This document shows positions 1-64,000 of a stretch of DNA of 64,000 nt, piece after piece. Source of the stretch: Deltaproteobacteria bacterium (GTDB taxonomy: Bacteria; Desulfobacterota; SM23-61); NCBI GenBank assembly GCA_016875165.1, contig VGSF01000006.1, positions 1-64,000 of the forward strand, in the 5' to 3' direction. Numbering within the stretch: the first letter of the stretch is position 1; each line of letters opens with the position of its first letter. The notes under the pieces are model-generated. The model was not told the origin of the DNA. It saw only the letters and a program-made list of their open reading frames with translations, and ran no database searches. The position numbers and the translations under genes are program-made.

Positions 1-312
1 TTGAACCTGAAGCTGGTGGAGAACAACCCATTGGAATATAGTCAGAATCCTTGTTGTCTTTCCATGTCTTGTCTTCCAGATAAAATAGTGATTATTCCCG
101 CATATCTCACAGCTAAATGGCTTGTTTCCCAGACTCATTACGTATTCCGCATATCCAAGAAGAACCTTCATGATAAAATCAGTCAGGAGGTTCGGAAGAA
201 ACGAACAAAATGCCGTTATTATCTCCGATAGAGAACATTCCAAGACCTTGACTGTAAAGCTACAATCAAATTCTATTGTGACTTCCTGTTTCTGATAATA
301 AGCGTTTCCCAC
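1..312 (-). CDS. Probable transposase N-terminal part, cut by window edge
   Basis: An open frame of 104 codons runs on the minus strand off the left edge. It starts at a GTG (complement of 310-312) with a GGGGG ribosome-binding sequence a few bases upstream. The product has a hydrophobic or helical first part, then a CxxC pair (C68 and C71 in CEICGN), followed by basic residues (WKTRHGK) and TIFQWVVLHQ. A small Cys motif followed by a basic stretch would fit the N-terminal zinc-binding part of a transposase. That is an inference from general appearance: no catalytic domain is visible because the rest lies outside the window. The overlapping plus-strand frame at 1-231 looks like its shadow. 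Confidence 0.45.
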   Translation of the reverse strand, partial: MGNAYYQKQEVTIEFDCSFTVKVLECSLSEIITAFCSFLPNLLTDFIMKVLLGYAEYVMSLGNKPFSCEICGNNHYFIWKTRHGKTTRILTIFQWVVLHQLQVQ

Positions 313-795
313 TTAGCCCCCTTTTATGATATTCTCTATCGTAAAGAGGGCTATTTTACTAAACAGGTTTCCTTTTTTCTACACTACTAGGATTTTTTTT
401 CCCCCTTTGTTCAAAATATTCTGTTCATCGCGATATGATTCTTCCACCCAACGCTTAAAATTCAAATTAATCTTAATGATTGAAAATCGGAGCGCTTTAA
501 CGAGAAAGAGAGAGAAGGAGGTGCATTTTAAAACCCATGAAAAGACGTAAGCTCATGGCCCACAATCCTTATTTTTATGGGTTAAGCAGTTAGTTCAAAA
601 CCGGCCATATTAGGAAAGAAACTGCTCCCTTCTCCCACGGGTTAACAATTTTGTCAATGAAAATTTTGTAGATTTTTTTGGAATATTATAAGTTTAATAA
701 TTACAATGGCTTATATTTAGTTGGCTTTAGAAAATTTGCCTAAATTCTGCTCCCGAATGTGCTGTACATTCTGTCGAAATCTAATTTTGATTCCC
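313..795. other. AT-rich intergenic stretch, no gene seen
   Basis: Nearly 500 bases between the left-edge gene and the first repeat element. The short frames here have no family resemblance and no convincing ribosome-binding site. The composition is more AT-rich than the genes to the right. I see no clear hairpin or promoter. Confidence 0.5.
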
Positions 796-946
796 TCGTA
801 AAAAGTAGTCACTCCGGTGGAAACCGGAGTCTAGAGGTTTGATAACTCCTTGAAATAACTGGATTCCGGCTGGAGTTCACCCCGTACTTGATACGGGGCC
901 GGAATGACGGGGAAAGGGGGTTTCGGACTTTTTACGAGTTCATCAA
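796..946. repeat. Mini-element, TCGTAAAAAGTC-end family (copy A)
   Basis: Begins with TCGTAAAAAGT (796-806) and ends with GACTTTTTACGA plus GTTCATCAA (926-946), an inverted pair. The interior carries the GGATTCCGG...CCGGAATGACGG module seen in other copies. It has no coding capacity. Other copies of this family are at 4866, 16499, 45749, 47768 and 47927. Confidence 0.75.
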
Positions 947-1029
947 TTTTGAGATTGGAAAAGGCAACGCTATGACTGGTTAAGAATTAGAAGTTTTTCT
1001 TTGAAATCTTTGGTGATTTTCTGTATGCT

Positions 1030-1200
1030 GAGGCTCTTGCAAAAGTCCTAAACACCGTCATTCCCTCAAAAGCGGGAATCCAGGGCAGCCTGAAAAATCT
1101 GGATTCCGGGTCGCGCTTCGCCCTGTACACCATGCGGTGCAGGGCTTCGCTTGCCCGGAATGACGATTGAGCGACAGATTTTGAGATTTGCAAGAACCTC
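1030..1200. repeat. Mini-element, CTTGCAAAAGTC-end family (copy I)
   Basis: Bounded by GAGGCTCTTGCAAAAGTC (1030-1047) and the imperfect inverse GATTTGCAAGAACCTC ending at 1200. The interior has GTCATTCC...GGAATCCAG and ends in CCCGGAATGACGATTGAGCG. That right half is almost identical to the copy at 10744-10885. Confidence 0.75.
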
Positions 1201-1269
1201 TGCTTATTCTTAAACTGGTTTAGAATTCCTGGGAAAGGGTCAATCAGTCGAATCCATAAAGGGGATGCA

Positions 1270-1815
1270 ATGGCCTTAAGGCGATTAAAAAAGATTTCAG
1301 ATCCGGATAAAATTGCTATTCTTGAGGAGCTAAAAGCCCTTCTCCAAGCCCATGATGAGGTTATTTTTGCCCTCCTTTATGGATCCATGATTGACCCCGT
1401 GGTTCCAGAAAAGTATGGAGATATCGATCTGGCAGTATATGTGAAACCTGAAAGACTTAACGCCCCGGAATACACTTTAGAATCCCAGATTGAAGCTGAG
1501 GCTTATAGGTCCCTCTCCGCCAAGGGTTTGAATTTTCCTCCCATTGAGGTATTGATAATGAATCAAGCGCCGTATCCTTTTCTTGTCAAATCGCTAAAAG
1601 GCCAATACGTGATTCTCAAAGAAGATGAGGAAGCCTTTACTGATTTCATCGAAGAGGTCGGTGCTAAAGCGATGGCCAATTCATTCATCCGTTCAGAGTC
1701 ATGGCGAGAATTATGGAAAGTTAATATGGGATCGATGGATAAAGAAAAAGTTTGGCAATACGAGGCTGAGATTAAAGAAGCCCAGAATGTCCTGCCCGAA
1801 GCTCTCTTATTTTAA
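1270..1815 (+). CDS. MNT-type nucleotidyltransferase (orphan, no HEPN partner)
   Basis: A 181-residue protein with the minimal nucleotidyltransferase signature: G38-S39, then D51-x-D53 (YGDIDLAVY), and a probable third carboxylate at E93 (PPIEVLIM) where the family usually has Asp. MNT proteins commonly act as antitoxins that nucleotidylate a HEPN toxin encoded next door. Here no HEPN-like frame lies on either side: upstream are repeats and trmFO follows 21 bases downstream. It could be a solitary antitoxin left after loss of its toxin, or a stand-alone enzyme. The ATG at 1270 follows an AAAGGGGATGC ribosome-binding region. The fold is well supported, the role is not. Confidence 0.75.
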   Translation: MALRRLKKISDPDKIAILEELKALLQAHDEVIFALLYGSMIDPVVPEKYGDIDLAVYVKPERLNAPEYTLESQIEAEAYRSLSAKGLNFPPIEVLIMNQAPYPFLVKSLKGQYVILKEDEEAFTDFIEEVGAKAMANSFIRSESWRELWKVNMGSMDKEKVWQYEAEIKEAQNVLPEALLF

Positions 1816-1836
1816 TTCTTCCTATTTCCATATTTT

Positions 1837-3141
1837 ATGAACCAGCATATTACCATCATCGGCGGGGGATTGGCAGGCTGCGAGGCCGCCTGGCAGGCCT
1901 CCCGGAGGGGCGTTCCCGTCCTTCTTTACGAAATGAAACCAAAGCGTTTCTCTCCGGCCCATGTCTCTCCCCTGCTGGGGGAATTGGTTTGCAGCAATTC
2001 CCTGCGTTCGAATTCCCTCCATAATGCTGTAGGTTTACTCAAAGAAGAAATGCGCCGGCTGGGGTCTTTGATCATGGCCGTGGCCGATGAAACTCGTGTC
2101 CCGGCAGGCGATGCCCTGGCCGTTGACCGGCAGGCTTTTGCCCTAGAGATAACTGCCCGCCTGCAATCTGCGGAAAACGTCAACATCCTGCGGGAAGAAA
2201 TCACTCACATCCCCCCGGAAGGCATCTTAATCATTGCTTCTGGACCATTAACTTCTCCTTTCCTCACTGAGTCCATCAAGGAGTTGACCGGAGAGGATTA
2301 TCTTTACTTTTATGACGCCATTGCCCCGATTCTCGACGGCGAAAGCCTCAACAGGAGTATAATTTTTCGGGCTTCGCGTTACGGGCGAGGAGATGATTAC
2401 CTGAACTGCCCCCTGACCCAGGAGGAATATTACCGGTTCGCAGATGAATTAGGCAAAGGGGAAAAAGCGCCCTACCGGGACTTCGAAAAACCGGTGCATT
2501 TCGAAGGCTGCCTGCCGGTGGAAGAAATGGCCGTAAGGGGCCGGGAAACTTTGGCCCATGGTCCCATGAAGCCCGTGGGGCTCGTAGATCCCCGCACCGA
2601 AAAGATTCCTTACGCCGTCGTTCAACTGCGCCACGAAGACGCGGAAGGATCGGCTTTCAACCTCGTGGGGTTCCAGACTAAATTAAAATGGAAAGAGCAG
2701 GAGCGCATCTTCCGCATGATTCCTGGTCTGGAGCAGGCTGTATTTTTACGATTCGGCAGCCTGCACCGGAATACTTTCATCCACTCTCCTGCCCTGCTCG
2801 GCAAAACCTTGCAGCTCAAAAAGGAACCACGGATATTTTTTGCCGGGCAGATCACCGGCGTGGAGGGTTATGTGGAATCGTCGGCCATGGGCCTTCTGGC
2901 CGGGATCAACGCCGCCCGCTTTGCCTGGGGGCAACCGGCTGTTTTTCCACCGCCGGCAACGGCCCTGGGCGCTTTAGCTCATTACATCAGCAACCCTCAG
3001 GTCAAAGAGTTTCAACCCATGAACGTCAATTTCGGCCTGTTTCCGCCCCTGGAGGTGCGCTTAAGGGGAAAAGAAAAACATCAGGCCTTGGCCGAACGCG
3101 CCTTGAAAGATCTGCAAGAATGGGCTAAAGACATTTTATAA
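1837..3141 (+). CDS. trmFO: Folate/FAD-dependent tRNA m5U54 methyltransferase TrmFO
   Basis: A 434-residue flavoprotein that makes 5-methyluridine at position 54 of tRNA using methylenetetrahydrofolate and FADH2. The N-terminus has the dinucleotide-binding motif [13 protein letters not shown]. The family hallmark CSNSLRSN lies around residues 52-59, and [20 protein letters not shown] near residue 340 is the conserved FAD-contacting C-terminal block. The length matches the family. It starts 21 bases after the MNT gene. The same function in gammaproteobacteria is done by the unrelated SAM enzyme TrmA. Confidence 0.95.
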
Positions 3142-3142
3142 T

Positions 3143-3540
3143 TTAGCCACAGAGGACACAGCGCGGCAGAGCCGCAACCAAAAAACATCCGCCACAGAGA
3201 GCACAGCGCGGCAGAGCCGCAACCAAAAAAACATTAGCCACAGAGGGCACAGAGATCACAGATATATATATATAAAGAAAAGTCATTAAAAAAAGACAAT
3301 TTAGGATACAGATAACCACGGATAAACATAGATAAAATTAAAATTTGCTTAACAAAATATCAAGAATTTGAACGTTAGTAGTACAGAGACCACAGAGCTA
3401 TAACTTAAATTTTAGAACAAAAAAACTTCAAACACAGATGAACGTAAATAATTTTCGATAAAATTCTTTTTAAAGAATCTTAACAGAATTTTCAGAGTTT
3501 GAACGATAGTAGTACAGAGAGAAAAACAGATTTTTTTAGT
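3143..3540. repeat. Degenerate CACAGAG-type direct repeats
   Basis: No gene. A unit of about 46 bases (GCCACAGAG..CACAGCGCGGCAGAGCCGCAACC) occurs twice in tandem from about 3145 and begins a third time near 3236. A second motif (GAACGTTAGTAGTACAGAGA) occurs near 3371 and, with one change, near 3503. The stretch AATTTAGGATACAGATAACC...GATAAACATAGATAAAA (about 3298-3340) returns in inverted orientation near 43420-43465. CTCTGTGCCCTCTGTG at 3628 is the inverse of the same CACAGAG motif. Confidence 0.6.
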
Positions 3541-3662
3541 AGCAAAAAATATTGCCTGGGCAATTGAAGTTCGAGGATGAAAGCCTGGCTGGTTCTGGCT
3601 TAGCCAGGTTAAGGGTTTTCATTATAACTCTGTGCCCTCTGTGTGCTCTGTGGCTATTATTT

Positions 3663-4823
3663 ATGCTTAAAAATACTTTTCCTAAAAAGACTGAGGTTCT
3701 TATCGTTGGAGCAGGGCCGGCGGGTTCGACCCTGGCTTATGAACTGGCCCGTCTGGGTATCGATGTGCTTTTTCTGGATAAGTCCAGGTTCCCCCGAGAG
3801 AAAACCTGCGCCGGCGGAATCAGCGTGCGTATTCTCCGTTTTCTTCCGTTTGACCTTGGGCCCGTGGTTGAAAAATTTATCTCGGGTATTACCTTCACCC
3901 ACAAGTTTGAAGAACCTATTTTCAGGCATTATCCTGAACCGCTTATGGTCACCGCCCGCCGGGAATCTCTTGACCAATTCCTGGCCCACCAGGCCAAAGA
4001 GATGGGAGCATCGTTCCGGGATGGAGTTCAATTCCTCTCTTTGAAACAGGAGAATGGGCAGGTCCTGGTAGAAACTTCCTCGGGAACCTGTTCAGCAAAA
4101 TTTATCATAGGTGCGGATGGGGCCCAAAGCATTGTGGCTAAGAGGCTGGGTTTGATGAGCGAATCATCCCACAACATATTGGCCATCCATAGTGAAGTCC
4201 CCACCTCCCTGTTTCCCTGGCTGGAGCCTGATGTCATCCATATTGATTGGGGAAGTTTAAAGAGAAGTTACGCTTACCTTTTCCCCAAGAAAAACTTCTT
4301 TTCCATGGGCGCGGGAGGTTTCAATATTCCTCCCCCCAAGATCAAAAATTACCAGCGCGCCTTCCTAACTACTAAATGGCGGAAAGAAGAATCGCTTCCC
4401 TTCAGCGCGGCCGGGTTCTTTCTTCCGCTTCGGCAAAAACGAAGACCGATTCAAAAAGGCCGCTCCCTCCTTCTCGGCGATGCGGCCGGGTTGATTGACC
4501 CTTTTAGCGGAGAAGGGATCTTCTATGCCATCCGTAGCGCCCAGATTGCGGCTCCTTTGCTGGCCGAAGCATTGAGAGAGCAACGGGATTCCCTGCAACT
4601 GTGCCAGGAAGCCATTGACCGTGAATTAATGCCGGAGTTGGAATGTTCCCGGCTCTTTCGAGAGATTTTCAACCTGCGCCCTTCTTTGTTCCACCGCAAA
4701 ATCGCTTCCAGCGACAGATGGTGGACGGCCCTGGCCAAGATTTTACGGGGGGAAAAAACTTTTCTGGATGTTAAAAAAAAATTAGGGCCGCTGGGAAGTC
4801 TGCTTTTGAGGATGGCAAGATAA
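3663..4823 (+). CDS. Geranylgeranyl-reductase-family FAD oxidoreductase
   Basis: A 386-residue flavoprotein. The N-terminal Rossmann motif is VLIVGAGPAGSTLAYELARLG. The family-typical CAGGISVR follows about 45 residues later, and GDAAGLIDPFSGEGIFYAIRSA near residue 280 is the FAD-binding block of geranylgeranyl reductases and related hydroxylase-fold enzymes. Members reduce isoprenoid double bonds of lipids, quinone tails or carotenoid precursors; the substrate here cannot be told. The frame is open back to a TTG at 3552, but the stretch before M at 3663 is translated repeat, so I place the start at 3663. Confidence 0.85.
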   Translation: MLKNTFPKKTEVLIVGAGPAGSTLAYELARLGIDVLFLDKSRFPREKTCAGGISVRILRFLPFDLGPVVEKFISGITFTHKFEEPIFRHYPEPLMVTARRESLDQFLAHQAKEMGASFRDGVQFLSLKQENGQVLVETSSGTCSAKFIIGADGAQSIVAKRLGLMSESSHNILAIHSEVPTSLFPWLEPDVIHIDWGSLKRSYAYLFPKKNFFSMGAGGFNIPPPKIKNYQRAFLTTKWRKEESLPFSAAGFFLPLRQKRRPIQKGRSLLLGDAAGLIDPFSGEGIFYAIRSAQIAAPLLAEALREQRDSLQLCQEAIDRELMPELECSRLFREIFNLRPSLFHRKIASSDRWWTALAKILRGEKTFLDVKKKLGPLGSLLLRMAR

Positions 4824-4865
4824 ATGATTAAAGGGTGTAGGGAATGAGTGTTAAGTGTTGGGTGT

Positions 4866-5000
4866 TGATGATCTCGTAAAAAGTCGATTTTGTCCCATTT
4901 TCGTCATTCCCGCGAAAGCGGGAATCCAGTTAATTCAAGCAGTTCTGGACTCCTGCTTTCGCAGGAGTGACGGCTTTTCTGACTTTTTACGAGTTCATCA
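4866..5000. repeat. Mini-element, TCGTAAAAAGTC-end family (copy B)
   Basis: The terminal inverted repeat is about 20 bp with one mismatch: TGATGATCTCGTAAAAAGTC at the left and GACTTTTTACGAGTTCATCA at the right. The interior (GTCATTCCCGCGAAAGCGGG...CGCAGGAGTGACGG) is almost identical to the copy at 47927-48060, 43 kb away, which suggests recent spread. Confidence 0.85.
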
Positions 5001-5042
5001 ATGTTGGGGGTTGAGTTTCTTAGCCTATAGCCTATTAGCTAT

Positions 5043-5250
5043 TACCTATTGCCCATTGCCCATTGCCCATTGCCCATTGCCCATTGCCCATTGCCCATTG
5101 CCTATTGCCTATTGCCCATTGCTCATTGCCCATTGCCCATTGCCCATTGCCTATTGCCTATTGCCCATTGCCCATTGCTCATTGCTCATTGCTCATTGCC
5201 CATTGCCCATTGCCCATTGCCCATTGCCTATTGCCCATTGCCCATTGCTT
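5043..5250. repeat. Heptamer tandem array, unit CCCATTG, about 29 copies
   Basis: An uninterrupted run of a 7-bp unit (CCCATTG, with CTCATTG and CCTATTG variants) starts after a degenerate lead-in at about 5019. Because 7 is not a multiple of 3, all three plus-strand frames read the same heptapeptide (PIAHCPL), which produces spurious open frames; I do not call these genes. The array ends about 23 bases from the stop codon of the acyl-CoA dehydrogenase gene. A shorter, more degenerate version is at 9296-9352. Confidence 0.9.
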
Positions 5251-5272
5251 TACGCCTTACGCCTCACGGTCT

Positions 5273-6430
5273 TTAAAGTCCCATCATCCTCCCAACAATC
5301 TCTTTTAAAATTTCCGAAGTTCCTCCGCCGATAGAGTTAATGCGCACATCGCGGAAGAAACGCTCGATGCCGTATTCGCGCATGTACCCATAGCCCCCGT
5401 GAAGCTGGAGACAGGTTGTGGCCACGTAATCCCCCATCTTTGAGGAGAAAATCTTGGCCATGGATACCTCGCGCGCGCACTCTTCCCCATTGACCAATTT
5501 TCTCAGGGCATGATAATTCAACTGCCGGGCGGCTTCGATCTCGACGGCCATGTCCACCACCTTATGCCGGTTGACCTGGAATTTTCCAATAGGCCGGCCA
5601 AAGGCTTCCCGCTGCAAAATGTAGCTTTTTGTTTTTTCGAAGGCCAGTTGGGCGCCGTAGACCGTGCCCAGAGCCATCATCAACCTTTCCCACTCCAGGT
5701 TGGCCATAGCATTATAAAAACCCATTCCTTCTTCACTTAAGCGGTTGGCTACAGGAACGGCCACGTTCTCAAAAGTTAGCTCAGCCGTATCCCCGGCATG
5801 CCATCCTAATTTTTCCAGAGGCCTCCCCTGAAAAAATCCCGGCATTCTTTTCTCGACAATCAACGTGGAAAAACCTTTGTATCCTGCGCCCGGGTCGGTC
5901 TTGCAGAGGACAAGGACAAAATCAGCCCGGCTTCCGTTCGTTATGAAGGTCTTGGAACCGTTGAGGACATAATGATCCCCTTCCCGCCTGGCAGTAGAGC
6001 GGATGTTGGCCAGGTCTGAACCGGCAACCGGCTCTGTTAAGCTAAGAGCCCCAATCTTTTCTCCGCGCACTCCCGGGGCCAGGAAGCGTTTTTTCTGCTC
6101 TTCGTTGCCGAACCTGGCGATAGCTGGCAAAACGATTAGAGCATGCATTCCTAAACCTGCGCTCACCCCCCCGGAGCCGATACGGGTCATCTCCTCGCAC
6201 CAGACTGTGGCCATCAGGTAATCCCCCCCTGATCCTCCGTATTCCTCGGGAATGAGGATCCCGTGGTATCCCATATCTCCTACACTGCGGAAGATTTCGT
6301 TGGGAAAATCTTTCTTCTCCTCCCACTCCATGGCGTGTGGAGCCAATTCTTTCTCCACGAACCTGCGACATTGCTGGCGAAAGAGTTCATGCTCTTCCCC
6401 AAAAGGGCTGATCATGAATTTATCAGGCAT
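5273..6430 (-). CDS. Acyl-CoA dehydrogenase
   Basis: A 385-residue flavoenzyme of the acyl-CoA dehydrogenase family, with the signatures ALSLTEPVAGSDLANIRSTA (FAD/substrate binding) and QLHGGYGYMREYGIERFFRD near the C-terminus. At the place where medium- and short-chain enzymes carry the catalytic Glu (YEGTSEI), this protein has GGGTSEI. A Glu in the helix LEWERLMMALG near residue 245 fits the alternative catalytic position used by long-chain and isovaleryl-CoA dehydrogenases, so a long- or branched-chain substrate is more likely (inference). No ETF or thiolase gene is adjacent. Confidence 0.9.
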   Translation of the reverse strand: MPDKFMISPFGEEHELFRQQCRRFVEKELAPHAMEWEEKKDFPNEIFRSVGDMGYHGILIPEEYGGSGGDYLMATVWCEEMTRIGSGGVSAGLGMHALIVLPAIARFGNEEQKKRFLAPGVRGEKIGALSLTEPVAGSDLANIRSTARREGDHYVLNGSKTFITNGSRADFVLVLCKTDPGAGYKGFSTLIVEKRMPGFFQGRPLEKLGWHAGDTAELTFENVAVPVANRLSEEGMGFYNAMANLEWERLMMALGTVYGAQLAFEKTKSYILQREAFGRPIGKFQVNRHKVVDMAVEIEAARQLNYHALRKLVNGEECAREVSMAKIFSSKMGDYVATTCLQLHGGYGYMREYGIERFFRDVRINSIGGGTSEILKEIVGRMMGL

Positions 6431-6580
6431 TGGATTTTACCCCCCCCGAAAAGAGTGCCAAGTTTTTGAAAAATTCTTGTTGGAAATATTAACCTGACCC
6501 ACGCTTTATTTCAAACCATTTTTTCATAGCCCACTGGCTACCTCCTAACCCCCAGGGAAAACCATCTTCTCTCATTTTTC

Positions 6581-6608
6581 TTGACATCTTGCTAAATAGT
6601 TGTACAAT
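6581..6608 (+). promoter_or_regulatory. Sigma-70-type promoter of the toxin-antitoxin pair
   Basis: TTGACA at 6581-6586, a 16-base spacer and TACAAT at 6603-6608: both hexamers are at or one base from consensus. It ends 27 bases before the ATG of the PIN-domain gene. Confidence 0.6.
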
Positions 6609-6635
6609 TGTCTTTGAAAGAAAAGATATTGGATT

Positions 6636-7028
6636 ATGGACATCGTGATTGACACCTCTGCTTTGCTCGCCGTCATCGTTGCGGAGCCGGAGCGAGATAG
6701 GATTGTTGAACTGACGTCGGGACATACGCTCATCGGCCCGGGGTCAATCCCTTGGGAAATTGGGAATGCCTTCTCTGCTATGCTGAAGCAGCGTCGGGTC
6801 GGATTGGTTGAGGCTCACCAGGGGATGAAGATCTTTCACACCATCCCTCTACGGTTTGTTAGAGTGGACCTGAACAATGCCATTTCCATCGCCAACCAAA
6901 CCAAAGTGTACGCTTACGATGCGTACTTTCTTGATTGTGCAATTCGCCATGCTACACCCCTGCTGACTTTGGATCGTGGCCTAAAAAGGGCGGCGCTGAA
7001 ACTTAGCGTCAAATTGATGGAGGTTTGA
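6636..7028 (+). CDS. PIN-domain toxin, VapC-type ribonuclease
   Basis: A 130-residue PIN-domain protein. The acidic metal-binding set is visible as D6 (VIDTSALL), E41 (PWEIGNA), D95 (YAYDAYFLDCA) and D113 (LLTLDRGL), so the active site looks intact. VapC toxins cut tRNA or rRNA when not held by the antitoxin. The antitoxin-like gene follows after a single base, so the order is toxin first. The strong promoter just upstream would give a very short leader. Confidence 0.85.
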   Translation: MDIVIDTSALLAVIVAEPERDRIVELTSGHTLIGPGSIPWEIGNAFSAMLKQRRVGLVEAHQGMKIFHTIPLRFVRVDLNNAISIANQTKVYAYDAYFLDCAIRHATPLLTLDRGLKRAALKLSVKLMEV

Positions 7029-7029
7029 A

Positions 7030-7272
7030 ATGCAAGTCTACACCTATTCTGAAGCAAGGCAAAAGCTCTCAAGCGTCTTAGACAAGGCAGAATCGATGGG
7101 GAAGGTAATCATCCGCCGAAAGGATGGAAGAACCTTTGCGCTGATCCCTGAGCAGACGCGTCGCTCCCCTCTGGATGTTCCCTCAATCCAGGCAACTGTT
7201 TCCACGGAAGAACTCGTTGAGATTGTGAGGAAAGAAAGGGGCAGAACAAGAGGGTGGAAGCGACGAGTCTAA
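7030..7272 (+). CDS. Phd/YefM-type antitoxin
   Basis: An 80-residue protein with the N-terminal YSEARQKLSSVLDKAE and VIIRRKDGRTFALIPEQ pattern of the Phd/YefM DNA-binding antitoxin fold, and a basic C-terminal tail (RKERGRTRGWKRRV). It starts one base after the toxin stop codon (TGAAATG). The C-terminal half would bind and block the PIN toxin, and the N-terminal half usually represses the shared promoter. In most Phd systems the antitoxin gene comes first; here it is second. Confidence 0.8.
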   Translation: MQVYTYSEARQKLSSVLDKAESMGKVIIRRKDGRTFALIPEQTRRSPLDVPSIQATVSTEELVEIVRKERGRTRGWKRRV

Positions 7273-7374
7273 AGCCCCGCACCTTACATCCATTCATCCT
7301 TTTAACCCAGAGGGTGGGTTATGGCTTGGAGAAAATGAAACCCCATTTTTTGTAGGAAAAGGAATAGGGTTTTT

Positions 7375-7527
7375 TATATTTGCTTCTTCGCGGTATCAGA
7401 GAAAATTTCTGAGTTGCTGACGGAAGACCACCTGGAGAAAAGAGCCCAAAGAGCGAAAAAGAGGGACTTCAGAAAAATATTGGCTAAGGTTCCGAGCCGT
7501 ACGCCCATTCTTGTCGATGAACTATAG
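7375..7527 (+). pseudogene. Remnant of a small antitoxin-like gene
   Basis: The 325-base gap between the antitoxin and coaX contains a readable C-terminal tail (ISELLTEDHLEKRAQRAKK, then DFRKILAKVPSRTPILVDEL) ending with TAG at 7525-7527, but no start codon with a ribosome-binding site. It looks like the end of a small charged protein, perhaps an antitoxin, whose beginning was lost. Family not recognised. Confidence 0.3.
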
Positions 7528-7597
7528 ATTTTTGGCTAACGAATAAATCCAGTGGATGCCTTTACACGCCCCGCTGATTTTGGTCGTTATGGAAACT

Positions 7598-8368
7598 TCA
7601 CTTTACTTTATTGCGCTCGTAAATCAACCGCAAACCTTCTAGGGTCAGAAATTCATCTACTTCTTCGATACTTTTCGATTCGGCAGCAATCAATGGCGCC
7701 AGCCCGCCGGTAGCTATCACCTTAGGATTGGATCCCACTTCCTCTTTCATTCGCCGGACGATCTCATCTACCAGGCCCACGTAGCCGAAGACGATCCCGG
7801 CCTGCATGGAGTGGACGGTGTTTTTCCCCACAACGTTTTTGGGTTTAACCAGCTCCACCCGGGGAAGCTTCGAAGCCCGCATGAAGAGGGCTTCGCTGGC
7901 GATTCCCAGACCGGGGGCAATGGCCCCGCCCCTGTATTCCCCAGCGGGGGAAATATAGTCAAACGTGGTAGCTGTCCCAAAGTCCACGACGATCAGGCTT
8001 CGCTTATGTTTATGGTAGGCGGCGACGGCATTCACGATCCGGTCTGCCCCCACCTCCATCGGATTGTCGGTCAAGACCGGCATCCCCGTATTCACCCCGA
8101 ATTCGACGATCAGCGGCTCCTTTTGAAAATATTTTTTCGAGAGCTCCAAGAGCATGTTCAACATGGGAGGAACAACGCAGGAGACGGCGATGGCCTCGAT
8201 TTCTCCAATCGGAACGGGACGGGAGGAAAAGAGGTTGTGCATCAGTATTCCGTACTCGTCGCTTGTGCGATCGCGTTCTGTCCAGATGCGCCAGTTGTCC
8301 ACCAGACGCTCTCCATCGAAGATCCCCAGGACAATGTTTGTGTTGCCTACGTCGATGACTAAAAGCAT
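7598..8368 (-). CDS. coaX: Type III pantothenate kinase
   Basis: A 256-residue ASKHA-fold kinase for the first step of coenzyme A synthesis (pantothenate to 4'-phosphopantothenate). The phosphate motif is [17 protein letters not shown] at the N-terminus. [15 protein letters not shown] and the second phosphate motif [11 protein letters not shown] follow near residues 100-130. I chose the ATG at 8368 because AAGGAG sits 7 bases upstream and the family motif begins right after it; the longer frame to 8407 adds unrelated residues. It lies 10 bases downstream of birA in the same direction, a common pairing. Confidence 0.95.
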
Positions 8369-8378
8369 AGTTCGCTCC

Positions 8379-9173
8379 TTACACGCGTAAACTGACATCC
8401 CCGGCAATAAATCGCTGGATATTCCCTTCCCGGTCTAACAACAGAAGGGCGCCGTCCGTATCCAGCCCCTGTACCTGGCCTTCATATTTTTTATCCATGC
8501 TCGTGATAGTAACCCATTTTTGGTTAATCCATGACAACCGGTTCCACTCTTCCCGCAGCCTTAGCGTAAAGCCTTCCTTCAGGAAAAGGGCATATCCCCG
8601 CTCCAATTCTTCGCAGATCTCCCCCGCGACCTCCGCCCGGGAGAATTCCCTTCCCCCCTCCGCCTTAAGCGAGGTGGCTGTCTCCCGCAAATTTTGGGGA
8701 ATCTCTTCTATCGGCCAGTTCACGTTTACCCCCACTCCCACGATTACAAAACTGATCTTTGGGCCTTCGGCCTCCATCTCCGAGAGGATGCCGGCCACTT
8801 TCTTCCCGTGGATGAAGACATCGTTGGGCCATTTGATACGTGTGTTAAGGCCGGTAGTTCTGGCCAGAGCATTGGCTATGGCCACGCCTGTTAGAAGAGT
8901 AATCTTTGGCCCAACTGCCGGAGGGATGGATGGCTTCAGAATAACGGAAATATATAAATTGACCCCGGGTGGGGATTCCCAGGCCCGTCCCAGGCGTCCC
9001 TTTCCTTGCGATTGGGACTCGGCCAATATGATCATTCCTTCCTTTGCTCCTTGAAGAGCTTGATCGCGGGCCACACGGTTTGTGGAATCAACCCGGTCGA
9101 AAAAAAGAATCTCCCTCCCGATCAATTTATCCTTGCGGGCCTGCTGAATCTCTTCGACCCAATTGGAACTCAT
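8379..9173 (-). CDS. birA: Biotin-[acetyl-CoA carboxylase] ligase (no DNA-binding domain)
   Basis: A 264-residue biotin protein ligase that adenylates biotin and attaches it to carboxylase carrier domains. The biotinyl-AMP loop is visible as [20 protein letters not shown], and the catalytic block as [21 protein letters not shown]-terminal beta-barrel of about 50 residues follows. No helix-turn-helix precedes the catalytic domain, so it is the non-repressor form. The frame is open to 9347, but that extension translates repeats, so I place the start at the ATG at 9171-9173. It forms a unit with coaX. Confidence 0.93.
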
Positions 9174-9295
9174 AAAAAAGTGTTGAGTGTTGCGTGTAAA
9201 GAATAGGGTGTTGGGCGAACAAATTACCGGCATAGCACAGAGCGCATAGCGTTTTAAACCTTTCGCCTTGCGCCTTACGGTTTTTCTGCTATGCC

Positions 9296-9365
9296 CGCTG
9301 CCCATTGCCAATTGATCATTGCTAATTGCCCATTGTTCATTGCTCATTGCCTTGCGCCTTACGGT
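9296..9365. repeat. Degenerate CCCATTG heptamers plus GCGCCTTACGG tail repeat
   Basis: A short, degenerate version of the heptamer array at 5043 (CCCATTG, CTAATTG, TTCATTG, CTCATTG units), followed by TTGCGCCTTACGGTTT, which touches the stop codon of the phenylacetate-CoA-ligase-like gene. A second TTGCGCCTTACGGTTT is at about 9270-9287. Confidence 0.7.
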
Positions 9366-10685
9366 TTATTTTCTTTTATCCACGATCCTCTTGGCCTTAA
9401 AAGTTGTCCTCTCCAGGGTGCCGAAGCTTTCCAGGCGGATGCCCGGGGTCACCAGGAGTTCTTCTTTGAGGTCCTTTTGCAGACGACGTTGCAGAGCCGC
9501 TTTATCTGCATCCGGGGCCGCACACTCACATACTACGTTGCATACATCGGTGCCAGCTTGTTCGTCCCGGGTTAACTCAATGATAAATTCATCTCCTAAT
9601 TCTTTATAACTCCGCACTACTTTTTCCACCTGAACCGGATAAAACTTAGCCCCGCGGTAGATGACCATATCATCGGCCCGCCCCAATATTCCTCCCGGCG
9701 ATCGGCCGTGGGTCCGACCGCAGGAACAACGGCTCGAATCGTAACGGGCATAATCATTGGTCCAATACCGAAGCATGGGCGTCGCTTCCCGGGTCAGGTG
9801 GGTGATGACCAAAACTCCCATCTCCCCTTCAGGGCAACGTTCCATGGTTTCCGGATTTATGATCTCGATCACGAAATGGTCCTCCGCCCAATGGAGGCCG
9901 GATTTGGCCGTACACTCGGAAGCAAAGGTAGGACCGATCTCGGCCAGCCCATAATAATCATAGGCAGCGATTCCCAGGCCTTCTTCAATCTTTCTCCTGG
10001 TGGCTGCTGTCTCCGTCCCTCCTTCTCCTCCGAAACTTCCCAATCTTAGCTTTAATTGTTTCGGGGGAATCCCCCTTTCCCTCAGGTTCTCGGCTATATG
10101 GAGGGCAAATGATGGGGTACATAGGAGTACAGTGGACCCCGGGTTGAGCATGTAATCGATCTGCCGGTTGGTCATACTGGCTCCAATGGGAATCACAAAG
10201 CAGCCCAAACGTTTGCCCGCGTAATGAGTGGACATGCCGGCCACCCATAGTCCATAGCTGAAGCCATTTTGGATCACATCTCCGGGGCGAACCCCGAAAC
10301 TCCACATGGTCCGGGCAGTGACTTCGGTGATATTTTCCACATCTTTCTCTGACCAAATTGTGTTCACCGGCGCGCCGGTCGTGCCAGTTGAAGGGTGGAG
10401 TTCTCTCCAATCTATTGCCGGGGCCACAGTATATCGCCCGAACGGGGGATGATGAACCTGCTCATCCCGGAGTTCCTGCTTGGTCACCACCGGTATATGG
10501 ACCAGATCATCTAAAGTCTTGATATGGGCAGCCTTGATCCCGGCTTTCCTGAACTTTTCCTGGTAAAATTCCGACTTAGCCAGACAGCGACGGATCAGCC
10601 AGCGTAATCGCTCGTTCTGCAGCTCCCGCAGGGCCTTTCGATTTATTCCTTCGATTTCTGGATGGAGAAACCTTCTCCCGCTCAT
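9366..10685 (-). CDS. Phenylacetate-CoA ligase family protein
   Basis: A 439-residue adenylate-forming enzyme of the PaaK type. The ATP motif HPSTGTTGAPVNTIWSEKDVE is near residue 100, the central block YDYYGLAEIGPTFASECTAK near 235, and the C-terminal hinge GRADDMVIYRGAKFYPVQVE near 335. PaaK enzymes activate phenylacetate or related aryl acids to CoA thioesters. Deltaproteobacteria carry many paralogues with unknown acids, so I give no symbol. It stands alone between two repeat-filled gaps. Confidence 0.88.
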   Translation of the reverse strand: MSGRRFLHPEIEGINRKALRELQNERLRWLIRRCLAKSEFYQEKFRKAGIKAAHIKTLDDLVHIPVVTKQELRDEQVHHPPFGRYTVAPAIDWRELHPSTGTTGAPVNTIWSEKDVENITEVTARTMWSFGVRPGDVIQNGFSYGLWVAGMSTHYAGKRLGCFVIPIGASMTNRQIDYMLNPGSTVLLCTPSFALHIAENLRERGIPPKQLKLRLGSFGGEGGTETAATRRKIEEGLGIAAYDYYGLAEIGPTFASECTAKSGLHWAEDHFVIEIINPETMERCPEGEMGVLVITHLTREATPMLRYWTNDYARYDSSRCSCGRTHGRSPGGILGRADDMVIYRGAKFYPVQVEKVVRSYKELGDEFIIELTRDEQAGTDVCNVVCECAAPDADKAALQRRLQKDLKEELLVTPGIRLESFGTLERTTFKAKRIVDKRK

Positions 10686-10743
10686 CTTTTCCCTCCACCA
10701 TTAGGCTTCCGCATGATTTTGGGCGCAAAATGGTAAGAAAATT

Positions 10744-10885
10744 GAGCTTCTTGCAAAAGTCACTTATTCCGTCATTCCGGCGGAAACCGGAATCCAGAAT
10801 TACTTGAAATTCCTGGATTCCGGGTCGCGCTTCGCTTGCCCGGAATGACGATTGAGCGTCAGATTTTGAGATTTGCAAGAACCTC
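10744..10885. repeat. Mini-element, CTTGCAAAAGTC-end family (copy J)
   Basis: GAGCTTCTTGCAAAAGTC (from 10744) and GATTTGCAAGAACCTC (to 10885) form the imperfect inverted ends. Inside are GTCATTCCGGCGGAAACCGG and a right half almost identical to the copy at 1030-1200. Confidence 0.8.
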
Positions 10886-11014
10886 AATTGTTATCGTTAA
10901 AAAAAATAATCTAAAGTCGAAGCACGATCCCGCCAAGACGTGATGAAACAAATGCAAATGTTTCAAACCCATAAAAAAACTTTTCACTTTAGATATTAAG
11001 CATTTGAAATTTTG

Positions 11015-11203
11015 GTAACAATTTAGAGCTTTGAAAGGCCTTCCCAAAAATCCCTCCCGACCTCCCCTGCCCACCGCAGGCAGGCTTTTGCAAAGGGAGG
11101 GGAGGTTTCTTATTGGAATTAGATAAAAGATTCAGCCTTTTCCCCCTTTGAAAAAGGGGGATGAAGGGGGATTTGACAGCTTTTCAAATAGCTAAATTGT
11201 TAT
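11015..11203. repeat. Mini-element, GTAACA-TTTAGC-end family (copy 1)
   Basis: Left end GTAACAATTTAGAGCTTTGAAA, right end CTTTTCAAATAGCTAAATTGTTAT: an imperfect inverted repeat of about 22 bp. The interior consists of two opposing C-rich/G-rich palindromic blocks (CCCTCCCGACCTCCCC.., CCCCCTTTGAAAAAGGGGG) separated by an AT-rich linker. The same interior type, inverted, is at 34911-35083. Confidence 0.75.
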
Positions 11204-11277
11204 GAATTTTGTAATTGTTTAGTCCGCCGTGGCGGATCGATATTCGAATTTCGATTTTTTAGATTTCCCCCGTGCCT

Positions 11278-11466
11278 TCATACCGCCAAATATTTCCTGA
11301 CGATCTCCTCATTCTGCCAGATGCTTTCCATTTCTCCCTGGTAATGGATAAGGCCTTTTTCAATGATGTATCCCCTTCCGGACACTTTCCGACAAAATTT
11401 TAGGTTTTGGTCCGCGAGCAGAATGGTTACTTGCGATTTCTGGATCTCTCCAATCACCCGTTTTAC
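11278..11466 (-). pseudogene. C-terminal fossil of a LivF-type ABC ATPase
   Basis: Read on the minus strand, a frame of about 63 codons ends with TGA at 11278-11280. It contains VTILLADQNLKFCRKVSGRG, YIIEKGLIHYQGEM and NEEIVRKYLAV. This is the conserved end of the branched-chain-amino-acid-type ATPase LivF (after the Walker B/D-loop, including the ...KYL.V tail). The upstream end is closed by a stop codon, and the ATP-binding motifs are missing. No other liv gene is nearby; the intact operon is 18 kb away. It appears to be the scar of a deleted transporter operon downstream of hemB. Confidence 0.75.
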
Positions 11467-11477
11467 GCTTTACCACA

Positions 11478-12458
11478 TTACGCTTTACGTTGCAATACCC
11501 TCGCCGCCTCTTTGGCAAAGTAGGTCAAAATCAGGTCGGCTCCGGCTCGTTTGATTGCCGTCAGGACTTCCATCATCACCCGTTCTTCTTCCAGCCAACC
11601 GCGCTGAGCTGCGGCTTTGATCATGGAATACTCCCCGCTGACGCTGTAAGCTCCTACGGGAAGGTTGATCTCTTCCCGTACGGCGCGGATAATATCCAGG
11701 TAGGCCAGGGCGGGTTTGACCATGATAATGTCCGCCCCTTCCTGAACATCAAGACATGCCTCCCGAAGAGCCTCGCGGGCATTGGCCGGGTCCATCTGGT
11801 AAGACCGTCGGTCTCCGAACTGAGGGGTCGATTCGGCAGCTTCGCGGAAAGGGCCATAGAAACCCGAGGCGTGCTTGGCCGCATAGGACATGATGGGAAT
11901 ATTCTCAAATCCATTTCGGTCAAGAATCTCCCTGATCGACTTTACCCTGCCGTCCATCATGTCTGACGGGGCGACCATATCGGCGCCGGCTGCAGCGTGG
12001 GAGAGAGACATTTTCGCCAAAAGCGCAAGAGTGGCATCATTATCGACCTGATCCTTCACCACCACCCCGCAATGACCATGGCTGGTATATTCACATAGGC
12101 AGACGTCGGTGATAACCGCCAGATCCGGCAGCCTGTCTTTGATGGCCCGGATGGCCTGCTGGATAATCCCGGAACGAGCATAGGCTTCAGAGCCCCGGGG
12201 GTCTTTCTTTTTGGGTATGCCAAAAAGGATGACTGCTGGAATTCCCAGGTTGAAAGCCTCTTCCGCTTCTTTGACAGTTAGGTCCACGGACAACTGGGCG
12301 ATTCCGGGCATAGAGTAAATCTCGTTTCGGACTTTTCGGCCGTGGATGACAAAGAGAGGATAGATGAAGTCATCCACGGATAATCTGGTCTCCCGGACCA
12401 TTCTCCGTAAAGTCTCATTTTTCCGCAACCGCCTTGGACGATAAACGGGGAAATACAT
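11478..12458 (-). CDS. hemB: Delta-aminolevulinic acid dehydratase (porphobilinogen synthase)
   Basis: A 326-residue enzyme that condenses two 5-aminolevulinate molecules into porphobilinogen for haem, sirohaem and corrinoids. The zinc site has three cysteines ([14 protein letters not shown], residues 118-131). The first Schiff-base lysine is in [18 protein letters not shown] near residue 200 and the second in [12 protein letters not shown] near 250. The three-Cys set marks the zinc-dependent form rather than the magnesium form. No other haem gene is in the window. Confidence 0.96.
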
Positions 12459-12529
12459 GGGAAACTCCGTTTCTTCATTGCAGATTTAAGATTGCAGATT
12501 GCCGATTGAAAATTTAAGATTTAAAAATC

Positions 12530-12795
12530 GTAACAGTTTAGCGATTTGAAAAGATGGTACAAAAGCCTTTGTTGAGGGCCGGGGGTTAGAGCGGAACGCG
12601 CCGGAAGCATCGGTTGGGTTTCCGCTTGGCCACGGGGACAAAAGATCTTTTCCTCCGAAGGAGGCGGGGGTTCTTGCCCGCCCCATATGCGGAGAAATAA
12701 GCGCCTTATGATTCCAAGCGTTACGCTCTGGCCCCCGGCCCCTGGAATCCCTTGGCCCTTACAACACACCTTTTTTCAAAGAGCTAAAGTGTTAC
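12530..12795. repeat. Mini-element, GTAACA-TTTAGC-end family (copy 2, long interior)
   Basis: Bounded by GTAACAGTTTAGCGATTTGAAAA (from 12530) and the imperfect inverse TTTTTTCAAAGAGCTAAAGTGTTAC (to 12795). The 220-bp GC-rich interior (AACGCGCCGGAAGCATCGGT..., GCCTTATGATTCCAAGCG) is shared with copies at 42529-42795 and 43587-43852. Short frames in it are not credible genes. Confidence 0.85.
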
Positions 12796-12833
12796 TAAAA
12801 ATCTAAAATCTGCAATCTAAAATCTTAATTTTT

Positions 12834-15506
12834 TTAAGCCTTCTTCCAGGTTTGCACTCTTTCCAACCCTTCTTTTAGCTTGGCTCCCTTCTCTGACAGC
12901 GCTCTGGCTTTTTCCCTTTCTTTTTCCACTGCCTCCGCTCGGGCCTTGTGCAAAAATTCTTCGTTGTGCAGTTTCAGACTCGTCCGGCTAATTTCTTCTT
13001 CTATTTTGGATATTTCTTTTTGAATTCGCTTCTCTTCATCATCAAGATTGATTAACCCCTTCAGGGGTAAAAATATTTCTATATCCCCGGAGATAGCCGT
13101 CGCTGAAGCTTTGGGCTTCTCGCCTTCAGACTGCCAGGAAATTTTCCCGGTGCGGGCAAGGCTTGCTATGTAAATCTCATTCATCGAAAGAGCGCTAAGA
13201 GTTGCCCTTATCTGGCATTGCATGACCACTTCCACCAACTTACCCGGCGGAACGTTCAACTCGCTGCGCAGATTGCGGATGGCTCCAATTACACCCATGA
13301 CTAAATCCATCTCCGCCTCCGTATCCGGCTGTATTGCTCCTTCCTGAATTTTGGGGAATTCCGCCGCCATGATCGACCCGGCATTGCCCGGAAGATTCTG
13401 CCAGATTTCTTCGGTGATGAAGGGCATGAAGGGATGGAGGAGCCGGAGGGAGATGTCTAACACCCGCGCCAGAATATTCTGAGCCGCCCATTTTTGATAA
13501 GGATTTGTCTCTTGATAAAGCACCGGCTTGATCAGCTCGATGTACCAGTCACAAAATTCATGCCAGAGGAACTGGTAGATGGCCGAGGCCGCTTCATTGA
13601 ACTTATAATTGTCCAGGCCCTGGCGGACTTCGCCGATGGCGCGATTCACCCGGCTTAATACCCAGCGGTCGGCCAGAGTTAATTCTACCTGGCCAATCTC
13701 CCGCTCAGGGTCGTATCCTTCTAAATTACTCAAGGTGAAGCGGGAAGCATTCCAGATTTTGTTGGCAAAATTCCTGTACCCGGCCAGGCGCTCTTCGGAC
13801 AGCCGCACGTCCCGCCCCTGAGCGGCAAAAGCAGATAGGGTAAAACGGAAAGCATCCGTGCCATACTTCTCAATAACCACCAGCGGGTCAACTACGTTGC
13901 CCCTGGACTTGCTCATCTTCTGTCCCTCGGCGTCCCGGACCAGGGCATGAATATAAACCTCCCTGAAAGGAACATCTCCCATGAACTTAATCCCCATCAT
14001 CATCATCCGGGCCACCCAGAAAAAAAGAATGTCAAAACCCGTAACCAGGACAGAGGTCGGATAAAATACTTGTAGGTCTTTAGTCTTCTCCGGCCATCCT
14101 AATGTAGAAAAAGGCCAGAGAGCCGAGCTGAACCAGGTATCCAGAACGTCCTGATCTTGCTCCACCCGGGAGCTGGCGCAGGATGCGCACTGCGAGACCG
14201 ATTGAGCCGAAACCGTCACCTCCCGGCAATCGCTGCAATACCAGGCCGGAATCCTGTGGCCCCACCAGATCTGCCGGGAGATGCACCAGTCGCGGATATT
14301 ATTCATCCATTCAAAATAAGTGGTTTCCCAGACCGCCGGGATGATCCGGGTTTTGCCTGTCTTTACGGCCTCGATGGCCGGGCGGGCCAGGGGTTCAGCG
14401 CGCACGAACCACTGCTTGGATACCGCCGGCTCGATAACCGTTTTGCAACGATAACAGTGGCCCACGTTGTGGGAAAACGGCTCTACTTTCTTCAAAAGGT
14501 TTAAATCTTTCAGGTCTTTGACCACTTCCTTGCGGCATTGAAAGCGTTGTTGACCTGAAAATTTCCCGGCCTGGGCATTCATCTTCCCGGCGTCATCGAT
14601 CACCCGCAGCACATCCAGCCCGTGCCTCCGCCCGATCTCGAAGTCATTTTGGTCATGGGCCGGAGTTACCTTCAGAGCGCCGGTGCCGAAATCCTGGGCA
14701 ACATATCCGTCGGCAATTACCGGGATCTTCCGGTTCATCAGAGGCAGAATGACTTTTTGCCCGATAAATTTCATGTAGCGTTTGTCTTCGGGATGTACAG
14801 CAACCGCGGTATCGCCGAGCATCGTTTCCGGACGGGTGGTGGCCACAACCAGGTACTCTTTAGACTCTTCCAGAGGATATTTGATGTAATAAAGGTGCCC
14901 TTGCTCCTGTTCGTGTTCCACTTCCAGGTCCGACAGCGCGGTCTGGCAGCGGGGGCACCAATTGATGATGTAGTCGCCCCGGTAAATCAGGCCATCCCGG
15001 AAAAGACGAACAAAAACTTCTTTCACCGCCTGGGAAAGCCCCTCGTCCATGGTGAATCTCTCGCGGCTCCAGTCGCAAGAGCTTCCCATTTTCTTCAACT
15101 GTCTGATAATCTGGCCGCCGAATTCCTGTTTCCACTTCCACACCCGTTCGATGAAGGCTTCCCGGCCCAATTTATGACGGTTGGTTCCTTCTTCGGCCAA
15201 CTGTTTTTCCACCACGTTCTGGGTGGCGATCCCGGCGTGGTCCGTTCCCGGCAGCCAGAGGGCGTTGAACCCATCCATGCGCTTGTATCGAGTCAGAACA
15301 TCCTGCAGGGTATTGTTCAAAGCATGGCCCATATGCAAGGAGCCGGTTACATTGGGAGGGGGGATGACAATGGAAAAAGGCGGACGATTGGAAAATTCAT
15401 CCGCCCGAAAATAATTTTTATCTTCCCAGAACTGATACCACTTCTTTTCCGCTTGTTGCGGGTTATAAACTTTGTCCCGGTCTCTTATTTCTTTCTCTTT
15501 TTTCAC
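12834..15506 (-). CDS. valS: Valyl-tRNA synthetase
   Basis: An 890-residue class I aminoacyl-tRNA synthetase of normal family length. The HIGH-type motif is [16 protein letters not shown] near residue 50 and the KMSKS motif is [15 protein letters not shown] near residue 530. The editing domain lies between them ([19 protein letters not shown] near 225). A C-terminal coiled-coil tRNA-binding arm covers roughly the last 65 residues. The start is GTG at 15504-15506, overlapping the stop of the upstream coiled-coil gene (GTGA), so translation is probably coupled. Confidence 0.97.
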
Positions 15507-16441
15507 GCCTTCTCCTCGGCCTCTGTTTTAAGCTTCTCGATCTCCTGCCGCAATATATCTTCGGCAATCCTGGGGAACATCTCCCCGGCCGCCCGCTCCA
15601 GAATACGGGCCCCTTCTGAGGCAAACCACCCTTTGGCTTTCACGTTCAACTCTTCGATCAGCACCCCGACCTTTTCCACCTGGGCCTGAAGCTTTTCAAT
15701 CTCGTCCTGCAATATTTTTTCGGCAATCCCGGGAAGAACCTCCCTTGCTTCTTGATTCAAAACCTCCGCCCCTTCTGAGCCGAGCCACTGTTCCGCTTTC
15801 ACCTTCAGAGTTTCTTTTAGCGAACGGACCTCTTCAACCACTCCCTGAACCTTCTCGGTTTCCTTATCCAACACTTCTCTGGCAATCCGGGGAATGACCT
15901 CCCTAACCCCTTGGTTTAAAACTTGCAGCCCTTCAGAATCAAGCCATTGCTGGGCGCCGGCGCTCAACGCTTCTTTTTCGGCCCGGACTTTTTCCACCTC
16001 TCCTTTGAGCTTTTCGATCTCCCTCCCGAATAATTCTTGGGCAATCCGGGGTATCATCTCCCGGCTGACCTGGTTTAAAGCCTGGATTCCTTCTGTGGCC
16101 AGCCACCGTTCAGCTCTGGCGTTAAGCGCTTCCCGAAGAGCCCGGATTTCTGATTCGTAATCATAGAATGAAGGCTTAGCCTGTTCAACTTCCCGGGGTT
16201 CATCCTTTGCTACGCTCTGTTCAATTACAGGGGCAGGGCTCTTTTCCCAATCTGGGGTGGCCATTAGGGGTGAAATGCTTTCTGGCGGGCTTTGCATAGC
16301 CTCTCGCTGAAGGCCTTGCCTTTCTCCCGCTTCATCGGCCGGCCCGAAAGACGCCTCCTCTCCCTTTTTTTCTTCAGGCCTGGGGGATTCATCCACAACT
16401 TCGGTCAATTCGATGATCTCTTCTTTTTCGCCATTACTCAT
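15503..16441 (-). CDS. Four-repeat coiled-coil protein, translationally coupled to valS
   Basis: A 312-residue protein I cannot assign to a named family. Residues 1-105 are acidic and probably disordered, beginning with [12 protein letters not shown]. From residue 106 to the end are four tandem repeats with a 53-residue period (106-158, 159-211, 212-264, 265-312). Each has a W/F-x-x-S/T-E-G motif, a hydrophobic E-x-x-P-x-IA helix and a charged heptad-like helix ([12 protein letters not shown]). Neither a signal peptide nor a membrane segment is visible. The start at 16441 follows GGGAGGG. Its stop overlaps the valS GTG start, giving a two-gene unit. Confidence 0.8.
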
Positions 16442-16498
16442 AAACCCTCCCCTGAAATTTTCCTGCAATTACCACAAAATATCCTAACAGTCAAGCAA

Positions 16499-16650
16499 GA
16501 TGGTTTCGTAAAAAGTCCTGTTCTTGTCATTGCGAGGAGTGCCGCATTGGCGGGACGACGAAGCAATCTTGTCTTTTCGGGCACTTATAAAAACGAGATT
16601 GCTTCGCTTTCGCTCGCAATGACCATTTCGCGACTTATTACGAGATCATC
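16499..16650. repeat. Mini-element, TCGTAAAAAGTC-end family (copy C)
   Basis: Left end GATGGTTTCGTAAAAAGTC, right end GACTTATTACGAGATCATC. The interior (GTCATTGCGAGGAG..., GCGGGACGACGAAGCAATC, GAGATTGCTTCGCTTTCGCT) is nearly identical to the copy at 47768-47921. It is followed by a CGCAGAG-type short repeat (about 16678-16710). Confidence 0.85.
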
Positions 16651-16744
16651 AAGTAAGCTAGTAGATAAAATGTTCACCGCAGAGTTCGCGGAGAACGCGG
16701 AGAAATTATAGGAAACGGCCAAAAAAGCTGTAAAAAATAATTTT

Positions 16745-17785
16745 TCAAATTATCAGCCAGGGCTGAGGGAGGAAGATTTTTTCATAAAGTTTGAAGGCAT
16801 AACGGTCAGTCATGCCGGCGATAAAGTCCACAATGGCCCGTTCCACCGGCTCATGGGAAAAGACTTCGCTAGCTTCCTTCCGGAATTCATCTTTCTTCTC
16901 CAAAAAATAGGCGTAGAGTTCCCGGATGATCTTTGCTGACTTGATGAAATCCCCATGAACCTCGGGCAGGTCATAGACTCGTTCATACAGGAAATCCCGA
17001 AGTTTTAACGTTGCCTCCATGACCTCTTCGCTCAAGCCAATATTCAAAGGATCGGATCCCTGGGCTTGCTCCAGGATGTCCCGCACCATGGAATCGATCC
17101 GCTGGCCATGCGACTCTCCCAGGCGCGCCGCACACCCCCGGGGAATATCCCGGGGGAGAATCAGGCCGGCGCGCATGGCATCGTCAATATCATGATTGAT
17201 GTAGGCAATGATGTCGGCGATGCGCACGAGTTTCCCTTCGTAGGTAGAGGGCATATCCCCGGGGTCTTCCGGAATTACATCTCCTTTTCCTTTGGAATGT
17301 TTGAGAATTCCATCCCGCACCTCAAAAGTAAGATTGAGGCCCTTCCCCTCTTTTTCCAGAAAGTCCACCACCCTAAGGCTTTGCTCGGCATGATGAAATT
17401 TTTCCGGGCAGATCTCCTTAAGGATTTCCTCGCCGGCATGGCCAAACGGGGTGTGTCCCAGGTCGTGACCCAGAGCGATGGCTTCAGTCAGGTCTTCATT
17501 CAGGCCCAGAGCTTTGGCCAGGGTCCGGGCAATCTGGGAGACTTCCAGCGTATGGGTGAGGCGTGTGCGATAATGGTCGCCAATCGGGCTCAACAAAACC
17601 TGGGTCTTGTGTTTTAGCCGGCGGAAGGCTTTAGAGTGGATGATTCGGTCGCGGTCGTGCTGAAAGGCAGGGCGAATGCTGCACTCTTCTTCCGCAACCA
17701 TCCTCCCCCGGCTCTGGGAGCTGAGCTTAGCAAAAGGGGATAAAAAGTTTCTTTCCCGATCTTCAAGCATCTTCCGGATCATCAT
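16745..17785 (-). CDS. dgt: Deoxyguanosinetriphosphate triphosphohydrolase-like HD protein
   Basis: A 346-residue HD-domain phosphohydrolase. The metal ligands appear as [14 protein letters not shown] (first His), the HD pair in [17 protein letters not shown] near residue 108, and a downstream Asp in [15 protein letters not shown]. Proteins of this family hydrolyse dGTP or other dNTPs to nucleoside and triphosphate, and in many bacteria work as dNTP-regulated homo-oligomers. The ATG at 17785 has GAGG at good distance. It is divergent from lptF, 63 bases away. Confidence 0.92.
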
Positions 17786-17848
17786 GTGTCCTCAAGGGAG
17801 ATAAGGTTGCCATTTGCAAAACCTTATGGATTAAGTTAATATCTCCGT

Positions 17849-19057
17849 ATGAAAATTACCCTATACCGTTACCTTATGAAAGAACTCCTAACTTCTCTTC
17901 TCCTCGGCCTGGCGGGATTTACCTTCATCTTGCTCACCGGAAGGATTTTACAGCTTACCGAGCTGTTCGTCAACAAGGGGATTTCTCTGGTTTGCATCTT
18001 AAGCCTTCTTTACTACCTCCTGCCCTCTTTTCTCGTCCTGACCATTCCCATGGCCACGTTGTTATCGGTTCTGTTGACTTTCAACCGCCTCTCCGGGGAC
18101 AATGAAATCACCGCCATAAAAGCTTCTGGCGTGAGCTTGTACCAATTGACCCCTCCTGTCCTGGTTTTGTCCTTACTGACTTTTATGGCCACGACCGCCC
18201 TTTCCCTCTACGCCCTTCCCAAGGCTAACCATGCTTCCCGTTCACTCCTTTTCGAGCTGGCCAGCACCAAGGCCCATGCCGGTGTCCGGGAACGGGTATT
18301 CAATGATGATTTTGAGGGACTGGTCCTCTATGTCGAACGGGTTATCCCCAAAACCTTTCAATGGGAAAATGTCTTTATTTCCGACTCCCGGAATGCCTTA
18401 GAGGTCCATACCATCATTGCCCGCGAAGGAATGATCCGTTCCGATCCGCAAGAGCTTACGGTAACTTTGCAGCTCAAGAGCGGAGCTATTCATAAACTAG
18501 GGAAACAACCGGAGGTGTACCAGAAGGTCGATTTCAACACCTACAATCTCCGCCTGAATTTGAAGACCGGGTTAAAGGAGAAACAAAACAACGAAAAACA
18601 CCCGGCCGACATGTCCTTGAGGGAGTTGAGCGAGGCTATTCAAGCCCTCCGCTCTAAAAAAGCCGATTCTAAGTTCCAGTGGATCAAGATCCATGAAAAA
18701 TTTTCCATTCCATTTGCCTGCCTGGTCTTTGGGGTCATCGGTATTCCCCTGGGAATCCAATCCCATGGCAGGCGGTCTGGTAAATCCATTGGTTTCGCCT
18801 GGTCCATCGGTGTCCTCCTGATTTACTATCTTATGACCAATGGGGGCATATCCCTGGCAGAGCGGGGAGTCATTCTTCTGGAAGCCGGCATGTGGTTTCC
18901 CAACGCCATTTTCCTTTGCTGCGGTCTTTACCTTTTAATCAAGGCCGCCAATGAATCTCCGGTCCTTCTGATGGTCTGGCTCAACAAAGGGATCGATCGA
19001 CTCCGCAAGAGCTGGAGCGACTCCCCGGAACCCCAGGAACGGAGACCCGCCGAATGA
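17849..19057 (+). CDS. lptF: LPS export ABC transporter permease LptF
   Basis: A 402-residue inner-membrane permease of the Lpt machine that extracts lipopolysaccharide and passes it to LptC/LptA. The N-terminal YLMKELLTSLLLGLAGFTFI opens three closely spaced membrane helices. A periplasmic beta-jellyroll of about 170 residues follows (around 115-280), then three more helices from about 285, with VFGVIGIPLGIQSHGRRSG at the cytosolic coupling region. Its stop overlaps the lptG start (ATGA). LptB and LptC genes are not in the window. Confidence 0.93.
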   Translation: MKITLYRYLMKELLTSLLLGLAGFTFILLTGRILQLTELFVNKGISLVCILSLLYYLLPSFLVLTIPMATLLSVLLTFNRLSGDNEITAIKASGVSLYQLTPPVLVLSLLTFMATTALSLYALPKANHASRSLLFELASTKAHAGVRERVFNDDFEGLVLYVERVIPKTFQWENVFISDSRNALEVHTIIAREGMIRSDPQELTVTLQLKSGAIHKLGKQPEVYQKVDFNTYNLRLNLKTGLKEKQNNEKHPADMSLRELSEAIQALRSKKADSKFQWIKIHEKFSIPFACLVFGVIGIPLGIQSHGRRSGKSIGFAWSIGVLLIYYLMTNGGISLAERGVILLEAGMWFPNAIFLCCGLYLLIKAANESPVLLMVWLNKGIDRLRKSWSDSPEPQERRPAE

Positions 19058-20133
19058 AAATATTTACTCGCTATTTGGCCAGGGAATTTTTGCAAAATTT
19101 TTTCTTGGGGCTGGCGGCTTTCACCGTCATCTATTTGATTGTGGAATTTTTTGAACGAATTAACGCCTTCCTGCACAACCAGGCCACTCTAAAAATGATG
19201 GGGGCGTATTTTTTGAACAAAATCCCTTCCATCGTCTTCCAGGTGGCTCCGCCCTCCATTTTGCTTTCTTCCATCGTTACCCTGGGTCTCATGTCCAGGC
19301 ATAACGAAATTATGGCCATGAAATCCGGGGGTATCAGCCTGCGGCGTATTACCTTGCCCATCCTGGGTATAGTCGTGATCCTCTATTGCGTCCTCCTGGG
19401 TATGAGCGAGTTTATCGTCCCGGCAGCCAACCAAAATGTCCGCAACATCTTTGATTGGATAATTCACAAAAAAAAGCCCGTGGCTACTTTTAAGCAAAAC
19501 CAGCTCTGGATTCATACCCATCAGGCCATCTTTAATATCCAGCTTTATCACCCGGAGCGTGATTTTTTGGAAGGGATTACCCTATACCGTTTTGATCAGA
19601 ACTTCCAGGTCATGGAGAGGGTGGATGCCCGCAGCGCCCGCTGGCAGGATGGCCGTTGGATATTCTCTGACGCTTCGGTAACATCTTTTGCTTCCTCAGG
19701 TTTCCCTGTGCGTAAAAAATATTTGGAAATCATCATGGCCCTGCCGGAAACTCCTGACGACTTCCGCATTGCCGAGAAGAACCCCGACGAGATGAATTAC
19801 CGGGATCTGAGGGATTATGTGCGCAAGATCGAGCGGGACGGATACAACGCCGCGAAATATCGCTGTGCCATGCACGCCATCTTTTCCTTTCCCTTCATCG
19901 GAGTAATCATGGCGTTTTTGGGAATTCCCATCGCCTTAAGGAAGGAACGGGGGGCGGGGATTGCTGTGGGCGTAGGCTTGAGCATCCTGATCAGTTTTGC
20001 TTATCTGGTAGCCTTTTCCTTCAGTCTGGAGCTCGGTAAGGCCGGGACTATTCCGCCTTTCCTTTCCGCCTGGCTGGGCAATTTTATCTTTGCCCTGGTG
20101 GGAGTTTACCTTTTCCTTTCCGTCCGCCACTGA
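19054..20133 (+). CDS. lptG: LPS export ABC transporter permease LptG
   Basis: A 359-residue partner of LptF with the same plan: YLAREFLQNFFLGLAAFTVI at the start, three membrane helices, a periplasmic domain (about 130-265, ending DEMNYRDLRDYVRKIERDGY), then three helices with GVIMAFLGIPIALRKERGAG. The permease pair forms the groove that carries LPS. The 4-base overlap with lptF implies coupled translation. Assignment to G rather than F rests on gene order and the shorter length. Confidence 0.92.
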   Translation: MKIFTRYLAREFLQNFFLGLAAFTVIYLIVEFFERINAFLHNQATLKMMGAYFLNKIPSIVFQVAPPSILLSSIVTLGLMSRHNEIMAMKSGGISLRRITLPILGIVVILYCVLLGMSEFIVPAANQNVRNIFDWIIHKKKPVATFKQNQLWIHTHQAIFNIQLYHPERDFLEGITLYRFDQNFQVMERVDARSARWQDGRWIFSDASVTSFASSGFPVRKKYLEIIMALPETPDDFRIAEKNPDEMNYRDLRDYVRKIERDGYNAAKYRCAMHAIFSFPFIGVIMAFLGIPIALRKERGAGIAVGVGLSILISFAYLVAFSFSLELGKAGTIPPFLSAWLGNFIFALVGVYLFLSVRH

Positions 20134-20199
20134 GGTGTGATTCGTGTTCAGTGTTAAGTACTGGTTACAGGGGGTAGGGTGTTGCGTATTGGGAAAAGC

Positions 20200-20236
20200 A
20201 TATAGCTCTTACGCCTTGCGCCTCACGCCTTACTTC
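20200..20236. repeat. GTAAGGCG/GCAAGG tail repeat after ahcY
   Basis: Read on the ahcY strand, GTAAGGCGTGAGGCGCAAGG begins about 12 bases after the ahcY stop. Closely similar tails follow the acyl-CoA dehydrogenase (5250-5272), paaK-like (9350-9365) and metK (about 21711-21740) genes, and a related CGTAAAGCG tail surrounds the hemB stop (11464-11490). Confidence 0.55.
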
Positions 20237-20243
20237 TTCTTTT

Positions 20244-21509
<1,266 letters not shown>

Positions 21510-21576
21510 TCATTTATAGGACGCAGATTTTCACAGATCAACGCAGATAAAAAAATAAAAACCGTAAGGTCTAAAC

Positions 21577-21701
21577 TATAGTGAACGACATAAATAAGTT
21601 GACATTACCCTGTGTCATTGCGAACGAAGTGAAGCAATCTCAAGGGATTGCCACGTCGTTTCACTCCTCGCAATGACTACTTTTCAGGACCGTTCACTAT
21701 A
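21577..21701. repeat. Mini-element with TATAGTGAACG ends
   Basis: TATAGTGAACG (21577-21587) and CGTTCACTATA (21691-21701) are perfect inverted ends. The interior is the GTCATTGCGAACGAAGTGAAGC...CTCGCAATGAC module, related to the interior of copies C and G of the TCGTAAAAAGTC family but under different ends. Confidence 0.75.
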
Positions 21702-21784
21702 ATTTACCCGCTTGCGCCTCGCGCTCTCATGCGCTACGTTTTTTTATCCTGATAATCTGCGTTTATCTGCGTCCAAATATTTTT

Positions 21785-22948
<1,164 letters not shown>

Positions 22949-22974
22949 AGTTCTTTACTCTCCCTCCTTATAAT

Positions 22975-24795
22975 TCATTGAACGGCAACCCTGGAATTAT
23001 ATTTTTCCCTGAACTCTTCAGGAAATTTTATTCTCAAGCTGGCATATACCAATTCTTCGATTTCTTCCGGAGTGGAAAGGTTAAGAGAAGCGTTGACCAA
23101 GCTCTTACATTCCCGCAAGGTGTAGGCCCGAAGAATCTTTTTCACCCGGAAGATAGAGAGAACATTCATGGATAGTTCATCCAGCTCCAGCCCTAAAAGA
23201 ATGGGCACATAGAGCGGTTCTCCGGCCATTTCTCCACACATGGCCACCTTGATTCCGGCCCCGTGTGCGGCTTTCACCACCTCTTTCACCAAACGCAGAA
23301 TGGCCGGGTGCAGGGGTTCGTAGAGGTGGGTGACCGACTCGTTTACCCGGTCGATGGCCAAAGAATACTGGATCAGGTCATTGGTCCCTACACTGAAAAA
23401 ATCTACTTCTTTTGCCAATATATCAGCGATGGTCACCGCTGAAGGAACCTCGATCATAATCCCGATTTCCATCTGGGGATCAAAAGGAATACCTTCAGCC
23501 GTTAAGCTCAAACGGACTTCAGTGAGGATTTTTTTCACCTCCCGGATCTCGGTGGCGCCCGAGATCATGGGAACCATTAATTTCACCTTCCCGTAGGCGC
23601 TGGATCGCAGAATGGCCCGGAGCTGAACTTTGAAGATGTCCACTTCCTTCAGGCTGAAACGAACCGCCCGCAGGCCCATGGCTGGGTTCATCTCTTCGGC
23701 CAGATCCATGTGGGACATGAACTTGTCCCCCCCGATGTCCAGGGTCCGGATTACCGCCGAATGAGGATGAGTTGCTTCAACTACTTTTTTGTAGGCCTGG
23801 AAGTGATCTTCCTCCGAGGGCAAATCTTTGCGGTTCAAGTACAAATATTCCGTGCGGTACAGGCCGATTCCCTCCGCCCCATGCTGCAATACCGAAGGAA
23901 TCTCCTCCACGAGCTCTATGTTCGCCAGAACCTTTACCCGATATCCATCGAGGGTTTCTGCCGGCAGGTCGCGGTACTGGAAGAGCTCCCGCTCCATCTT
24001 CTGACGAGCTCGCTGTCGCTCCTTATACTCCTGGATGATCTCCGGGCTGGGGTTCACCACCACCACCCCGGTGAGACCGTCCACGATCAATGTATCTCCC
24101 GTGTTTATGTGGTGGGTGGCCGTTTCCGAACCAACGACTGCGGGGATTTCCAGGGAGCGGGCCATGATCGCCGTGTGAGAGGTCTTCCCGCCCATATCTG
24201 TAACAAAGGCTGTGACTTTGTCCTTGGCCATCTGGGCCGTATCTGCCGGAGAGAGATCGTGGGCGACAATGATCACTTCTTCCTTGATCTGGGATATCGT
24301 CTCCTTATCTTTGCCCATCAGGTTGCGGAGAATCCGCTCCCCGATGTAGTCTATGTCTGTCTTCCGGCTCTTTAAGTATTCGTCATCGATGTTGTTAAAA
24401 ACCTTGCGCACTCGCTCCAGGTTGATCTTTAGCGCCCATTCGGCATTGATCCAGCTTTGTTTAATGGTCTTCTCGGTGTTCTCTATCAGATTTTTATCTT
24501 CTAAGAGAAGAAGGTGGACATCGAGAATATAGGTAGGGCCGGCAACGTCTTCGTGAAGAAGTTTTTCCTTGGCCAGGCGCAGTTGCTTCTTCGACTCTTC
24601 GACCGCTTCCCGAAAACGGGCCACTTCTTGAAGAATCTGGGGTTCCGGAATAACCCTGGCCGGGGCTTCTATCTTTCCCCGGTCCAATAGGTAGGCTTTT
24701 CCTATGATGATTGCCGGGGTTACCCCGATTCCTTTGATAAATTGGGTTTTTTTTATTTCGCGTTTCAAGTTACTCTTCTCCGAATCCCCCTTCAA
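22975..24795 (-). CDS. ptsI: Phosphoenolpyruvate-protein phosphotransferase, Enzyme I
   Basis: A 606-residue PTS Enzyme I. The phosphorylated histidine is in TDMGGKTSHTAIMARSLEIP (about H207). The PEP-binding C-terminal barrel is marked by YRTEYLYLNR near residue 320, VGTNDLIQYSLAIDR near 475 and VAMCGEMAGEP near 525. It carries an N-terminal extension of about 20 residues before the usual KGIGVTPAI start, in the part that overlaps ptsH by 26 bases; the true start could be slightly downstream. No EII permease is nearby, so the pair may serve regulation or an unlinked EIIA. Confidence 0.95.
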   Translation of the reverse strand: MKGDSEKSNLKREIKKTQFIKGIGVTPAIIIGKAYLLDRGKIEAPARVIPEPQILQEVARFREAVEESKKQLRLAKEKLLHEDVAGPTYILDVHLLLLEDKNLIENTEKTIKQSWINAEWALKINLERVRKVFNNIDDEYLKSRKTDIDYIGERILRNLMGKDKETISQIKEEVIIVAHDLSPADTAQMAKDKVTAFVTDMGGKTSHTAIMARSLEIPAVVGSETATHHINTGDTLIVDGLTGVVVVNPSPEIIQEYKERQRARQKMERELFQYRDLPAETLDGYRVKVLANIELVEEIPSVLQHGAEGIGLYRTEYLYLNRKDLPSEEDHFQAYKKVVEATHPHSAVIRTLDIGGDKFMSHMDLAEEMNPAMGLRAVRFSLKEVDIFKVQLRAILRSSAYGKVKLMVPMISGATEIREVKKILTEVRLSLTAEGIPFDPQMEIGIMIEVPSAVTIADILAKEVDFFSVGTNDLIQYSLAIDRVNESVTHLYEPLHPAILRLVKEVVKAAHGAGIKVAMCGEMAGEPLYVPILLGLELDELSMNVLSIFRVKKILRAYTLRECKSLVNASLNLSTPEEIEELVYASLRIKFPEEFREKYNSRVAVQ

Positions 24796-25036
24796 TCAAC
24801 ATCCCCAGGGTTTCCAGAACCTCCAGCGCATCTTCTCCCTGGGCTTTTATGGTGATGCAGGTTCCCTGGGCTGCCGCCAGCATCATTAAATCCATTATGC
24901 TTTTGCCGTCGGCTACCTGTCCATCTTTTTCCACTTTTATTTCCGAGCGGTAACGGCTGGCAGTTTGCACAAAAGAGGCCGAGGGGCGGGCGTGAAGGCC
25001 GAATCTATTTTTAATCATGTAGGTTCTGGTTATCAC
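24770..25036 (-). CDS. ptsH: Phosphocarrier protein HPr
   Basis: An 88-residue HPr. The active-site His15 is in NRFGLHARPSASF and the regulatory Ser46 in GKSIMDLMMLAAAQG, so both phosphorylation sites are preserved. The Ser46 site would allow control by an HPr kinase if one is present in the genome. It precedes ptsI and overlaps it by 26 bases. Confidence 0.95.
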   Translation of the reverse strand: MITRTYMIKNRFGLHARPSASFVQTASRYRSEIKVEKDGQVADGKSIMDLMMLAAAQGTCITIKAQGEDALEVLETLGMLIEGGFGEE

Positions 25037-25201
25037 GGTTCTGCCGGGATTAAAATATGTGAACGGGATTGTCCCCGTTCTTTTGCTAAACCCTTGAAAC
25101 CCAAATATTCAACTTAATGTAAGTTTACTTTTTCGAATTCCCCTTGTCAAGACTTTTCCCTTTTTTCGTTTCCCCATTTTCCTTTTGATTTTCCCTGCCC
25201 G

Positions 25202-25230
25202 TTGCCGAATTCGTCATAATATGCTATAAA
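25202..25230 (+). promoter_or_regulatory. Possible sigma-70-type promoter directly at smpB
   Basis: TTGCCG (25202-25207), a 17-base spacer and TATAAA (25225-25230). The -10 box ends only 5 bases before the smpB ATG, so if used it would give a leaderless transcript. No Shine-Dalgarno sequence is present in this stretch. Confidence 0.4.
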
Positions 25231-25235
25231 ATATT

Positions 25236-25688
25236 ATGAGTGAGAAGATTCTTTGCCTGAACAAAAAAGCGCGCCATGAATATTTTATCGAAGAAACCTA
25301 TGAAACGGGGATTGCGCTTCTGGGAACGGAAGTCAAATCCCTGCGCATAGGTAAGGGGAATCTTAAGGACAGCTTCGTTCGGATCGAAGATGAAGAGGCT
25401 TTCCTGCATAATACCCATATCAGCCCTTATCCCTACGGCCATCAATTCAACCATGAGCCGGAACGGGTGCGCAAACTGCTTATGCATAAACAGGAAATCC
25501 GCCGCCTCTCGGGAAAAACTAATGAGCGGGGATACACCTTAATTCCTTTGAAAATTTACCTGAAGAGTGGTAAAATAAAATTAGAGATTGGATTGGCTAA
25601 AGGGAAAACCCTTTACGACAAGAGAGAAGACTTAAAAAAACGTTCGGCTGATAGAGAAATGGAAAAAGCCCTTAAAGATAGGCGATGA
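25236..25688 (+). CDS. smpB: SsrA-binding protein SmpB
   Basis: A 150-residue tmRNA partner that brings ssrA RNA to stalled ribosomes. Visible: [20 protein letters not shown] at the N-terminus, [21 protein letters not shown] (tmRNA-binding barrel), and a basic C-terminal tail ([20 protein letters not shown]) that acts in the decoding centre. The start is fixed by the family N-terminus even though no ribosome-binding site is visible. The ssrA gene follows 445 bases downstream on the same strand. Confidence 0.96.
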
Positions 25689-25779
25689 AAAAGATAAGGC
25701 CGGGGTGGTAATTTCCCCTTGTTCTTTGACATATCAGCAATTAGAACCTTTACCTGAGCCGCGGTTTAATTTTTTTGGA

Positions 25780-26060
25780 CGCAGATTTTCGCGGATAAGC
25801 GCCGAAAAAATGTAATGACCGCAAGGCCCAAGGCGTAAATGCATTTGCCACTTGCGCCTTGCGCTCTTGCGCTTTACGAATTTTCAAATCCTGACAATCT
25901 GTGTTTACCCTCTTCGATAGTTCTCATCCGGAATCCCCCTCTCCCCTTGCGGGAGAGGGCTGGGGTGAGGGGGGATTAAAATGGAAGTCATAGAAATTTT
26001 AACCCCTTATCACCCCCGCCATCCCCTCCCCCTTCGAAGGGGGAGGGGGAAAGTTGAATT
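25780..26060. repeat. Tail-type repeats and GC-rich palindromes between smpB and ssrA
   Basis: No gene. From about 25780 are GGACGCAGATTTTCGCGGAT and a GCAAGGCCCAAGGCGTAAAT / ACTTGCGCCTTGCGCTCTTG inverted stretch. From 25933 is a palindrome of the type AATCCCCCTCTCCCC...GGGAGAGGG...GGGGGGATT, followed by CCCCTCCCCCTTCGAAGGGG. Similar GC-rich palindromes occur at 36546 and 39515. Confidence 0.5.
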
Positions 26061-26133
26061 TCGGGGTGGACACTATGATGGACACTATATAGTAAACATC
26101 TAACAGGGTGAATCTGTGTCCAAAAAGTATTTA

Positions 26134-26494
26134 GGGGGCGTCACGGTCTCGACGGGGATCATTGAGGTAAGGGCTGCGTGCCGAGGTTCCGACTGGGCTC
26201 GTTAAAAAAGTCGGGCTTAAGATAAGCGGAAACTACAACTACGCTTACGCCACTGCTTAATTGACAGTGGCCGCTCCTCCGGCTTTCTCCTGTAAGGCCG
26301 GGAAGGGGCGTCGACTCAGCAGGATAGCTTACCGCTGAAGCTTATAAGCGGAAGGCGAAACATAATAAGCTGGCTCTTCTTGGAATCCTGCCGCTGGGAG
26401 TCCAGGGGGGCGAGATTTAATACAACGGCTATGCACGTAGATGCTCCTTGCCGAAGGTTTCCGGACGCGGGTTCGACTCCCGCCGCCTCCACCA
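26134..26494 (+). ncRNA. ssrA: Transfer-messenger RNA
   Basis: 361 bases. The 5' end GGGGGCG (26134-26140) pairs with CGCCTCC before ACCA at the 3' end (CCA encoded, ending at 26494), and GGGTTCGACTCCC near 26469 is the T-arm. GGTCTCGACGGGGAT near the 5' end and the later pseudoknot-like segments are typical. The tag frame reads GGA AAC TAC AAC TAC GCT TAC GCC ACT GCT TAA (26228-26260), giving GNYNYAYATA. The resume codon would be Gly rather than the usual Ala, and the tail is YATA rather than the common LAA or VAA. It rescues stalled ribosomes with SmpB. Confidence 0.95.
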
Positions 26495-26518
26495 TGTTTA
26501 ATTAATTAAGAATATATC

Positions 26519-26533
26519 GCACCTTCGGTGCGG
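26519..26533 (+). terminator. Short hairpin after ssrA, terminator-like
   Basis: CGCACCTTCGGTGCG is a perfect 6-bp stem with a small loop, 24 bases after the tmRNA 3' end. It is followed by GGCTTTAAAG rather than a clean T run, so a terminator role is only possible. Confidence 0.35.
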
Positions 26534-26536
26534 GCT

Positions 26537-27278
26537 TTAAAGATCTTTGACATAGCACAGGTCACCACCACAAAAACATTGCAACTCAGGCATGCGCTGC
26601 CTGGACCGGCGGGAAGGCGGAAAAGAATTTACCACAATGTCCTCTACTTTGGCCTCATACCCGCAATCCCGGCAACGATAATTGTAATGGTGAGTATCGT
26701 ATATCCCCGACATCCGGATCTCTTCCTAGCTGAGTTCGCTCATACTGCCCACTTTTAAGCCTTTCTTCTTCGTCATAAATCACCCCGTAGGAAGAATGCC
26801 AAATCCTCCAGAGAATCAACTCCCCACCCCAGCGCGAACAAATAAACGGATCCCTGGCCGTCGTCTCCATCACCCTTTGCCGATAACCCTTGCGGCTAAG
26901 CGTAAAGGTCTCTCGACACTGTGCCGCATCTGCAGGCAAAATGAACCTTAACTTCTTGTAAATCTTCCGATATACGGCTGCCGCGTGAAGACCATAATAG
27001 CGAACCCGCTGCATCCCTTTGGGCAGAATGTGTTGCACCAAGGATAAACAAAAACAGCTCTTACAAGAAAAAGGCGCCTCCCTCCACTCACCCCCACACT
27101 CCCCATACACATAGGTCGCATAACCGTTTCTCGCATCCCCGCAACCCAGCATCTTCTGAACCACTTCATCATAACGGTCTTCCCGATAACGAGAAAAACT
27201 CTCCTTGAAAGACTCCCAGTGATTCCGAAAAATCTCTTTGAGTTTTTCTCGGTTAAACCACTGACAAAATGACCCCAT
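26537..27278 (-). pseudogene. Decayed IS91-like transposase
   Basis: On the minus strand, a protein start (MGSFCQWFNREKLKEIFRNH) leads into the zinc-binding region of IS91/Y2-type transposases (CGDARNGYATYVYGECGGEW, APFSCKSCFCLS). It then jumps directly to KGMQRVRYYGL, typical of the C-terminal half. The central catalytic part with its tyrosines is therefore deleted. The first frame ends at 26655; after a +1 shift the reading continues as HYNYRCRDCGYEAKVEDIVV and ends near 26537. It has both an internal deletion and a frameshift, so it is inactive. It lies 43 bases downstream of ssrA. Confidence 0.75.
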
Positions 27279-27325
27279 CTTGAGAATGCATTATAACCCC
27301 TTGACCTAACAACCAAAAACAGATA

Positions 27326-27370
27326 TTTTTTAGCATCAGGTTGCCCTTCGGGCACCCCGATGCTAAAAAA
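27326..27370. terminator. Long hairpin, bidirectional terminator-like
   Basis: TTTTTAGCATC (27327-27337) pairs with GATGCTAAAAA (27359-27369). An inner stem TGCCC-TTCG-GGGCA sits in the loop. T and A runs flank it on both sides, so it could end transcription in both directions or mark an end of the adjacent decayed element. Confidence 0.5.
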
Positions 27371-27476
27371 AATTCCTATACAATTAAATCAGCAAGCATT
27401 ATTTGGACAACAGCCCGTAAAGATCTGACCCCCTTTTTTTAGCCGATTGATGAAAAAGGGCGGTGGGGCCTTAGGT

Positions 27477-27558
27477 CGTCATTTCTGCGGAAGCAGGGCC
27501 TGCCCCGTACTTGATACGGGGGACGGCGTCTGGACTCCCGCTTTCGCGGGAGTGACGG
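27477..27558. repeat. Solo GTCATT...GTGACGG interior module
   Basis: CGTCATTTCTGCGGAAGCAG, CCCCGTACTTGATACGGGG and CTCCCGCTTTCGCGGGAGTGACGG form the interior module of the mini-elements without recognisable family ends. The CCCCGTACTTGATACGGGG block also occurs in copy A (about 880-900). Confidence 0.55.
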
Positions 27559-27811
27559 TTAATCGGAGTTTTTCCGCATCCTGTTAGTGCCAATGTTGCA
27601 TTAATAAATCCCTGTAAAATCCCCCCCACGCCGCCCTCTCCCCGAATCCAGGGTAGAGGAGAAAGAAAAAATTTCGAACGACCGGCAAAATCCACCGCGA
27701 GTGCTTTCTGGGTTCTATCCTGCAAACCATTTTCCGAACGCTGAGGGACTCATTACGAATCAAGTGCGCTTACGGTTTTTTGCAACTATCGGGATTTTTG
27801 ATTTTTTAAAA

Positions 27812-27840
27812 TTGACAGGGTTCAAGGTTTGTTTTAATCT
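27812..27840 (+). promoter_or_regulatory. Sigma-70-type promoter for the aminotransferase gene
   Basis: TTGACA (27812-27817), 17-base spacer, TAATCT (27835-27840). It would give a leader of about 125 bases before the ATG at 27974. Confidence 0.5.
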
Positions 27841-27973
27841 CCAGCCTGGAGCGAAGGATTGACGGCAGATCCCTGGTTGTGGGGAATTCCAAGCCTTGCC
27901 TTCGGGATCGCTTATTTTCCAAGAGGGGCGGATGTCGTTTTGCCATGGGGACATTCGGCCCGGGGAGTGCAAG

Positions 27974-29173
27974 ATGATGAAGGGAAAAACTTCTGAGTTA
28001 CTCGAGATGGCGCAACGCTGTTTGATCTATGTTGCGGACCGGCCCCCGATTGTGATGGAGCGTGGAGAGGGAATGTACCTCTTCGACACAGAAGGAAATC
28101 GCTATCTCGATTTTGTCGGCGGGTGGGCCGTGACCGCCCTTGGGCACTGCCCGCCGGTTTTGGTGAAAGCCCTGAAAGAGCAGGCCGATGTTCTGGTGAA
28201 CTGCAGCCCGGCCTTTTTCAATGACAAAATGATCGCCTTCGCCGACCTTCTGGTCCGTCACTCCTGCTTCGATCAAGCGTGGTTCGGCAACAGCGGCGCC
28301 GAGGTCAACGAGGCAGCAATCAAGCTGGCGAGGAAATTCGGCGCCCTGCACAAAAAGGGGGCTTATGAGATCATTACAACGGAGCAAAGTTTCCACGGGC
28401 GGACATTGGCCATGATGTCCGCCACGGACAAGCCGGCGTGGGCTTCCCTCTTCGAACCAAAGGCGGTGGGGTTTGTCCACGTTCCCTTCAATGATTTAAA
28501 CGCCATCCAGAAGGCGGTCAGCGATAAGACCATCGCCATCATGCTCGAGCCGATCCAGGGAGAAGGAGGAGTAAACATCGGAGACGCTGAATATATGAAG
28601 CGAATCCGGAAGCTGTGCGATGAGCAGGAAATCGTCATGATCGTCGATGAGGTGCAAACCGGTTTGGGGCGCTGCGGAACGTTATTTGCTTATCAGCAGT
28701 ACGGGATTGATCCAGATATCATGACCCTCGCCAAAGGGATCGGATCCGGCTATCCTCTGGCCGCGGTCCTCGCCAAAAATAAATTCTGTTGCTTTGCCGC
28801 AGGGGACCATGGCGGAACGTATGGAGGGAATTCGCTGGGGATGGCAGTCGGCATCGCGGTTGTCGAAGAGATCATCAATCGCGACCTCAGTTCCTATGCC
28901 GCCAAGATGGGCGATTATATCATGGACAAGTTGAACGCAGAGGCTACCAAATTCGGCCTTACCCGCATCAGGGGCAAAGGACTCCTCCTCGCGTTTGACC
29001 TGCCCAAAGATGCGGGAAAGGAAATCGTGAGCAAGGTGCTCCCGAAGGGGCTCCTTCTGAATTCGCCGCAACCGGCGACCATTCGCCTCATGCCTCCCAT
29101 GATCGTTGAACGGGGGCACGTGGAGGAAATGATCCGGATTCTCTCGGCGACTTTGAAGGAAGTTTTGGGCTGA
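27974..29173 (+). CDS. Class III aminotransferase, acetylornithine-transaminase-like
   Basis: A 400-residue PLP enzyme. Blocks in order: FGNSGAEVNEAAIKLARKFG near residue 95, QSFHGRTLAMMSAT near 140, MLEPIQGEGGVNIGDAEY near 190, DEVQTGLGRCGTLFAYQQYG near 220, and MTLAKGIGSGYPLAAVLAK near 255 with the PLP lysine. GNSLGMAVGIAVVEEI then follows. The overall pattern is closest to ArgD-type acetylornithine/succinylornithine transaminases, but GABA and other omega-amino substrates are possible and no arg gene is adjacent. I chose the ATG at 27974 (GGGGAG upstream) over an open TTG at 27896. Confidence 0.85.
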   Translation: MMKGKTSELLEMAQRCLIYVADRPPIVMERGEGMYLFDTEGNRYLDFVGGWAVTALGHCPPVLVKALKEQADVLVNCSPAFFNDKMIAFADLLVRHSCFDQAWFGNSGAEVNEAAIKLARKFGALHKKGAYEIITTEQSFHGRTLAMMSATDKPAWASLFEPKAVGFVHVPFNDLNAIQKAVSDKTIAIMLEPIQGEGGVNIGDAEYMKRIRKLCDEQEIVMIVDEVQTGLGRCGTLFAYQQYGIDPDIMTLAKGIGSGYPLAAVLAKNKFCCFAAGDHGGTYGGNSLGMAVGIAVVEEIINRDLSSYAAKMGDYIMDKLNAEATKFGLTRIRGKGLLLAFDLPKDAGKEIVSKVLPKGLLLNSPQPATIRLMPPMIVERGHVEEMIRILSATLKEVLG

Positions 29174-29314
29174 GCAGTCAAGAATCCGGAGTTGGGATGA
29201 ATCGTTTTCGATTCGCCGGCTCATCTTTCCGATCCACCTTTATTGACCGACAGAATCCAAGCGGTTTGCCCGATCATGCCCGGGGAAAACCTCCACGATG
29301 CTAAGCAGATGATA

Positions 29315-29362
29315 AGGTTCTAAGCTTTCTCAGCGACTGCGCGCTGAAAAAGCTTAGAACCT
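29315..29362. terminator. Long perfect hairpin in the gap between argD-like gene and livF
   Basis: AGGTTCTAAGCTTT (29315-29328) pairs perfectly with AAAGCTTAGAACCT (29349-29362), with a smaller CAGCG/CGCTG stem inside. It lies between two converging genes (the aminotransferase and livF), so it could terminate both, although no long T run follows. Confidence 0.45.
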
Positions 29363-29466
29363 ACGTCCCGGTTTTTAGTTTTCGGTTTTCAGAAACGATT
29401 ATGTGTCAAGGAGAAGTCATCGGAAGATATGCGGGGGCCCCAATAGCTCTGCCAGAGGCAGATCCG

Positions 29467-30216
29467 TTAGAGTCCCAGGTAGGTTTTACGGAGGACCTCG
29501 TCTTGCAGCAGTTGTTCGCCTGTGCCTTCGGCGATGATTTTACCTGAGGAAAGGACGTAATTACGGGAGGCCATTTTGAAGACCGTGCTGACTTCCTGCT
29601 CAACAAGGAGCACGGTGATTCCAAGATTCCGGATCTCGCCAATTTTTTCAAACACATGTCTTCGGAAAATGGGGGCCAGGCCAGTGGAAGGCTCATCAAT
29701 GCACATCATTTTGGGCCGGGACATCAAGGCCCGGCCGAGGGCCAGCATCTGCTGCTCTCCGCCGGATAGGGTTCCGGAGATCTGCTTGGCTCGCTCTTTT
29801 AGCACAGGAAATAATTGATAGACTTTCTCAAGGTTATCATGCGCTTCTTTCTTCTCCTTAAGCAGGTAAGCGCCCGCATACAAATTGTCGATGACCGTCA
29901 TTTCCCGAAACGGCCTTCTTCTTTCGGGGCAATGAATCAAGCCTCTTTCAACAATCGCATGGGCGGGTATCTGATCGATTCTCTCCCCGCCAAAGCTTAC
30001 CTCACCCTCGAAGATTACGTCGCCATGGGTTGAGCGGCGGGTGATCTCCCTTTCCCAGGCAACCAGGCCGGTAATGGCTCTGAGCAACGTGGATTTGCCG
30101 GCCCCGTTGGGCCCAACCAGGCTCACCAACTCTTCCCGGTCAACGCCCATGCTCAGGTCGTTGATGATCATGGCCTTGTCATAGCAGACCGTCAAATGGG
30201 TTACTTCCAGGAGCAA
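29467..30216 (-). CDS. livF: Branched-chain amino acid-type ABC transporter ATPase LivF
   Basis: A 249-residue ATPase. Walker A is VGPNGAGKSTLLRAITGL near residue 35, the signature is GTLSGGEQQMLALGRALMSR near 142, and Walker B is PKMMCIDEPSTGLAP near 163, followed by the H-loop region. It ends with the KTYLGL tail typical of LivF. It is the last gene of the liv operon, 2 bases after livG. The operon also encodes a CoA ligase, so the imported substrate may be an aromatic or other organic acid rather than an amino acid. Confidence 0.93.
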   Translation of the reverse strand: MLLEVTHLTVCYDKAMIINDLSMGVDREELVSLVGPNGAGKSTLLRAITGLVAWEREITRRSTHGDVIFEGEVSFGGERIDQIPAHAIVERGLIHCPERRRPFREMTVIDNLYAGAYLLKEKKEAHDNLEKVYQLFPVLKERAKQISGTLSGGEQQMLALGRALMSRPKMMCIDEPSTGLAPIFRRHVFEKIGEIRNLGITVLLVEQEVSTVFKMASRNYVLSSGKIIAEGTGEQLLQDEVLRKTYLGL

Positions 30217-30218
30217 CG

Positions 30219-30986
30219 TTAGATTCCTCCTTTGCCCAGGTAAGAATCGACAACCTCTTTGTTGTTCACCACCTCTTCCGGCGGGCCGTCAGCGATAATT
30301 TCTCCATAATTGAGCACTATAATTCGATCTACAATCTTCATCAACTGCTGCAACTTATGCTCGATGATGATCATGGCCGGTCCTTCGCTGTGCAATCGCC
30401 CGAAACGGCCTCCTTTGTGGAGCCTTTTAATGGATTTAGCCATAAGATCCGTTTCAGCAGGACTCAGCCCCCCGAAGGGCTCGTCCAGAAGAAGCAATTC
30501 CGGATCTGTGGCCACGGCCCTGGCCACCTCCAGACGCTTGAGATCGCCCTGGGAAAGGGTGGAGGCTTTTTCCAGGGCCATATCGGAGATGCCGGCAAAT
30601 TCCAGGGCATCCATAGCCTTGGCCTCGATTCTTTTGACCCATTCACCCCTCTTCATGGCCCGGGGCCCCAGACAGGAGACCATGACGTTGGCAATAATGG
30701 GGAGACGGCGAAAGGGTCTCATATTCTGGAAGGTGCAGGCTATGCCCAGGTTGATGATATCCCAGGTCTTGAGCCCGATAATGTTCTGGCCCTTAAAAAT
30801 GATACTCCCTGAATCAGGTTTCAAAATGCTGGTTATCAGCCGCACCAGGGTGGTCTTGCCGGCGCCATTAGGGCCTATCAAACCTACAATTTCGTTTCGG
30901 TTCATGGAAAAACTGGCGTTATTGACAGCTCGCAGCCCCCCGAAATTCTTAGTAAGCCCACGCAATTCTAAGAAGGCTTGGTCCAT
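30219..30986 (-). CDS. livG: Branched-chain amino acid-type ABC transporter ATPase LivG
   Basis: A 255-residue ATPase. Walker A is IGPNGAGKTTLVRLITSI near residue 36. The LivG-specific long insert contains IACTFQNMRPFRRLPIIANV. The signature is STLSQGDLKRLEVARAVATD near 150 and Walker B is PELLLLDEPFGGLSP near 170. IIIEHKLQQLMKIVDRIIVL follows. It stands 1 base downstream of the CoA ligase gene and 2 bases upstream of livF. The large antisense frame across this gene and the ligase is a shadow. Confidence 0.93.
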   Translation of the reverse strand: MDQAFLELRGLTKNFGGLRAVNNASFSMNRNEIVGLIGPNGAGKTTLVRLITSILKPDSGSIIFKGQNIIGLKTWDIINLGIACTFQNMRPFRRLPIIANVMVSCLGPRAMKRGEWVKRIEAKAMDALEFAGISDMALEKASTLSQGDLKRLEVARAVATDPELLLLDEPFGGLSPAETDLMAKSIKRLHKGGRFGRLHSEGPAMIIIEHKLQQLMKIVDRIIVLNYGEIIADGPPEEVVNNKEVVDSYLGKGGI

Positions 30987-30987
30987 A

Positions 30988-32697
30988 TCAGCTTTCCTCT
31001 ACCTCTTCCCTCAGCTCCCGGCGGGAGACCTTGCCAACGTCAGTCTTGGGAAGTTCTCCACGGAATTCAATGATCTTGGGAATCTTGTAGTGCGCCAGAT
31101 TTTCGCGGCAAAACTCGATAATCTCTTCTTCGGAGATCTTACCTCTGGCGTCACTCTGCAACACCACATAAGCCTTTATCAACTGGCCCACCTTGGGATC
31201 AGGCACGCCAACCACTCCGGCGGCCTTGATCTTCGGATGTCTATAGAGCACCTCTTCCACGTGCCGGGCAAAGACCGAAAAACCTTTATACTTAATCAGA
31301 TCCCGCTTGCGATCAAAAAAGTGAAAATATCCTTCCTCATCCATCCTGACCAGATCCCCGGTTCTAAGCCACTTTTTCCCATCAATCTCTATAAGCGCTT
31401 CTTTTGTCTCCTCAGGTCTTTTCCAATAACCCTGCATTATGTTGGGACCGTTAAGGATCAATTCACCCACCTCGTCTATCCCTTTGAATTCCGTACTATC
31501 GACATCCACAACCGCGGCAGTGACTCCCGGGATGGGCACTCCAAAGGAGCCGCTCTTGGGTCGGTCAAAGGGAGTGCTGTGGCTGACGGCAGTAGTCTCG
31601 GTCATGCCGTACCCTTCCAATATCTTGGTGCCGGTTCGTCTCTCCCAGCCTTTGATGGTGGATTCATGAAGGGTGTCCGCGCCGCAGGCGATCAATTTCA
31701 GCCGCTTCCAGTTGACCCGGTCTGTTTTTTCATGATCCTTGAGGTATTCAAAAAGCGTAGGAACACCATAGAAGCCGGAGGCCTGGTAGCGCTCCATGGC
31801 CGAGAGGATGTCATCGACATCCGGGGTGGTGAAAAGAACAAGGGTGGAGCCTTGAACCAGGCCATTTAGCATCACTACAACCTGCCCATAGATGTGAAAG
31901 AAGGGCAAGAAGGCTATGCCCACCTCTTTACCCTCTTCGAATATAGGCCAGAAGGCAACGGTCTGGGCCTGAAGTGAGACTATATTATGATGAGTCAAGA
32001 TGGCTGCCTTGGGGAGCCCGGTGGTTCCACCGGTATAGGGCAGGGCGGCAATATCCTCCCTGGGCTGAATCTTGATTTGGGGAGGCCGGGGTGGATATTT
32101 CTTGATCAGGGTCTGAAACTGAAGAAGGCCGGCCTCTTCCATATACCTGGGAGTTGGCGCGTGCATATCCCCATAGATCTTTCCCAGGGCGCTCTTACCC
32201 AGATGCTTTTTGAGCAGAGGTAGATACTCGGCGATATTGGTCAGGATCACATTCTTGAGGGGAACACCTGTCTTCGCTACATTATCATAGAGGATATCCT
32301 GGCAGATAATCGTCTCGGCCTCACTGTCCGTAAGTTGATGTTTTACTTCCTTGCTGGTATAAACCGGGCTTATGGGAGTGACCTTGGCCCCTATTTTAAG
32401 GGCCGCAAAATAGGCGATAACATACTGAGGGCAATTCAATAAATACAAAGCCACGGTTTGGCCTTTGATCACCCCCAGATCGGCCAGGGCCGTGGCGAAC
32501 CGGTTGGTCAACTCCTTAAGTTCCTTGTAGCTGATCTTATTTCCGTAAAAGACCAAAGCGGTCTTGCTGGCGTATTTATCCGCCCTCTGGTCAAATAGCT
32601 CCGGTACGGATATCTCGGGAACCACAACCTCACTGGGAACGCCCTTCGGGTAATATTTCAGCCAGGGTTTTCCCATATACACTGCCTTTGCGTCCAT
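30988..32697 (-). CDS. AMP-forming acyl/aryl-CoA ligase inside the liv operon
   Basis: A 569-residue adenylate-forming ligase. Core motif A3 is ALPYTGGTTGLPKAAILTHH near residue 215. The central GYGMTETTAVSHST follows near 362, the hinge TGDLVRMDEEGYFHFFDRKR near 450, and the catalytic lysine is in LPKTDVGKVSRREL near the end. It resembles FadD-type long- or medium-chain and aryl-acid ligases. It lies between livM and livG with gaps of 21 and 1 bases, so it is co-transcribed with the transporter. The likely role is trapping the imported acid as its CoA ester (inference); the substrate is unknown. Confidence 0.9.
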   Translation of the reverse strand: MDAKAVYMGKPWLKYYPKGVPSEVVVPEISVPELFDQRADKYASKTALVFYGNKISYKELKELTNRFATALADLGVIKGQTVALYLLNCPQYVIAYFAALKIGAKVTPISPVYTSKEVKHQLTDSEAETIICQDILYDNVAKTGVPLKNVILTNIAEYLPLLKKHLGKSALGKIYGDMHAPTPRYMEEAGLLQFQTLIKKYPPRPPQIKIQPREDIAALPYTGGTTGLPKAAILTHHNIVSLQAQTVAFWPIFEEGKEVGIAFLPFFHIYGQVVVMLNGLVQGSTLVLFTTPDVDDILSAMERYQASGFYGVPTLFEYLKDHEKTDRVNWKRLKLIACGADTLHESTIKGWERRTGTKILEGYGMTETTAVSHSTPFDRPKSGSFGVPIPGVTAAVVDVDSTEFKGIDEVGELILNGPNIMQGYWKRPEETKEALIEIDGKKWLRTGDLVRMDEEGYFHFFDRKRDLIKYKGFSVFARHVEEVLYRHPKIKAAGVVGVPDPKVGQLIKAYVVLQSDARGKISEEEIIEFCRENLAHYKIPKIIEFRGELPKTDVGKVSRRELREEVEES

Positions 32698-32718
32698 ATC
32701 TTTTCCTCACAGTTCGTT

Positions 32719-33759
32719 TTAATCCAATGCCGCTGTACAGACGCGACAGGCGCTGCGGGTGGCTACGTTTCTGATCTTGCACCTTGGGCACTCTTTTTCG
32801 ATCTTGTTGCGTACCCAGGGGAGAAGGCCATTGGGCATATAGAGAAGGGTTAACAGGATGATAAGCGCAAACATTAACATCCGATATTCGGGCCAAAAAT
32901 GCAACAACTCCAGCAAAGGAAAGAGGATAAAGACGGCTCCGATGGGCCCATATATAGTGGCTACCCCGCCGAATATTGCCCAAATTACAACGGTGAAGGA
33001 CATTGAGACTTCCAGGTTGGCCGGGCCGGCAATTCTCATAAAATGGGCGTAGAGCCCCCCGGCTATCCCGGCAAAAAAACCACTCAGGCTGAAAGCCAGA
33101 AGCTTGTAGCGGGTCGTATTGATGCCCGCTGTCCTCACGGCCACCTCATCTTCCCTGATGGCGTGGAAAATAATGCCGGTATGAGAGGTGGTTATCTTCC
33201 ACATGATTGTGGAAAGACCCAGCATGAGCGCCACAGTAATATAGTAATCAGTGATCCGGGACCCGGAAAGGCGGGCCAAACCGGAGACTCCCAGTTCACC
33301 CCCGGTGACATCAGGGATCGCAAAGACAATGCCCATCAGAATAATGGGGAAGGCCAACGTGGTCAGGGCCAGGTAAGTTCCCTTGAGCCTGAGGCAGGGA
33401 ATGCCGATAATCAGGCCGGCCAAAACCGCCGCCAGTCCACCCAGCGGGATACTCCCCCAGGGAGGTATATGAGCGTGCAGATTCAAAAGGGCGGCAGTGT
33501 AAGCCCCCACGCCAAAGAAGAGGGCGTGCCCGAAATTCATCTGCCCGGTAAAACCGGAGAGCAGGTCCCAACTGGCTGCCAGGATAGCAAAGATGCTGCT
33601 TAATATCAGGATGCGAAGTAAGTAAGGATCCTGGGTAACCACGGGCAAGAAGATGAGAACTAAAAAGAAAAGAAGAACAACAACCCGGCTGGGAAGGACG
33701 AGCACCTCCCCCTTAAAAACGGTATAAAGCTTTCTCAGGTAGAAACCCAGTATCCCCAT
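32719..33759 (-). CDS. livM: ABC transporter permease LivM with C-terminal zinc ribbon
   Basis: A 346-residue permease with about ten membrane helices. LLSGFTGQMNFGHALFFGVG near residue 67 and the cytosolic EDEVAVRTAGINTTRYKLLAF near 210 are LivM signatures. The last 23 residues form an extra module with four cysteines at 324, 327, 338 and 341 (CPRC...CRVC), a small zinc-ribbon shape not part of the classical LivM. It is separated from livH by 2 bases. Confidence 0.92.
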   Translation of the reverse strand: MGILGFYLRKLYTVFKGEVLVLPSRVVVLLFFLVLIFLPVVTQDPYLLRILILSSIFAILAASWDLLSGFTGQMNFGHALFFGVGAYTAALLNLHAHIPPWGSIPLGGLAAVLAGLIIGIPCLRLKGTYLALTTLAFPIILMGIVFAIPDVTGGELGVSGLARLSGSRITDYYITVALMLGLSTIMWKITTSHTGIIFHAIREDEVAVRTAGINTTRYKLLAFSLSGFFAGIAGGLYAHFMRIAGPANLEVSMSFTVVIWAIFGGVATIYGPIGAVFILFPLLELLHFWPEYRMLMFALIILLTLLYMPNGLLPWVRNKIEKECPRCKIRNVATRSACRVCTAALD

Positions 33760-33761
33760 GT

Positions 33762-34631
33762 TTATCTCTCTTCCTCAAAGGCAACGCCAAAGAGGCCTTC
33801 CGGCCTAATAAGCAGGACCGCGATCATGATGGAAAGGGCCACGGAACCTTTCAGAAAAGCTCCCATGGGTATCAAAAAGACCACCAACGCTTCAGCAAAT
33901 CCCAGGATATAGGCCCCGACAAAGCTCCCTTTGATACTGCCCATTCCGCCCAGGACCACAACAGCCATCATCATGATCAGAGGGTGCATCCACATAAAAG
34001 GATTAACGATAGTAAGGGGAGCAATCACGGCGCCCGTAAAGGCGGCCAGCCCGACGGAGACACCCATGGTAATCATGGCCACCCGGCTATCATTCATACC
34101 CATCAGGTTGGCCACTTCCCTATCCTGAGCCGTAGAGCGAATAGCCAGACCAACCCTGGTTTTAAATAACAAGGCCCAGACCAAGGCTAACACCAGCAGG
34201 GCCGCGGCAACGGTCAGCAATTGCTGATAGGCGATCTTCACTCCGAAAATTTTCCGGTGCCCCTGAATGAGATGAGGCACGCCCAGAAAGTCTCCGGTGA
34301 AGATGAGGAGCATGATTTCCTGCATGGCCATGGCCAGGGCTATGGTGGCTATCAGCACCGCCGCCTCATGCTCGCGTATAGGGTCTATGAAGAGTTTGTA
34401 GGAGATTAGTCCTATCAAAGTCACCGGTATTACGGCCGCCAGCATACACAAAGCCGGATTAATGCCTAATTTCTTAGTGCCGTAATAGATAAAATAGGCG
34501 GCCAGCATGTAAAAGGCGGTATGGGCGATGTTAACTATGCGGGCCACGCCGAATATCAGGGAAAATCCGATGGCCAGAAGGGCGTATACACTTCCGTTAA
34601 TCAAACCGCTTAGGGTTATATCCAGTATCAT
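33762..34631 (-). CDS. livH: ABC transporter permease LivH
   Basis: A 289-residue permease with eight or so membrane helices. It begins DITLSGLINGSVYALLAIGF, has FGVARIVNIAHTAFYMLAAY near 28, the coupling segment TAQDREVANLMGMNDSRVAM near 180, and ends KGSVALSIMIAVLLIRPEGL. The partner of LivM. It is the first gene after a 450-base repeat-filled gap that separates it from livK. Confidence 0.94.
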   Translation of the reverse strand: MILDITLSGLINGSVYALLAIGFSLIFGVARIVNIAHTAFYMLAAYFIYYGTKKLGINPALCMLAAVIPVTLIGLISYKLFIDPIREHEAAVLIATIALAMAMQEIMLLIFTGDFLGVPHLIQGHRKIFGVKIAYQQLLTVAAALLVLALVWALLFKTRVGLAIRSTAQDREVANLMGMNDSRVAMITMGVSVGLAAFTGAVIAPLTIVNPFMWMHPLIMMMAVVVLGGMGSIKGSFVGAYILGFAEALVVFLIPMGAFLKGSVALSIMIAVLLIRPEGLFGVAFEEER

Positions 34632-34719
34632 ATAGCCTCAGGATATTGGTCCTTCCCACCCCTCAGGACCTCAACCACAAGGGGTGGGAATATTCTGAAG
34701 AATAAGTTATTTTGTAACA

Positions 34720-34910
34720 GAGCCTCTTGCAAAAGTATTTTTTTGTGGTTCGACAAGCTTGTCCTGAGCGAACCGTTCACCCTTCGAGAACCTCAGGGCG
34801 AACGGTGAGTCGAAGGGCTCACCACGAACGGAAAAACTAAATAATTTCAACCTAAGCCCGTTCACCCTGAGCCTGTCGAAGGGTAAATTACGGACTTTTG
34901 CAAGAAGCTC
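34720..34910. repeat. Mini-element, CTTGCAAAAGTC-end family (copy K)
   Basis: Ends GAGCCTCTTGCAAAAGT and ACTTTTGCAAGAAGCTC, inverted with one mismatch. The interior differs from the other copies of the family: it holds TTCGACAAGCTTGTCCTGAG, CGAACGGTGAGTCGAAGGGC and TTCACCCTGAGCCTGTCGAA, another common dispersed palindrome type. Confidence 0.75.
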
Positions 34911-35083
34911 AACAGTTTAGCCATTTTAAATGCTGTCAAATCCCCCTTCATCCCCCTTTTCCAAAGGGGAAAAAGCTGAATTTTTTATCTAATTCCAATT
35001 AAAAACCTCTCCTCCCTTTGGAAAAGGGAGGTCGGGAGGGATTTCTATTCCGCCTGAGGCGGATCAACCCGCTAAATTGTTAC
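34911..35083. repeat. Mini-element, GTAACA-TTTAGC-end family (copy 3)
   Basis: Abuts the preceding element directly. Left end AACAGTTTAGCCATTTT, right end CCGCTAAATTGTTAC, which finishes at 35083, one base before the livK stop codon. The interior has the same opposing C-rich/G-rich blocks and AT linker as copy 1 (11015-11203), in inverted order. Confidence 0.75.
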
Positions 35084-35084
35084 G

Positions 35085-36368
35085 TTATCTTTTATATTTC
35101 TTAACCATCCAGGGCGGCACCTTATAAGGAACCATGCCTTTATAAGTGACCCCTTCCCAACCATTCGGCCACCAGGCCACCATTTTGCCATCCTGCCATT
35201 GAGTGGTGATGCCTGTCGAAAAACCAGGCCCAAAGACCAGATCGTGGTTTTTGTCAAATTTTGACTTGGGAGCGCCGACACTTACACGTTCGGACTTGGC
35301 AATCACGGGGATTAATTTCCCTGCATCAAGCGTCCCGGTCTCTTCTATTGCCATACCCAGATTACTTCTTATAGCGTCATAGGTAATCGCCGTGTAAGTC
35401 GGCAACTCTCCGAATCTTTTGATGTATTTCTCAATAAAAGGCTCGGTTAAATCACTAAAGGCAACACCCCGGCAAAAAGTATTCATGGACACGGCATAGT
35501 TGCCCTTGCCCTGGGTGGCCGACCAGAAACCATCTTTCTGGGACTCTACATTGATGCCTACAAAGGCGGCCGGTATCTCGAGTTCTCCTGCCTGCCTGGC
35601 AAAGGTGATTCCCACTGAAGCGGAAAAAATGGTGAAGATGATTTGGGCGTCCGCCCGCTGTACAGCAGTGAGCTCGGCCGTCACATCAGTAGCCGTAGCC
35701 GACGGCCTCCAGATGCCGACTATCTCCATACCCATCTTCGGCACATTATCTTCAATGGCCTTAATCATCGGGTCAATCCATACTGCTTTCTCAGCAACGA
35801 TGGCCACCTTCGCTTTCTCGATGCCCAATTCTTTTTTCAGTATCCCGTTGACAGTTGCCAGATTGATTAAACACACCCGCACCAGGTAGTTGGAATTCGT
35901 AGGCGTAACCCGGAACCAATATTTATACCGCTCATAGTCCTTACCCACTCGAGTGCAGAGTTCGGGATGGGCTGCGCCGCACCCCAGGAAAATTTTCTTG
36001 TAGTCCATGGCAATGTCCTGCATGGCAAAGACAGCCTCGGTTCTGAAACCGCCCACAACGAAATTCACCTTGTCCTTAGTCATCAAACGCTCCATGGCGC
36101 TGGTGGCATCTGTCACGCTCAAAAATTCGTTAGAATCCGCTTTGACCAGTTCAACTTTCATTTTCTTTTTGCCGACCTGCAGGCCTCCTCTGGCATTGAT
36201 CTCCTCAGCGGCCAGAGTGGCTCCATCCCAGTGTCCCTTGCCCTGCATGAAATGCATTGGGCCAATCACGCCGACCTTGATGACGTCGGCCGCCCGGGCC
36301 GGAAAGCCGATCGTTAGGGCCAAACCGGCCATAACCAAGACGCTTAATACAAATCTTGATCTTTTCAT
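35085..36368 (-). CDS. livK: ABC transporter substrate-binding protein (LivK-type)
   Basis: A 427-residue periplasmic binding protein. The signal peptide is MKRSRFVLSVLVMAGLALTI followed by GFPARAA, with a cleavage site near residue 27. The mature part starts DVIKVGVIGPMHFMQGKGHW, typical of type I periplasmic (LivJ/K, Peripla_BP_6) proteins. VNFVVGGFRTEAVFAMQDIA follows near 115. It is 40-50 residues longer than classical leucine-binding proteins, like homologues that bind aromatic or other organic acids. It precedes livHM-ligase-livGF. The gap to livH has been filled by two mini-elements, which may separate it transcriptionally. Confidence 0.9.
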   Translation of the reverse strand: MKRSRFVLSVLVMAGLALTIGFPARAADVIKVGVIGPMHFMQGKGHWDGATLAAEEINARGGLQVGKKKMKVELVKADSNEFLSVTDATSAMERLMTKDKVNFVVGGFRTEAVFAMQDIAMDYKKIFLGCGAAHPELCTRVGKDYERYKYWFRVTPTNSNYLVRVCLINLATVNGILKKELGIEKAKVAIVAEKAVWIDPMIKAIEDNVPKMGMEIVGIWRPSATATDVTAELTAVQRADAQIIFTIFSASVGITFARQAGELEIPAAFVGINVESQKDGFWSATQGKGNYAVSMNTFCRGVAFSDLTEPFIEKYIKRFGELPTYTAITYDAIRSNLGMAIEETGTLDAGKLIPVIAKSERVSVGAPKSKFDKNHDLVFGPGFSTGITTQWQDGKMVAWWPNGWEGVTYKGMVPYKVPPWMVKKYKR

Positions 36369-37049
36369 GATACCCTCCCTCCTTCTTAGGTGTTGGTTAA
36401 ACCGCCGAGAAATCCACCATCTGCCTTGTTACATGGTGATAAACAAGCGCCGGCGGCGGAAAATTATGAGTTTCTTGCCCGAAATTTAGATTCTTTCATC
36501 TTTCAATCTGAGAATTTTCTTCTCAGACTTTAATAATATCCCTAAAATCTCCCCTCCCCTGGCGGGAGGGGATAAAGGGGAGGGGGAGCATTTTTCTATT
36601 TACCCCCACCCTCACCCTCACCCATCAAAGGGTGAGGGGATCGGATGGAAATTTCAAATATCTTTAGCTAGAATTAAATCTTTATTTTGATGGAAGCAAA
36701 TACAAGGCTATGTTTACAAGGTTTAATAAAAAAAAACCACCCGTATTTGAGAAACAGGGTTTCAAAGGGCCACATTAAAAGCTCCGCCAATGGATGGGGA
36801 GAAGAAAACATCTATGTGAATTAGGATGAGATGATAAGAACTATTTTTTAGGTGAGGTAAATATACGGAAAAGGGGGTTTTGTGTCAAGAAAAAAAATCA
36901 AATTTGAAATTCCGCCATAATGGTGGACCGGAGAGCCAGGCGAGAAAGGATTTGATGAAGGAAGGAAACTTTCGAAAATAAATTGTTGTTTTTTGCGAAG
37001 GTTATATTAAGATGGTTGACAAAAAAGGAACGAGCGTCCTTTCAAGGAG
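36369..37049. other. Intergenic region between livK and the spermidine-synthase-like gene
   Basis: No gene. It holds a perfect small hairpin CTGAGAA-TTTTC-TTCTCAG (36508-36526), GC-rich palindromic blocks from about 36546 to 36650 (CTCCCCTCCCCTGGCGGGAG..., CACCCTCACCC...GGGTGAGG), and then an AT-rich stretch of about 380 bases. This must contain the promoters of the two divergent genes, but I could not choose a clear one. Confidence 0.5.
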
Positions 37050-39365
37050 ATGGTCTGGATGGGGGTTCCATTCCTGAAAATATCTCTGCTGCTGATGGGG
37101 GTAAGCGGCATCGTCGCCCAGATCGTGCTGCTCAGGGAACTCCTTGTCTCTTTTTTCGGCAATGAACTTACTTTGGGCATCATCCTCGGAAACTGGCTCG
37201 TCCTGGAGGCCATTGGCTCCTTCTACCTCGGAAAATCCGTGGAAAAGACCGGGAAAAAAATAGAGATTTATGTATTGCTGCAATTGTTCTTTTCCCTGGC
37301 TTTTCCGGCCATGATATATCTCTCCCGCATATTCAAGAATTTTCTACCCGCCACCCCGGGGGAAGGACTCGGTCTGGTTCCTATCTTTTTCTTTTCGTTC
37401 TTGATCCTTCTCCCCGTAAGCATCCCCCATGGCGCGCTTTTTACTTATGGGTGTAAACTCTATTCCCGGCACCTGAGGGAGGATGCCTCCACCATCGGGA
37501 AAGTATATATCCTGGAAACCATCGGTTCCATTATCGGCGGCCTGCTCCTTACCTTGCTTCTTATTCAGCATCTCCATTCTTTTGAGATCGCCCTGGCCAT
37601 CTCCCTGATGAATGCTCTTATTGCCGCCTTCCTGCTTTGGCCGGGATATCCGCCTCCATCTACTTCCCTCTGCAAGGGTCTCTTCATCCTGGGAATCGCC
37701 TGCGCCATTTTTTTTGCCGTTTCCCTTTTTACTCCGATTGCGCAGAAGATCGATTCGTCTTCCGTCCGATCGCAATGGAAAAATCTGGAAGTCATCCACC
37801 ATGAAAACTCCATCTATGGAAATATCACGGTCACGAAAAGGGAAGAACAGTTCACCTTTTTTACCGATGGGACTCCTTCCATCACTGCGCCCGTCCCGGA
37901 CATTGCTTCCCTTGAAGACCTGGTTCACTTCTCCATGCTTTCCCATGAAAAACCTGAATCGGTTTTAATCCTCAGCGGGGGAGCCGGCGGAATGATCCAT
38001 GAAATTTTGAAGTATCCCGTGAAACAGGTGGATTATGTCGAACTTGACCCTCTTCTCCTGAAACTGGTGCAGAAATTTTCCACCCCCTTAACCCAATCCG
38101 AACTCTCCGATAACAGGGTCCATATTCACTATAAGGATGGACGATTTTTCATCCATAAGACCAGGGAAAAATATGATGTGATTTTTATCGGACTTCCCGC
38201 TCCCCAGGAACTGCAGACCAATCGATTGTTCTCTTTGGAATTTTTCTCCCTGGCCAAAGCAAAGATGAAACCGGGCGGGATCATCGTTTTAACGCTCCCC
38301 GGATCGCTCACCTATATCAGCCCGGAGTTAAGGGATTTGAATGGGTGCATCCTGGACACTGTGAAAAGTGTCTTTGGCTATGTGAAAATCATCCCCGGGG
38401 ATGTCAATCTTTACCTGGCCTCTGACTCAGCAAAACTGGAAAGAGTGACCGCCAAAGAAATCATGGAGCGTCACGAAGAGCGAAAAATTCAGACAAACCT
38501 TTTCACAAAGGCATATACAGAATACCGCCTCGATGAAGGAAGGCTGAAATGGTTTTTTAAATCCATGGGAGATAGAAAGGTGCGGCTCAACTCCGATTTT
38601 CACCCTCTGGGTGTCTTTTATAACCTATCCTACTGGAATGCCCTCTTTTCTCCCCATCTTTCCGGAATTTTTAAATGGTTTGAAGGCTTCAACTTTCCTC
38701 TGGGAAGCGGCCTGGTCGCCATTTTCACCATCTCCCTAACGGCCATTATGATAAAGATCCCCCGCCTCTCCCGATCCTGCGTTCCTTATGCCATTTTCAC
38801 CTCGGGTTTAACGGGGATGATATTCGACCTGGCCATCATCTTTACCTTTCAAACGCTTTACGGCTACCTTTATTATCAAATTGGCCTTCTGATTACCATT
38901 TTTATGGTGGGGATCGCCCTAAGCAGCCTCTACATCACCCGGCGCCTGGATCGAATAAAAAAGGATGCCTCTCTTTTCTTAAAGACAGAGATGGGCATCA
39001 TAATCTTTGCCCTGCTACTCCCCTTTGTGTTCTCCATCCCGGCCCAGCACCTTGATAAAACAGGCGTCTATGTGCTCCTCTATGCCATCTTTCTGGCCAT
39101 GTCCTTCCTTTCCGGCGTTTTCATCGGGCTGCAATTTCCGCTGGCCAACAAGATCTATCTCCGCCTCCCTGGACAGCGAGAAAATTTTGCCCGGACATCC
39201 GGCTTACTCTACGGCGCAGATCTTTTGGGAGGTTTCGTTGGGGGGATCTTCGGAGGATTTTTCCTGCTGCCCGTTCTGGGCCTTAAGGAATCCTGCTTTC
39301 TGATGGCCATGATCAAAGGCAGCAGTTTCTTCCTTTTCCTGTTCTTTATAAAAAGGCAAAAATAG
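37050..39365 (+). CDS. Membrane-embedded spermidine-synthase-like protein
   Basis: A 771-residue three-part protein. Residues 1 to about 230 form seven membrane helices (LLLMGVSGIVAQIVLLRELL at the start). Residues about 245-480 are a soluble domain with the polyamine-synthase/methyltransferase fold, and about 545-771 are a further set of hydrophobic helices. In the soluble domain VDYVELDPLLLKL and YKDGRFFI keep the nucleotide-binding acidic residues. The aminopropyltransferase motif GGGDGG reads SGGAGGMIHEIL (Asp lost), and the catalytic Asp position (VD.xDP) reads FIGLPAPQEL. It is therefore probably not a true spermidine synthase. The genes that follow encode two Tat-signal radical-SAM enzymes. 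Confidence 0.82.
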   Translation: MVWMGVPFLKISLLLMGVSGIVAQIVLLRELLVSFFGNELTLGIILGNWLVLEAIGSFYLGKSVEKTGKKIEIYVLLQLFFSLAFPAMIYLSRIFKNFLPATPGEGLGLVPIFFFSFLILLPVSIPHGALFTYGCKLYSRHLREDASTIGKVYILETIGSIIGGLLLTLLLIQHLHSFEIALAISLMNALIAAFLLWPGYPPPSTSLCKGLFILGIACAIFFAVSLFTPIAQKIDSSSVRSQWKNLEVIHHENSIYGNITVTKREEQFTFFTDGTPSITAPVPDIASLEDLVHFSMLSHEKPESVLILSGGAGGMIHEILKYPVKQVDYVELDPLLLKLVQKFSTPLTQSELSDNRVHIHYKDGRFFIHKTREKYDVIFIGLPAPQELQTNRLFSLEFFSLAKAKMKPGGIIVLTLPGSLTYISPELRDLNGCILDTVKSVFGYVKIIPGDVNLYLASDSAKLERVTAKEIMERHEERKIQTNLFTKAYTEYRLDEGRLKWFFKSMGDRKVRLNSDFHPLGVFYNLSYWNALFSPHLSGIFKWFEGFNFPLGSGLVAIFTISLTAIMIKIPRLSRSCVPYAIFTSGLTGMIFDLAIIFTFQTLYGYLYYQIGLLITIFMVGIALSSLYITRRLDRIKKDASLFLKTEMGIIIFALLLPFVFSIPAQHLDKTGVYVLLYAIFLAMSFLSGVFIGLQFPLANKIYLRLPGQRENFARTSGLLYGADLLGGFVGGIFGGFFLLPVLGLKESCFLMAMIKGSSFFLFLFFIKRQK

Positions 39366-39504
39366 TTTATAATAAATTTATCGCAGAGGAATTCCCTTTT
39401 TCAACTTTAGGCGCTTGTCCCTTACCCTTTACTTTTTCAAGTTAAGTGAGTATGCTTTTTCCGCGACTGCCCACGGAAAAAATGGCCCGCCTCAGACGGG
39501 CAGC

Positions 39505-39565
39505 GAAAAGTCCTGAAATCCCCCCTAACCCCCCTTTGGCAAAGGGGGGAAGGGGGGATTTATCG
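39505..39565. repeat. GC-rich palindrome
   Basis: GAAATCCCCCCTAACCCCCC...GGGGGGAAGGGGGGATTT, nearly perfect, in the 427-base gap before the radical-SAM pair. It may act as a terminator or as a REP-type repeat. The rest of the gap shows AAATTCCTATACAATTTAAT (39644-39663), also present near 27371, but no gene. Confidence 0.5.
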
Positions 39566-39792
39566 GCAGGCATTTCCTTCTTACAAACATGTTTGTTTTA
39601 ATGAGGCGCTAAGCGCCTAAAGTGCCTAAAGTTAAAAAAGGAAATTCCTATACAATTTAATTATGGTTTTAAAAACTCGGCGATCTCTGTGGCGAATTTA
39701 ATCCAAATCTTTCCAACTGGAATAACAACCATCGCTGTTTAACTTCAACCGCGCAGATGTTCCCCAACCGTTTGACCGGAGTGAGGGAATAA

Positions 39793-40908
39793 ATGTTGAA
39801 TAGAAGGAATTTCCTTAAGAGCATGGGGATGATTCTTTCAGGAATGGGGGGGGCATCATTTCTCTTTCCGGAAGCGGCCCCGGGGAAAACCACCCCTGTT
39901 TTCAAAGAAGCGATGTTTTATATAAAAGGAGATGGGCAAAATTTGCAGTGCGCCCTCTGTCCGAGAAGATGCCTCATTCTGGAAGGGAAAAGGGGTTTTT
40001 GCAGAAACAGGGAAAACCAGAAGGGAAAATTATATTCGGTTGTTTACGGAAAACCTGCGGCGGTCGATACGGGGCCGATCGAAAAAGCTCCCCTTTACCA
40101 TTTCCTTCCCGGGCATTTCAGACTTTGTCTCACCTGTGCCAGCTGCAATCTCAGGTGCAAATATTGCCACAACTGGCATCTTTCCCAGAAAAGTCTGGAG
40201 GAGATGAGCCATTTCTCTTTTTCCCCTGCGGAAATCGTGCAAAAGGCCCAAAAACATAAACTTCCCTCCATCTCCTTCACCTATACCGAGCCCACGGTGT
40301 ATTATGAGTATTTGTATGACATCTCGATTGTCGCCAAACAGGCGGGAATTAAGACCTCGATCGTCTCCAATGGGTATATCAATCGCGAACCCCTCTTAAA
40401 GCTTCTTCCGGTCCTCGATGCAGTCAAGATCGACCTCAAAGGGTTCAGCGAAAAATTTTATGAAGAGGTCTGCTCGGCGACCCTCAAGCCTGTCCTCGAA
40501 TCCCTGATCACAGTAAAAAAAGAGCGGGTCTGGCTGGAGGTTGTCAACCTGGTCGTCCCCACTTTAAACGACCATCCGAAGATGATCGACGAAATGTGCC
40601 GCTGGATCAAAGAAAATCTGGGGCTTAATACCCCGATTCATTTCACCAGGTTTTTCCCCAACTATAAATTGACCCATCTCTCAGCCACTCCGATATCCAC
40701 CCTGGAATCAGCTTACGAAATAGCCCGGAGGAATGGATTGAGATACGTTTACATCGGGAATGTTCCCGGACATAGGCACAACTCAACCTTTTGCCCTTCC
40801 TGCAAAAAAATGGTCATTCACCGGTCGCACTTTGACATCCTCGAGATGAATATGCTGGAGGGAAAATGCAAGTTCTGCAATTTAGCCCTTCAAGGAAAAT
40901 GGACTTAA
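39793..40908 (+). CDS. Radical-SAM protein with Tat signal (AmmeMemoRadiSam type), copy 1
   Basis: A 371-residue protein. The N-terminus NRRNFLKSMGMILSGMGGAS is a twin-arginine signal. A Cys-rich leader follows (CALCPRRCLILEGKRGFCRN), then the [4Fe-4S] radical-SAM motif CNLRCKYC near residue 118. The barrel contains SFTYTEPTVYYEYLYDI and VKIDLKGFSEKFYEEV. A C-terminal zinc-type pair follows (CPSCKK...CKFCN). This order matches the PflA-related enzymes of the AmmeMemoRadiSam group, whose substrate is unknown. The usual partners AMMECR1 and Memo are not in this window. Start ATG at 39793. It overlaps the second copy by 10 bases. Confidence 0.85.
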   Translation: MLNRRNFLKSMGMILSGMGGASFLFPEAAPGKTTPVFKEAMFYIKGDGQNLQCALCPRRCLILEGKRGFCRNRENQKGKLYSVVYGKPAAVDTGPIEKAPLYHFLPGHFRLCLTCASCNLRCKYCHNWHLSQKSLEEMSHFSFSPAEIVQKAQKHKLPSISFTYTEPTVYYEYLYDISIVAKQAGIKTSIVSNGYINREPLLKLLPVLDAVKIDLKGFSEKFYEEVCSATLKPVLESLITVKKERVWLEVVNLVVPTLNDHPKMIDEMCRWIKENLGLNTPIHFTRFFPNYKLTHLSATPISTLESAYEIARRNGLRYVYIGNVPGHRHNSTFCPSCKKMVIHRSHFDILEMNMLEGKCKFCNLALQGKWT

Positions 40909-42047
40909 GATTGAGCCGGCGCTCCTTCTTGAAAAAATCTTTCCTTTGTTTTTTATCCGGAGGGATAGGATCTCATCTCCTCCCTTCTTCCTCCCCCCCT
41001 AAAGGAATTGATTCCCCTTCTTCTCCCCCGAAAGGCCTCGAGAGAAAAGCCCTGTTTTTCAAAAAGGGCGCGAATAATTTTATTCAATGCCAGCTCTGTT
41101 TTCGGCAGTGTCCGATCCCGGAAGGGAAAAGGGGTTTTTGCCGGGTGCGGGAAAACCAAAAGGGGGAACTTTGCAGCCTGGTTTACGGAAAACCGGCTGG
41201 CCTGCAGATCGACCCGATCGAACTCGAACCGATGTATCACCTGGCCCCCGGACATAAGAATCTTTGCGTCTATACCGCCTCCTGCAATTTCCGGTGCAAG
41301 CACTGCCATAACTGGACGATCTCCCAGTCTGCGCCGGAGCAGATCCGCCCCATTCCCCATACTCCCCGGCAGATTGTCGAAGAAACTCTGAGGCAGGGGT
41401 GTAAATCAATCTCCCACAGCATCAATGAACCCACGGTTTTTTATGAACTGATGTATGATGTCGTTCAACTGGCCAAAGAGAAGGGACTGTGGACCCTCTG
41501 CCATACCAACGGCGGGATGGCCCGAGCGCCCCTGCTGGAATTACTCAAATTCATGGATGCCTTTACAGTTGACCTTAAAGCCTTCAATCAGAAATTTTAT
41601 CAGGAGATTTCGGAAGCAAGGCTGGCGCCAGTCCTGGAGACTTTGCAGACCATCAAAGGGGCGAATAAACATCTGGAAATCGTCAATCTGGTGATCCCCA
41701 CCCTCAATGATGATCTAACTGAAATCAAGAACATGTGCCGATGGATTGGGCAAAACCTGGGAAAGGATACTCCCATCCATTTTACCCGTTTTTCCCCATC
41801 ATATAAGATGACCCATCTCCCTCTTACGCCCATCAAGACCCTTGAGGAAGCCAGGGAGGTCGCCAGGGGTGAAGGGATAAACTACGTATATATCGGGAAT
41901 GTCATGGGGCATCCCGGTAATAGCACCTATTGCCCAAGATGCGGCCAGAAGTTGATTGAAAGAACTCATTTCATTGTCTTGAAAAATAATGTGCAAAAAG
42001 GCCGTTGTCCCTTCTGCCAGGAAAAGATCCCGGGTATCTGGAGTTAG
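40899..42047 (+). CDS. Radical-SAM protein with Tat signal (AmmeMemoRadiSam type), copy 2
   Basis: A 382-residue paralogue of the preceding gene. The start at 40899 gives MDLRLSRRSFLKKSFLCFLS, a textbook twin-arginine signal. A Ser/Pro-rich linker follows, then CQLCFRQCPIPEGKRGFCRV, the radical-SAM cluster CNFRCKHCHNW, SISHSINEPTVFYELMYDV, and the C-terminal CPRCGQK...CPFCQEK pair. All Cys needed for the SAM cluster are present, so it looks active. It overlaps copy 1 by 10 bases, so the two are made together. The 3' end overlaps the convergent nuclease gene by 4 bases. Confidence 0.85.
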   Translation: MDLRLSRRSFLKKSFLCFLSGGIGSHLLPSSSPPKGIDSPSSPPKGLERKALFFKKGANNFIQCQLCFRQCPIPEGKRGFCRVRENQKGELCSLVYGKPAGLQIDPIELEPMYHLAPGHKNLCVYTASCNFRCKHCHNWTISQSAPEQIRPIPHTPRQIVEETLRQGCKSISHSINEPTVFYELMYDVVQLAKEKGLWTLCHTNGGMARAPLLELLKFMDAFTVDLKAFNQKFYQEISEARLAPVLETLQTIKGANKHLEIVNLVIPTLNDDLTEIKNMCRWIGQNLGKDTPIHFTRFSPSYKMTHLPLTPIKTLEEAREVARGEGINYVYIGNVMGHPGNSTYCPRCGQKLIERTHFIVLKNNVQKGRCPFCQEKIPGIWS

Positions 42048-42514
42048 CTTGTTCCCTTTTGCAGACAAACCTCCAGGCGGCAAAGGTTCACTACATCCTC
42101 CCGGTTGTACTCCAGCAAAACTTTAAGGGCCTTTTCATCCCTGTAAAAGCGGAACCGCTCCCAGAGGCGCATGGCCGCCATCCCGTCTATTCCCTTGGTG
42201 GCCCGTTCGATTCCCAGCAACTCTTCCACCCGCTTCAGCCCCCCGTAAAGATTTCTCCGCCAGCATTCGTACATCAAATCCCGGCATTCGAAATATTTAT
42301 TCAAGTCCAGCTTGATTGCTCTTTTGATCACGGGTAGATCGAAGCGAGCTCCATTGTAGGTCAATATCGTGCTCACCCCCTCCAGGGCATTCCAGAGATT
42401 GGTCCAGTTGACTTCATCGCCAACGAGCTGAATCAATCGATCCGGCGGGCAATAGACGCCTATGACAGTGATCTCTCCCCCAAAGGAAGTTTCGATGTCC
42501 AGGTAGGCTTTCAT
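42044..42514 (-). CDS. RNase-H-like 3'-5' exonuclease domain protein (YprB type)
   Basis: A 156-residue single-domain protein with a DEDD-type exonuclease pattern: D6 and E8 in AYLDIETSFGG, an Asp in LTYNGARFDLPVIKRA near residue 60, and the last Asp in EYNREDVVNLCRLE near 140. It corresponds to the ribonuclease-H-like domain PF13482. Its substrate is unknown; roles in DNA repair or RNA decay are possible. It converges with the radical-SAM genes and is not part of that unit. Confidence 0.82.
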   Translation of the reverse strand: MKAYLDIETSFGGEITVIGVYCPPDRLIQLVGDEVNWTNLWNALEGVSTILTYNGARFDLPVIKRAIKLDLNKYFECRDLMYECWRRNLYGGLKRVEELLGIERATKGIDGMAAMRLWERFRFYRDEKALKVLLEYNREDVVNLCRLEVCLQKGTS

Positions 42515-42528
42515 TCTTTGGAATTCTG

Positions 42529-42795
42529 CATCAATTTAGCGGTTTGAAAAAGTGGTTTTACCACCTTTGTCGAGGTCCGGGGGTCTGGGTGGAACGCGCC
42601 GGAAGCATCGGCTGGGTTTCCGCCTGGCCACGAAGAACCCCGCTCGTTTCCGCCGGAGGTGGCGGGGGGCGTTTTCCCCGCCCCTCCCGCGAAGAAATCG
42701 GCGCCTTATGATTCCAAGCGGGCCGCCCAGGCCCCCGGACCATGGATTCCCTCTGATCTTACGCCTCACCTCTTTTCAAAGGGCCAAAGTGTTAC
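42529..42795. repeat. Mini-element, GTAACA-TTTAGC-end family (copy 4, long interior)
   Basis: Left end GCATCAATTTAGCGGTTTGA, right end TCAAAGGGCCAAAGTGTTAC. The interior matches that of copies 2 and 5 (AACGCGCCGGAAGCATCGG..., GCGCCTTATGATTCCAAGCG). Confidence 0.85.
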
Positions 42796-42918
42796 GGAAT
42801 TCAGAATCCAGGAGCCAGGACTAAGAAGAATTTTGCCTCTGTTACAAGAGCCAAATAATGGCTTTCATTCACCCGTTATTTTATTTATAATGCTATAATT
42901 CCCCGGGGAGAAAGAGGG

Positions 42919-43224
42919 ATGGACCCGAACTTTTCTGATATCTATCTCCTGCAACATCTGGAAAATATAGCCTCCCAACTGGGAATTGATGTCCGCTACG
43001 AAAGCCTCTCTGATGAAGAAATCTCCGTTCACAGCGGGGGATGCAAACTGTCAGGCCGAAATCTAATTATCATCGACACCCGCCACCCCGCGCCAGAACG
43101 GGCGAAGATATTGGGGCGGGAACTTTCCGGGTATGACCTGGAAGACCTTTACATTCTCCCCCGCGTACGTGAATTTATTCTGCTTCATTCTCCCCTTCGT
43201 GAAAAAAACCGTCCCCAAACATAA
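42919..43224 (+). CDS. Small conserved-looking protein, function unknown
   Basis: 101 residues. It follows GGGAGAAAGAGGG, a good ribosome-binding site. The composition is protein-like: a helical start (LLQHLENIASQLGIDVRYE), a SGGCKLSGRNLIIIDTR strand pair, a second helix (ERAKILGRELSGYDLEDLYI) and LPRVREFIL. I have the impression of a small conserved deltaproteobacterial family but cannot name it. It has neither a signal peptide nor a membrane segment. Confidence 0.65.
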   Translation: MDPNFSDIYLLQHLENIASQLGIDVRYESLSDEEISVHSGGCKLSGRNLIIIDTRHPAPERAKILGRELSGYDLEDLYILPRVREFILLHSPLREKNRPQT

Positions 43225-43379
43225 AGGCCAAGCCCGGCCGAAAGAAAAATAAATCTTAAAACCTTCAAGAATAAGGGGGTGCCCTCCCTCTCTATGAGCA
43301 TCAGGATTACTGCCAGGCACACCAAAAAAACCCCTGTAAACACTTTAGGCCGATCGACGTTTCGGAAAGAATCTTTCAT
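43185..43379 (-). CDS. Small membrane protein, two helices
   Basis: 64 residues: KVFTGVFLVCLAVILMLIE and LKVLRFIFLSAGLGLYVWG are two plausible membrane helices, with charged flanks and a basic C-terminus (RFFSRRGE). The ribosome-binding site is weak. It overlaps the end of the convergent gene by 40 bases. It could be a real small gene or chance. Confidence 0.4.
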   Translation of the reverse strand: MKDSFRNVDRPKVFTGVFLVCLAVILMLIEREGTPLFLKVLRFIFLSAGLGLYVWGRFFSRRGE

Positions 43380-43417
43380 TTCAGCTTGCCTATCTTGATC
43401 GCATAAGAATTCTTTTT

Positions 43418-43516
43418 TTCATTTTATCTATGTTTATCTGTGGTCATCTGTGTCCTAAATTGCCTTTTAAATATCTTTCTTTATATCTCTGTGACCTCGG
43501 TGGCCTCTTTGGCTAA
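43418..43516. repeat. Inverse copy of the CACAGAG/GATAAACATAG repeats
   Basis: TTTTATCTATGTTTATCTGT and CATCTGTGTCCTAAATTGCC are the inverse complement of the block at about 3298-3340, and TCTCTGTGACCTCGGTGGCC the inverse of the CACAGAG block. No gene is present in this gap. Confidence 0.6.
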
Positions 43517-43586
43517 TTTAAATTTTTCATTTCGGAATTATAATCTCTTTTCGTTCCCCTTTCAACATTCCAAATTTAACATTCCG

Positions 43587-43852
43587 GTAACAATTTAGCG
43601 ATTTTAAAAAAATTCCATTAAAGCCTTTGTTGAGGGCCGGGGGTTAGAGCAGAACGCGCCGGAAGCATCGGTTGGGTTTCCGCTTGGCCACTGGGACAAA
43701 AGATCTTTTCCTCCGGAGGAGGCGGGGGTTCTTGCCCGCCCCATATGCGGAGATATAAGCGCCTTATGATTCCAAGGGTTCCGCTCTGGCCCCCGGCCCC
43801 GGGAATCCCTTGGCTTCTACAACACACCTTCTTTCAAGAGGTAAAGTGTTAC
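43587..43852. repeat. Mini-element, GTAACA-TTTAGC-end family (copy 5, long interior)
   Basis: Left end GTAACAATTTAGCGATTTTA, right end CTTTCAAGAGGTAAAGTGTTAC. The interior is nearly identical to copy 2 at 12530-12795, including ACAAAAGATCTTTTCCTCCG and GCCCGCCCCATATGCGGAGA. Confidence 0.88.
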
Positions 43853-43929
43853 ACATTCCGCACTTGAAATTGTCCTCTATTTTTTTTTACCACCCTGTGT
43901 TATAAATAACCCAAAAGGAGAGCCTACGC

Positions 43930-44967
43930 ATGAATCGATTCATTGACCTGCGCAGCGATACAGTAACCAGGCCAACCCCGGAAATGCACAAAGCCATGTT
44001 TGCCGCAATGGTGGGCGATGATGTCTTCGGAGAGGATCCAACCGTCAACGCCCTCCAGGAAAAAGCCGCCCGGCTCCTGGGCAAGGAAGCCGCCCTCTTC
44101 GTTGCTTCGGGAACCATGGCCAATCAGTTGTCCATTAAAGCCCACACCCAACCGGGAGACGAAGTGATCATTGAGGCCGGGGCTCACGCCATGAATTTCG
44201 AAGGCGGGGCCGGAGCCGTGGTTTCAGGAGTCCAGTTCTTTGGCATCCCCGGTAATCGGGGAATTTTCGATGCCGCACAGGTGGAAGCAGCCATTCGCAT
44301 TGACGACGTGCATTTCCCCGTGAGCCGGCTGATCGTGATCGAAAATACCCATAACCGTGGTGGAGGGGCGGTTTTCCCGCTGAGCAAGATTCACCCAATC
44401 CGCGAGCTGGCCACCCAAAGGGGGCTGCGCATGCACATGGATGGAGCGCGCCTCTGGAATGCCTGCGTGGCCGCCGGTATATCGCCGGCCGAGTACGCTC
44501 TACCCTTCGATTCTATCTCTGTCTGTCTTTCCAAAGCCCTGGGCTGCCCTGTAGGATCTCTGGTTGTAGGGTCCAAAGATTTTATCAAACGGGTGCACCG
44601 TTTCCGCAAGATGGTCGGCGGAGGCATGAGGCAGGCTGGTTTCCTGGCTGCGGCCGGAATCTATGCCCTTGACCATCACATTGACCGGCTGGAGGAAGAC
44701 CACCGCAAAGCCAAAAAAATGGCCGAGGGTCTGGCCAATATCAAAAATGTTTCCATCAGTCCAGCAGAGGCTGAAACCAATATCCTCTTCTTCGATGTAT
44801 CCCGGGCAGAGCGGACGGCCCACGAGGTTGCTGCGGATTTAAGGAAAAAAGGAGTCCTCGTTCATCCCACTGCCAAAACCCGCATTCGCTGTGTAACCCA
44901 CATGGATGTTTCTTTTGCCGACATCGATCAGGCCCTGAATGTGATTGAGGGAGTAATAAAGGGATAA
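43930..44967 (+). CDS. ltaE: Low-specificity L-threonine aldolase
   Basis: A 345-residue PLP enzyme splitting threonine or allo-threonine to glycine and acetaldehyde. It starts [20 protein letters not shown]. Other blocks: [60 protein letters not shown] near residue 140, [17 protein letters not shown] near 170 (PLP Asp), and [19 protein letters not shown] near 200 with the PLP lysine. Good ribosome-binding site AAAGGAG. The next gene starts 2 bases after its stop. Confidence 0.93.
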
Positions 44968-44969
44968 AT

Positions 44970-45656
44970 ATGCTGAGTTACATTCTCTTTGACCTGGATA
45001 ATACCCTCTATCCCAAATCATTGGGCATTTTCGAGATGGTCGTCGAGCGCATACGAAATTATATGGAAGATCGCCTGGGCTTTGAAAAAAACCTGGCCCG
45101 GGAGCTCAGGCAAAAATACATCAGGGATTATGGTTCAACCCTCCGCGGCCTGATGATCCATCAAAATGTCAATCCGGATGATTACCTTGACTATGTTCAC
45201 GATGTGGGGGTCGAAGAGAGGCTTTCTCCCGACCCGGCTCTAACGAAACTTTTAGAGTCGATTCCCTTCGATAAAGCTATTTTCACCAGCGGCCATCTTC
45301 CCCACGCTAAAAAAGTTCTCCGCTGCCTGGGCGTGGAACAATTTTTTCCCCGCATCTTTGACATAATCTGCACCCATTACATCCCCAAACCAAACCCTGA
45401 GCCTTATTATCAGGTTCTTGAGCACCTGGGCATTGATGGACATCATTGCATGATGATTGAAGACTTGCCGGCAAACCTACTTCCGGCCAAGGATTTGGGC
45501 ATGACTACAGTTCTTGTAGGACAGGGTGCGGGGAGAATTGACGGGTTTGTGGATTATGAAATAGAAGATATTCTGGAGTTGGGAGAATTGTTAAAGAAAA
45601 TATATAAACGAACCGACCTCCGTGCTATAATGACGCTATTTCAGGATAGACGATAG
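44970..45656 (+). CDS. HAD hydrolase, pyrimidine 5'-nucleotidase type
   Basis: A 228-residue HAD phosphatase. Motif I is LFDLDNTLYPKSLGIFEMV (nucleophile Asp). Motif II is AIFTSGHLPHAKKVL, motif III the Lys in IPKPNPEPYYQVLEHLG, and motif IV MMIEDLPANLLPAKDLGM. The DLDNTLYP form is typical of the pyrimidine 5'-nucleotidase/SDT1-like subgroup. It is co-transcribed with ltaE (2-base gap), with a strong terminator just downstream. Confidence 0.88.
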   Translation: MLSYILFDLDNTLYPKSLGIFEMVVERIRNYMEDRLGFEKNLARELRQKYIRDYGSTLRGLMIHQNVNPDDYLDYVHDVGVEERLSPDPALTKLLESIPFDKAIFTSGHLPHAKKVLRCLGVEQFFPRIFDIICTHYIPKPNPEPYYQVLEHLGIDGHHCMMIEDLPANLLPAKDLGMTTVLVGQGAGRIDGFVDYEIEDILELGELLKKIYKRTDLRAIMTLFQDRR

Positions 45657-45694
45657 GTATTCATGGTTGAGGGAAACATGAAGGTATCCTCCTG

Positions 45695-45737
45695 AAACCC
45701 CGTTTCTTACAAAGAGAAATGGGGTTTTGTGTTTTTT
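45695..45737 (+). terminator. Rho-independent terminator after the ltaE-HAD unit
   Basis: AAACCCCGTTTCT pairs with AGAAATGGGGTTT around a short loop, followed by TTGTGTTTTTT. A classic strong stem with a T run, 38 bases after the stop codon. Confidence 0.85.
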
Positions 45738-45748
45738 ACAGCACATTT

Positions 45749-45895
45749 GATCAATCCGTAAAAAGTCGTCATTCCCGCGCAGGCGGGAATCCAGGATAGT
45801 CGCAAGGCATTGTGAAAACTGTCCGCCTGAGGCGGACCGTTTTTACAGAGGGAATGACGGAAGGACGAATTTAAAGACTTTTTACGAAGCCATCA
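45749..45895. repeat. Mini-element, TCGTAAAAAGTC-end family (copy F)
   Basis: Left end TGATCAATCCGTAAAAAGTC, right end GACTTTTTACGAAGCCATCA. The interior starts GTCATTCCCGCGCAGGCGGG and contains CCGCCTGAGGCGGACC. Confidence 0.8.
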
Positions 45896-45934
45896 CATTT
45901 TATTGAAGAAAACTTTATCTATAGGAGGTGGAAG

Positions 45935-46831
45935 ATGGCCCGAATGACGAAAAGAAAGGGTACGATGAAAGCCTTCCCATCATTATTATTATTGATGGTC
46001 TTTGTTATCCCCCTAATCGAAGCGACTTCCTATTCCGCTCAGTCCACCATCACCGAAGCCGAAGCGTATGCCTGTATGGGTTATGATAAATCCAGAAAAC
46101 AGACCGAGGAAGAGGCGCTGACGAATGCCAAAAGAAAGGCCGTGGAATTCGTCTCCACCTACATCAAGAGCGAAACCCGGGTAAAGGACTTTCAGCTCGA
46201 AAAAGACCTTATCGAAGCCTACGCCAATGCCACCGTAAAGGTTATCCAGGAGATGGAAAAGTCATGGTACCGGGATCCTTCCTCGGGGGATTGCTTTAAG
46301 CTAAAGATTAAGGCTGAAGTCCTTCCCGATGAGAAAGCCATGACCAAGATAGCCAGAGAAAAGGGGAGCGCCGATGACCCCTCAGCCCCCCTGAACGTTC
46401 AGGTCTGGACCGATAAGAAAGAATATGGGAAAGGTGAAAAGATAAAGATTTATGTCAAAGGGAACAAACCGTTTTATGCGCGGGTCGCCTATAAAGATGC
46501 CCAGGGGAAAATACTCCAATTGCTCCCCAATCTTTTCCGCAAGGATAATTACTTCAATGGAGGCGTGGTTTATGAATTGCCTTCGGGGACTGACCGGTTT
46601 GAATTGGAAGTAACTCCCCCGTTCGGCGAGGAAGAAATCATTGTCTATGCCGGCACAAACCCTCTGGGGGAAATCGACCTGAAAGCCTCCGGCTCAATTT
46701 ATGAAGTAAAAACAAAACAGCAGGACATCGGGATTAAAACGAGAGCAGTCAAGATAAGACCAAAAGAAGGAGCCCCTGGTTCCGGAGCATCCGAATTCTT
46801 TGAAGGTAAAGCGACCCTAAAGACCAGGTAG
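45935..46831 (+). CDS. Exported DUF4384-type protein
   Basis: A 298-residue protein with an N-terminal signal (basic start, then FPSLLLLMVFVIPLIEATSY). Residues about 45-130 form a helical LPP20/FlgT-like domain (EEEALTNAKRKAVEFVSTYI). About 150-245 is a beta domain of the DUF4384 type (NVQVWTDKKEYGKGEKIKIY ... FYARVAYKDAQGKILQLLPN). Such proteins often sit beside caspase-like and WD40 proteins, as here. AGGAGG lies 7 bases before the ATG. The function is unknown; it is probably periplasmic. Confidence 0.75.
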   Translation: MARMTKRKGTMKAFPSLLLLMVFVIPLIEATSYSAQSTITEAEAYACMGYDKSRKQTEEEALTNAKRKAVEFVSTYIKSETRVKDFQLEKDLIEAYANATVKVIQEMEKSWYRDPSSGDCFKLKIKAEVLPDEKAMTKIAREKGSADDPSAPLNVQVWTDKKEYGKGEKIKIYVKGNKPFYARVAYKDAQGKILQLLPNLFRKDNYFNGGVVYELPSGTDRFELEVTPPFGEEEIIVYAGTNPLGEIDLKASGSIYEVKTKQQDIGIKTRAVKIRPKEGAPGSGASEFFEGKATLKTR

Positions 46832-46874
46832 GGAACAGATGAAGGGAAATGGGGCAAGGAAGGGGGGAGAAAAG

Positions 46875-47494
46875 ATGAATAAGGTAATTTGCCGGATTAT
46901 TATTTTTTTATGCTTATCCCTTCTTTTTCAGGCCTTCCCGGATGGAGAAGGCGTGGTGTCTTATGCGGGTGAACCGCCCAAAGACCCAATCCTCCGCATA
47001 GAAACAGGAATGCATACCGCCAGTATAGAGAGAATTGGCATCGACGCAGAAAATCGTTATCTGATTACGGGTTCCCCCGATAAAACGGTGCGGGTATGGG
47101 AATTCGCCACGGGAAGGCTGCTTAAGACGATTAGGCCCCCTATTGGAGAAGGGAATGAAGGCATAATTAAGTCGGTGGCCATTCCCCCGATGGAAAAACG
47201 GGCATTGTGAATGAGCTAACCAGCGCGGAGAGCGGGGCCGTGGTCTTTGCCTCATCCACGGGCAACCAGTATTCCGTCGAAAACCCGGCCTGGAATAACG
47301 GCGCTTTTACCAAAGCTGTTGTGGAGGGGATAAGCGGCAAGGCCGATTACGCGGGCAAGGGCAGGATTACCATCAACATGCTCGACCTCTATATTTCTGA
47401 GAGGGTGAAGGAGCTGACCAAGGGCCAACAGACGCCCACTACCACCAAGCCCCAAACGATCCCTGATTTCCCGATTGCGGTGAGCCAAAAGTAA
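46875..47494 (+). pseudogene. WD40/caspase-like protein gene with large internal deletion
   Basis: The first frame begins with a signal peptide (MNKVICRIIIFLCLSLLFQA) and runs into the first WD40-like repeat (HTASIERIGIDAENRYLITG, SPDKTVRVWEFATGRLLKTI), stopping with TGA at 47210. The second frame, shifted, starts at 47207 and reads NELTSAESGAVVFASSTGNQ, NNGAFTKAVVEGISGKADY and PTTTKPQTIPDFPIAVSQK, which is the C-terminal end of a peptidase C14 (caspase/metacaspase) domain. Intact WD40-caspase proteins of this kind have many hundreds of residues between these parts. The catalytic His/Cys region is missing, so the gene is dead. Confidence 0.75.
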
Positions 47495-47767
47495 AGATAC
47501 ATTATCCCTATATTTCATCCGCGCTCTCTAACAGGACCAGCGTTGACAAACGAGAGCCCAAGTATTGCGTTATATACGCGCAAAGGTATCATTTCGTCGC
47601 ATCGGGTTAGCCTGGACGGTTTTTTCAACTGAAAAACCGATTAAATAAAAAGGGGACCACGACTTACTCTTCCCCGCATATCCCATTCTCACCGCTCTTT
47701 TTATACTTGACGATTTTCTTCTCTTTTTGTTAAGTTGAAATCGTAGAAATTATTAACCCATTAATAT

Positions 47768-47921
47768 TGATGGAGTCGTAAAAAGTCCCATTTTCGTCAT
47801 TGCGAGGAGTTCCGCCAATGCGGGACGACGAAGCAATCCCGTATTTTCAAGGACTTATAAAAACGAGATTGCTTCGCTTTCGCTCGCAATGACCATTTCG
47901 CGACTTTTTACGAGTTCATCA
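47768..47921. repeat. Mini-element, TCGTAAAAAGTC-end family (copy G)
   Basis: Left end TGATGGAGTCGTAAAAAGTC, right end GACTTTTTACGAGTTCATCA. The interior is nearly identical to copy C (16499-16650). It is followed after only 6 bases by copy H. AATATTGATG occurs before, between and after the two copies. Confidence 0.88.
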
Positions 47922-47926
47922 ATATT

Positions 47927-48060
47927 GATGGATTCGTAAAAAGTCCTTTTTGTCCCATTTTCGTCATTCCCGCGAAAGCGGGAATCCAGTTATTTCAAGC
48001 AGCTCTGGACTCCTGCTTTCGCAGGAGTGACGGCTTTTCAGACTTTTTACAAGATCATCA
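47927..48060. repeat. Mini-element, TCGTAAAAAGTC-end family (copy H)
   Basis: Left end TGATGGATTCGTAAAAAGTC, right end GACTTTTTACAAGATCATCA. The interior is nearly identical to copy B (4866-5000). It stands about 37 bases before the lutA start, so it lies within or next to the operon's promoter region. Confidence 0.88.
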
Positions 48061-48097
48061 ATATTGATGATCCCCCTTCGGTTTAAAGGAGGACACG

Positions 48098-48844
48098 ATG
48101 AAAAATATTTCCTTGTTCATACCCTGCACGGTCGATCTCTTCTTGCCCCATATCGGGGAAGCGACCGTATCCCTGCTCCGCCGACTGGGGATGAACCCGG
48201 TCTATCACCAGGAGCAAACCTGCTGCGGCCAGCCGGCCCTAAACGCTGGCTACCGGCAAGAAGCCAAAAAAGTGGCTAAACACTTCATCTCCGTCTTCGA
48301 AAAGGACGAAGTGATCGTGAGTCCCGCAGGCTCCTGCGCCTGCATGGTGAAAGACCACTATCCAGAGATTCTGGAGAATGAGCCAGACTGGCTGCGCCGG
48401 GCCGAGGCTCTCGCTCCCCGGGTATATGAATTATCCCAGTACCTGGTGGATGTGCTGAAAGTGGAGGACGTGGGCGCTTCCTTTGATGGAAAAGTGACCT
48501 ACCACGAATCCTGCCACATCCTGCGGGGTCTTGGGGTTTCGGAGCAACCGAAAAAGCTGATTCAAGCGGTGAAAGGCGCCCAACTGGTGCCCCTCAACGG
48601 CGCTGATTCCTGCTGCGGCTTCGGCGGGGAGTTCGCCATTAACTTTCCCGATATCTCCGAATCCATGTTGGAAGACAAGCTGGAAAACTTCCTGGCCAGC
48701 GGCGCCGACCTGCTGCTCCTTAGCGAGCCCGGTTGCCTGCTCAATATCGGCGGCTACTTGAACCGCAACCATCCGGGCAAGAAAATCATGCACCTGGCCA
48801 GCTTTCTATCTACAAATGGCAGGGAGGCCGGATATGGAAATTAA
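48098..48844 (+). CDS. lutA: LutA-type (Fe-S)-binding oxidoreductase subunit
   Basis: A 248-residue protein with two cysteine-rich CCG domains: EQTCCGQPALNAGYRQEA with SPAGSCACMVKDHY in the first half, and HESCHILRGLG with GADSCCGFGGEFAINFPDIS in the second. This is the LutA/YkgE pattern. LutABC oxidises lactate to pyruvate in many bacteria. The upstream AAAGGAGG is a strong ribosome-binding site. It overlaps lutB by 11 bases. Confidence 0.92.
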   Translation: MKNISLFIPCTVDLFLPHIGEATVSLLRRLGMNPVYHQEQTCCGQPALNAGYRQEAKKVAKHFISVFEKDEVIVSPAGSCACMVKDHYPEILENEPDWLRRAEALAPRVYELSQYLVDVLKVEDVGASFDGKVTYHESCHILRGLGVSEQPKKLIQAVKGAQLVPLNGADSCCGFGGEFAINFPDISESMLEDKLENFLASGADLLLLSEPGCLLNIGGYLNRNHPGKKIMHLASFLSTNGREAGYGN

Positions 48845-50288
48845 GACTGAACAATTCACCGAATTGGCCAAAAAGGAGTTGAAGAACGACCGTCAACGCC
48901 TCTTCCTCAAGTTAATCCCGCCGGTGATGCGGATGAAGCGGGAGGCCGGGTTCGGCACGCTGCCCGACGCTCCGGCCGCCATGGCCTGCGGGGCGGCGAT
49001 CCGGGCCGAAGCCATGGCCAGGCTTCCGGAACTTCTGGAGGAGTTCGAGAAGAACGCCACGGCCAACGGGATGAAAGTCGTCTGGACGCGGGACGACAAA
49101 GAGGCCAACGAGTTTATAAGGAATCTGGCCAAGGAAAAAGGGATCCAGTACGTGACCAAGGGGAAATCCATGGTCACCGAAGAGACCGCCCTCAACGAAG
49201 TTCTGGAAGAGCACGGAATCGAGGTCTGGGAGACCGACCTCGGCGAATTCATCGCCCAGCAGCTCCATCGCACTCCTTTTCATATTGTGGGACCGGCCAT
49301 CAATGTCCCCGTGGAAGAGGTCCGGGACCTCTTCATTGAAAAAATCGGGCTGAAAGAGCCCACGCTGGACCCGGTGCAGTTGGGATACGCTGCCCGCCTG
49401 TTCCTCCGTGATAAATTTCACCACGTTAAGATGGGGATTACCGGGGTGAACATGGCGGTGGCCGAAACCGGGACGATCATCAACGTGGAGAACGAAGGCA
49501 ACATCCGTTTCACCAAAGCGTCCCCCCCGATCCAGGTATCGGTAATGAGCTTGGAAAAGGTGATTCCCACCATGAAGGATGCCCTCCACCTGGTCCGGCT
49601 CCTGTGCCGGAGTTGCACCGGACAGAGGCTTTCCGTTTATGTCTCCATGGACAGCGGGCCCAAGAAGAAGGACGAGATCGACGGCCCCGAAGAGCTCTAC
49701 ATCGTCATCGTGGATAACGGTCGGTCCAAAATTTATCAGGACGTCAAGGCCCGGGAGGTCCTCCGCTGCATCCGCTGCGGGGCCTGCTTGGCAGGTTGCC
49801 CGGTCTGGCGGCAAATCGGAGGCTATGCTTACGGTTGGGCATACTCCGGCCCCATGGGCCAAGTTTTGAATCCGGTGCTTCTGGGGCTGGACAAAACTCA
49901 GGAACTTTACCGGGCCTCCACCCTGTGCGGGGCCTGCAAGAGCATCTGTCCGGTGGGTATCGATCACCCCAGCCTATTCCTTTATTATCGATCCAAAGAT
50001 GTTCTGGAGGATCCTATTTTTAAGAGCAAAGACCGTCCTTGGGCGGAAAGACAGTTTTTCAGGATATGGAGCTTTGCAGCCAGCGCTCCCTGGTTGTGGA
50101 ATCTGGGGGTCCGGATGGCCCGGCCCTTTATAAATAAGGATGCCCGCGACGGGATCATCAGCAAAACCATAGGCCCATCCGCGGGATGGTTCCGGAAGCG
50201 CGACCTGCCCTCCATGGCCGGATTCACGTTTCACGATCGGTGGAAGAAAATGCAGAATACAGAATCCAGAGGGCAGAAGTCAGAATGA
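48834..50288 (+). CDS. lutB: LutB-type iron-sulfur lactate-utilisation protein
   Basis: A 484-residue protein. Residues 60-300 form a LUD domain (KGIQYVTKGKSMVTEETALN, GVNMAVAETGTIINVENEGN). A ferredoxin-like region with two 4Fe-4S motifs follows: CIRCGACLAGCPVWRQIGGY near residue 305 and TLCGACKSICPVGIDHPSLF near 362. About 100 C-terminal residues follow. I prefer the start at 48834 (GGGAGG upstream) over 48816. It works with LutA and LutC in flavin-independent L-lactate (or similar 2-hydroxyacid) oxidation, passing electrons to an unknown acceptor. Confidence 0.92.
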   Translation: MEIKTEQFTELAKKELKNDRQRLFLKLIPPVMRMKREAGFGTLPDAPAAMACGAAIRAEAMARLPELLEEFEKNATANGMKVVWTRDDKEANEFIRNLAKEKGIQYVTKGKSMVTEETALNEVLEEHGIEVWETDLGEFIAQQLHRTPFHIVGPAINVPVEEVRDLFIEKIGLKEPTLDPVQLGYAARLFLRDKFHHVKMGITGVNMAVAETGTIINVENEGNIRFTKASPPIQVSVMSLEKVIPTMKDALHLVRLLCRSCTGQRLSVYVSMDSGPKKKDEIDGPEELYIVIVDNGRSKIYQDVKAREVLRCIRCGACLAGCPVWRQIGGYAYGWAYSGPMGQVLNPVLLGLDKTQELYRASTLCGACKSICPVGIDHPSLFLYYRSKDVLEDPIFKSKDRPWAERQFFRIWSFAASAPWLWNLGVRMARPFINKDARDGIISKTIGPSAGWFRKRDLPSMAGFTFHDRWKKMQNTESRGQKSE

Positions 50289-50365
50289 ACAGGGCAGTAA
50301 AACTCTTTCCAATTTCTTTATTCTGGATTATGTACTCTGACTCCTGAATTCCCAAGAGGTGCAAA

Positions 50366-51037
50366 ATGGAACAAAGCGTACGGGATGAAATACTTACAAA
50401 ATTGAAGGCGGCGCCGAAGGCGGCATTTCCTGCTCGCCCCCATCTGCCCCCCTACAAAACCCTCTCCATGGACAGGGAACAGCTTATTGCCGAATTCATC
50501 AACCGTCTGGCGGAAGAAGCGGTCGTGGTTCACCGGGCCAAAGACTTCCCGGAAGCCCTGGAAAAGCTTACGGTGGTTGCCTTAGAGGAGGGCTTGAAGA
50601 AGGTCATGGCCACCACCGATGATGTAGTCTTAAGGCTTGACCTGCCGGCCTGGGGCAAGAAGAATGACATCCAGGTCATGACTCCCGAGGATTTTCCCGA
50701 CCGGGAATCTTACCGGGACGCCGTCTTTGACCAGGCCCAGGCTGGAATTACCGGGGTCGATTTTGCCGTGGCGGAATCCGCGACCATCGGCCTGGTTCAT
50801 AACAAAGACCAGGCCCGCCTGGTGTCATTGGCCCCCATTCTTCATATCGCCATCGCGCCCGTGGATCGCCTCGTCCCGGCCTACGAGCAGGTCATTGAAA
50901 AAGTGTTTGGAAATAAGAAGCATTACCCCAGCCAGTTCGTCTTCATCTCCGGCCCGAGTATGACGGGTGATATTCAGGGAGTTCTCTTTAAAGGAATGCA
51001 CGGCCCGCGGAAGGTGATCGTAATTCTGGTGGGATAA
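50366..51037 (+). CDS. lutC: LutC-type LUD-domain protein
   Basis: A 223-residue LUD domain protein: KLTVVALEEGLKKVMATTDD, AQAGITGVDFAVAESATIGL near residue 130 and FVFISGPSMTGDIQG near 195, as in LutC/YkgG. It follows lutB by 77 bases and larA begins 4 bases after its stop. It completes the lutABC set. Confidence 0.9.
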   Translation: MEQSVRDEILTKLKAAPKAAFPARPHLPPYKTLSMDREQLIAEFINRLAEEAVVVHRAKDFPEALEKLTVVALEEGLKKVMATTDDVVLRLDLPAWGKKNDIQVMTPEDFPDRESYRDAVFDQAQAGITGVDFAVAESATIGLVHNKDQARLVSLAPILHIAIAPVDRLVPAYEQVIEKVFGNKKHYPSQFVFISGPSMTGDIQGVLFKGMHGPRKVIVILVG

Positions 51038-51041
51038 GGCC

Positions 51042-52277
51042 ATGAAAAAAATCTCCATCCCTTCCAGACTATGGTATGAGAACAAAGAATGGGAATTAAC
51101 TTTCCCTGACCGCTGGCAGGTAGATAATCTAAACCCGCCGGGATTTGAAAAGCCCGCCCTCAATCCCGAGCAAATTAGAGAAAAGATCGAGCATCCTCTA
51201 AAGGGGCCAACTCTCGAAGAAATAGCCAGGGATAAGAATCAGGCGGTGATTGTCTTTGACGACATGACCCGGCCTACACCGGTCAAGGACGTTGCCCCTT
51301 TTATCTTACAGTCCCTGCACAAGGCCGGGATGAAGAAAGATCAGGTGCGCTTCATCTGGGCCCTGGGGGCTCACACGGCCTATGACATGATCAATGCCCG
51401 CAAAAAATTGGGTGATGAGATCGTGGAAAATTACCCTGTATACAATCATGATCCCTTTCAAAATACCGTGCGCGTGGGCAGAACACCCACGGGAGTGGAG
51501 ATCTGGTTCAACCGTGAGTTTATGGCCTGTGACCTGAAAATCGGGATTGGATGCATCACCCCTCACGTTCACGTGGGATTCGGGGGAGGTGCCAAGATCG
51601 TCCTTCCCGGAGTAGCGGGGATCGAAACGATCAATCAGTTTCACAATCAGTTGTATAGAGATCGAGGGCGCGCCGGCCTGGGGAATTTTGAAAACAATAT
51701 CATGCGAGCTGAGTGCGACGCCGCCGGTGATGCAGCGGGGTTGAATTTCAAAGTTGATGCTCTGGTCAACCGCCGGGGACAGATTACCAACCTTTACGCC
51801 GGCCCTTTTCGGGCAACCCACGATGCCGGAGCGGCGGAAGGAAAAGACCATTATGGAATCCCCCCTGTTAGCGGCTATGATCTGGCCATCTTTAACGCCT
51901 ATGCCAAAGCTAACGAGTCGGCCATTGCCCTTCTCTTTTCTTTAATGCTCCTGAAACCAGGGGAAGGAACCGGCGTCCTGATTTCTGACGCCCCTGAAGG
52001 GCAAGTGCCCCATTACGTGATGTGGGCCTGGGGTAGCGACTATGGCGGCCGCCACTATAATCCGAGGCCGAAAGGGTTTGCTCAAAGGTTGATGAAGAAT
52101 TTAATTGTGCTGGCTCCCCACCCGGACCGCACGGGCCTTGACCTTGTCTGCCATGCCGATGACCCCATCATCGTCAAAACCTGGCCGGAAGTTTTAGCCA
52201 TTCTCGAGGAAGATTATCCCGGCCCGGCAAAGGTCGCTGTAGTGCAAGACGGAACCATGCAGTACATAAAAAAGTAA
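51042..52277 (+). CDS. larA: LarA-family nickel-pincer racemase/epimerase
   Basis: A 411-residue protein of the lactate racemase family (DUF2088). The residues known in LarA are in matching positions: H111 (LGAHTAYD), H175 (ITPHVHVGF), K185 (FGGGAKIVLPGVAG, the lysine that anchors the pyridinium dithio-nickel cofactor) and H201 (NQFHNQL). LarA interconverts D- and L-lactate; homologues act on other 2-hydroxy acids. The cofactor genes larB, larC and larE are not in the window. It is placed 4 bases after lutC, so it probably supplies the enantiomer that LutABC or the downstream UxaA-type lyase accepts. Confidence 0.88.
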   Translation: MKKISIPSRLWYENKEWELTFPDRWQVDNLNPPGFEKPALNPEQIREKIEHPLKGPTLEEIARDKNQAVIVFDDMTRPTPVKDVAPFILQSLHKAGMKKDQVRFIWALGAHTAYDMINARKKLGDEIVENYPVYNHDPFQNTVRVGRTPTGVEIWFNREFMACDLKIGIGCITPHVHVGFGGGAKIVLPGVAGIETINQFHNQLYRDRGRAGLGNFENNIMRAECDAAGDAAGLNFKVDALVNRRGQITNLYAGPFRATHDAGAAEGKDHYGIPPVSGYDLAIFNAYAKANESAIALLFSLMLLKPGEGTGVLISDAPEGQVPHYVMWAWGSDYGGRHYNPRPKGFAQRLMKNLIVLAPHPDRTGLDLVCHADDPIIVKTWPEVLAILEEDYPGPAKVAVVQDGTMQYIKK

Positions 52278-52283
52278 GACGCA

Positions 52284-52381
52284 AAGCGCATGGAGCATAG
52301 CGCATAGAGTATAAGCAACCACCTCAGGGGTTCTTACGCTATGCTCTATGCGCTCCGCCCTATGCTTTTTTTGAGGTGGTT
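52284..52381 (+). promoter_or_regulatory. Inverted repeats that can mask the next gene's ribosome-binding site
   Basis: AACCACCTCA (52317-52326) is the perfect complement of TGAGGTGGTT (52372-52381), which contains the GAGGTGG ribosome-binding site of the gene at 52384. A second imperfect inverted pair (about 52293-52315 with 52333-52355, TAGCGCATAGAG / CTATGCTCTATGCGC) overlaps the first in a pseudoknot-like or mutually exclusive way. It could regulate translation, or be a tail-type repeat of the kind seen after other genes. Confidence 0.4.
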
Positions 52382-52383
52382 TA

Positions 52384-52656
52384 ATGGAATATAACGCATT
52401 GGTGATCCATATCCGGGATAATGTGGTTGTTGCCCTGCGAAACCTGGCATTAGGAGAAGAAGTCAGGGCCAAAGGGGTTGAAGGGTTCCCCGTGTTGCAG
52501 GAAATCCCGGCCAGCCACAAAATTGCCCTCCGGGACATTCCCTCCGGGGAAGAAATAATCAAATATGGTGAAACCGTGGCAGTCACTTCCCGGAACATCA
52601 AAAAAGGGGAATGGGTGCATACGCATAACCTGGAAAGCAAGAGGTGGAAGAAATGA
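52384..52656 (+). CDS. UxaA/SuyA-type small subunit (SAF domain)
   Basis: A 90-residue SAF-domain protein: ALVIHIRDNVVVALRNLALG, PASHKIALRDIPSGEEIIKY and SRNIKKGEWVHTHNLESKRW. In altronate dehydratase this is the N-terminal domain; in sulfolactate sulfo-lyase it is the separate subunit SuyA. The next gene (overlap ATGA) encodes the matching large part, so the pair forms a split lyase/dehydratase. The substrate is a 2-hydroxy acid of unknown identity. Confidence 0.85.
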   Translation: MEYNALVIHIRDNVVVALRNLALGEEVRAKGVEGFPVLQEIPASHKIALRDIPSGEEIIKYGETVAVTSRNIKKGEWVHTHNLESKRWKK

Positions 52657-53810
52657 GAGAGATTACCGGCTATGCCAGAAAGAACGGGAAATACGGGGTT
52701 CGCAACCATGTCCTGGTCCTGGCCACGGTGGCCTGCGTCAACGGGGTCATCAACCGTATCTCCCGGGAGGCGCCCGAAGCCGTCTGCGTGCCCCACTCCT
52801 TCGGTTGCGGACGGGGAAGCTTAAGGGACACGCAGATCCTTTTCCGCATCCTGGCGAGTATGGTCCATCACCCCAATGTGGGCGCGGTCGTCTTGATCGG
52901 CCTGGGCTGCGAAAGATCCAACACCAAGAGTCTCCTGCCCTTTATCGAAAAGGCGGAGAAACCCATAGAGATTTTTAACGTGCAGGACTGCGGCTCTCTG
53001 CAAACCGCTAAAAAAGGGGCGGAAGCAGCCCGGCGGCTGCTGGCCGGGATCAGCGGCCAGACGCGGATCCCCCTCCCCTGGGAGAAGCTTCTCGTAGCCA
53101 TGGAATGCGGCGGTTCCGACGCCATGTCCGGGGTGACGGCGAATGTGGCCCTGGGCGCGGTCTCAGATTGGCTGGTGGGAAAAGGAGCCAGTGTCATCTT
53201 CGGAGAAAACACCGAGATGATCGGAACATCCCATGTGCTCGCCCGGCGGGCCAGGAATGAAGAGGTAGGCAAAAAAATCGTGGAGATGATCGATCAGGCC
53301 GAACAGAGGACCAAAGATATTATGGGCAATCTGGCCAGCTGGGTCATTTCACCCGGGAATATGGACGGAGGCATGAGCACCATCGCCGAGAAATCCATGG
53401 GGTGCATTCATAAAGGCGGCGCGACCACGATCAATCAGGTCGTGGACTATGGAGAGTGGCCGACCGAAAAAGGGCTGATCCTCCAGGATGGACCGGGCTA
53501 CGACGGAGATTCCATGGCCGGCCTGGCCGCCAGCGGTTCTCAGCTTATGTTTTTCTCCACTGGCCGGGGAACTCCGGCTGGGTTTCCAGCCGTCCCGGTT
53601 ATTAAAGTAGCCAGCAATACCAGGGTCTATCAAACCATGATCGATGATATGGATATCAATGCCGGGAGCTTAATAGAAGGCAAGTCGCTGGAAGAGCTGC
53701 GAGAGGAAATGATTGACCAGATGATCCGGGTAATCAACGGGGAAAAAACCAAGGCCGAGGCCAACGAGATGGACGTCTTTACCATTATGACCGTCAATCC
53801 TCCCTTTTAG
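52653..53810 (+). CDS. UxaA/SuyB-type large subunit, hydroxy-acid lyase or dehydratase
   Basis: A 385-residue protein of the altronate/galactarate dehydratase C-terminal family: YARKNGKYGVRNHVLVLATV, PHSFGCGRGS near residue 45, GLGCERSNTK near 85, AMECGGSDAMSGVTANVALG near 150, SPGNMDGGMSTIAEKSMGCI near 235 and FSTGRGTPAGFPAVPVIKVA near 300. The conserved Cys and His residues suit an iron-dependent lyase. The split arrangement with a separate SAF subunit resembles (2R)-sulfolactate sulfo-lyase SuyAB, but also other split UxaA homologues. Start at 52653 (GAGGTGG upstream, ATGA overlap). Confidence 0.85.
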   Translation: MREITGYARKNGKYGVRNHVLVLATVACVNGVINRISREAPEAVCVPHSFGCGRGSLRDTQILFRILASMVHHPNVGAVVLIGLGCERSNTKSLLPFIEKAEKPIEIFNVQDCGSLQTAKKGAEAARRLLAGISGQTRIPLPWEKLLVAMECGGSDAMSGVTANVALGAVSDWLVGKGASVIFGENTEMIGTSHVLARRARNEEVGKKIVEMIDQAEQRTKDIMGNLASWVISPGNMDGGMSTIAEKSMGCIHKGGATTINQVVDYGEWPTEKGLILQDGPGYDGDSMAGLAASGSQLMFFSTGRGTPAGFPAVPVIKVASNTRVYQTMIDDMDINAGSLIEGKSLEELREEMIDQMIRVINGEKTKAEANEMDVFTIMTVNPPF

Positions 53811-53895
53811 CCTTACCCTTATTTAACGTGCCTTGCCTTACGTAACTTAATTTTAGCCGAAAAAAGCTCTCAAATAAAAAATGATCGGAGGGTTT

Positions 53896-54468
53896 ATGAA
53901 AATCACCTGTGTGCTCGGAAGTCCCAGGTCCAATGGGAACAGCGCGGTCCTGGCCAAACGTTTCGGCGATACCGCCGAAAAACTTGGCGCGGAAATCCAG
54001 ACCTTTGCCTTGAATACACTCCATTACCAGGGCTGCCAGGCGTGCATGGCCTGTAAAACTAAAGCGGATAAGTGTGTTCTCCAGGATGACCTGACCGCTG
54101 TTTTGGAGAGGGTTCGGGAAGGCGACATTCTGGTAATGGCCACGCCTGTCTACCTCTGGGATGTGGCCAGCACTCTCCGGAGCTTCATCGAACGGACCTA
54201 TTCCTACTTCGTCCCTGACTTTCACACCAACCCAAATCCCAGCCGCCTTTCCCCCGGCAAAAAGCTCGTCTTCATCCAAACCCAGGGACAGCCCAGCGAA
54301 AACCTGTTCGCCGACCTTTTTTCCAGGATCGAGCCTATATTCAAGCGCTACGGATTTACCGAAAGTTACCTCATTCGGGGCTGCGGCCTGCGTAAATTGG
54401 GCGAGGTCGAAACCCGTGACGAAGTCATGAAACTGGCCGAGGAGACGGCTAGAAAAATAATGGCCTAA
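53896..54468 (+). CDS. NADPH-dependent FMN reductase/iron-sulfur flavoprotein family
   Basis: A 190-residue flavodoxin-fold protein. FMN loop VLGSPRSNGNSAVLAKRF at the N-terminus, a Cys-rich segment CQACMACKTKADKCVLQDD near residue 45, and ATPVYLWDVASTLRSFIERT near 80. The Cys pattern is like that of archaeal iron-sulfur flavoproteins. Start at 53896 with GGAGGG upstream. It follows the lyase gene by 85 bases and may supply or accept electrons for the operon (inference). Confidence 0.85.
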   Translation: MKITCVLGSPRSNGNSAVLAKRFGDTAEKLGAEIQTFALNTLHYQGCQACMACKTKADKCVLQDDLTAVLERVREGDILVMATPVYLWDVASTLRSFIERTYSYFVPDFHTNPNPSRLSPGKKLVFIQTQGQPSENLFADLFSRIEPIFKRYGFTESYLIRGCGLRKLGEVETRDEVMKLAEETARKIMA

Positions 54469-55203
54469 AAAGCGTTCCCAACGGCAGGGACCGTCCGATC
54501 TTACGGAAGGAGATAGAAGCTGGTCCATCCGCCGAAAAAGTAACCCCAAGGTTACCTGCATACTTACGCCCGGCTGGTCACCTCAGCCGCGCAAGGGGCG
54601 GTGATGAAACTCTGACTGAAATGGCTCCTTTAAGTATAAAAGTCAGATTTAGTCTTACGTATACTGTCAGCCAGGTAATGACTTTTTTCTGAAATATTCA
54701 AATGATAAATCCCCCCCTGCAATGCAATATTTCAAACGCAATCTTCAATTTGAACTTGAAAACCGAGGCTATTTCCAAAGGCTATTTTCCCCTTGACTGC
54801 TCATGAATAAGAGAGTATTTTGGGTCATGGGTCAGTTATTCCCATCTTTTTCTGATTAACCAACAACCTGCCCTCTATCCTTCTGGAGCAGAGCATGAAA
54901 AGGAATTTCCGGAAGGTGCCCATACAAAGACTTGAGGGGAATTTCTATTCCTTTGGAGTCATTTCTCTTCTATGGCTACAGTTTGCATTGGTCTTATCAA
55001 GTCTCGATAACAACAAAACCATCCGAGCACCGAAAACCTCTTTGGGGGCTTTTTAATTTCAGGTTTTTATATGGCAGCCGTTTCTTCTGTCCTGATTTCT
55101 GTTTACATAAGAACTTTTCCTCCACTTAAGCATGCTGTTGCCCCCCACTTGATCCATTGGAATGGAGCTAACGATTGCGGGCAGGCTCTGCTGTATTTCG
55201 TAT
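54469..55203. other. Intergenic stretch before the restriction-modification genes
   Basis: About 735 bases without a convincing gene; short frames have no family resemblance. A small palindrome GTAACC-CCAAG-GTTAC sits at about 54540. The composition becomes AT-richer to the right, toward the restriction-modification island. Confidence 0.5.
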
Positions 55204-55232
55204 TTGATAATCGGTTTAAGATAAAATATACT
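55204..55232 (+). promoter_or_regulatory. Sigma-70-type promoter of the restriction-modification genes
   Basis: TTGATA (55204-55209), 17-base spacer, TATACT (55227-55232), giving a leader of about 30 bases with AGGTAGGAA before the ATG at 55271. Confidence 0.55.
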
Positions 55233-55270
55233 TATCCCCAGAATAAGCGTTCTTACAGGTAGGAATAAAG

Positions 55271-56167
55271 ATGGAATTCATAAACAAGTTCTTGCACGGT
55301 GATTGCGAGGATGTTCTAAAGAAACTTTCCGACAATTCGATTGATTTGATTTTTACCTCACCACCTTACGCCGACCAAAGAAAAAATACTTATGGCGGCG
55401 TCAGCCCCGATGAATATGTGGACTGGTTTTTGCCGAAAGCCAGTCAATTCCTGCGCGTTCTTAAACCTACAGGAACTTTCGTCCTGAATATCAAAGAACG
55501 GGTCTTCGATGGCGAGAGACATACTTACGTTATCGAACTGATTTTGCGCATGAGAGAACAGGGATGGCTATGGACTGAAGAGTTCATGTGGCACAAAAAG
55601 AACTCCTACCCAGGCAAATGGCCAAACCGTTTTAGGGATAATTGGGAGAGATTGATCCAATTCAACAAGGCTAAGGAATTCCATATGTATCAAGAAGCGG
55701 TCATGGTGCCGGTTGGGGAATGGGCAAAAGACCGTTTAGCCAAACTAAGTGAAACTGACAAAACCAGAGACGAATCGAAGGTCGGAAGCGGTTTTGGTAA
55801 AAATGTCTCAAATTGGTTGGGTCGTAAGATGGTTTATCCCACAAATGTACTCCATATGGCGACCGAATGCTCAAACCGTAACCATAGTGCCACCTTTCCT
55901 ATTGAATTACCGGCATGGTTTATAAAACTATTCACCAAACCGGGAGATATGGTTCTTGATCCGTTTATGGGTTCGGGAACAACTGCATTCGCTGCTGTTC
56001 AGTTAGGTAGAAATTTTGTGGGGATAGATATCAATAAAGAATATATTGAGTTGGCACGGGAAAGGACGGCGCAAGAACAAATTCGATTACCCCATATCGC
56101 CGAGAAACGGCCGTCTTACTCAGTTAGAAAATTGCATACCAAGAATGGAGCAAAAGCTAAACGATGA
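55271..56167 (+). CDS. Type II DNA methyltransferase (beta class, probably N4-cytosine)
   Basis: A 298-residue methyltransferase. The catalytic motif IV LIFTSPPYADQR (residues 27-38) comes before the SAM motif I DPFMGSGTTAFAAVQLGRNF near residue 230, which is the beta-class order. The TSPPY form favours N4-cytosine methylation, though N6-adenine cannot be excluded. LNIKERV and WHKKNSYPGKWPNRFRDNWE lie between. It overlaps the restriction gene by 4 bases (ATGA), so the two are translated together. Confidence 0.9.
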   Translation: MEFINKFLHGDCEDVLKKLSDNSIDLIFTSPPYADQRKNTYGGVSPDEYVDWFLPKASQFLRVLKPTGTFVLNIKERVFDGERHTYVIELILRMREQGWLWTEEFMWHKKNSYPGKWPNRFRDNWERLIQFNKAKEFHMYQEAVMVPVGEWAKDRLAKLSETDKTRDESKVGSGFGKNVSNWLGRKMVYPTNVLHMATECSNRNHSATFPIELPAWFIKLFTKPGDMVLDPFMGSGTTAFAAVQLGRNFVGIDINKEYIELARERTAQEQIRLPHIAEKRPSYSVRKLHTKNGAKAKR

Positions 56168-56916
56168 AACCATTAAATCTCGATGAAGTTTATGAGTATG
56201 TGAATGAGAACATTATTGATTTTCACCAACGAAAAGTTAAATCGTTGGAAGAACTGCGTCTTGAGAAGTTGCTTACAAAGAATCCTTATCTGTTCAAAGC
56301 CAAGAATATCACCACGGCTAGCGAACTGATCACCAATCTGCTCGAAGCTTTCTTATCTTCATCCGAAGAAAAATTGTTTGGTGACTTTCTGGAAGGATTA
56401 GCAGTCTTTATTGCGCAGAAGACTTGTGGTGGTCACAAATCCGCTGCGTCGGGAGTGGACCTGGAGTTCCTTTACAAGAAAGTCCATTATGTAGTGTCAG
56501 TCAAGTCGGGAACCAATTGGGGCAACAGTTCTCAGCAGGATAAACTTGAGCAAGATTTGAAGAAGGCTGTTGCCAGAGTCAAGCAGTTAAAACACGGCGC
56601 TAATGTTCAGCCCGTTTTGGGAATTTGCTACGGGAAGACAAAGACAAGTTATGTTCGTGGTTACTTGAAGGTAGTTGGGCAGAATTTCTGGTATTTGATC
56701 AGCGGGAATAAAAATCTTTACACAGACATTATTGAGCCAATAGGTCACAGGGCAAAAGAGCATAACGAAAACTTCCTGTGTGAAAGAGGTAGAGTAATAA
56801 ACTTGTTCACAAGACACTTCATTGATGAGTTTTGCGATGCCACTGGCGCAATCAACTGGGTGAAACTTGTCGAGTTCAATAGTGGCAACTACGATTTAAA
56901 CAAATTCCTTGCTTAA
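56164..56916 (+). CDS. Type II restriction endonuclease, PmeII-like
   Basis: A 250-residue protein. KNPYLFKAKNITTASELITN, EAFLSSSEEKLFGDFLEGLA and the probable PD-(D/E)xK core ASGVDLEFLYKK followed by VVSVKSGTNWGNSSQQ (residues about 94-118) match my memory of the family annotated as PmeII type. The recognition site cannot be read from sequence. It forms a restriction-modification pair with the preceding methyltransferase. Codon use and base composition are more AT-rich than the flanking metabolic genes, consistent with transfer. Confidence 0.8.
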   Translation: MKPLNLDEVYEYVNENIIDFHQRKVKSLEELRLEKLLTKNPYLFKAKNITTASELITNLLEAFLSSSEEKLFGDFLEGLAVFIAQKTCGGHKSAASGVDLEFLYKKVHYVVSVKSGTNWGNSSQQDKLEQDLKKAVARVKQLKHGANVQPVLGICYGKTKTSYVRGYLKVVGQNFWYLISGNKNLYTDIIEPIGHRAKEHNENFLCERGRVINLFTRHFIDEFCDATGAINWVKLVEFNSGNYDLNKFLA

Positions 56917-56961
56917 GTTTTTTTTCGAATTCTGGGGACACCATACCTATGTATAAATTAC

Positions 56962-57533
56962 CCCAAAAAATGCGGGAGCATGTCATTTTTTAAAATGAAA
57001 GTGCCTCCGACTATAGTAAAATAAGGTGATTTAAGACTTATAAACACTATAGAGGAGGCACTTAAAAGGTGAAGAAAAATATATCTCAGAAAGATCAGAT
57101 TGACAATCAGAAAGTAGAGACCGTTACCGAAGAATTTACAGGGAAAAATCTGACCCGCTTTGGGGGAGCGGGACTGATCCGGAGATTTTTTAAGCGCCAA
57201 CATATCCAAGAGAAGATTGAGCAAGGAGTTCAGATCGAAGGGCGCAGGGAGTGTAAATACGGCGTTGGTTCGATGTTGGTGAGTCTCTTGTACGGGATGT
57301 TTTTGGGTTATCCCCGGCCGAGTCAAATGAAGGCTGGAGGGTTTAGAGAGGGCGTGGGGAGAGGTGTTTTTAGGGTCTGTTTGCATAAAATATTTTCCGC
57401 CCTTTTTATCTACTTTTTGACCACCAATTCCTATTTTCCCCAGCATTCTATAAGAAATTTCCATAAGAAGGGTTTTGGCCATCTGCTTAAATCGTAACTT
57501 TTTGTCTTTTAACCCATTCACGCATTATTTGGG
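56962..57533. mobile_element. Remnant of an IS1380-like insertion sequence
   Basis: Ends CCCAAAAAATGCGGGAGCAT (left) and CGCATTATTTGGG (right, ending at 57533) are imperfect inverted repeats. Inside lie a long hairpin (AAGTGCCTCC...GGAGGCACTT, about 57000-57064) and a broken transposase frame at 57069-57497. This has LTRFGGAGLIRRFFKRQHIQ and GVGSMLVSLLYGMFLGYPRP as in the N-terminal part of IS1380-type transposases. It then fuses to a short C-terminal piece (FIYFLTTNSYF). More than two thirds of the transposase, including the DDE residues, is gone, so it is inactive. Confidence 0.7.
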
Positions 57534-59401
57534 TTTATTTCTAGGCGATAGCGGACCGGATAACGGCCCAAAATCTCGCTCACGCCAGCCTCAATCTGCT
57601 CCCGATGAACCTGAGGTTGGGGGCGAATGGTGAGAGTGGCCATGGTGCCATGGAGCCGGTCTTCGCCCACCTGCACTTCAACGGACTGGGCCATCGTTTT
57701 TAGGGCCTGGAGTTCTGCCTCATATACGCGGCGAATGGCGTCCCAGCGCAGAGCTGGTTTGAAAATTTTGCCCACTGGGGTTAAGGGCATATCTTTGATG
57801 AGATAAACATCTTTGGGAATGGCGGCTCGCTCTCCGATGTGGTTTTTTAAATAGTCGAGGATTTGTTCTGGGGTGAGGCTGGCATTTTCATGGAGTTGCA
57901 CATAGACCACGGGGACCTCTCCGGCGTGGGGATCCGGTCGGCTTACAGCGGCGGCCACCTGAATACCGCCCAGGCGATATAAGGGATCTTCGATGGCCAA
58001 GGGATCGATGTTATGTCCTCCCCGAATGATCAGATCTTTTTTGCGCCCGGTAAGCCAGAAATACCCTTCGGCATCCTGCCTTCCCAAATCGCCCGTATTA
58101 AACCACCCGGCTTTGGGCCAGACGCCCCGGTTGTGGACCTCTTCGAAATAACCACTGAAAACATTGGGTCCTTTGATGCAGACAGAGCCAATCTCATCCG
58201 TTTCCGCTTCCCGGACGAATTGGTCCTTATCATCCAGGATAAAAATCTTCATTTTCTGGTAAGGCAGGTGCAGACCGATCGATCCTACTTTCCGCTCCCC
58301 ATGATAGGGATTGACGGAGGAGGCGCAGGTCCCTTCGGTTAGCCCATATCCTTCCAAGATCTTCATGCCCGAATGGGCTTCAAATCTTTGGAAGAGTTCC
58401 ACCGAGAGTGGGGCGGCCCCACAGATGGCGTAACGGAGGGAAGAAATGTCTGCATCCCCTTTGGGGATATCCAACAGTACGGACAGTACCGTAGGGACGG
58501 CGGAAAAGGTCACTGCCCGGTAGTGCTCCACGATTTTATAAAAATTCTGCATGATGGTGGGATCTCGATACCCCCGGGGCGAGAGGATCACCACATGGGC
58601 GCCCAAGGAAAAGGGCATGGATCCGGTCACGATTGTCCCGTTGACGTGAAAGAGGGGAAGGCCGCAAAGGATAGTTTCCCCGGGGTGGAAGTCTCCGACC
58701 AATTGGGCCATGAAGGTCATGGCCGCCTCGTTGAAGTGGGTATGGGGGGCGATTTTTGGGATGCCTGTGGTGCCACCGGTGTGATACATGGAAGCTGTAT
58801 CCAGAGGGTCAATCTGGCGGTTAGAATCAAGCTTTTGGCCGTTGTACCGCGCCACCAACTCATCATATCCATAGATCCCTTCTTTTTCATCGGAAGGTCC
58901 CATAACTCGAATGATACCCTTAAGGTTGGGCAGGTCCTTGCGAATGCTCATCACTTTCGGCCATATATCGGCGCCGGGAAACTCGGCCAAGGCAACCAGA
59001 ACTTTGGTCCCGGCAGCCTGGCAGATCTCCCGGATGGTTGATGGTTCTAAAAGGGGGTTGATGGGATTAACGATTCCGGCGGCCTCTCCTCCCCACAGAA
59101 CATAATGGGTATGCGGAAGGTTTGGGAGAAGATAGGATACGACATCCCGGGGGCCGATCCCCATATCATAGAAGAGATTGGCTGTCCGGTTTATTTGGGC
59201 CCAAAAGTCCCGGTAGCTTATATGGGTGGGTTTAGAATAGTTTTCCCCAGACAGAATGAAGCTAATGGCCGGGGCGTCTGGATTGATAGAGGCCCCTTCT
59301 TGGAGGAGATGGTAAGTATGGAAAGCGGTAAGTCTTTTTTCTAATGGCACTTTTTCGAATTCGGCAATATCGGCCAGGTTGGCTATCTGAAATGTACTCA
59401 T
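57518..59401 (-). CDS. Acyl-CoA synthetase (AMP-forming)
   Basis: A 627-residue adenylate-forming enzyme. Motifs: MYHTGGTTGIPKIAPHTH near residue 210, GYGLTEGTCASSVNPYHGER near 345, TGDLGRQDAEGYFWLTGRKK near 440, and the Lys in LTPVGKIFKPALRWD near 560. It has about 60 extra C-terminal residues (EVQVGEDRLHGTMATLTIRP...), seen in a subgroup of fatty-acid-type ligases. GGGAGG precedes the ATG at 59401. The last few codons and the TGA lie inside the right end of the neighbouring IS remnant, so the gene's original 3' end was replaced. Substrate unknown. Confidence 0.88.
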   Translation of the reverse strand: MSTFQIANLADIAEFEKVPLEKRLTAFHTYHLLQEGASINPDAPAISFILSGENYSKPTHISYRDFWAQINRTANLFYDMGIGPRDVVSYLLPNLPHTHYVLWGGEAAGIVNPINPLLEPSTIREICQAAGTKVLVALAEFPGADIWPKVMSIRKDLPNLKGIIRVMGPSDEKEGIYGYDELVARYNGQKLDSNRQIDPLDTASMYHTGGTTGIPKIAPHTHFNEAAMTFMAQLVGDFHPGETILCGLPLFHVNGTIVTGSMPFSLGAHVVILSPRGYRDPTIMQNFYKIVEHYRAVTFSAVPTVLSVLLDIPKGDADISSLRYAICGAAPLSVELFQRFEAHSGMKILEGYGLTEGTCASSVNPYHGERKVGSIGLHLPYQKMKIFILDDKDQFVREAETDEIGSVCIKGPNVFSGYFEEVHNRGVWPKAGWFNTGDLGRQDAEGYFWLTGRKKDLIIRGGHNIDPLAIEDPLYRLGGIQVAAAVSRPDPHAGEVPVVYVQLHENASLTPEQILDYLKNHIGERAAIPKDVYLIKDMPLTPVGKIFKPALRWDAIRRVYEAELQALKTMAQSVEVQVGEDRLHGTMATLTIRPQPQVHREQIEAGVSEILGRYPVRYRLEINPNNA

Positions 59402-59526
59402 GCCCTTTCCTCCCTTTCTGGTATTTAGTTATCGCGGAAATGAACCGATCGCTGGCCGCCGTCTCTAAGACGGGTTTCGTGGAATTTTGGGGACGTTGTT
59501 TACTAACTTAAGTAAGTTTCTGATCT

Positions 59527-59757
59527 TCAATGCAAGATCAAAGAGATGGCAATACTTAAGCTTGTCAACAACGTCCCGTAATTCCCCGTAATTCCACAGG
59601 CCAAACAAGGGGTCTTGGTTTCTTTAAGAAGTTTTCCAAGTCGTTCTAAGAAATGGTTCCGGTCAGTGTCGTCGCGAAAGATTTTGGCTCGTTCGATCCC
59701 CCGAACGATGATGTGATGCAAAGCTCCTGGGACGTCAATCCGTGATCCCCTCGGCAT
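59527..59757 (-). pseudogene. N-terminal fragment of a RAYT/IS200-like transposase
   Basis: 76 residues beginning MPRGSRIDVPGALHHIIVRG, then IERAKIFRDDTDRNHFLERL, the standard start of REP-associated tyrosine transposases (Y1/HUH family). After TKTPCLACGI the reading leaves the family and stops. The HUH motif and the catalytic tyrosine are missing, so it is not functional. Confidence 0.75.
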
Positions 59758-60279
59758 GCTGAGTACATAGCATAAGTCATGCTCCCTGTAAACTTAAATA
59801 TGCAAATATAAAGGGCGTCCCCCGTTTTTTAATCATGGAGGGAAGCCCCGCCCTCAGCCATGAAAGAAGTCCTGCCTTGTGCTCCCGAGAGATTCCCCCT
59901 CCCGTTCGGGCCGTGTCTTGACTATCATTCTGAAATCATGAACGAACATCAAAAGTGAAGGGGGGCAAGGCGGATTACGGGCTTGACATCGGTAGTTGTT
60001 ATGAGATAAAGTGCCCGTAAAAATTAGTATGATAGTGTGCGAAAATCTTGTTTTGGAAGGCTGGCCTAAAGGTTTTGGCCAAGTAAATCCTCATTTCCCA
60101 TGAGGGAAAAAGATGACGGTTTCATATTGGTGCATAAAGGGGTGTCCAGCAGAAGAAGAGAGAACGTCTCCGGGTGTAAATCGGTTCGAAATTGAAGGAG
60201 AGGGAGGTGATGCCAACCAGAGGAAAAGTGTAATAAGAGAAATTACAAGGCCTCGAAGAGAGGGAAGGAGGAGGTAAAG
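59758..60279. other. Intergenic region upstream of the TAXI-TRAP genes
   Basis: About 520 bases without a gene. A possible promoter TTGACA (59983-59988), 16-base spacer, GATAAA (60005-60010) points to the transporter. AGGGAAGGAGGAGG before 60280 is a strong ribosome-binding site. Confidence 0.45.
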
Positions 60280-61335
60280 ATGAGTACGAAATATCGAGGA
60301 TTCATTGTGGCTCTGGCGCTTTTCGGGGTTTGGGCGTTTGGCGATGCCGCCTTCGCTCAACCGACGAAAAAGGCTCCGGAGATTAAGAAACCGACGAAGG
60401 TGGAGAAAGTTGGGAGCGTTCCCAAAACCTTTATCATGGCTGCCTCGGGCCCTATTGGGGGGACTTTCCTCCCTTACGTCGGCGGGCTTGCGGTATACGC
60501 CACAGAAGCGATTGAAGGGCTGACCGTTTCCATTGAAGCCACGGGCGGCTCCACAGAGAATGTCCATCTGATCGGCCGGAAAGAATCCCACATCGGCATT
60601 GCTCATGGCTCAACGATCTTTAATGCTTCCAAAGGCCTCGATGAGTATAAAGGCACGGTCTACAAGGACCTGCGGGGTCTCTTTCGGACTTACGGCAATG
60701 TGGCGCACATTGTGACCCTGAAGAAAACCGGAATTAAAACCGTCGCCGACCTGAAGGGCAAGAGAATCAGTATGGGAACCGCGGGGTCAGGCTCGGCCAT
60801 CTCGGGAGAAAAATTTCTGCGGCACCTGAAGCTGTGGGATCAGGTGAAGGCTATCCACCTGCCGGCCATGGAAGCATCGGAAGCCCTGAAGGACGGCCGC
60901 ATCGATGCCTATAACTGGCACACCGGGATTCCGTCGGCGGCCATCGTCGATACGGCGGCAACCCATTCCAAGGAGATGGTCCTCCTCGACCTTCATACAA
61001 TGGCTGAACAGTCGGGTTTCTACAAGGCCCTTCCCTATTATTCCTTCAGGGAAATTCCCGCCAAGACCTATATGGGCCAGGAGCAGCCGGTGCCCACATG
61101 GGACACAGGTTGCTTCATCATTGCCCACAAGGATCTCGATCCCCAGATCGCCTATTTGATCCTTAAAGCCTACTTCAGCGAACCGGGGATGAAGTATGCC
61201 GTCGCCGTCCATGCCTCAGCCAAAGAGACAACCATCCAGGATGCTCTGATGGGCTTTACCATCCCCCTGCATCCTGGCGCAGTGCGCTTCTGGGAGGAGA
61301 AGGGGCTCAAGGTCCCCCCAGAATTGCGGCCTTGA
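60280..61335 (+). CDS. TAXI-family TRAP transporter substrate-binding protein
   Basis: A 351-residue exported protein. The signal peptide RGFIVALALFGVWAFGDAAF is cut after AFA near residue 25. The mature part shows MAASGPIGGTFLPYVGGLAV, VSIEATGGSTENVHLIGRKE, KRISMGTAGSGSAISGEKFL and WHTGIPSAAIVDTAATHSKE, the TAXI pattern. It captures a carboxylate (glutamate-like or other; unknown) in the periplasm for the TRAP permease encoded 112 bases downstream. Confidence 0.92.
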   Translation: MSTKYRGFIVALALFGVWAFGDAAFAQPTKKAPEIKKPTKVEKVGSVPKTFIMAASGPIGGTFLPYVGGLAVYATEAIEGLTVSIEATGGSTENVHLIGRKESHIGIAHGSTIFNASKGLDEYKGTVYKDLRGLFRTYGNVAHIVTLKKTGIKTVADLKGKRISMGTAGSGSAISGEKFLRHLKLWDQVKAIHLPAMEASEALKDGRIDAYNWHTGIPSAAIVDTAATHSKEMVLLDLHTMAEQSGFYKALPYYSFREIPAKTYMGQEQPVPTWDTGCFIIAHKDLDPQIAYLILKAYFSEPGMKYAVAVHASAKETTIQDALMGFTIPLHPGAVRFWEEKGLKVPPELRP

Positions 61336-61447
61336 TGCCAGAGAGGGGAGCAGACAGGGGCCCTGGGAGATGGAATAATCGCCTCCCAGCGCCCCATTTT
61401 TAGTTTCTTTGTTCAGGATGCATCTCATAAGATCGGAGAAGATTTTC

Positions 61448-63343
61448 ATGATCGGGTTGGAGAAAGTCAAGGATTTCATCGTCGAAAAGCTGATGATAAC
61501 CCAGAAGCGTCAGCTCCGTTCCCCTTATGATCAGGTGGCGCATTTCCTCGGGGCAGCCCTTAGCGCTCTATTTATCTATTGGTTGGGATTCGGCCGGGCC
61601 GACCCACAGCACTTCCGGGGCATTTTCTTCGGGGTCACCATGATCCTGGGTTTTATTATATTCCCGGCGAGAAAGGATTCGCCGAAAGATCGACCTTCCT
61701 CCTTCGACTATCTTCTCATCGTTCTCTGCCTGATTACGGTCACCTATTTCATCACTGAATTTCCGGCGATGGCCTACCGGATGGGCGCTTTCACCCAGAC
61801 CGATCTGATCATGGGGCTGATAGCGGTTGGGTTATCGCTGGAGTATACCCGCCGAGTTATGGGGCCGGTCCTGCCCGCGCTGGGCATCCTGGCGCTTATA
61901 TACAGCCTGGAACCTTTTGCACCCCACTTCCCGGGGCTCCTGGCCCACCGGGGATTCAGCCTCCTTAGGGTCATGGGGTTCCTCTGGGCAACCCTGGATG
62001 GAATTATGGGGATCGTGCTCAATGTCTACGCTCGATACGTCTTCCCCTTTGTTATCCTGGGCAAATTCCTTGAATTTTCCGGAGTGGGCAAATACTTGAT
62101 CGACCTGCCCTACTCCCTGGCCGGTCGCTACACCGGCGGGCCAGCCAAAGTGGCGGTGGTGGCCAGCGCCCTCTTTGGCTCGATTTCGGGAAGCGCGGTG
62201 GCCAATACCATGGCCACAGGCACTTTCACCATCCCTCTCATGATAAAAACGGGTTACAGGCCCCATGTGGCCGGGGCCATCGAGCCCGCGGCTTCCACCG
62301 GCGGGCAGTTTCTGCCGCCGGTAATGGGAGCGGGTGCTTTCCTTATGGTGGAGTTCCTGGGGATTCCTTACCTGTCGATCATCCTGGTCGCCTTTCTCCC
62401 GGCCATGATCTATTTTATCAGCGTTTTCGCCATGGTCCATTTTGAGGCTGTTAAGCAGGGCCTGAAAGGATTGCCGAAGGAGGAGTTAGAGGATCCCCTC
62501 CAATTATTGAAGAGAGGTTTTTATTATTTTATCCCTTTGGTCCTTCTTATTTATCTCCTCATTCAGGGTTATTCTCCAAACTACTCGGCGGTCTGGTCGA
62601 TTATCTGCTGCTTGCCCATAAGCTGGATCAGGCGCGAGACTCGTCTCACACCCGGAAAAATTTATGAGGCCCTGGGCAAGAGCACCCTGGACATGGTGAG
62701 CGTCAACTCTCTGGCCGGAACGGTGAATATTATCATTGCCATCGTCACCTTAAGCGGCCTGATGATTCGTTTCCCGCACATTATCCTCTCCTTTTCCGGG
62801 GATAGTCTGATTGGGGTTTTGGGGCTGGCAGCGGCTGCGGCTTTTGTTCTCGGGATGGGGGTTCCCACCACGGCCTCGTATATCATGATGGCCATCCTGG
62901 TGGTGCCGGCCCTGGATCGGCTCGGCGTCCCTCTGCTGATCGCTCATTTTGTGGTCTTCTGGCTGACCCAGCTTGCCGGTTTGACGCCGCCGGTTTGCGT
63001 TGTGGCCTATGCCGGTGCGGCGATCGCCAAAGCAGATCCCTTTCGTACAGGCATAACCTCATTAAAATTCGCTGTCTTTCTCCCCATCATGCCCTTGCTG
63101 TTTGTCTACAGACCATCGATCCTTTTAGAAGGCAGTCCCTTGGAAATCATCTGGACGGTTTTTATATCCATCGTGAGTGCCGTTGCCTTGGGGTTTGGTT
63201 TATTCGGCCGTGTCAGCAACATATGGCTGAGGATGGTCTTGTTTCTGGGCGCGGGGATTATGCTTTGGCCCGGTTTATTAAAAGATTTAGTTGGGCTGGC
63301 GCTCATTGGCTCGATATGGATATATATGAAGAGAATATCATAA
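61448..63343 (+). CDS. TRAP transporter permease, fused small and large subunits
   Basis: A 631-residue membrane protein with about 16-18 hydrophobic helices. The first part (to about residue 170) corresponds to the four-helix DctQ-type subunit, and the rest to the DctM type. Marker segments are AKVAVVASALFGSISGSAVA, EPAASTGGQFLPPVMGAGAF near 280 and LGMGVPTTASYIMMAILVVP near 470. The fusion is usual for TAXI systems. It uses the sodium or proton gradient, not ATP. I chose the ATG at 61448 with GGAGAAG upstream; an in-frame ATG at 61409 would add 13 residues. Confidence 0.9.
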   Translation: MIGLEKVKDFIVEKLMITQKRQLRSPYDQVAHFLGAALSALFIYWLGFGRADPQHFRGIFFGVTMILGFIIFPARKDSPKDRPSSFDYLLIVLCLITVTYFITEFPAMAYRMGAFTQTDLIMGLIAVGLSLEYTRRVMGPVLPALGILALIYSLEPFAPHFPGLLAHRGFSLLRVMGFLWATLDGIMGIVLNVYARYVFPFVILGKFLEFSGVGKYLIDLPYSLAGRYTGGPAKVAVVASALFGSISGSAVANTMATGTFTIPLMIKTGYRPHVAGAIEPAASTGGQFLPPVMGAGAFLMVEFLGIPYLSIILVAFLPAMIYFISVFAMVHFEAVKQGLKGLPKEELEDPLQLLKRGFYYFIPLVLLIYLLIQGYSPNYSAVWSIICCLPISWIRRETRLTPGKIYEALGKSTLDMVSVNSLAGTVNIIIAIVTLSGLMIRFPHIILSFSGDSLIGVLGLAAAAAFVLGMGVPTTASYIMMAILVVPALDRLGVPLLIAHFVVFWLTQLAGLTPPVCVVAYAGAAIAKADPFRTGITSLKFAVFLPIMPLLFVYRPSILLEGSPLEIIWTVFISIVSAVALGFGLFGRVSNIWLRMVLFLGAGIMLWPGLLKDLVGLALIGSIWIYMKRIS

Positions 63344-63509
63344 GGCCGGGGTAAGGGAACCCTTGGCACATCACGCTCTACTCTTGAACCGCCGCATGGA
63401 ATTCTTTCCGTCGGCGCCTGGGATGCGCCCCCTCGATGCCTATCTTCCCGAGGAGCAAGGCTCTTTTTTTAGCAAAGGGAGAAACCAACCACGCTCTCTG
63501 CTTGTTGCT

Positions 63510-63573
63510 GGGGTAGAGTAGAGAGTTGGCTTATTGGCGCCGTCGCTCTATTTCCAGCTTTTTACTCTACCCC
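63510..63573. terminator. Hairpin between the TRAP permease and the dehydrogenase gene
   Basis: GGGGTAGAGTA (63510-63520) pairs with TACTCTACCCC (63563-63573) across a 42-base loop. It lies between two convergent genes. A terminator role is possible but the loop is long and no T run follows. The rest of the gap shows nothing else. Confidence 0.3.
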
Positions 63574-63612
63574 TGCCACTTAGACATCACAACCCCAATC
63601 CAGATTAGGGAA

Positions 63613-64000
63613 TCAACTATTTTTCAATTCCTCCACGATGGCGTCCCCCACCTGGGCGGTGTTATTTTTCCCCCCGAGATCCGGAGTCTTCACCTGGCCC
63701 TTGGCCAGTACAGCTTCTACCGCTTTTTCGATTCGGCGACCTATTTCCAGGGCTTTGGAATCGTCATGCCTATTTCCCAGCCATTCGAACATCATTCCTC
63801 CGGAGAGGATGGCGGCGATGGGATTTACGATCCCTTTTCCGGCAATATCCGGAGCGCTTCCGTGGATGGACTGGAAGAGGCCGTGATTGTCTCCCACTTC
63901 CGCAGAAGGAGCCAGGCCCAAGCTTCCGATCGTCCCGGCCCCTAAGTCTGAAAGGATGTCGCCGAACATGTTTTCAGTCACGATCACATCAAAGCGCCAC
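63613..64000 (-). CDS. Isocitrate/isopropylmalate dehydrogenase family, C-terminal part
   Basis: The gene enters from the right edge. About 129 codons are visible, beginning RFDVIVTENMFGDILSDLGA and followed by GSLGLAPSAEVGDNHGLFQS, IHGSAPDIAGKGIVNPIAAI and LSGGMMFEWLG, then a final helix. This is the beta-decarboxylating dehydrogenase fold, with the metal-binding Asp in FGDILSD. The family includes LeuB, NAD-dependent isocitrate, homoisocitrate and tartrate/malate enzymes; the visible part does not decide between them. It converges with the TRAP permease gene. Confidence 0.88.
   Translation of the reverse strand, partial: WRFDVIVTENMFGDILSDLGAGTIGSLGLAPSAEVGDNHGLFQSIHGSAPDIAGKGIVNPIAAILSGGMMFEWLGNRHDDSKALEIGRRIEKAVEAVLAKGQVKTPDLGGKNNTAQVGDAIVEELKNS

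Follow-up and report, generated by a model that had tools for sequence, protein, structure and literature searches.

Three genes on the forward strand of the window, by which we mean the whole 64,000-nucleotide stretch of DNA that was analysed, encode a polytopic membrane protein with a spermidine synthase-like domain (SPD) and two radical-SAM enzymes (rSAMs) with twin-arginine signals (RS1 and RS2). Their positions agree with the first-pass annotation, as does the overlap of the RS1 and RS2 genes by 10 bases; an alternative RS2 start is possible at 40866. The features of the locus are:

37050..39365, + strand: SPD, polytopic membrane protein with a spermidine/spermine-synthase-like domain, 771 aa (PF01564, NF037959, AlphaFold)
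37062..37730, + strand: N-terminal seven TM helices of SPD (residues 5-227), N-terminus predicted inside (model, loop K/R bias)
37737..38648, + strand: SpdSyn-like Rossmann domain of SPD (residues 230-533), predicted extracytoplasmic (Foldseek, motif counts)
38694..39359, + strand: C-terminal seven TM helices of SPD (residues 549-770), C-terminus predicted inside (model, loop K/R bias)
39366..39792, no strand: SPD-RS1 intergenic gap (comparison with sister genome G003)
39793..40908, + strand: RS1, Tat-signal AmmeMemoRadiSam-family radical-SAM enzyme, 371 aa (TIGR04337, PFL-AE fold)
39793..39894, + strand: twin-arginine signal and linker of RS1 (NRRNFLK, hydrophobic segment; N-terminal sequence, AlphaFold)
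40144..40167, + strand: CxxxCxxC [4Fe-4S]/SAM motif of RS1 (C118, C122, C125; alignment)
40899..42047, + strand: RS2, second Tat-signal AmmeMemoRadiSam-family radical-SAM enzyme, 382 aa (TIGR04337)
41283..41306, + strand: CxxxCxxC motif of RS2 (sequence)

The sister genome G003 has about 107 bp between SPD and RS1 and the window 427 bp, a difference which indicates that about 320 bp of repeat-like sequence were gained or lost. This sequence, absent from the sister genome, includes the palindrome-like stretch cccccctttggcaaagggggg. Just upstream of SPD the window carries a liv-type operon on the minus strand (29467-36368).

Predicted properties of the three proteins

Against TIGR04337, the model of the AmmeMemoRadiSam rSAM, RS1 reaches 344.5 bits and RS2 331 bits, both above its curated cut-off of 220 bits. 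Their N-termini, MLNRRNFLKSMGMILSGMGGASFLF in RS1 and MDLRLSRRSFLKKSFLCFLSGGIGSHLL in RS2, each display a twin-arginine motif and, after it, a stretch without charged residues; the first-pass annotation had pointed to such motifs on both proteins, and they are indeed kept across relatives. The CxxxCxxC cluster that it described is likewise present in RS1 and RS2 and is invariant in 178/178 aligned family members, and the family cysteines also occur in both proteins. By motif and hydropathy calls both possess the twin-arginine motif and hydrophobic segment of Tat substrates, and Tat machinery (TatC) is encoded in the genome; we infer that both are probably exported by Tat. In the AlphaFold model of RS1 a helix at the N-terminus is joined by a disordered linker (residues 18-34) to a folded domain that starts near residue 38. 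The best matches in the PDB come from pyruvate formate-lyase activating enzyme, the closest solved fold, with which RS1 shares the SAM-binding core; that enzyme, however, is cytosolic, carries no signal and is without the extra N- and C-terminal cysteine sets.

SPD matches PF01564 (E=1.6e-27), MFS_1 weakly, and NF037959 MFS_SpdSyn with 60 bits (cut-off 40). In its AlphaFold model (pLDDT 87.2, pTM 0.85) the SpdSyn domain stands between two sets of seven TM helices (14-TM), and Foldseek aligns this domain with SpeE structures (best 1uir, E=4.4e-12). The K/R fraction of the loops is 0.192 on the N-terminal side and 0.039 on the domain side, with a bias of the same sign in 82/82 SPD homologues, so that under the positive-inside rule the SpdSyn domain is predicted to face outward. 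A TM region fused to a SpdSyn domain is also found in the fused MFS/spermidine synthases (NF037959) and the PRK03612-type aminopropyltransferases (NF002956), from which SPD differs in its 7+7 TM arrangement, its inserted and presumably outward-facing domain and its replaced catalytic residues; against NF002956 it reaches 190 bits, far under the cut-off of 472.

The replacements concern both catalytic motifs. GGAGG stands for GGGDGG and GLPAP for DSTDP in the window protein, and the DSTDP/GGGDGG residues are replaced in most of the 82 homologues, where G, N or H occupies the first Asp position; the pair N391-R392 is invariant in 82/82. Because these residues are lost and the catalytic Asp is absent, aminopropyl transfer by SPD is unlikely, and true polyamine synthesis was rejected as improbable from the motif counts over the 82 homologues. 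Of the SAM/polyamine-synthase domain that had been assigned to the membrane protein, the SpdSyn fold thus stands, whereas a working polyamine synthase is unlikely. The domain retains the ELDP and DG(R) segments, which bind the nucleoside in SpeE enzymes, and it may bind SAM or a related nucleoside.

Distribution and conservation of the neighbourhood

A GTDB genome scan with the rSAM alignment gave 80 named loci, picked by rSAM similarity alone, and in this set 37 of the 67 rSAMs with an export-type N-terminus have SPD within 6 kb. The SPD-rSAM neighbourhood spans about ten phyla, with record titles naming Omnitrophota, Deltaproteobacteria/Thermodesulfobacteriota, Thermodesulfovibrionales, Bacteroidales, Cloacimonadota, Latescibacterota, Elusimicrobia, Anaerolineae, Halanaerobiaceae and Bathyarchaeota, although single titles may be wrong since the loci are mostly MAGs. 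A cultured carrier is Mangrovibacterium marinum DSM 28823 (L171). The tandem rSAM pair beside SPD recurs in L112 (Bacteroidales) and in L113 and L114 (Omnitrophota), and in L113 tatC lies just upstream, adjoining the tandem Tat-rSAM pair and SPD.

The first-pass annotation had regarded SPD as standing where AMMECR1 and Memo would be expected. This contrast does not hold, as SPD, Tat-rSAM, Memo and AMMECR1 share one operon in many relatives (L073, L078, L079, L081, L082, L162, L172, L179, L180; SPD, Tat-rSAM and Memo in L104), and contig C69 of the window's own genome encodes a signal-bearing Memo, AMMECR1 and a third Tat-rSAM. Where Memo and AMMECR1 accompany SPD and exported-type rSAMs in relatives, they usually bear signals themselves. 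Around 40 SPD homologues of the phylum, SPD is found beside Tat-rSAM and signal-bearing Memo/AMMECR1 in L073, L078, L079, L081 and L082, and elsewhere beside a Tat-rSAM. L078 has a Memo-AMMECR1 fusion with a signal, and some Memo and Memo-AMMECR1 signals are lipoprotein-like. Two kinds of neighbour alone recur widely beside exported rSAMs, SPD at 56 loci and Memo/AMMECR1 at 38, counted over loci partly selected by SPD, and no conserved substrate gene beside the module appeared among the neighbours of exported rSAMs.

There are exceptions. SPD lies away from the rSAM in the relatives G001, G002 and G005-G007, 4-6 kb separate the two in two relatives, and one family has a cytosolic rSAM about 3 kb from its SPD, a case found through SPD and not an independent count. 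In L068, L069, L070 and L072, all of one family, a branched-chain amino-acid ABC transporter operon is followed by SPD as the last gene. L317 is a mixed case, in which no signal was recognised on the TIGR04337 rSAM next to a signal-bearing Memo.

Another family of rSAMs with Tat signals adjoins SPD or the Tat AmmeMemo rSAM at several loci (L044:1568-2617, L083:7093-8190, L084:6053-7126, L095:3285-4367, L129:6686-7738, L137:7824-8987). It resembles RS1 and RS2 in its RR signal, its radical-SAM domain and, sometimes, its neighbours, but does not belong to TIGR04337 (23.6 bits); we take its members in L044, L084 and L095 to be COG1313-like.

Sixty random regions from 59 genomes evenly drawn from the phylum contained 61 complete rSAM genes, 22 of them of export type. 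SPD lies within 6 kb of 6/22 exported and 0/39 cytosolic rSAMs in this sample (Fisher p=0.0013), and among 80 random Memo genes a signal-bearing Memo is tied to SPD-containing genomes (13/16 vs 10/64, p=1.3e-6), both p values being optimistic since common descent links the rows. The Memo-centred sample shows that Memo and rSAM rarely lie side by side in the phylum. A chance linkage of SPD and rSAM, which the first-pass annotation would have accepted had homologues lacked the RR motif or had the genes not been neighbours in relatives, was rejected by the adjacency in the GTDB set, the random sample and the tree described below; apart from the exceptions listed, the linkage persists.

The FastTree phylogeny was built from 178 rSAM domains without the signal region (84 Tat, 25 Sec/lipoprotein-type and 69 cytosolic, called by motif and hydropathy, with 9 entries set by eye before the tree). 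Export-type and cytosolic rSAMs form two groups, with 11 label changes against 54.9 in shuffles, 0/500 of which were as low. Tat, Sec and lipoprotein-like signals interchange inside the exported group, which is expected if export itself is what is kept, and some of its members have no recognisable signal. RS1 and RS2, about 50% identical, fall into different subclades of this group, and a recent duplication giving rise to the pair was rejected on this ground.

The radical-SAM residues are retained in the exported enzymes. Between 107 and 109 of the 109, like the cytosolic enzymes, have CxxxCxxC, E166 (108/109), D214, K216 and E249, and 11 conserved cysteines are each kept in at least 108/109. 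By contrast, His occupies position 191 in 72/109 exported and 2/69 cytosolic enzymes, and Asn position 252 in 102/109 and 17/69, respectively; these differences suggest a different partner or substrate.

Five TIGR04337 genes are present in the genome of the window: the pair described here, one on C69 and two unsignalled ones on C48 and C25. The proposal to look for AMMECR1 and Memo elsewhere in the genome is answered by C69, where a Memo with an N-terminal signal segment, AMMECR1 and the Tat-signal rSAM lie together. AMMECR1 is here a separate gene without a signal, the same region in G002 encodes one fused signal-bearing Memo-AMMECR1 protein, and four genomes from the family of the window's own genome show AMMECR1 fused to a Memo with a signal. 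Memo/AMMECR1 forms one fused gene in some close relatives and is split or TAG-interrupted in others (L041:8077-9614 vs L047:6973-8505; L228). The unsignalled rSAM of C48 (L042:7836-9631) directly follows tatC, a linkage kept in same-family relatives (L049, L053, L054). Beside RS1 and RS2 neither Memo nor AMMECR1 is present in the window; at C69 and in numerous relatives they do adjoin an rSAM.

The same gene order is seen in the nearest relative (L019), where the 3' end of SPD is followed by RS1 and RS2. The window SPD is 59-69% identical to SPD in another family of the phylum and only 38-40% identical to that of most genomes of its own family, and RS1 and RS2 share 75% and 71% identity with their counterparts in L066. 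The sister genome G003 alone has this module in common with the window, and neither G000 nor G003 yielded a native-type SPD. It is possible that the module is a horizontal replacement, given the missing native-type SPD in both genomes.

A probable extracytoplasmic AmmeMemoRadiSam variant and its alternatives

Several features tie the locus to the AmmeMemoRadiSam system (TIGR04337, Memo PF01875, AMMECR1 PF01871), namely an rSAM family well over the cut-off, the same Fe-S cysteines, the same three partners in many relatives, and Memo and AMMECR1 encoded in the same genome. It departs from that system in the export-type N-termini of rSAM and Memo, the frequent Memo-AMMECR1 fusion, SPD as a fourth component, the subfamily residues at 191 and 252, and the location of Memo and AMMECR1 away from the window genes. 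We interpret the locus as probably an extracytoplasmic variant of the AmmeMemoRadiSam system, in which SPD acts as an outward-facing SAM- or nucleoside-binding partner. RS1 and RS2, activase-like in fold, would fold and gain their Fe-S clusters in the cytoplasm, would then be exported in the folded state by Tat and would stay on the outer side of the inner membrane. At this site they would work with Memo and AMMECR1, the former signal-bearing and both encoded here on another contig, in a membrane complex that includes SPD, whose catalytically altered domain most likely would bind SAM or a SAM-derived nucleoside for the rSAMs. The target may be a periplasmic protein, cofactor or lipid. Electrons might arrive via membrane redox proteins: DsbD_2-type membrane proteins recur near exported rSAMs at 6 loci and NapH-like Fer4_5 (4Fe-4S) membrane proteins at 4, and a cytochrome c adjoins SPD in L073, though as an electron supply these neighbours are suggestive only. 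Gene order by itself is no proof that proteins act together.

Radical-SAM enzymes are regarded as cytosolic, as they need SAM and a strong reductant, and we know of no supply of SAM and low-potential reductant outside the cytoplasm, which counts against this interpretation. The unsignalled AMMECR1 of this genome, the exceptions to SPD-rSAM adjacency and the exported-group members that have no recognisable signal also weigh against it. The difficulty over SAM and reductant would disappear if the N-terminal segments were membrane anchors only, holding the rSAM bodies on the cytoplasmic face with SAM and ferredoxin, and the plain hydrophobic N-termini of some members and the unsignalled AMMECR1 of the window's own genome are consistent with such an arrangement. 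We nevertheless consider it unlikely, because a positive N-terminus followed by a hydrophobic stretch predicts an N-in/C-out orientation, the Tat motifs are conserved in sequence, the Memo and Memo-AMMECR1 partners bear signals, some of them lipoprotein-like, and the SPD domain is predicted to lie outside. The redox-related neighbours could also point to exported Fe-S redox or scaffold proteins that have lost SAM chemistry, but the retention of the radical-SAM residues at the level of the cytosolic enzymes makes this quite improbable. That SPD is a genuine polyamine synthase, beside rSAM genes that are unrelated or only loosely linked to it, accords with its PF01564 domain, its SpeE fold and its separate position in some relatives, such as that after the branched-chain amino-acid ABC operon, yet is very improbable in view of the replaced DSTDP/GGGDGG residues, the invariant N391-R392 and an adjacency that recurs across phyla and in the unselected sample.

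The extracytoplasmic variant is in line with the membrane-associated, SAM-linked system of three genes proposed in the first-pass annotation, which is still the best reading given the conserved SPD-rSAM neighbourhood and Tat-type signals. The underlying observation is real and wider in extent than first thought, and its interpretation is partly supported. To our knowledge the AmmeMemoRadiSam system is uncharacterised, and we know of no established molecular role for Memo and AMMECR1, which both have human homologues. In our literature search, which did not cover Burroughs 2019 on Memo contexts, no paper describing exported radical-SAM enzymes or the SPD module was found; an eLife article of 2020 (PMC7159879) refers to Burroughs et al. 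2019 on the subject of Memo-Ammecr1 systems.

A more far-reaching scenario can be put forward tentatively, and we regard it as rather doubtful: bacteria and some archaea might keep an extracytoplasmic radical-SAM chemistry, in which SPD would move or load SAM, or remove products, across the membrane and so feed the exported rSAMs, which together with exported Memo/AMMECR1 would modify a target in the periplasm or the membrane, the electrons being drawn from redox proteins of the membrane. If it holds true that an exported subfamily is conserved along with a membrane partner that faces outward, this would imply SAM chemistry outside the cytoplasm. The operon likewise gives a new handle on Memo and AMMECR1, as it names candidate partners and a compartment for them.
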